From a virus, in IMG/VR virus record IMGVR_UViG_3300047274_000093, positions 1-23,070 of that record: 23,070 nucleotides of DNA; one strand, given 5' to 3'. A program made the translations under genes and the position numbers. The notes under the pieces were generated by a model. That model worked only from the letters and a program-made list of their open reading frames with translations, searched no databases and was not told where the DNA came from. Positions 1 to 23,070 of the stretch are shown here, piece by piece (position 1 is the first letter of the stretch; every line of letters starts with the position of its first letter).

Positions 1-227
1 AACCTAAAGATAGTACTAATGAAGAGTTTACTAAAGCTTGGAATAACAGTAGTTATGTATTAGAAGCTTTATATAATACATTAACTACTTTAAAAGAAGA
101 AATTACTAGTATTAAAAAGGATGATTTTGACTGTCCTAACCATTATGCTAAACTTGCATACAACTTAGGACAGATTAAAGCCTACGAGTTCGTTATGTCA
201 CTCTTGCCAGATACAGCAAAAAAGTGA
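1..227 (+). CDS. C-terminal part of an unidentified phage protein (cut by window edge)
   Basis: An open frame runs from base 3 to a TGA at 225-227 and encodes the last 74 residues of a protein whose start lies outside the window. The visible part is rich in Lys, Asn, Thr and Leu, with a likely helix around TLTTLKEEITSIKK and an ending VMSLLPDTAKK. I do not recognise the family. It sits directly upstream of the scaffold gene on the same strand, where T7-like phages carry the portal or a small protein after it. The visible tail does not resemble a portal C-terminus that I know. Its codons are AT-rich compared with the capsid gene. The frame is clear; the function is unknown. Confidence 0.6.
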   Translation, partial: PKDSTNEEFTKAWNNSSYVLEALYNTLTTLKEEITSIKKDDFDCPNHYAKLAYNLGQIKAYEFVMSLLPDTAKK

Positions 228-239
228 CGTTTTTAAAAA

Positions 240-265
240 AGCCTACTCTAAGGCTGTCAATTTTT
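240..265 (+). terminator. possible weak hairpin terminator upstream of scaffold gene
   Basis: A 5-bp stem (AGCCT at 240-244 with AGGCT at 251-255) with a 6-base loop is followed five bases later by TTTTT at 261-265. It lies in the only long gap (228-279) between the first gene and the scaffold gene. The stem is short and the U-run is displaced, so it could equally be chance or an RNA processing site. Confidence 0.25.
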
Positions 266-279
266 AGGAGTTAAAACGC

Positions 280-1014
280 ATGACCAATGCAACAATTTTC
301 GGTGGCGAAGACGACAATCAAACCACCAATACCGCACCAGCGACAACTGATGCACAGCTATTTACCGCACTTGTCGGTGAAGGGCAAAAATACAAAACCC
401 CAGAAGATCTAGCTAAAGCATATACAAACGCTGACCAGTTCATCGAAACTCTCAAAGAAGAGAATCGTAAACTACGTGAGCAAGCTGCTTCAGCCAAGAC
501 CATTGATGAGGTTTTGGAACGTATGTCAAAACAAAATGTAGCACCAGAGGACGACAACCCTCCTGTAGCAGGTATCACACCTGACGTTGTGCAACAGCTT
601 GTAGAGAAGACGTTAGAGGGTCGTGAGGCTGCAAAGTCTAAGATGGATAACCTGCTGAAAGCAGACTCTCTTATGAAAGAGAAGTTTGGCGAGAAAGCTG
701 CCGAGGTTTTTAAACAACGTGCAAGCACTCCTGAGAAAGCAAAAATCCTGATGGAACTAGCTGCAACTGATCCTGTTGATTTTGTAAACATGTTTGGTGG
801 TCAGGTAACTTTACCCGCTAACAACATGGATACTGGCTCAATGAACACAACTTCCGTAGCTTCTAGTGGTGGTGATCGTAGTAAAATTGTTGGCACGAAA
901 GAGTGGGCAACTAAGGTTCGTAAAGAAGATCCTAAAACCTACTGGTCACAAGATTTCCAATATAAGCTACAGCAAACTGTTTCTCAAAACCCCGCCCTAT
1001 ATTTTGGGCAATAA
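280..1014 (+). CDS. capsid assembly scaffolding protein (T7 gp9-like)
   Basis: This 244-residue acidic protein lies immediately before the major capsid gene, the usual scaffold position in T7-like phages. Scaffold proteins guide procapsid assembly and leave before DNA packaging. The N-terminal stretch LVGEGQKYKTPEDLAKAY (about residues 31-48) followed by a charged helix IETLKEENRKLREQ (about 55-68) is typical of many phage scaffold proteins. The middle is helical and charged (KSKMDNLLKADSLMKEKFGEKA). The C-terminus ends KLQQTVSQNPALYFGQ. A good Shine-Dalgarno sequence, TAGGAG, lies at 265-270, about ten bases before the ATG. The call rests on motif recognition and gene order. Confidence 0.85.
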   Translation: MTNATIFGGEDDNQTTNTAPATTDAQLFTALVGEGQKYKTPEDLAKAYTNADQFIETLKEENRKLREQAASAKTIDEVLERMSKQNVAPEDDNPPVAGITPDVVQQLVEKTLEGREAAKSKMDNLLKADSLMKEKFGEKAAEVFKQRASTPEKAKILMELAATDPVDFVNMFGGQVTLPANNMDTGSMNTTSVASSGGDRSKIVGTKEWATKVRKEDPKTYWSQDFQYKLQQTVSQNPALYFGQ

Positions 1015-1024
1015 GGAGAATTAA

Positions 1025-1990
1025 ATGGCTGGTGTAGATTTCGCAAAGGTTGATGCAAACCTTGTCCGCGCAGAACTGTGGTCTGCCGAACTAAAAGACG
1101 TTCTTCAAGAACAACTAATGGGCACACGTTATGTACGTATGCTCAATGGCTTCCCCGATGGTAACCAGTTTACCATTCCTTCCGTTGGCGAACTGCCAAT
1201 GCGTGAAACTGCTGAACTAACCCCTGTTGTCTATGATTCAATGGACACTGGTGAGTTCAACTTCACCATTGACCGTTACGTTGAGTCAGCTACCTACATT
1301 ACCGATAAGGCAAAGCAGGACAGCTACTACGCTCAACAGCTAATCGGTATGTTCCCCACCAAGATGCGTCGTGCCCTAGACGAGAACCTTGAATCTTCTG
1401 TGTTCTCCCTAGCTAACCAACAGACCTCTGGTAACGTTAACGCTATCAACGGTGCTGACCATCGTTTCGTAGCTTCTGGCAGCACTAACACTGTGCTATC
1501 ACTGTCTGACTTTGCTAAGGCTAAATACGCCCTAGACAAGGCTCAAGCTGGTGGTACCCGTGTTGCAATCATTGATCCCTCACAAGAGTATGTTTTCAAC
1601 ACTCTAGTGGGTGCTCAGGCTTTCACTAACAACCCCGCTTTCGAAGGTATTGTTCAGGGTGGTTTTGTTAACGAAGTCACTGGTATGCGTTTCATCCGTA
1701 ACATCTTCGGTTTTGACGTGTATGTTTCCAACTTCCTACCTGCTGCTGCTGAAGCTGCTGGTTCTAGCCTAGGTGGTGTTACTGTTCCTGCTACTCCAAC
1801 CGTGAACTTGTTCATGTCTGTTGGTGGTGATCTAACCCCCTTCGTTGGTGCCTATCGTCAACTACCCCGTGTAGAGTACGAGCGCAACAAAGACCTACGT
1901 CGTGATGAGTATGTCATGAACGCCCGTTTCGGTCTAAAGCTATATCGTCCTGAGTGTCTGGTGTCTGTTATCACCAAGAACACCATCTAA
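1025..1990 (+). CDS. major capsid protein (HK97 fold)
   Basis: This 321-residue protein is the main shell subunit. It opens MAGVDFAKVDANLVRAELWS and contains features of short-tailed-phage capsid proteins: an extended-loop-like region (FPDGNQFTIPSVGELPMRET), a FNFTIDRYVESATYITDKAKQ stretch around residues 78-98, and a C-terminal RNIFGFDVYVSNFLP strand followed by EYVMNARFGLKLYRPE. AAGGAG at 1013-1018 is a strong ribosome site. Codon choice is distinct from its neighbours: Leu CTA is used in 16 of 25 cases, and CGT, GGT, AAC, TTC and TAC are frequent, as expected for the most expressed late gene. The scaffold gene lies 10 bases upstream and a small structural gene 17 bases downstream. Confidence 0.9.
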   Translation: MAGVDFAKVDANLVRAELWSAELKDVLQEQLMGTRYVRMLNGFPDGNQFTIPSVGELPMRETAELTPVVYDSMDTGEFNFTIDRYVESATYITDKAKQDSYYAQQLIGMFPTKMRRALDENLESSVFSLANQQTSGNVNAINGADHRFVASGSTNTVLSLSDFAKAKYALDKAQAGGTRVAIIDPSQEYVFNTLVGAQAFTNNPAFEGIVQGGFVNEVTGMRFIRNIFGFDVYVSNFLPAAAEAAGSSLGGVTVPATPTVNLFMSVGGDLTPFVGAYRQLPRVEYERNKDLRRDEYVMNARFGLKLYRPECLVSVITKNTI

Positions 1991-2007
1991 TTGAAAGGAA
2001 ATAGAAA

Positions 2008-2466
2008 ATGACCCGTGCTTCTTCATGGACTAACGCTGACGGCCTCGTAGTAGGCTTTGGCGCTAACATCCCCGAGCGTAACGTTGCTGGCGTGTATGAG
2101 ACAGATGGTGCTGTTAAAGAAGCCCATCTAGCTATCACCTATCAAAGCTCTGGTGCTACCATCGAAATTCCCGCTGGCGCTGTTGTGCTAGATGTGGTGC
2201 TCAAAGTTGGTACTGCTTGGGCTGGTGGTACTGACGTACAACTAGGTGACGGTACAGATCCTGATGGCTGGATTTCAGCTACTCAAGGTGCTGTTGCTAA
2301 CCTAACCGCTGGTGCAACCGTTCGCGCTGCTGGTGCATACGCCGTTGGCGACGCTGCTACCAACCGTGGTCTAGGCAAGGTGTATGCTTCTGCTGACACT
2401 CTAGACGTAGCTTTCACTGGCACGTTTACTGCTGGTACCGCTACCATCGTAGTTCGCTACCTGTAA
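2008..2466 (+). CDS. small virion protein, possible capsid decoration protein
   Basis: This 152-residue protein is rich in Ala, Gly, Val and Thr, has few charged residues, and looks all-beta. It contains IEIPAGAVVLDVVLKVGTAW followed by VQLGDGTDPDGWI, and ends in alternating hydrophobic residues (TLDVAFTGTFTAGTATIVVRYL). Small beta-rich proteins encoded straight after the capsid gene are often head decoration or stabilising proteins. That role is inferred from position and composition, not from a recognised catalytic motif. Codon use resembles the capsid gene (CTA, CGT, GGT), which suggests high expression. The ribosome site GAAAGGAAAT lies at 1994-2003. A strong terminator follows 10 bases after its stop. 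Confidence 0.6.
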   Translation: MTRASSWTNADGLVVGFGANIPERNVAGVYETDGAVKEAHLAITYQSSGATIEIPAGAVVLDVVLKVGTAWAGGTDVQLGDGTDPDGWISATQGAVANLTAGATVRAAGAYAVGDAATNRGLGKVYASADTLDVAFTGTFTAGTATIVVRYL

Positions 2467-2475
2467 TGTAGACTG

Positions 2476-2514
2476 ACGGGGAGGCCCTCATAAGGGGCTT
2501 CTCCGTTTCCTTTT
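2476..2514 (+). terminator. strong Rho-independent terminator after capsid/decoration genes
   Basis: A 13-bp stem (2476-2488 pairing with 2494-2506, including three G-U type pairs) closes a 5-base loop, CATAA, and runs into TTTCCTTTT. It sits between the decoration-like gene and the next virion gene and overlaps that gene's leader (GGAG at 2515). In T7 the late terminator T-phi lies just after gene 10. This hairpin occupies the comparable place and would give the capsid genes more transcript than the tail genes. Confidence 0.85.
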
Positions 2515-2524
2515 GGAGTAATAG

Positions 2525-3109
2525 ATGGCAACCGTACAACATAGTGCATTAACCGACCCAAACATTCACGAACCAAAAGGAGTTTCTACTGCTGCTGCTG
2601 GTAAGGTATACGTTTCTGATGGTGCAGGAAGTGGTAGTTGGGCGTTCCCTGCTGGTCATGCATATGGCGATATGTACATTACCAACGGCTCTGTGGCTCA
2701 AACACTAGCTGCTGCAAGTGCTAAAGCTAAACTAAACCCAACTGGTTCATGGACTGCTAACGGTAATCAAGCAGTTACTATTGACGCAACAAACGGTCAA
2801 ATTACCGTGCTACAAGCTGGTGTATACCAACTTGATTTTTGGATTGTATTTGAGACTGCAGCTATTTCAAGTGGAGCAGCATACAACTTTCATTACGCAG
2901 TTAACGGTACATCTAGTACACGCAAAGTGTACGTTAAAAAAACTACTAATAACGTAGATACTCTTAACGTAAGTTCTTCAGGTTACGCAACACTAGCTGC
3001 TAACGACGTTGTGTCGATGTACGTAGGCGGCGACGGTACCTCTTCAGGTACAACAATTACCCCCAAAGAAGCTGGCTTCAGCATTCTTTTAGTTGATCCC
3101 TCTGTATAA
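2525..3109 (+). CDS. virion protein with C1q/TNF-like jelly-roll C-terminus
   Basis: This 194-residue protein starts with a segment seen in phage virion proteins (HSALTDPNIHEPKGVSTAAAGKVYVSDG, residues 6-33). From about residue 75 the pattern fits the C1q/TNF-like beta-sandwich: TNGQITVLQAGVYQLDFWIVF, then YNFHYAVNGT, then GYATLAANDVVSMYVGGDG, ending AGFSILLVDP. In phages this fold occurs in head fibres and receptor-binding or decoration proteins. Here it lies between the head genes and tail tubular protein A, so a surface fibre on head or connector is plausible. GGAG lies at 2515-2518, six bases before the ATG. The fold is inferred from the pattern; the role is not proven. Confidence 0.6.
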   Translation: MATVQHSALTDPNIHEPKGVSTAAAGKVYVSDGAGSGSWAFPAGHAYGDMYITNGSVAQTLAAASAKAKLNPTGSWTANGNQAVTIDATNGQITVLQAGVYQLDFWIVFETAAISSGAAYNFHYAVNGTSSTRKVYVKKTTNNVDTLNVSSSGYATLAANDVVSMYVGGDGTSSGTTITPKEAGFSILLVDPSV

Positions 3110-3111
3110 TT

Positions 3112-3819
3112 ATGGCTAAACTAACTTTACTTTACATGACGCAGAATATTCTTTCTGCGTTAGATAGTGACGCAGTGGATTCTATTGATGAAACTGTGGA
3201 AGCCGTACAAGTTGCCGAACTTGTTAAAGAGGCATACTTTGATTTAATTAGCCAGCGTGACTGGCCTTTTCTATTTGTACTAGGCAATTTAGATGGTCTT
3301 GGTGATGTTAACAATCCTACCAAGATGAAGATCCCTGATACGTACAACAAAATTAAATGGATCAAGTACAACAAGCAAGAAGTACAGTATGTTGATCCCG
3401 ATACTTTCCACACTATTATTAATCAGCGCGTAGCGCAAGCAGGTGTTATTAATAGCAACGGATACGTTATTAACCAAGATCCTCAATATTGGACTAGCTA
3501 TGATGACACTTACATTGTTTTTGATGGCTACAACCAAAGTGTTGAGTCTACTCTACAGTCGTCAAAAGCAGTTGTGTATGGTACACAGCAAGCTTCTTGG
3601 TCGCATGTAGACAATTACATTCCCAATATTCCTGAGAAGTTTTTCCCAACCCTACTAGCTGAAGCTAAGAGTCAAGCGTTTGTAAACTTAAAGCAACAGA
3701 GTAACGCCCGAGAAGAACGTAAAGCAACTCGGGGCCGCATGACCATGCGTAACGAAAGTTGGCGCAATGAAAACGGCGAAGCTAAATATAATACAAAGGT
3801 GTCGTATGGAAGAAAATAA
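3112..3819 (+). CDS. tail tubular protein A (T7 gp11-like adaptor)
   Basis: This 235-residue protein forms the ring joining portal and nozzle in T7-type tails. Recognisable features are the N-terminal helical region with AYFDLISQRDWPFLF (residues 42-56), a mid region KMKIPDTYNKIKWIKYN (74-90), and a C-terminal helix FFPTLLAEAKSQAFVNLKQQ followed by a basic tail (EERKATRGRMTMRNESWRNE). Length fits the family (T7 gp11 is about 196 residues; marine relatives are longer). It starts 2 bases after the preceding stop and overlaps the next small gene by 14 bases. The tail tubular protein B gene follows after two tiny genes, giving the expected gp11-gp12 order. Confidence 0.85.
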   Translation: MAKLTLLYMTQNILSALDSDAVDSIDETVEAVQVAELVKEAYFDLISQRDWPFLFVLGNLDGLGDVNNPTKMKIPDTYNKIKWIKYNKQEVQYVDPDTFHTIINQRVAQAGVINSNGYVINQDPQYWTSYDDTYIVFDGYNQSVESTLQSSKAVVYGTQQASWSHVDNYIPNIPEKFFPTLLAEAKSQAFVNLKQQSNAREERKATRGRMTMRNESWRNENGEAKYNTKVSYGRK

Positions 3820-4066
3820 ATCATCGTTTGAAAAAGTAATGGAGAAAGCTGCTGAGAAGAAACAAGCAGCTAAAGAGCGTAAGGAAGAACGGGCAGAGAT
3901 GAACATCATCAATAAACTTGTTATTGAGATGACTCCTGTTGGCCTCTATCAAGCTCGTTACTCTATGCGTGGTCAAGTACCAGATGATCTTAAAGGATTG
4001 TTTACCCGTAAAGACCGCATTCTAGACATTGCTCGTCAAAAGGGTATCGAAGTTGAAAACGCCTAA
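3806..4066 (+). CDS. small Lys/Glu-rich conserved-looking phage protein
   Basis: The protein has 86 residues. I chose the ATG at 3806 because AAAGG lies 6-10 bases before it; a frame-open extension upstream to 3767 has no ribosome site. The first third is a highly charged helix (VMEKAAEKKQAAKERKEERAEMN), probably a coiled coil. The second part, MTPVGLYQARYSMRGQVPDDLKGLFTRKD, looks like a compact conserved domain. It lies between the tail tubular A and B genes, overlapping A by 14 bases and the next frame by 14 bases. It may be a tail assembly factor, but no function can be assigned from sequence. Confidence 0.65.
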   Translation: MEENKSSFEKVMEKAAEKKQAAKERKEERAEMNIINKLVIEMTPVGLYQARYSMRGQVPDDLKGLFTRKDRILDIARQKGIEVENA

Positions 4067-4214
4067 ACAAAAACCAATGCTAAAAGAAGACGCTATGCAG
4101 CGTCAACAACGGTTGGTTAAACTTGCTGAAGCTGGTGATAGAGCTAAACGTCAACTAGGCATCGAAGAAAAGAAGCCTGACGTTAACCAGCATAAGTGGA
4201 AAGGTGTGATGTAA
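4053..4214 (+). CDS. very small basic protein between tail tubular genes
   Basis: This frame encodes 53 residues from a TTG start at 4053, preceded by AAAGGG at 4039-4044 with an 8-base spacer. An ATG at 4077 would give 45 residues and has no clear ribosome site. The product is basic and helical (KEDAMQRQQRLVKLAEAGDR) with no hydrophobic core. Its stop TAA overlaps the ATG of tail tubular protein B by one base (TAATG at 4212-4216), which suggests translational coupling. Function is unknown. The coding status is supported by tight packing and by the lack of any other gene in this gap. Confidence 0.55.
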   Translation: MKTPKQKPMLKEDAMQRQQRLVKLAEAGDRAKRQLGIEEKKPDVNQHKWKGVM

Positions 4215-6421
4215 TGGCAGTACAAGCCTCAGTTAAGGATGCGTTTACTTTCGTAGGTGGCCTCAATACTGAAGGCGGCTTTTTTGTTACGCCCGAAAAC
4301 TCTTGGAAAGAGGGTGTTAACGTTGTGCCTCTTATTGATGGCAGCATTGAGCGTAGGAATGGTCTTGATTACGAGACTAACTACACTCTTGCTGCTTTAG
4401 GCATTACCGCAGAACAAAAAAACACATGGGCGTTTACCACAGGCACATGGTCTAGCGTAGGAGGCAACTCTAACCTAGACTTTATGGTTGTACAAGCTGG
4501 CACTACCCTCCACTTTTACCGTGCAGCATCTGGTACTGTAAGTAATACTAAGAAGTCATTTACTGTTAACTTAGCGTCATACACTGCCCCCGGTAATCCT
4601 GATACCGTGGGTACTTCTATTTGTAGTTTTGCATCTACGTACGGCAAACTTATTGTTACTAGTAAGAGCACCGAGCCGTTACTTATTACGTACGACAGCA
4701 CTACGGACAACATTACAGTAACAACCATTACAATTCAGATTAGAGATTTTATTGGTTTCCCAAGTCCATACGCTATTAACGTTGAAAAGACTGCAGCAGA
4801 GTGGACTACTGCTGGTTTGCTTACTCAAGCAAAGTACAACCTATATAACCAAGGATGGACAGATACTCAGATTAACACCTACGAATCTTCTGTAGGTACG
4901 CTTCCTGCTAACAGCAAAAGCTGGATCTTTGGTAAAGACACTAACGACGACTTTAGTGCGTCTGTGCTAAACAAACAAGACTTTGGCACATCCCCTGCTC
5001 CTAAAGGCAGGTTTATTCTTAATGCGTTTAATCAAGAGCGTAGTGGCATTACAACTACCATTGAGTACCGTCCAAGAGTGTGTGCATTCTTTGCAGGGCG
5101 TGTGTGGTATGCTGGAGTAGCAACTACTGCCCAACTAGGTACTGTATATTTTAGTCAGGTACTAGATGATATTAATAAGGTTGGTTATTGCTATCAATCT
5201 AACGATCCAACTTCAGAAGTTATTAGCGATTTAGAAGACGATGATGGTGGCACCATTGAGATTCCAGATAGCGGCGAAATTGTAGCCTTAGAACCGCTAG
5301 GTCGAGGCATTATGGTCATTGCAACTAACGGTGTGTGGTTTATTAGTGGTATTGATCGGGGCTTCACTGCAGCTAGTTATTCAGTAGAGCGTGTGTCATC
5401 TGTAGGCTGCGTGTCTACTAAGAGTGTGGTTGTAGTTGAAGATGCATTAATCTACTGGTCTAACGGCGGTATTTACGCAGTGTCTCCCGGTAATACGGGT
5501 GCAGAGTTCTCTAGCCGCAACATTAGCGATCAGAACATTAAGACGTTCTATCAAAACATTCCTGTACTAAGCAAACTGTATGCTGAAGGTAGTTACAACG
5601 CTACCGACAAAGTGCTGTATTGGTTGTACTCGTCTACTGAAACTACTAACACCAGTGAAGGGCGTTTTAATAAGAACACCATTCTTGCGCTAGACTTGCG
5701 TCTTAACGCATGGTATTGGTTTGACATTGACACCTCTTTAGGTGTTATTCCTGTTTCAATCGAAGTTACTAAAGAAACTAACGAAGCAACTCTTGTGTAT
5801 GATGTGTATGTAGGTGACGATGACGTAGATGACGTAAGTAACAATGATGTGGTTGCCAACATTCCTGTGCTTAACGGCACAAAGAAAACATTCAAAGTTG
5901 TAGCTTTGCACCCTGTGTCTGCCAACAACTATTCTCTAACATTTAGCGACTTCTTAAATACACGAGTTAGTGCTACTAAGTTTAAAGATTGGTACAAGTT
6001 TAACACTGCAGGTGTAGAGCAGGACGCTTACTTTATTACGGGCTATAACATGGGCGGTAACGGCCCTGCTCGTACTAAAACTGGTATGTACCTCACTGTG
6101 TTTATGAAGCGCACAGAAATTGCATTTGATGAAAATGCTAACCCACTTAATGAGAGTGGCTGTCTAATGCAAAGTCGTTGGGACTTTACTGACAACAGTA
6201 ATCCCGGTAAATGGGCTGATGAAGTGCAAGTCTATCGTCAACCTCGTCCGTTTCTAGCTGCACCATTCCAAGCATTTGACGACGGCTATCCACTTGTTAT
6301 TAGTAAGAACAAACTACGTGGTCGCGGTAAAGCTGTACAGTTTAAGTATGCTTCGCAGTCTGGTAAAGACATGAAGATTGTAGGCTGGACAGGAACCTTT
6401 GTAGGTGCATCAAATGTTTGA
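4214..6421 (+). CDS. tail tubular protein B (T7 gp12-like nozzle)
   Basis: This 735-residue protein would form the nozzle through which DNA leaves. The start is set at the ATG at 4214, which overlaps the previous stop and has AAGGTG upstream; the longer open frame from 4196 lacks support. The N-terminus FTFVGGLNTEGGFFVTPENS then GVNVVPLIDGSIERRNGLDY is the typical opening of gp12-type proteins. The middle is beta-propeller-like, with PRVCAFFAGRVWYAG, YFSQVLDD and IVALEPLGRGIMVIATNGVWFISG (about residues 283-390). Length is close to T7 gp12 (794 residues). It follows tail tubular A with two tiny genes between. Confidence 0.85.
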   Translation: MAVQASVKDAFTFVGGLNTEGGFFVTPENSWKEGVNVVPLIDGSIERRNGLDYETNYTLAALGITAEQKNTWAFTTGTWSSVGGNSNLDFMVVQAGTTLHFYRAASGTVSNTKKSFTVNLASYTAPGNPDTVGTSICSFASTYGKLIVTSKSTEPLLITYDSTTDNITVTTITIQIRDFIGFPSPYAINVEKTAAEWTTAGLLTQAKYNLYNQGWTDTQINTYESSVGTLPANSKSWIFGKDTNDDFSASVLNKQDFGTSPAPKGRFILNAFNQERSGITTTIEYRPRVCAFFAGRVWYAGVATTAQLGTVYFSQVLDDINKVGYCYQSNDPTSEVISDLEDDDGGTIEIPDSGEIVALEPLGRGIMVIATNGVWFISGIDRGFTAASYSVERVSSVGCVSTKSVVVVEDALIYWSNGGIYAVSPGNTGAEFSSRNISDQNIKTFYQNIPVLSKLYAEGSYNATDKVLYWLYSSTETTNTSEGRFNKNTILALDLRLNAWYWFDIDTSLGVIPVSIEVTKETNEATLVYDVYVGDDDVDDVSNNDVVANIPVLNGTKKTFKVVALHPVSANNYSLTFSDFLNTRVSATKFKDWYKFNTAGVEQDAYFITGYNMGGNGPARTKTGMYLTVFMKRTEIAFDENANPLNESGCLMQSRWDFTDNSNPGKWADEVQVYRQPRPFLAAPFQAFDDGYPLVISKNKLRGRGKAVQFKYASQSGKDMKIVGWTGTFVGASNV

Positions 6422-6704
6422 TGTGTTTTGGGAAGACGAAGACGGAACATTAAAGTTCCAGCATCATATGGGTCGAGTTTACGCACACGCAGTTACTAAT
6501 AACTGGAACAAGCGTGTGTACATGAAATGCCTAGACGTATGGCACGTTGCAAAAGAAGAACTAAGAGAGGCAGGGCATAAAGAAGTGTTTGTACTTATCC
6601 CTGCTGACAACCAAAAGTTAATTAAGTTTGAAACAATCTTTGGCTTTAAACCTGTTAAACAGATTAACAATGCTCTGTTAATGGTTTGTTCAACGGAGAA
6701 ATAA
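6414..6704 (+). CDS. GNAT-like small protein in T7 gp13 position
   Basis: The protein has 96 residues. The ATG at 6414 is preferred because AGGTG lies 6 bases upstream; it overlaps the tail tubular B gene by 8 bases. The C-terminal part (KEVFVLIPADNQKLIKFETIFGFKPVKQINNALLMVC) has the shape of a GNAT acetyltransferase end, with the common GFKP turn. T7 gp13, encoded between gp12 and gp14, belongs to a family with GNAT-like character and is needed for virion morphogenesis. The gene order here (gp12-like, this gene, gp14-like) matches. An acetyl-CoA loop (Q/RxxGxG/A) is not visible, so it may be a non-catalytic relative. Confidence 0.55.
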   Translation: MFDVFWEDEDGTLKFQHHMGRVYAHAVTNNWNKRVYMKCLDVWHVAKEELREAGHKEVFVLIPADNQKLIKFETIFGFKPVKQINNALLMVCSTEK

Positions 6705-6705
6705 A

Positions 6706-7155
6706 ATGGGTATCTTAGAAGTAGCCGCAGTTATAGGTGCTGTAAGCAGTGTTGCAAGTGCACAACAACAGAGTAAAGCTGGCAAAGCACAACAACGTCA
6801 GTACGAAGCTGAACAACGCAAATCAGAAGTACAAAACATTCGTTCTGTGCGTCAGCAAATTCGTGAAGCTCGTCTAGCACAAGCCTCTATGACAAACGTA
6901 GCTGCACAAACAGGCGCTATGGGCGGCAGTGGTCTTGCAGGTGGTGTTAGTAGTGTTGGTTCTCAACTAGCTGGTAATTTAAATTACATGCAACAAATTG
7001 CTAAGGAAAACACAGCCATTGGAGCAGCCGCTGCTGAAAGTGCACAGGCTATGAGCAATGCTGCTGTCTTTGGTTCTGTTGGTAAACTTAGTGGTACTAT
7101 TTTTGAAGGCGAAGGTGGTTACGCTGCTCTATCTAAAAAATACAGGACTAAATAA
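6706..7155 (+). CDS. internal virion protein (T7 gp14-like)
   Basis: This 149-residue protein starts with a hydrophobic segment (ILEVAAVIGAVSSVASAQ, residues 3-20), followed by a Gln/Arg/Glu helix (QQSKAGKAQQRQYEAEQRKS) and a Gly/Ala-rich stretch (TGAMGGSGLAGGVSSVGSQL). This layout is typical of gp14-type internal core proteins, which are ejected and form a pore in the outer membrane in T7. Length is a little below T7 gp14 (196 residues). CGGAG lies about 7 bases before the ATG. Its stop overlaps the next start by one base (TAATG at 7153-7157), coupling it to the giant protein. Confidence 0.75.
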   Translation: MGILEVAAVIGAVSSVASAQQQSKAGKAQQRQYEAEQRKSEVQNIRSVRQQIREARLAQASMTNVAAQTGAMGGSGLAGGVSSVGSQLAGNLNYMQQIAKENTAIGAAAAESAQAMSNAAVFGSVGKLSGTIFEGEGGYAALSKKYRTK

Positions 7156-10100
7156 TGGAACTATACCAAGACGACGCACCTGAAGAACAGCAGCCTCTTT
7201 ACACAGAAGCAGACACGCAAACACCTATTGATACAACTACAGGTAATTATTCTGTATTAAAAGGTATTGTTACTGTTGCTACGGAACAACCATCTGCTGA
7301 TGGCGACGTTGATTTTGATTCCACCGTTGATAAAGCATGGCGCTCTCTTGCGCCACGAAACAATGCAATGGATTATCAGATTGCACAGAACGCAGCAACT
7401 CGTGGTGAACCTGAAATTGTACAGCAAATGGCTGCTAGGCTTACCGAGCGTGGGCGCATGCTTGGTGAAATCTCTCTTAAAAACATAGCCGATACTCGTA
7501 CTAAATTAAAAGAACTAGCAGAACAAGCAACTGAAAATGCAGCAGTTAAAAACCCTGCGGTATTGTTTAACAACACTCCACAAGAAATTAGTGTTTCAAA
7601 CGAACGTATTTCTACAAAACTAGCTGCATCTGCTGTTTTAGAAAAAGCTATTAAAGACGGCGAAAGTTTGTGGAACATTGGTAAAGGTATCTTTTACGAA
7701 ATTACTCCTTTAGCAGCAGAGCAAGGTGCCACTATGGACGAGGTGGCTATTAGGCATGGTGTTGCTAAAGATGCTATTAGTCGTGTTACAGGTCGTTCAG
7801 AAACTAAGTCAAGACTACAACTTGTTTTTCAGTCTAAACCAGATGAGGAAAAAGGCGAGTGGTTAAATAGTTTGTACGAAGACTTACGTAATAGTTTAAG
7901 CATTAGCGATTGGCAAGCTGCTTTAATGGTGCAAGAAGTGGCTACAGGTGCCGAGCAGACTTGGGATGGCTGGTCTGATTGGCTAGATCGACTAGGTGTT
8001 GTAGGCACGGTAGTTGCTGGTCTTGGTGCTGCTTTTAAAGCTACCCGTTTATTTAAGGGCGCTAGTGCTATTAATAACGTAGAGCGTACTCTTGCAGCAG
8101 GTGGCGGTAAGAGTGCTATTGTAGCAGCAGAAGGTGCTAAGATTACCTCTGAGGTAGCTAACAAAATGCGCCTACAAGCTGTAGGTGTTGTTGCTGGCGA
8201 ACTGACAGGCATCTCCACTGCAATTGATCTAGGCAAACTAGTCAGCGTCAATGCTGCTAAAGTGCTGCCAGACGTAATTACCACTGCAGCAGACGATCTG
8301 CAAAAACTAATTCGCCAACCCGTTGACAGGCTAATTAACGAACTGCAAGATGTAATTGCAGCCAAAGGTGTTCGTGCTGAAGAAGCTGCGGCTGAACTAG
8401 CCCTGCTTGAACGCACCTACTCTAAAGCCAACAACCCTAACGTACACTCAGTAGATCCTTTCAAACTATCTGAAGATGGTTTAGTTATTTCTGGTAAAGT
8501 CTATTACAAACCAGACAATGCTTCTGCATTCCTTACTAAAGAGGCGGCAGAGGCATACATTAAGGTTGTTGACCCATCAGGTAAGATGGGAATGAAAGTT
8601 GTTGGAGACACTACCAACACTAACTTCCTTGTTGAAGAAAGTGTTAAGAAAGATTTACAACTACGCAAGACCGCACTTGAAGCTCAAATCTTAGAGGAAA
8701 TTAACGCTGCTAAACCTAAGCCTCCTACTGGTGGTGAGAAGGTCGATGTTGGTGCGTTAGACATTAAAACTCCTAAAGAACTAGAACTTAGTAAACCACG
8801 TTGGAAAACTGCAGGACTAGTATTTGAATCAGATGTTGACAAAGCTGCTTACCAAGTAGGCAGCAAAACTAAACCCAGCAAAAGTGATTTAGTTATTAAA
8901 GAGTGGTTGCAAAAGACCACTGGTTGGGATGATGCTGAAATCAAAGCACATGCTCAACGTGTGCGTAACTACATTAAAGAAAACGAAGATGTTGCTCTTG
9001 ATGATGTAGGTAACATTCTTGTTGCTAACAATTATAACGGGCCTAGAGCATCAGCTTCTGCTGCTGTTTCTCCTGAAGTTCAAAAGCAATACGACACCGC
9101 ATTTAAAATTTTTGAGGCAGAAGCTGGTCTTGTTCGTATTGGTAATTTAGCATTATCACCAAATACACAAAAGGGTTTTATTGCTGAGTTTGTAGGTAAA
9201 CTTGCTCCTGCATTAGGTATGGAAAATCGCAAAGTTATTGTAATGCAATATAGCGATCTAAAGAAAAGTAAAACACCATACCTTAAAGAATTTGCAAAAG
9301 TATTCGATAAAAACCACCCTACAGCGGCTGCAGCCCATTCAAATTTTGGAAACGGGCAGTCTCTTATTATTATGCGGACTCAAGTAAGTCCTACATCTAA
9401 TCTCCGTTATTATATGGAGACTTTTGCCCATGAGTACGGGCATGCTTTTGATGCAGAATTTAATGGTAAATATTTTGCAACTATGCAAAATGCTTTTAAT
9501 GACTGGCTTAAAAGCAAAGGGTTAAAGTACGCTGGTCAAGCAAAATACCAAAAAGTAATTGACGCATACCCGCCTGAGATGCTGATTGAATATCGCAACT
9601 TAACAATGGGTAAACAACTTCTTGATGACTTTGTACAAAAATGGTTTCAAGGAGATAAAGCAGGATTTGATGTAGCAGAAGCAAACCTACATGGGTGGGC
9701 CAACAGCTATGCAGAATTCTTTGCAGAACAGTTTTCTAAATGGGCATTTACTGACGAAGTACCCACAACTATTTTAGGTCAAGCCTTTGCTAAATTAGTT
9801 GAAGGCTTCAAGATGATTGCAGCCGAACTAAACACTCGTCTTTCACAGCTATTAGGCCGTGAGATTGACGTTGCTACGGCTGACAAAAACATTACTAAAA
9901 TGTTGAACGATCACATCAAAATGTATCGTGATGACGTAGTGGTTACTCGTGCATCTGCATCTAACATTGCCAGTGAGTCCAAAGACATCAAACCTTCTTT
10001 AGAAAACCTAGAGAAGCAATTAGAAGAAATCACTGCGGAACTAAATGCAATTGAAGACGCTGAAAAAGGTCTTAAAACAGGTTATGTTGTAGAACAACCT

Positions 10101-13076
10101 ATTAACCGCACACTGGACTACTCATTAATTGGCAAATACACTGACGACGATATTAATAGCGCAACCCGATTTGCTATGGGCGATTGGGCACTGTCTACGT
10201 CTAAAGAACTGTACGGTCAACGTGTGGTGGGCATTGCACAGCAAAGTCGCTACCAAAAGCTGCTCACCAACTTTGTACGTCCTTCTCTAGAAAAGCTAAA
10301 TAAATCAGAGATGGTTGCTTTAAACGATGCACTAGTGCTAGGTGATAAAGAAGGTAAAGTATTCCAGTCCAATGAATTGGCTGGTATGGGTCTTTCTGCT
10401 AGTGCTCGTGAAGGCTATTACAAAGTACGTGCTCTACGTGATGTGATGTGGCAGATTAGGAATGATGCTGCTGCACGTAGCATGACTCGTCGTGGCTACG
10501 TAGAACTCACTAGCGACATTCCTTTAACTGAAGATAGTAGACTGTTTGTTAAACCCCGTGCCGTCGTTGAAGGCGACACTGTGTACCTTGCAGACTCACA
10601 GTCTGCTACTCGTGTTACTAGTAAGTTTTTAGAAGAAAATCAGACTAAAGGCTACACATTCTACGAACTTGTAGAACCTGTGGAAATTGAAGGTAAGATG
10701 CGCCGCATCATTGGTTTCCCTGATGGCAGCTACAAAACTAACAAGATTGCCAACGTTATTCCGTATCGTGCTGGCGAATATCGTCGTATCTACAGCGACG
10801 AATACTTTGTAAAGATTAAATCTGTTTACGAAGTAGACGGTAAGATGGAAGAAGTTGTACAGACGCACCGCACTGCTGCTAGCCTAGCGGAAGCTAATGC
10901 GTACGTTAAAGCGCTGAACGAAGCCAAGGCATTACATGCTGCTGGTAACTTAACCGTTGCTGAAGCAAGTCGCCTTATGGAGCCATTTGGTTGGAGGCCA
11001 GAAGAAATTATTGCTGCACTAGATAGCAACCGCTTTGGTCAGTCTTTCAGTGTCAACGTATTGTACACCCGTACAGATGATGACTACGTTACTGAAACCA
11101 TTGGCATGTCTACCAACTACTCGTCTAAGCGTGGCGATAAAGTGCTATCTGTATTTGGTAAGGATACAGTCAACACTCTAAGCCCACTAGATAGTGTAGC
11201 TGCAGAGATTGGTAACACTGCTTATGTGGCATCCATCACTGAGTGGCGCGAGAGCCACGTTGTTCGTTGGTTCAATACGTTCGTAGATGACCTACCTGAC
11301 AACGTTCGTACAATGACTCCTGATGCAGCTTTCCGTTACATGCTAAACAACAAGGGCATGTACATCGGTACTAGTAAGCGTCTAGCGACTGCAGAGAAAG
11401 TGCAAGACTACATCATTGCACAGATGAACATCCCAACCAAAGAAGAAAAGCAATATTTGGGATTTATGCGTATGATTAGCGAAGGTCTTGAATCTAAGAC
11501 AGGTAGCAAACCAATTGCCAAGCTGGGTGCTACTCTACGTGCTACTAAAGATTACCCAACATGGGCACGTACCATTGCATTCCACAGCTTCTTTGCATTT
11601 AATCCTGTACAGTTTTTCATGCAGGGTATGAACGCATTTAACGCCATTGCAATTAGTCCTTTGCACGGCATTAAGAGTGCTAAAGCATCGTCACTGTATT
11701 CTCTTGCACTGTTTAGTGATCAAGAAGATATTTGGCGTAATGTGGCTAAAGTAAACAACCTCACCAACCTAGGCTTAGGCATGAAGGAAGATGAGTTTGT
11801 GGAAGTTGTACGCGCTATTCGTCGCACAGGTCTAATGGATGGTATTAATACCACTAGCCTGTACGGTGCTGAAGTCGGTAAGTACGGCATCTTTAACAAA
11901 GTGTCTCGTCGTGCAGGTGATACCTCTGCAGCCTTCTTTAACGCTGGTGAAGGTTACAGCCGACTAGTTAGCTTTGACATTGCTCGTCGTGAGTACATTG
12001 ATGCTAACCCCGGTGTTGCTTGGTGGACAGACGAAGCTCTAGGTAAAATCATTGAGCGTCAAGATAGCCTGACTCAGAACATGACTCGTGCTAACACTGC
12101 CTCTTGGCAGCAAGGCTGGAAGTCTATTCCTACACAGTTCGTGCAATATCAGGTCAAGCTAATGATGAACATCATTCAGAGTTTGATGGGCAACCCACGA
12201 GCTTTTACACAGAAAGAAGCAGCACAACTACTACTAACCCACACGTTAGTTATGGGTACTGCTGGTGCCTTCCTATGGCCCTTCCGTGACATTCTAACTG
12301 ACATGCTGCCAGAAGATATGTCAGAGACACAACGCATCACTGTACAGCAGGGCGTGGTAGCAGGTGCAATTGCAGCCTTAACAGATGGTGAAGCAAAGCT
12401 AGCACTAGGTAGCCGCTTCAATACCTTCCGTTATTACGAAGACATTGTAAAAGGTCTGCTAGACCCTGAGAAAACCTTTATGGAGGTAGCTGCTGGCCCA
12501 TCTGGTTTTGCAGCTTTACGTATACTAGGAGGCTTTGGTGAGGCATTCTCAATCATTGCTAAAGCACCTATGACTATGGATACGCTACAAATTGCGTTAA
12601 CAGAAATTGGTAAGGGCAGCTTTTCGTTTATTAATAATGCTCAGAAAGCCCGCATTGCTATGGACAACTTTAATAAAGTTCAAAGTAGTAGTGGTTCAGC
12701 TATGTATCGAGTTACCGACACTGAAGCATGGATGATTGGTTTTGGCATTCCTCCTGCAGCACAGGAAGACTACAACATTGTGTACAGTAGCAAGAAAGCG
12801 CACGATGATGACATTAAAGCAGCATCCAAAGCTTTAGGTAAGCATGCTATGCTAGCACTAACAGCACTGCGTAATAATGACGATGAAGGGCATAAAACAC
12901 ACGCAGCAGTGGTTCAAGCTATTCTAAATAGTTATAGCGGTGCAGACTACACTCAACTAATGAAAGCAGCATACAAGACAGAAGCATTTACTCAGTATGA
13001 AAAAATGTTAACTGATCAAGCTATGAAAGATTGGAAGATTAAAGACATCGTGACGAACACAGGAGAAAACAAATAA
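7155..13076 (+). CDS. giant internal virion (ejection) protein with zincin protease motif
   Basis: The protein has 1973 residues and is the largest gene in the window. Its place and ends fit the ejection-protein class (T7 gp15/gp16 analogues). A zinc-metallopeptidase motif HEYGH is at residues 759-763, with AEFFAE at 853-858 as the likely third ligand region. A hydrophobic stretch LGVVGTVVAGLGAAF lies near residue 285, and others near 1480 (FHSFFAFNPVQFFMQGMNAF), 1700 (LLLTHTLVMGTAGAFLWPF) and 1735 (VVAGAIAAL), as expected for a protein that crosses membranes. The C-terminal third (about 1450-1970) resembles large phage virion proteins with conserved AGEGYSRLVSFDIARREY. No lytic transglycosylase motif is seen here; that activity seems to be in the separate gene at 15378. 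The protease could process virion proteins or act on the cell during entry. Confidence 0.75.
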   Translation: MELYQDDAPEEQQPLYTEADTQTPIDTTTGNYSVLKGIVTVATEQPSADGDVDFDSTVDKAWRSLAPRNNAMDYQIAQNAATRGEPEIVQQMAARLTERGRMLGEISLKNIADTRTKLKELAEQATENAAVKNPAVLFNNTPQEISVSNERISTKLAASAVLEKAIKDGESLWNIGKGIFYEITPLAAEQGATMDEVAIRHGVAKDAISRVTGRSETKSRLQLVFQSKPDEEKGEWLNSLYEDLRNSLSISDWQAALMVQEVATGAEQTWDGWSDWLDRLGVVGTVVAGLGAAFKATRLFKGASAINNVERTLAAGGGKSAIVAAEGAKITSEVANKMRLQAVGVVAGELTGISTAIDLGKLVSVNAAKVLPDVITTAADDLQKLIRQPVDRLINELQDVIAAKGVRAEEAAAELALLERTYSKANNPNVHSVDPFKLSEDGLVISGKVYYKPDNASAFLTKEAAEAYIKVVDPSGKMGMKVVGDTTNTNFLVEESVKKDLQLRKTALEAQILEEINAAKPKPPTGGEKVDVGALDIKTPKELELSKPRWKTAGLVFESDVDKAAYQVGSKTKPSKSDLVIKEWLQKTTGWDDAEIKAHAQRVRNYIKENEDVALDDVGNILVANNYNGPRASASAAVSPEVQKQYDTAFKIFEAEAGLVRIGNLALSPNTQKGFIAEFVGKLAPALGMENRKVIVMQYSDLKKSKTPYLKEFAKVFDKNHPTAAAAHSNFGNGQSLIIMRTQVSPTSNLRYYMETFAHEYGHAFDAEFNGKYFATMQNAFNDWLKSKGLKYAGQAKYQKVIDAYPPEMLIEYRNLTMGKQLLDDFVQKWFQGDKAGFDVAEANLHGWANSYAEFFAEQFSKWAFTDEVPTTILGQAFAKLVEGFKMIAAELNTRLSQLLGREIDVATADKNITKMLNDHIKMYRDDVVVTRASASNIASESKDIKPSLENLEKQLEEITAELNAIEDAEKGLKTGYVVEQPINRTLDYSLIGKYTDDDINSATRFAMGDWALSTSKELYGQRVVGIAQQSRYQKLLTNFVRPSLEKLNKSEMVALNDALVLGDKEGKVFQSNELAGMGLSASAREGYYKVRALRDVMWQIRNDAAARSMTRRGYVELTSDIPLTEDSRLFVKPRAVVEGDTVYLADSQSATRVTSKFLEENQTKGYTFYELVEPVEIEGKMRRIIGFPDGSYKTNKIANVIPYRAGEYRRIYSDEYFVKIKSVYEVDGKMEEVVQTHRTAASLAEANAYVKALNEAKALHAAGNLTVAEASRLMEPFGWRPEEIIAALDSNRFGQSFSVNVLYTRTDDDYVTETIGMSTNYSSKRGDKVLSVFGKDTVNTLSPLDSVAAEIGNTAYVASITEWRESHVVRWFNTFVDDLPDNVRTMTPDAAFRYMLNNKGMYIGTSKRLATAEKVQDYIIAQMNIPTKEEKQYLGFMRMISEGLESKTGSKPIAKLGATLRATKDYPTWARTIAFHSFFAFNPVQFFMQGMNAFNAIAISPLHGIKSAKASSLYSLALFSDQEDIWRNVAKVNNLTNLGLGMKEDEFVEVVRAIRRTGLMDGINTTSLYGAEVGKYGIFNKVSRRAGDTSAAFFNAGEGYSRLVSFDIARREYIDANPGVAWWTDEALGKIIERQDSLTQNMTRANTASWQQGWKSIPTQFVQYQVKLMMNIIQSLMGNPRAFTQKEAAQLLLTHTLVMGTAGAFLWPFRDILTDMLPEDMSETQRITVQQGVVAGAIAALTDGEAKLALGSRFNTFRYYEDIVKGLLDPEKTFMEVAAGPSGFAALRILGGFGEAFSIIAKAPMTMDTLQIALTEIGKGSFSFINNAQKARIAMDNFNKVQSSSGSAMYRVTDTEAWMIGFGIPPAAQEDYNIVYSSKKAHDDDIKAASKALGKHAMLALTALRNNDDEGHKTHAAVVQAILNSYSGADYTQLMKAAYKTEAFTQYEKMLTDQAMKDWKIKDIVTNTGENK

Positions 13077-15376
13077 TGGCAACTTTTCGTGCAGACATTA
13101 CTAGGAACGTTGAGCCAGCAATGGCTAACCCTGCACTGCTAGGGCAAGCTGCTAGGGCTAAAGCAGAATCCATTAACACTCTCACAGGTTTTGCTGGAGA
13201 GTTGTACAAAGGCTATGTAGCAAACGAGATGGCTAATATTGAAGAAGAAGCTGCTGGTCTAGGTGCTGAGTTTTTACGTACAGGTAAGTTAGCAGAAGAA
13301 GCTGCTAAACAGATTCCCGGTGTAGCAGCAGCACGAGGTACTGTATTTGGGCAATTCAATGAGGCTGCACCTCTTGAACAACAAGAAGCAGTAGGTAAAC
13401 AACTAGGGGCTTTTGATAACGAGTTAAACCGACTTAAAGCTGCTGTAGAAGGCGGCATGTCTAACGAACGTTACATTTCTAGAATTGATTCAATTACGAA
13501 AACAGCAATTGCAAAGTTTCCCGGTTTAGCCAATCAGATTCGTGAACGAGTTGCTGCAGTTACAGGCATGCCCGGTGCAGATCGTTGGGCACAGATGAGT
13601 TATGTACGTGATCGTTTTACTCCACCCAAAGAAGGTAAAGGTGGTAAAACAGAAGAAGAAATTATTCTTGAGGATATTAAACGCATTGCACCACTAGGTA
13701 CTTTTGGTAGTTCAGAAGAACTTTTTAAACTGTCCCGAGAAAATAAGCCAGAGTATGACCGTCGTCGTAATGCTGCAAACGAGATTTTTAATGTTAAAAC
13801 AACTACAGATACCATTAAAGCTCGTGTTGAAGGTACAACTATTCAGACTGACGAAAACGTAAAAGTAGTTCAAGGTAGTCTTGGAGCTATTTTCCAAGGT
13901 AGTTTGACTACGGCGGTACTGGCACAAGACGTTAAGGAAAAAGAAAATACCTTTGCTAAAACAATAGAGCTTATGGCAGCAGGTGATCCACGCACTGTTA
14001 ATGCTAGACAGTTTGAAACACTAATTCAACTACACGCTGCTCAAATGCGTTCTAACGTTGATAATGCAAAGAGAGAAGCAACCGATACTGCTCGTAGAAT
14101 TATTGACGCTAATCCCGGAATGTCAGAAGCAAGAAAAAAGTCTCTATACGAAGACATTGACAAATATGCAGCAGAAGCTTTAACTCGATATGCGGATAAA
14201 GATGGGGTGGGTTTAGTTGCTATGGCATCTATTCTGCGTAACTACCGTGATAAAACTGTGCAGGAACGACAGCAGCTTCTTGATTTACACATTAAACTAG
14301 AAACTGCTACACAAAATACACCACTTGTACAACAGTTTAGGCAAGGTGGTGCAGCTCGTCAACGACTAGAACGAGAGCAACCATATTTTTATGAGTTCAT
14401 GGTTAAGCAAGAAAACACCATTGTTGAACTTGCAAAAAAACTTGGTTCTGATCTAGATGCTGCAAGTGAATTGGCTAACTTACGTCGAGTTGTGTTGCAA
14501 GCAGGTGAAAACCCCGGCCCAGTGCCTGTAGATCCTGTTGCCGATAGAGACACTACAAAAGCTGCACATGAGATGTTGTATGCTTCTGCTAAACAAGTAC
14601 TCAATAAAACTGATTTACGCCCTGAAGAAGTAACACTAGTGAGTGCCACATTAAGCACTGGTGCACTGTACGGTGCTAACACACGAGTATTAGCTAAAGA
14701 CTACAAGAAGTTTTCTGAGCAAATTTCTAAGCTTTCAGAGCCTGATCAAGCCATTATTAAAGGCAACGTTAGCAACAGTGTAAGTATGGCAATTAGAAAC
14801 ATTCAAGAAACTAAGTCACTAATTGAAAGCCGGTATAAAGTTACTTTAGAGATTGGTGTTAATAGTGCTGGTGAATTAGGTGTAGTAACACCTAAAGTAG
14901 CTACTCCTCGTTATGGTACTACACCCGGTAGTTTTACTCGTGCAAGTTCTGAATATATTGCTGCAGCTAAAACGTTCACTGAGCAACTAAAGCCTTTGCT
15001 AAACAACTCTGTGTATAGTCGAGCCATGTTGACCAATGAACAACCGTCTGCTATTAGTCAAGAGTTTGCAACTCTTATTAATAACGGACAACCCTATAAC
15101 GGTTTCTTTAGCATGGAAGCTATGCCTGTTGCTCCTGCAGTACAAAGTGCAGGTACTCCTAGTTCTCTTGAAGCTGCTCCAGTAGCTCCTGTGCCCGCCG
15201 CTGCAGCTTCTAAACCAGCCTCCGCAGCATCGGCTGCTAAACCTACTGCGTCTGCTCCTGCGGCTGGAGTCAAAGCAACAATGGCAGACATTGCAGCATA
15301 CGCTGCTTCCAAAAAGATTAAGGTAAGTGAAGCTGAAAAACTACTACGCGCTCAAGGCGTAATTATCGAAGACTAA
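13076..15376 (+). CDS. internal virion protein, T7 gp15-like
   Basis: This 766-residue, mostly helical protein is rich in Ala, Glu, Lys and Arg. The N-terminus (residues 1-60, with LTGFAGELYKGYVANEMANI) resembles gp15-type internal core proteins of T7-like phages, which form the ejection tube with gp16. Residues about 680-735 are a disordered Ala/Pro/Ser linker (APVPAAAASKPASAASAAKP), followed by a compact C-terminal segment MADIAAYAASKKIKVSEAEK ending LLRAQGVIIED. That linker may tether a binding tag. The gene starts in TAATG overlap with the giant protein, with AGGAG at 13061-13065. The gene order is reversed relative to T7: the largest protein comes first. No enzymatic motif was seen. Confidence 0.65.
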   Translation: MATFRADITRNVEPAMANPALLGQAARAKAESINTLTGFAGELYKGYVANEMANIEEEAAGLGAEFLRTGKLAEEAAKQIPGVAAARGTVFGQFNEAAPLEQQEAVGKQLGAFDNELNRLKAAVEGGMSNERYISRIDSITKTAIAKFPGLANQIRERVAAVTGMPGADRWAQMSYVRDRFTPPKEGKGGKTEEEIILEDIKRIAPLGTFGSSEELFKLSRENKPEYDRRRNAANEIFNVKTTTDTIKARVEGTTIQTDENVKVVQGSLGAIFQGSLTTAVLAQDVKEKENTFAKTIELMAAGDPRTVNARQFETLIQLHAAQMRSNVDNAKREATDTARRIIDANPGMSEARKKSLYEDIDKYAAEALTRYADKDGVGLVAMASILRNYRDKTVQERQQLLDLHIKLETATQNTPLVQQFRQGGAARQRLEREQPYFYEFMVKQENTIVELAKKLGSDLDAASELANLRRVVLQAGENPGPVPVDPVADRDTTKAAHEMLYASAKQVLNKTDLRPEEVTLVSATLSTGALYGANTRVLAKDYKKFSEQISKLSEPDQAIIKGNVSNSVSMAIRNIQETKSLIESRYKVTLEIGVNSAGELGVVTPKVATPRYGTTPGSFTRASSEYIAAAKTFTEQLKPLLNNSVYSRAMLTNEQPSAISQEFATLINNGQPYNGFFSMEAMPVAPAVQSAGTPSSLEAAPVAPVPAAAASKPASAASAAKPTASAPAAGVKATMADIAAYAASKKIKVSEAEKLLRAQGVIIED

Positions 15377-15377
15377 T

Positions 15378-15929
15378 ATGGATATTTTAGAAGACTTTAA
15401 AAACTTTCTTACAGGTAGACGTGCCAATCCTGAAGTGTCTGGAAAAGTTCAGGAGGCACAACCTGCCCAAGTAGATAAATATACTGATGTTGTACACTTT
15501 ATTGAAAGTAAACGTGGTAAAGTAATGGAGGCTAAGACCTCTTCAGCCAAAGGGCACTTTCAGTTTATTGACAAAACGTGGGAAGACTACGTTACTAAGA
15601 ACAAATTAAACTTTAGTCTTGAAGATAGATACGATTACGAGAAGTCCAAGAAGGTGTTTGATTTGTTTACACAAGACAACGTAAAGGCATTGCGTAAAGG
15701 ACTGGGGCGTGACCCATCAGATACTGAGAAGTACATGGCCCACAAACTAGGGCCGGGTGCAGCAGTTAAGTTTATGAAGGCTACCCCCAATACATCAGTA
15801 GATGCTATTGTAGGCAAGAGAGAACTTGCAGCAAATAAAAACGTATTCTATACGAAAGACGGTAAACCTAAAAAAGTTAGGGATGTGTACTCGTATTTCG
15901 ATGATTTCTTTATGAAAGAAAACCTATAA
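15378..15929 (+). CDS. virion-associated lytic transglycosylase
   Basis: The protein has 183 residues. The stretch VVHFIESKRGKVMEAKTSS, with GHFQFIDKTW, matches the goose-lysozyme/SLT pattern: Glu43 in HFIES would be the catalytic acid, and GHFQF the downstream glycan-binding motif. Later come YMAHKLGPGAAVKFMKA (about 114-130) and VRDVYSYFDDFF near the end, both common in phage SLT domains. In T7 this activity is the N-terminal domain of gp16; here it is a free-standing gene at the end of the ejection cluster. No signal peptide or membrane segment is present, so delivery with the virion is more likely than host lysis. It starts one base after the previous stop. Confidence 0.8.
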   Translation: MDILEDFKNFLTGRRANPEVSGKVQEAQPAQVDKYTDVVHFIESKRGKVMEAKTSSAKGHFQFIDKTWEDYVTKNKLNFSLEDRYDYEKSKKVFDLFTQDNVKALRKGLGRDPSDTEKYMAHKLGPGAAVKFMKATPNTSVDAIVGKRELAANKNVFYTKDGKPKKVRDVYSYFDDFFMKENL

Positions 15930-15958
15930 AAAAAGCCCCGTAAGGGGCTTCTTCTTTA
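15928..15958. terminator. bidirectional terminator at the convergent junction
   Basis: A 7-bp perfect stem (AAGCCCC 15933-15939, GGGGCTT 15944-15950) has a 4-base GTAA loop. On the plus strand it is followed by CTTCTTT; on the minus strand it is followed by a run of seven T (complement of 15928-15934). It therefore looks strongest for the minus-strand operon but can serve both. It lies exactly between the two converging gene blocks. Confidence 0.85.
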
Positions 15959-16141
15959 TGCTTGTCGCACAATGTCGTAGCCGAAACTACGAATTAGATA
16001 CATCGGTAGGTGTTCGCCACTCTTTAAAGACGCTTTCTTCCTCATGAACTTCCGCAGTGCTGAACGTGCGCTGTTGTAGTCCTTGAACAAGATTTTCAAA
16101 GAGTTTGGCAGACTGCCCTTGACATTTTTGAGCTTGTACAT
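15956..16141 (-). CDS. small basic phage protein at the end of the minus-strand operon
   Basis: The protein has 61 residues. The start is set at the ATG at 16141 because GAAAGGAAAC lies just upstream; an upstream in-frame ATG at 16165 lacks such a site. The sequence is basic (FKDYNSARSALRKFMRKK) and ends with LIRSFGYDIVRQA, a helix-then-strand pattern like small phage proteins whose role I do not know. The first 50 codons overlap, in another frame, the C-terminal part of the DUF3310 gene. It is the last gene before the bidirectional terminator; the stop codon touches the terminator. Confidence 0.6.
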   Translation of the reverse strand: MYKLKNVKGSLPNSLKILFKDYNSARSALRKFMRKKASLKSGEHLPMYLIRSFGYDIVRQA

Positions 16142-16364
16142 TTTGTTTCCTTTCTTCTCGTGCAATTAGATACTGAACATTGTGTAGTGCCTTATACAGG
16201 TCTTCTAGTGGCTTACCTTTATCTTTCCAGCGCATTAGATACTTAACTGCGCTAGCCTCCCAACCATTCATGTCATACGCTTCCCAGACTTCCCACGGCT
16301 GGATCTTACGATCTTTGTAGTGGTTGCCCCCGTACTGCACTGACATAACTTCTTCATACTTCAT
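15987..16364 (-). CDS. DUF3310 protein (T7 gp1.7 nucleotide-kinase related)
   Basis: The protein has 125 residues. Residues 11-70 carry the DUF3310 pattern: GGNHYKDRKIQPWEV at 12-26, then AVKYLMRWKDKGKPLEDLYKAL at 39-60 in two parts (KYLMRW and DLYKAL). DUF3310 is found in T7 gp1.7, reported as a nucleotide kinase, so a role in nucleotide supply fits its RNR, ThyX and MazG neighbours. The start ATG at 16364 has AAGGA upstream. The tail after about residue 74 is hydrophilic, has no family resemblance I know, and overlaps the next gene for 155 bases in a different frame, so it may be a poorly constrained read-through tail. Confidence 0.75.
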   Translation of the reverse strand: MKYEEVMSVQYGGNHYKDRKIQPWEVWEAYDMNGWEASAVKYLMRWKDKGKPLEDLYKALHNVQYLIAREERKQNVQAQKCQGQSAKLFENLVQGLQQRTFSTAEVHEEESVFKEWRTPTDVSNS

Positions 16365-16545
16365 TAGGTGGTTCCTTCTTCAGTAGTGCTGGAATCTTCT
16401 TCTCCTTCTCTAGCCGTGCAATCTCTTTGGTGAGTAAGGAGATTAGTCCTTCTTGCAGCAGTAGCTGCACCATGCGCTCATCCATCTCCTTGAGCAGCAC
16501 ATCTGCTGACCCATCCTCGTGTTCTGCAATTACTTCTACAATCAT
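16354..16545 (-). CDS. small acidic phage protein of unknown function
   Basis: The protein has 63 residues from an ATG at 16545 with TGGAG nine to thirteen bases upstream; the longer frame to 16572 is not supported. It begins MIVEVIAEHEDGSADVLLKE, a beta-hairpin-like opening common in small phage proteins, followed by a Leu-rich helix (MVQLLLQEGLISLLTKEIA) and a charged C-terminus. Its start overlaps the stop of the 53-residue gene upstream (ATGA at 16542-16545), and its end overlaps the DUF3310 start by 11 bases, so it is translationally coupled. I cannot assign a function. Confidence 0.65.
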   Translation of the reverse strand: MIVEVIAEHEDGSADVLLKEMDERMVQLLLQEGLISLLTKEIARLEKEKKIPALLKKEPPNEV

Positions 16546-16703
16546 TGTTGTTTCTCCACAAAACTGTTGCACAGTTGGTGCACCTTACCATCTGCCGTCT
16601 TGAATTTTAACACCACTTCAATCTTGTTGTCAAAGTCATACAGGCTTACTAGTAAGTGCTTTCGCAGCGCTTCCATCATACGATAGGTTTCATCATTGGT
16701 CAT
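16542..16703 (-). CDS. 53-residue protein between sigma factor and small acidic protein
   Basis: This frame reads MTNDETYRMMEALRKHLLVS at its N-terminus and ends CNSFVEKQQ. It fills the gap between two confident genes with an open frame from the ATG at 16703 to the TGA at 16542-16544. GGAG lies 6 bases before the ATG. It overlaps the sigma gene end by 11 bases and shares ATGA with the next gene. A helix at 6-20 is followed by strands (NKIEVVLKFKTADGKVHQLC). The exact junctions make it credible. Function is unknown; the position next to the sigma factor is the only clue. Confidence 0.6.
   Translation of the reverse strand: MTNDETYRMMEALRKHLLVSLYDFDNKIEVVLKFKTADGKVHQLCNSFVEKQQ
16645..16656. 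repeat. one copy of dispersed palindrome TACTAGTA (12-base form CTTACTAGTAAG)
   Basis: The palindrome TACTAGTA occurs eight times in the window, starting at 104, 4657, 10616, 11369, 16647, 19992, 20558 and 22507. Four copies extend to TTACTAGTAA (4656, 10615, 16646, 20557), and those at 16645 and 20556 to CTTACTAGTAAG. All copies lie inside coding sequence. Chance would give well under one copy of an 8-mer in 23 kb. Whether it is a functional site or a codon-pair effect is not known. Confidence 0.4.
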
Positions 16704-17211
16704 AAGAACTCCGTATAGTCTTCTTTGCTTTCCACACTAGGTTTTTAGCATGGTTTGGGCTACACCGCAACACCGTAGCAATGTCATTATAACACATATT
16801 CTCTTCTAGTTTCAATAGAAGAGCACGTTTCTGTTTACTAGGCAACTTCTCAATGAGTAGGTGTACATGCTCTACTGCTTGCCTAGTTTCATAGATTGAT
16901 TCTGGTGTATCCACGGTGATGCTCTCAAAGTCGGTTTTAAGGCTGTTAAACGGGCGTTTGGACGCTTTATTGATGGCTATGGTACACAACCATGTATAGA
17001 ACTGACTATCGCCCCTAAACGTCTTCAAATACTTGAATGCAGCTACGAAGGTGTCTTGTGTCAATTCCTCTGCCAGAGCATTGTCGTTAACACGTTTCCT
17101 AAGAAACCTATAGATGCGATCCCAATACTTGGATGTTAGCAGAGAGTAAGCTTCCTCACTCCCTGCTAGCGCCTCAGTTATTAGTAATGTGTCATCAGAT
17201 TTCACAGACAC
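16693..17211 (-). CDS. ECF-type RNA polymerase sigma factor
   Basis: The protein has 172 residues with the two-domain ECF layout. Sigma region 2 spans about residues 22-85: YWDRIYRFLRKRVNDNALAE, then LTQDTFVAAFKYL and FRGDSQFYTWLCTIAINKA, matching the DAEDLTQ-F-RAW and F-T-WL-IA-N pattern. Sigma region 4 spans about 112-168: IEKLPSKQKRALLL, then a helix-turn-helix NDIATVLRCSPNHAKNLVWKA. No sigma 1.1, 1.2 or region 3 is present. It would bind core host RNA polymerase and direct it to a phage promoter set. Start: a stop codon lies one codon upstream, so the GTG at 17211 (or at 17205) must be used; no strong ribosome site is seen, and coupling to the RNR stop (17-base overlap) is likely. It is the most distal large gene of the minus-strand operon. 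Confidence 0.85.
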   Translation of the reverse strand: MSVKSDDTLLITEALAGSEEAYSLLTSKYWDRIYRFLRKRVNDNALAEELTQDTFVAAFKYLKTFRGDSQFYTWLCTIAINKASKRPFNSLKTDFESITVDTPESIYETRQAVEHVHLLIEKLPSKQKRALLLKLEENMCYNDIATVLRCSPNHAKNLVWKAKKTIRSSYDQ

Positions 17212-19093
17212 CGGCTACACACGCCAACTGTTGAGCACCCTCAACGTTGTCATCGTACTCTACGAAAGATTCCCAATCAATCGTAGCTGGCATCTCTGCC
17301 TTTAGCTTCTCATAAGTAGCTGCGTCAATCTCCTCGTAAGGGGCTTGCTTGTAGCTACCACCATCCCACGGCAGGAAACTAATGCCGCTAATCTCATCGA
17401 AGTTCTTCCAGACCCAAGCACCCACTTCAGGCCAGTCAGCTTCTTTGACATACACAGTAACTGATGGCTTGTGCTCACACCAGTGACGCTGGTAGGTTAG
17501 CCATAGTTTCAGGTGTGTGAAGCTGTCTAGTTCATCACGAGTGACACAGCCTTCAGGAGCCTTCATGGGGAAGCTGAACACAGTGGTGTCGTGTGGCTTC
17601 ATCACATCCGCTTCATTGGGAATGCCTTGGTCTTTGAGGAACTGCGTGATAGGGTCTTTGTTATCATTGCGTACCCGTCGAATATAAAACTCACTATGAC
17701 GAGCATGAATGCCAGAGGCGCTATCAACAAGCTGGCTAACAGTCCCGCTAGGCTTAACACAAGTAATCGCAGCAGACTGAGGGATACCAAGCTCATCAGC
17801 AAACTCCTTATTAGTAACGACAGACAACTCACGCATGGCATCAAGCCGTGATGACAGACCTTCGTCATTAATGTCATTCAGCAGAGGGCAGTCTAGGATA
17901 CCAGTGATGGACACACCTAGCAGACGCTCTTCTTCAGTGTTCTTCTGCCACACTTTACGTAGGTACGGGAAGTCAGTCAGTGTTGACTGAAAGGTACCCA
18001 GAATAGTGGCGAGTCTGACCTTTCGCTGCAGAGCATTATCATCATCATGTTTCCGTGCAACCACCTCTGTAAGATTACAGAATTGATACGGGCGCAAGAT
18101 AATTTCGGAACATGGGTTAGTACCGAACTCATAAGTGCTGTCTCGCCGTCCTCGTTTAGCAACTGTAGATTTAGCTGCTTGTCGAGAGAAGATTCCTCGC
18201 TCTCCACTGTAACTTTGATACAGTGCCAGCCACTCAGACATAAACTCTCCAACAGTGGGTTTGTCATTATAGCATGCACTGTTGTTTGCCAGTGCTCGTT
18301 GTCCTTCTCGCTCCCACCACTGTCCTGCTTTTGCATGTCGCATCCGATCATCTGACAAATCACTGAGGCTAATCATCGCTGACCGACGTACCCCACCAAC
18401 AACCACGACTTCCCCAATCTTACACATAATGTCATGGCACTCCAAGCTGGTAAGTTTCCGACCTGTCGCACCTTTAAACTTATTAGTAACAAATTCAAAG
18501 AGGCTAATGAGGGGTTGAGGGCCGCTAGCTCGACCCCCAAATACTTTAAGGCGTGCCCCTGCCGGACGGACTTTAGAGGTATCCCATTTTGGAATTTCCC
18601 CGGAATACAGTAGGGCGATAAGCTGACGTAGGGCCTTGGCCCAACCTGCCTTGCTATCAGACACAGAGATAGTAGTGTCGCTATTGAATAGCTGAGTAGG
18701 GACTTCAGGTAGTTTGTTAACATACTTGCTTTCTACAGAGAAGCCCACACCAGTGCCACACAGCAGGATGTACATAGCTTCGTCGAATGACTTCACATCG
18801 TCTACAGGCAGATAGCTGCAGTTATAACCAGCAGTGTTATCACGCTCTAGTGCGTCACCTGCAGTCATGATGGAACGCATGGAGGGCATCACTTCACAAT
18901 TGAGAATTGCAGAGTGTAGTTCCGTGTGTAGTGCTGCAGGAATCTTGTAGCCGTGTTTCTTTTGTAGATGTTGTGACATGAAGTTCATGTAGCGATCCAC
19001 AGTCTCGGGCCAATGCTCTCGACGATTCTTGTCGTCTAGGAATCGCGAGTAGCGGCTTTTAGCAATAAACGTTTCGTATGTACCTAGTGTCAT
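17195..19093 (-). CDS. nrdJ: class II (adenosylcobalamin-dependent) ribonucleotide reductase
   Basis: The protein has 632 residues and reduces ribonucleotides to deoxyribonucleotides using coenzyme B12. The start SRYSRFLDDKNRREHWPETV is typical. The redox cysteine is in YNCSYLP (Cys92). The active-site motif TNPCSEI carries Cys328, the thiyl-radical site, and Glu330; Cys339 in FCN is its partner, with the same 11-residue spacing as Cys408/Cys419 of Lactobacillus RTPR. The C-terminus has Cys625-x4-Cys630, as in RTPR Cys731/736, for reduction by thioredoxin. It is shorter than RTPR (739 residues), as in other phage class II enzymes, and has no obvious separate small subunit nearby. The ATG at 19093 overlaps the preceding 42-residue gene by four bases. 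The host must have or take up B12. Confidence 0.9.
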   Translation of the reverse strand: MTLGTYETFIAKSRYSRFLDDKNRREHWPETVDRYMNFMSQHLQKKHGYKIPAALHTELHSAILNCEVMPSMRSIMTAGDALERDNTAGYNCSYLPVDDVKSFDEAMYILLCGTGVGFSVESKYVNKLPEVPTQLFNSDTTISVSDSKAGWAKALRQLIALLYSGEIPKWDTSKVRPAGARLKVFGGRASGPQPLISLFEFVTNKFKGATGRKLTSLECHDIMCKIGEVVVVGGVRRSAMISLSDLSDDRMRHAKAGQWWEREGQRALANNSACYNDKPTVGEFMSEWLALYQSYSGERGIFSRQAAKSTVAKRGRRDSTYEFGTNPCSEIILRPYQFCNLTEVVARKHDDDNALQRKVRLATILGTFQSTLTDFPYLRKVWQKNTEEERLLGVSITGILDCPLLNDINDEGLSSRLDAMRELSVVTNKEFADELGIPQSAAITCVKPSGTVSQLVDSASGIHARHSEFYIRRVRNDNKDPITQFLKDQGIPNEADVMKPHDTTVFSFPMKAPEGCVTRDELDSFTHLKLWLTYQRHWCEHKPSVTVYVKEADWPEVGAWVWKNFDEISGISFLPWDGGSYKQAPYEEIDAATYEKLKAEMPATIDWESFVEYDDNVEGAQQLACVAGVCEI

Positions 19094-19218
19094 TCTTCTA
19101 GTTCCTCTGGATTATAAAATGCAAGTTCAACGATGCCTAAGTAAATACTCACGTAGACACCGGGTGCAGGGTTCACATCAAACCCCACTGCTAGTCCTGC
19201 TAACAGTCTAATAGCCAT
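19090..19218 (-). CDS. 42-residue hydrophobic-leaning small protein upstream of RNR
   Basis: This frame runs from the ATG at 19218 to a TGA sharing ATGA with the RNR start (19090-19093). It overlaps the preceding gene by 11 bases. The product starts MAIRLLAGLAVGFDVN and contains GVYVSIYLGIVELAFYN, then an acidic end PEELEE. It is moderately hydrophobic, but no clear single-pass membrane helix can be assigned. A weak AGTAAATGGTA precedes the ATG. The exact fit between neighbours supports coding; it may also act simply to couple translation into RNR. Function is unknown. Confidence 0.5.
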   Translation of the reverse strand: MAIRLLAGLAVGFDVNPAPGVYVSIYLGIVELAFYNPEELEE

Positions 19219-19396
19219 TACCATTTACTGTACCTTTGTAAATTTCAGACGTTGCAATGGTAAACAATATGTTCTTTGTTTCGTCCGACAACATCTCGTA
19301 AAACATACCTCGGTACTTACCACTGCTAACGATGTAGTCAAAATCTTTAACTACGTGGTGTACCCAGAACTCTTCCGATTGCGTTTCATCGGTCAT
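19208..19396 (-). CDS. small acidic protein downstream of mazG
   Basis: The protein has 62 residues from the ATG at 19396, preceded by GGAGG at an 8-base spacing (the GGAGG lies inside the mazG end). It overlaps the mazG stop by 11 bases. The sequence opens MTDETQSEEFWVHHVVKDFD and continues with a region resembling a helix (YRGMFYEMLSDETKNILFTI). Such small acidic proteins are frequent in phage early operons, often as inhibitors of host functions, but no such role can be read here. A longer frame starting at 19411 lacks an ATG. Confidence 0.6.
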   Translation of the reverse strand: MTDETQSEEFWVHHVVKDFDYIVSSGKYRGMFYEMLSDETKNILFTIATSEIYKGTVNGNGY

Positions 19397-19700
19397 CTCC
19401 GCTACCTCCAATTACGTTACGCACTGCACGACTACGCAGCTTGTTAATGTTACCTACGGCAATATCTAGCATATCTATATTGTAATGCTGTCCTAGAACA
19501 GCTACAAACCACAGCACATCACCTAGCTCTTTTTTTAACGACTCTCGGTTTACTGATCCGTCGCTGTCCCGTACTGCTTTTGCTACTAGGCTTGCTACTT
19601 CCCCCGCTTCTCCTGCTAGCCCTAGGCTTAGGTACTCTCGGTTCTGTGCTGACGGCAGGGCGAACCTTGCTGCTAGTTCTTGATACTCTCGTAGATTCAT
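19386..19700 (-). CDS. mazG: MazG-like nucleotide pyrophosphohydrolase
   Basis: The protein has 104 residues. It carries the MazG all-alpha metal-binding signature: LGLAGEAGEVASLVAKAV with Glu31 and Glu34, and KKELGDVLWFVAVLG with Glu58 and Asp61, i.e. the ExxE...ExxD arrangement that binds Mg2+. The family hydrolyses NTPs/dNTPs to monophosphates; phage versions may clear noncanonical nucleotides or alter host stringent signals. The single-domain length is normal for phage enzymes. AAAGGAAG just before the ATG at 19700 is a strong ribosome site. Codons 1-59 overlap the HNH gene in another frame; there only 2 of 59 codons end in T, compared with 18 of 44 after the overlap (codons 61-104), which suggests dual-coding constraint. 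Confidence 0.85.
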   Translation of the reverse strand: MNLREYQELAARFALPSAQNREYLSLGLAGEAGEVASLVAKAVRDSDGSVNRESLKKELGDVLWFVAVLGQHYNIDMLDIAVGNINKLRSRAVRNVIGGSGDDR

Positions 19701-20055
19701 TTTCTTCCTTTGTCTTTAGTTTGTGGCACTTGGTGCACAGCACCTGAAGATTACTCTGCTCACAGAACAAACGATCAATGTACAAGTCCCAAGAAACAAA
19801 ACCAGTAGCAGGGTCTACTACTGGCAGTATGTGATCAACTTGTACATCCTTGGCAGTGTGCTCTTCGTTACACATGACGCACAAATAGTGCATCGCAAGC
19901 TTGCCTGTCTTCTTGTTTGTCTTCCTACCTAACTCAGCCTTCTTCAGTGCTTTCCACTTAGGGGGCCATCGCCTCATTCCTCCACGTAGCGTACTAGTAA
20001 TGAATGAGCGATAGCGACCTTCTGTCCACTCCCCGTCGTTCCTTACACCTGCCAC
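19519..20055 (-). CDS. HNH endonuclease with basic overprinted tail
   Basis: The protein has 178 residues. The core (1-118) has the HNH layout: MAGVRNDGEWTEGRYRSF start, Cys59-x2-Cys62, VDHILPVV (Asp74-His75), LFCEQSNLQVLC with Asn102 as the middle residue, and CTKCHKLKT (Cys107, Cys110, His111). The four cysteines would hold a structural zinc. HNH enzymes of this type are common in podoviruses, with possible roles in packaging, DNA nicking or homing. The start is the GTG at 20055, since a stop lies three codons before it. The remaining 60 residues are very basic (Arg, Lys, Ser, Pro) and are read across mazG in another frame. Relatives that I recall end soon after the CxxCH motif, so the tail is unusual. 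Confidence 0.8.
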   Translation of the reverse strand: MAGVRNDGEWTEGRYRSFITSTLRGGMRRWPPKWKALKKAELGRKTNKKTGKLAMHYLCVMCNEEHTAKDVQVDHILPVVDPATGFVSWDLYIDRLFCEQSNLQVLCTKCHKLKTKEENESTRVSRTSSKVRPAVSTEPRVPKPRASRRSGGSSKPSSKSSTGQRRISKPRVVKKRAR

Positions 20056-20276
20056 GGAATCACTTTAGTCCAAGCAGCAAAGTGGTGGATATTGCCGTCC
20101 TTGTCAGAACAGCGGCTGTACATTCCGTCAATGTTAAGAAATTTATAAACGTCTGTATATTTAAATTCTGCACTAGCGGGAGGTACTTGTACCACATCGT
20201 TCGCAAGTTTGAAATGAGTATTTCGGTCAAGGTCATAAAGAGCCTTCATATCGTTAATGTCTACTTCACTAATCAC
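20043..20276 (-). CDS. small hypothetical phage protein (77 residues)
   Basis: The start is the GTG at 20276 with a strong GGAGG six bases upstream. The product (MISEVDINDMKALYDLDRNT at the start) has mixed charge and a middle section FKYTDVYKFLNIDGMYSRCS that could be a small fold, ending HHFAAWTKVIPWQV. It overlaps the upstream gene by 8 bases and the HNH start by 13 bases. No known motif was recognised. Coding is supported by the Shine-Dalgarno sequence and junctions. Confidence 0.6.
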   Translation of the reverse strand: MISEVDINDMKALYDLDRNTHFKLANDVVQVPPASAEFKYTDVYKFLNIDGMYSRCSDKDGNIHHFAAWTKVIPWQV

Positions 20277-20487
20277 ACACTACCTCCGATTCTGTTTCGA
20301 TCCACACATGTGCACCACACGACAGTGGTTTGTCTGGGCTGTACACAATAGTTGCTGGGCCACTAATCTGTACTTTGTGTGCATACACGTTACTCTTGTA
20401 AGTCTTAACTGTGAGCACAGGTTCAGACTCGTTGTTCTTTCGGTTGGACTTAATTACATGTTGGTTAACATGAATAATAGTCTTCAC
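20269..20487 (-). CDS. small hypothetical phage protein (72 residues)
   Basis: The start is a GTG at 20487 with GGAGG seven bases upstream; the ATG three bases earlier belongs to the previous gene's final codons and leads directly to its stop. The sequence is basic at first (KTIIHVNQHVIKSNRKNN) and then beta-like (EPVLTVKTYKSNVYAHKVQI), followed by VWIETESEVVCD. The alternating pattern suggests a small beta-rich domain. It overlaps the membrane gene upstream by 4 bases and the next gene by 8. Function is unknown. Confidence 0.6.
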   Translation of the reverse strand: MKTIIHVNQHVIKSNRKNNESEPVLTVKTYKSNVYAHKVQISGPATIVYSPDKPLSCGAHVWIETESEVVCD

Positions 20488-20630
20488 TTCATTGCCTCCA
20501 TATACAAGCCTACGTTGCCTAGGGCGTAGCCGATGAAGGCAATGCCTAGACCAATCTTACTAGTAAGCAGCAAGTTAACTGCCACTACTAAGTATACCAC
20601 ACCAATCAGTGCAATTAACCATGCTGCCAT
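20484..20630 (-). CDS. 48-residue membrane protein with two transmembrane segments
   Basis: The frame starts at the ATG at 20630, with AGGAG five bases upstream (GAGGAGTAATT). Two hydrophobic stretches are visible: WLIALIGVVYLVVAVNLLL (residues 4-22) and IGLGIAFIGYALGNVGLYM (26-44), joined by TSK. It is a likely inner-membrane hairpin. Proteins of this size occur in many phage early operons; holins can also be two-pass, but there is no endolysin beside it. It overlaps the next GTG-started gene by 4 bases and begins 2 bases after the preceding stop. Function is not assigned. Confidence 0.65.
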   Translation of the reverse strand: MAAWLIALIGVVYLVVAVNLLLTSKIGLGIAFIGYALGNVGLYMEAMK

Positions 20631-20632
20631 AA

Positions 20633-20839
20633 TTACTCCTCGTAAGGTACGTATAACGTGTTCAATGTCTCAAAGCTACCGTCTTCAAACTTCTTGACAA
20701 CCTCGCTAGTGCGTACCATGTCTCTGCCCCATACGTAGTGGTTTAGTGTGCGTACATGCGCCACTTCGTATCCCGGATACATTGTTGTATCAAAGATTGG
20801 TTCACCGACGAATTGAACTCTAGGCTTTACTTTGTCCAC
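20633..20839 (-). CDS. small hypothetical protein downstream of thyX
   Basis: Two starts are possible. The GTG at 20839 has GGAGG four bases upstream and gives 68 residues; an ATG at 20863 gives 76 residues but has no ribosome site and overlaps thyX by 37 bases. I prefer the GTG, which overlaps thyX by 13. The product contains PRVQFVGEPIFDTTMYPGYE and HVRTLNHYVWGRDMVRTSEV, then ends LNTLYVPYEE. The repeated strands suggest a small beta domain. No family was recognised. Confidence 0.6.
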   Translation of the reverse strand: MDKVKPRVQFVGEPIFDTTMYPGYEVAHVRTLNHYVWGRDMVRTSEVVKKFEDGSFETLNTLYVPYEE

Positions 20840-21471
20840 AAGTCCTCCAAGAATGGATAACATTGTACCAGAATATCTTTACATTGTAAAGCCACCTCAC
20901 GATGTTCTTTCTGCGTAGCTACGTCTGTACGTAGTTCAACATAGTGAATCCAACTCCGCAATGTACCATTCATGTACATCTTAGATACAGTCATTCCTTC
21001 AGGAAGTATTTTACGAGCAACCTCCTTGGCAATACCTTTATCTAACGCACTTTCATAAATAAACTCTACTTCATTCAGTAGTTTACTTTGAACACCCTGC
21101 CACCAATAGGCTAGGCGGCGGTCTTCATCGTCTGAGATATTAATATCAATGCTGTTTTGCCTATTAACAAAGTCTTGCTTACGTACTTCGTTCATTTCAA
21201 AATCAGCGGCTTTTGCATAACGCTGGCTAAACTCTTGGAAGCTGAAACTACGATGACGCAAGATTTGTCGAGCAATGTCTCGTGTCGTCGTAATTTCCAT
21301 GCACACATTGACCATCTCAAAGGGACTCCAGTGTTTGTTACGCACTAGATACTTGAGGAGCTTGTTGTTTGTATCTTCCTTAGTCTGACCACTAGGGTTT
21401 GAAACCCGTGCCATGTACGCTATCTGAGACTCGCCTGAAGGTGTCGTCCACACTAACTTGACTTCGCTCAT
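20827..21471 (-). CDS. thyX: flavin-dependent thymidylate synthase ThyX
   Basis: The protein has 214 residues. ThyX converts dUMP to dTMP using FAD and methylenetetrahydrofolate, without needing dihydrofolate reductase. The signature RHR-x7-S is present as RHRSFSFQEFSQRY (Arg72-His73-Arg74 to Tyr85). Also visible are MARVSNP (20-26), KHWSPFEMVNVCMEI (46-60) and RKILPEGMTVSKMYMNGTLR (C-terminal half), the latter holding the family's LP-x-x-T/M-x-x-N region and the start of RSWIHYVELR. The start is the ATG at 21471 with GAGGAG ten bases upstream; the open frame to 21543 is not supported. Length is normal. It pairs with the class II RNR in the same operon. Confidence 0.92.
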   Translation of the reverse strand: MSEVKLVWTTPSGESQIAYMARVSNPSGQTKEDTNNKLLKYLVRNKHWSPFEMVNVCMEITTTRDIARQILRHRSFSFQEFSQRYAKAADFEMNEVRKQDFVNRQNSIDINISDDEDRRLAYWWQGVQSKLLNEVEFIYESALDKGIAKEVARKILPEGMTVSKMYMNGTLRSWIHYVELRTDVATQKEHREVALQCKDILVQCYPFLEDLWTK

Positions 21472-21530
21472 ATTCTCGTAGCTCCTCTTGCCAATCACGT
21501 TCCATTTCGTTATTAATAACTTCCCGCTTC

Positions 21531-21764
21531 CTACTCTTCCCAAGTCTTTCCTGATCCAAAGTTGAGCGGCTCATCTTCAAACGCTGGTTCTTCAAAGTTG
21601 TCATCGTCTTCAAAAAAGTTAGTGTAGTTGGCTACCAGTACGTCAGGCAGTAGGTTGATAATGTCTTCGACAGACAGCCCAAGAGCAATTACTAGCTCTA
21701 CAGGATCGTCAAAGTTCTCTTCGATAAACTCTTTAACCTGCCGTAGTTTGTCGGTGTAGTTCAT
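21531..21764 (-). CDS. acidic hypothetical phage protein (77 residues)
   Basis: The start is taken at the ATG at 21764. The ribosome site is weak, and an in-frame extension to 21821 exists inside the upstream gene. The product is very acidic: FIEENFDDPVELVIALGLSV (helical, residues about 12-31), then EDIINLLPDVLVANYTNFFE and a Glu/Asp-rich end. The DPVELV-ALGLSVEDII pattern suggests a small helical bundle. It overlaps the metallophosphoesterase gene by 32 bases; thyX begins 59 bases further on. Acidic small proteins can mimic DNA, but that is only a possibility. Confidence 0.6.
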   Translation of the reverse strand: MNYTDKLRQVKEFIEENFDDPVELVIALGLSVEDIINLLPDVLVANYTNFFEDDDNFEEPAFEDEPLNFGSGKTWEE

Positions 21765-22521
21765 TGTAACGTCGTCCAAGATATTCAATTGAAAGAAACA
21801 TCTCATCAAAGTGCCCGTCATTAACTTCGTTCAGTACTACTAAACCTCGCCAATGTTTGTTGGACAATTGATCCATATAACTCTCGTCGTGCAGATAGTA
21901 GCTGCCAGCAATGATGGAGCAGATGGGTTTGCCGTCTGCCCTCTTGCCATAGGCTACTTGCTTTCCTTGCTGATGGCCAGCAATGCAAGACATATGGAGC
22001 TTACTAATAATAGCAGCAGCAGTACCGGCGGGCCGGCCCATAGCGCCAACAGGCCAATAATGGTTGAAACCAACACCATTGATGAAAACAGGGTGAAGGA
22101 ATGGATGTACTTCCCAATCTCGTTCATAGCATAAATCCTTAGTTGAGATTAAACCCTCTAGTGTAGGGTTGTTGTTAATTGCACGATCAATGCGGTTCTC
22201 GTGGTTACCAAGCAGCATCACCATGCGGGGCTTGTACACCTTCTCCTTGTTCTTTTTCTGCTTCAGTTGTAAATCCTTGACGGGACTTAGTAACTTCTGC
22301 ATTGCAGTCTTGGCTACTTCAACGTCGTTTTTGTATCGCAGTCCTTCAAAGTACTTACTTCCTTTAATGTCATGTGTTGAGAGACTAGGCATATCTGCAA
22401 AGTCGCCCAAGTTAACCACAACGTCAGGCCGATAATCAACGATAGCGTTACCAGCCCAAGTAAGATGATCAGTAGGAACTCCATCCTTAATCTGACAATC
22501 CGGGATTACTAGTATTTTCAT
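21733..22521 (-). CDS. calcineurin-like metallophosphoesterase
   Basis: The protein has 262 residues. It shows the metallophosphoesterase metal motifs: IPDCQ (Asp8, with Gln10 in place of the usual His), VVNLGDFAD (Asp40), LLGNHENR (Asn106-His107), His154 in FNHYWP, and AGHQQG (His183, with Gln in place of the second His of GHxH). Such enzymes hydrolyse phosphomono- or diesters. Phage members are common in aquatic podoviruses; the substrate is not known. The start is the ATG at 22521 with GAAAGAAG upstream. It overlaps the preceding gene by 35 bases. Altered metal ligands at two sites could change metal use or lower activity, although Gln variants exist in phage relatives as far as I recall. 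Confidence 0.85.
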   Translation of the reverse strand: MKILVIPDCQIKDGVPTDHLTWAGNAIVDYRPDVVVNLGDFADMPSLSTHDIKGSKYFEGLRYKNDVEVAKTAMQKLLSPVKDLQLKQKKNKEKVYKPRMVMLLGNHENRIDRAINNNPTLEGLISTKDLCYERDWEVHPFLHPVFINGVGFNHYWPVGAMGRPAGTAAAIISKLHMSCIAGHQQGKQVAYGKRADGKPICSIIAGSYYLHDESYMDQLSNKHWRGLVVLNEVNDGHFDEMFLSIEYLGRRYNELHRQTTAG

Positions 22522-22780
22522 CGTCTTCTTTCTCTAAAAAGGCATACAGTTCAGCATCTTTCTGAGCAATCATTTTATCAACAGCATCAGCTACGCCGAC
22601 ATAACCAGTGGAATCTAGAAACCTAGCGAACTCACTGAGAACGTTTACCCATCGGGTGTCTTCTGAGAAGTGCACTCGGTGGTCAATACGCTTGAAGTGG
22701 GGGAACTCTACGTCGTCAAAGCTGCACTCGTCAACTTCGTCTGTGCTGCTGTAAGAAAATTCAAATTGTTTAATTGCCAT
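22487..22780 (-). CDS. hypothetical acidic phage protein (97 residues)
   Basis: Three ATG codons in a row precede the gene (22786, 22783, 22780). The third is preferred because AGGAG then lies six bases upstream. The protein opens MAIKQFEFSYSSTDEVDECS and contains DDVEFPHFKRIDHRVHF, then a helical stretch WVNVLSEFARFLDSTGYVGV (about residues 45-65). The C-terminus is charged. It resembles small conserved proteins of T7-like and cyanophages, without known function. It overlaps the upstream gene by 11 bases and the phosphoesterase gene by 35. Confidence 0.65.
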   Translation of the reverse strand: MAIKQFEFSYSSTDEVDECSFDDVEFPHFKRIDHRVHFSEDTRWVNVLSEFARFLDSTGYVGVADAVDKMIAQKDAELYAFLEKEDDENTSNPGLSD

Positions 22781-22976
22781 CATCATCTCCTAGTACAAGA
22801 AAAACTTTTTTAATACGGTAACCTACAGGATAATTTTTATCTTGATCAATGTAGTAGTCTACTGCAGTCTCAGCACTTCGCCTTGATGCATACAGTTTAG
22901 GGGTTAGTGTGTTTTGTGCACACATGTATGTGCCTCCAGTATCCTGAATCACATACGCTTCTTTAAGAACTTCCAT
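22770..22976 (-). CDS. small hypothetical phage protein (68 residues)
   Basis: The ATG at 22976 overlaps the preceding stop by one base (TGATG). The product starts MEVLKEAYVIQDTGGTYMCA and contains KLYASRRSAETAVDYYIDQD, then VGYRIKKVFLVLGDDDGN. The alternating pattern (short strands, one helix, then strand) suggests a compact alpha/beta domain, like small phage proteins with SRRSAE-type helices. There is no strong ribosome site; the start seems to depend on coupling. The role is unknown. Confidence 0.6.
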   Translation of the reverse strand: MEVLKEAYVIQDTGGTYMCAQNTLTPKLYASRRSAETAVDYYIDQDKNYPVGYRIKKVFLVLGDDDGN

Positions 22977-23070
22977 CAGTCAGCACTACTGTAGTCAAAG
23001 TATTTACGATCATCCCAATCGGCGTAGTGATCAGCAACAACCTTCATACAGTGGATGAGATGGTTCACTG
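22976..23070 (-). CDS. C-terminal end of an unidentified protein (cut by window edge)
   Basis: On the minus strand an open frame enters from the right edge and ends at the TGA at 22976-22978. The visible last residues are VNHLIHCMKVVADHYADWDD followed by RKYFDYSSAD. The frame shares one base with the next start. An internal ATG at CMK could start a 23-residue peptide, but the frame is open upstream of it, so a larger gene is more likely. The family cannot be named from this fragment; the continuation would be expected to belong to the replication genes. Confidence 0.5.
   Translation of the reverse strand, partial: VNHLIHCMKVVADHYADWDDRKYFDYSSAD

Follow-up and report, generated by a model that had tools for sequence, protein, structure and literature searches.

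A predicted zincin metallopeptidase domain in a giant internal virion protein homologue of an uncultivated Zobellviridae-like phage clade

The window, i.e. the whole stretch of DNA that was analysed, comprises 23,070 bases of the virus record IMGVR_UViG_3300047274_000093. A very long gene lies in its structural region, flanked by the following genes.

3112..3819, + strand: tail protein, upstream of the giant gene (phrog_7592 tail protein, E 2e-60)
4196..6421, + strand: tail appendage protein (phrog_8094, E 2.8e-147)
6405..6704, + strand: small, weakly GNAT-like gene, in the GNAT place of many Zobellviridae (NCBIfam GNAT E 0.018, below cut-off; synteny)
6706..7155, + strand: 149-aa protein in the position of internal virion protein B (phrog_8168, function unknown; position as in ICBM2)
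7155..13076, + strand: giant ejection-type protein of 1973 aa, carrier of the predicted zincin (open reading frame; C-terminal match to phrog_12003; tblastn matches to 35 phage records)
13076..15376, + strand: 766-aa protein, presumed ejection partner (by position only)
15378..15929, + strand: separate transglycosylase-type gene (phrog_4067 transglycosylase, E 9.2e-26; Pfam SLT_4 below cut-off)

Neither Pfam and PHROGs nor a set of 50,697 phage records gave a match to the 766-aa protein next to the giant. The transglycosylase-type domain forms a gene of its own in the window (15378-15929); in T7, a transglycosylase domain constitutes the N-terminus of gp16 (PMC8954989). On the minus strand, genes for a sigma-factor-like protein (16693-17211), ribonucleotide reductase (17195-19093), and thymidylate synthase (20827-21543) adjoin the structural genes. 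We also noted that the giant gene consists of two overlapping frames in the loci L002 (6103-6741 and 6657-11996) and L024 (2-1876 and 1828-4503), where a frameshift or an assembly error is possible.

The nature of the giant protein was assessed from its C-terminal half. Residues 1031-1784 match phrog_12003, an internal virion protein family (E 1.9e-45), the C-terminal half matches 35 phage records by tblastn, and hhalign of the family profile against named giants gave C-terminal matches, e.g. to GX1 (E 2.7e-32). Fourteen of the 35 records were examined as named homologues (the remainder include near-duplicates), and 13 of these are classified as Zobellviridae in their records. The window shares its gene order with ICBM2 and CRP-5 (tail adaptor, tail appendage, GNAT, internal virion protein B, giant, second large protein, cell-wall enzyme), and, among the matches listed (15 of 116 records), the major capsid proteins of SIO1, P12053L, ICBM1-3, and CRP-5 share 44-48% identity with that of the window. 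The original prediction had placed the giant in a T7 gp15/gp16-type position, which is borne out by the C-terminal homology to internal virion proteins together with the gene order. In view of its C-terminal homology to Zobellviridae internal virion protein D and of the matching gene order, the 1973-aa protein is likely to be packaged and ejected.

A zinc protease motif had been proposed for window positions 9387-9740, which translate to aa 745-862 of the 1973-aa frame. Translation confirmed both of its elements, HEYGH at aa 759-763 and AEFFAE at aa 853-858. From its composition, this protein would be expected to contain 0.013 HEXXH motifs. The features of the giant gene are as follows.

8697..8789, + strand: variable linker, rich in K, P, and T, that precedes the zincin region (aa 515-545), a candidate cleavage zone (linker alignment)
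9006..9089, + strand: variable linker immediately before the zincin, aa 618-645, a candidate cleavage zone (linker alignment)
9072..9869, + strand: predicted zincin domain, aa ~640-905 (AF2 prediction for aa 640-935; zincins rank highest in VIA-align)
9336..9338, + strand: H728, histidine of core strand 2 (19/19 and 30/31 sequences; model strand 87-91)
9429..9443, + strand: HEYGH, aa 759-763, with two presumed zinc ligands and the presumed general base E760 (H759, E760, and H763 invariant)
9708..9728, + strand: YAEFFAE, aa 852-858, helical stretch presumed to supply the third zinc ligand (Y852, E854, and E858 invariant in 19/19 and 31/31 sequences; model helix)
10245..12506, + strand: C-terminal internal virion protein D module, aa 1031-1784 (phrog_12003; hhalign to named giants)

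Besides the zincin and the internal virion protein D module, profile searches recognised no domain in the 1973-aa protein, its N-terminal 540 aa included.

Conservation of the motif was evaluated in relatives gathered by patterns from the C-terminal half, i.e. independently of HEXXH. This yielded 23 loci; the motif position is covered by 21 of them, each of which keeps HE[YF][GA]H. L013 starts at aa 920 and thus falls short of this position; L031 aligns over 50 residues only, and HEXXH is absent from its open reading frames of at least 120 aa. Together with the window and after merging three duplicates, the motif-independent set comprised 19 distinct sequences. The original prediction named unconserved His and Glu residues as grounds for rejection, whereas H759, E760, H763, E854, and E858 proved invariant in 19/19, as did W848, Y852, F855, F856, A857, and H728. 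A larger set of 31 distinct sequences, biased because it was partly picked by HEXXH and EFFAE, showed the same five catalytic-type residues in 31/31 and H728 in 30/31. Position 766, three residues past HEXXH, was Glu in 25, Asp in 5, and Ala in one of these 31 motif-biased sequences, and the distance from the first His of HEXXH to the Glu of EFFAE ranged from 93 to 101 residues (31 sequences). Minimum identity to the window was 39% for the zincin domain versus 64% for the C-terminal module (19 distinct sequences). The dN/dS ratio of the zincin was between 0.018 and 0.15 in all seven sequence pairs, and exceeded that of aa 1100-1800 in five of the six pairs computed for both. As judged by these sequence comparisons, the zincin domain is under purifying selection that is somewhat looser than that on the channel module.

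For the fold, AF2 was applied to aa 640-935 (residue number in the model = aa minus 639). A first model, built on five close sequences, was poor (pLDDT 47.7) and was superseded by a model from the 31-sequence alignment (pLDDT 88.2, pTM 0.90). Along its chain, the latter shows a helix (34-48) and a strand (54-59), then helices, two further strands (87-91 and 96-101), the active-site helix (111-148, aa 750-787, with HEYGH at model residues 120-124), and the EFFAE helix (213-227, aa 852-866, with EFFAE at model residues 215-219). The zincin core, consisting of a helix, a three-stranded sheet, and the active-site helix, is thus present in order. At a threshold of E 0.001, a Foldseek search of PDB with this model gave no match; anthrax lethal factor occupied the top two places of its list (E 0.24 and 0.35). 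VIA-align was run on the Foldseek candidates and ranked first lethal factor 1pwv (Z 8.1, rmsd 4.0, 162 aligned residues), followed by Certhrax (Z 7.6, rmsd 4.8, 170 aligned), PPEP-3 (Z 7.3, rmsd 3.7, 162 aligned), insulin-regulated aminopeptidase (Z 7.3, rmsd 5.0, 159 aligned), and PPEP-1 (Z 7.1, rmsd 3.6, 151 aligned), all within or close to the range (Z near or under 8) in which the tool cautions that a match may reflect a common arrangement. Some of these top structures are zincin-derived. In BFVD, the best match was an uncultured-phage protein (46% identity, E 3e-23); second to it, at 20% identity (E 7e-9), stood an entry whose annotation names a large polyvalent protein associated domain.

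The AF2 topology and the zincins atop the VIA-align list agree with the zincin fold originally claimed, and the check for a wrong fold did not refute it. Because the VIA-align rows are consistent and the catalytic residues conserved, we regard a zincin fold with an intact active site as very probable for this part of the giant, as far as a predicted model can indicate. We infer that zinc is bound via H759, H763, and probably E854, with E760 as general base. The sequences suggest E854 rather than E858 as the third ligand, since the corresponding helix of BPP-1-type giants reads E-x-[FW]-A-R in 9/9 sequences, with Arg at the position of E858 (according to a weak profile alignment).

Compared with internal virion protein D of Zobellviridae (ICBM2, ICP2, VpV262, and CRP-5), the window giant has the C-terminal module and the gene order in common, but HEXXH occurs in none of the 14 examined giants of named homologues. 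On the basis of this 0/14 count, the predicted zincin marks an uncultivated clade whose named relatives, as far as examined, lack HEXXH, and the ejection machine of those relatives would work without a zincin. The domain may have been gained by the window clade or lost by the others. A layout in which the zincin was inserted between an N-terminal and a C-terminal part, each common to named Zobellviridae, is unproven, as N-terminal alignments were insignificant, the best collinear one reaching 0.026 (T4S1).

No known peptidase family could be assigned by sequence. The zincin had no match above cut-off in Pfam, PHROGs, NCBIfam, PADLOC, or PDB sequences. Below cut-off, models of several peptidase types appeared among the 19 members, i.e. 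SprT-like (5/19), M12-type (5/19), M50B (3/19), and M78 (1/19); these matches fit a zincin helix and assign no family. M34 (the lethal factor/Pro-Pro endopeptidase type) was absent from the PDB-sequence profile search, with structural rows at Z 8.1 to 7 and a best Foldseek E of 0.24, and the zincin is not filed here as an M34 member. Among solved structures, its fold comes closest to the lethal factor and Pro-Pro endopeptidase zincins (Z from 8.1 down to about 7). The latter show no sequence match to it and are secreted, whereas the window zincin lies inside a virion protein; the stretch of 93-101 residues between the first His and the EFFAE Glu also sets the window family apart from them. A genome scan with pattern A4 gave 592 pattern matches and no relatives. 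Searching phage records by tblastn with the zincin domain of the window, L060, or L059 gave no match, and with that of L061 a single one (MZH0603, E 0.6).

Zincins in giant injected phage proteins have been published before, and the window domain adds a probable member. Iyer et al. (2017, PMC5512222) report zincin-like metallopeptidases more often than any other domain in the polyvalent proteins of phages and plasmids, among them a lethal factor-related zincin in the N4 virion RNA polymerase; a 2025 preprint on the N4 structure also notes an HExxH C1 domain (PMC12633501). With the polyvalent metallopeptidases (MPTases) as portrayed in PMC5512222, the window family shares the HEXXH helix, the Glu helix, and the location in a giant, presumably packaged phage protein. 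The phage-type MPTase clade is characterised there by a His that ends strand 2, together with an Asp at the third position past HEXXH; in the window family, the strand-2 His is found in 30/31 and an acidic residue three past HEXXH in 30/31 sequences, the latter being mostly Glu (25/31, Asp 5/31) rather than Asp. Unlike polyvalent MPTases, the family is without a Pfam match above cut-off and is carried by an internal virion protein D homologue, and unlike in polyvalent proteins, a second enzymatic domain was not recognised in the window giant. No description of a zincin in a Zobellviridae-type internal virion protein D was found in the literature searched, a search that left most subscription papers, and supplements, outside its reach.

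The N4-type virion RNA polymerase is likewise a giant protein ejected by podophages, and its HExxH-bearing C1 is a domain of the zincin type, but this carrier contains an RNA polymerase and the window giant does not. Profiles were built for this group (four sequences from 219 phage records found by tblastn) and for the BPP-1 bbp10/MZH0603 group (nine sequences from 43 phage records found by tblastn). Hhalign of the zincin was weak in both cases (P 0.0028 and P 0.0021, respectively; probability 11-13%), and both weak alignments were collinear across the two motif helices.

The idea of a protease function is not new, because the same options were proposed in 2017 for polyvalent proteins, namely processing before packaging, in the head, or after injection, or attack on host proteins, with autoprocessing also put forward (PMC5512222). 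For the window giant, the following scheme may apply. As an ejection protein of the internal virion protein D kind, with the predicted zincin between its N-terminal part and the Zobellviridae-type C-terminal module, it would carry the protease packaged in the virion, and the domain would leave with the DNA. During or after ejection, the zincin might then cut flexible linkers of its own chain or of ejection partners, and such cleavage might free the C-terminal module or remodel the DNA channel; the cutting and its effects are the least certain part of the scheme. Processing of itself or of partners after packaging is a credible main role of the zincin, one that we put just short of an even chance. 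In the linker alignment, freely varying flexible linkers flank the zincin on its N-terminal side; as sequence features, they fit self or partner cutting and equally a simple tether. The alignment revealed no recognisable conserved cleavage site in the linkers of relatives. A Pro-Pro cleavage site by analogy with PPEP was considered and dropped; Pro-Pro occurs in the linkers of several relatives, but its place is not conserved. Against self-processing, the N4 virion RNA polymerase, which has the same kind of domain, is reported to be packaged unprocessed (PMC5512222). In a more specific and rather speculative variant, a timed protease within a protein that contributes to a trans-envelope DNA channel would act when DNA starts to enter, its target being this channel protein, a partner, or a protein of the host envelope.

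Alternatively, the zincin could act as an injected effector that cuts a periplasmic, membrane, or cytoplasmic host protein early in infection, e.g. a component of defence or transcription. We consider this possible but on the unlikely side. The faster divergence of the zincin relative to the C-terminal module (39% vs 64%; dN/dS in 5/6 pairs) fits a changing target, its nearest solved folds are secreted proteases acting on other proteins, and host attack has been proposed for polyvalent zincins (PMC5512222). However, looser structural constraint accounts equally well for the divergence, no secretion signal, host target, or partner was identified for the zincin, and its presence in every checkable member is at least equally consistent with a core role. 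In the course of assembly, the zincin could cut the giant or further virion proteins, either ahead of their entry into the head or within it. A precedent for this is DdrB of phage P1, a zincin carrier processed before packaging (PMC5512222), but the zincin-bearing N4 polymerase, reported to be packaged unprocessed, speaks against it, and no assembly protease site was apparent in the sequences of the window proteins; such a maturation role appears improbable. That the zincin might cut peptidoglycan is conceivable, but the window has a separate transglycosylase-type gene.

Two further explanations dispense with proteolysis. The fold, perhaps with zinc, could be kept for structure or packaging only, as the part of the N4 protein in which the zincin lies is reported to be required for encapsidation (PMC5512222); since a purely structural zinc site needs no E760, whereas this general base is present in 19/19 and 31/31 sequences, we find little room for this explanation. 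A chance HEXXH without a zincin fold, in line with the missing matches above cut-off in Pfam, NCBIfam, and PDB sequences, is hardly tenable and refuted in practice by the low number of motifs expected (0.013), the invariance of the residues, and the zincin obtained by AF2 and VIA-align.

The domain would extend the injected zincins to a gp16-type (internal virion protein D) ejection protein of a Zobellviridae-like clade. As the examined named relatives are without the motif, the clade allows a comparison of one ejection machine in protease-bearing and protease-free form. The substrates of zincins in ejected proteins are left open in the parts of PMC5512222 and PMC12633501 drawn on here, and the invariant E760 offers a direct handle on what such zincins cut. 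If the zincin is indeed a timed protease, the window family would represent a distinct clade of virion zincins with proteolytic control of genome ejection.

A comparable arrangement was noted in giants of the BPP-1/MZH0603 type: these podophage proteins of the structural cassette combine HE..H with a Glu helix, as the window giant does. The giant of Vibrio phage MZH0603 contains HEFGH and matches the family profile (E 2.4e-4 in a search of 15 giants), and BLAST detected no significant C-terminal homology between it and the window giant. We did not retain the hypothesis that MZH0603 and BPP-1 share the whole layout of zincin plus C-terminus: a long MZH0603 alignment reached E 1.7e-5, but the nine-sequence profile gave P 0.59 C-terminally, so that the C-terminal part of BPP-1-type giants is not regarded as homologous to that of the window. 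The zincin-like pair of HE..H and an E-x-[FW]-A-R helix was seen in the giants of L080:3685-9843 (BPP-1 bbp10), L062:4075-9783 (MZH0603), L078, L079, and L081-L085. These giants, which 43 phage records match, are annotated as crystallin-motif, lysis, coil-containing, or hypothetical proteins.
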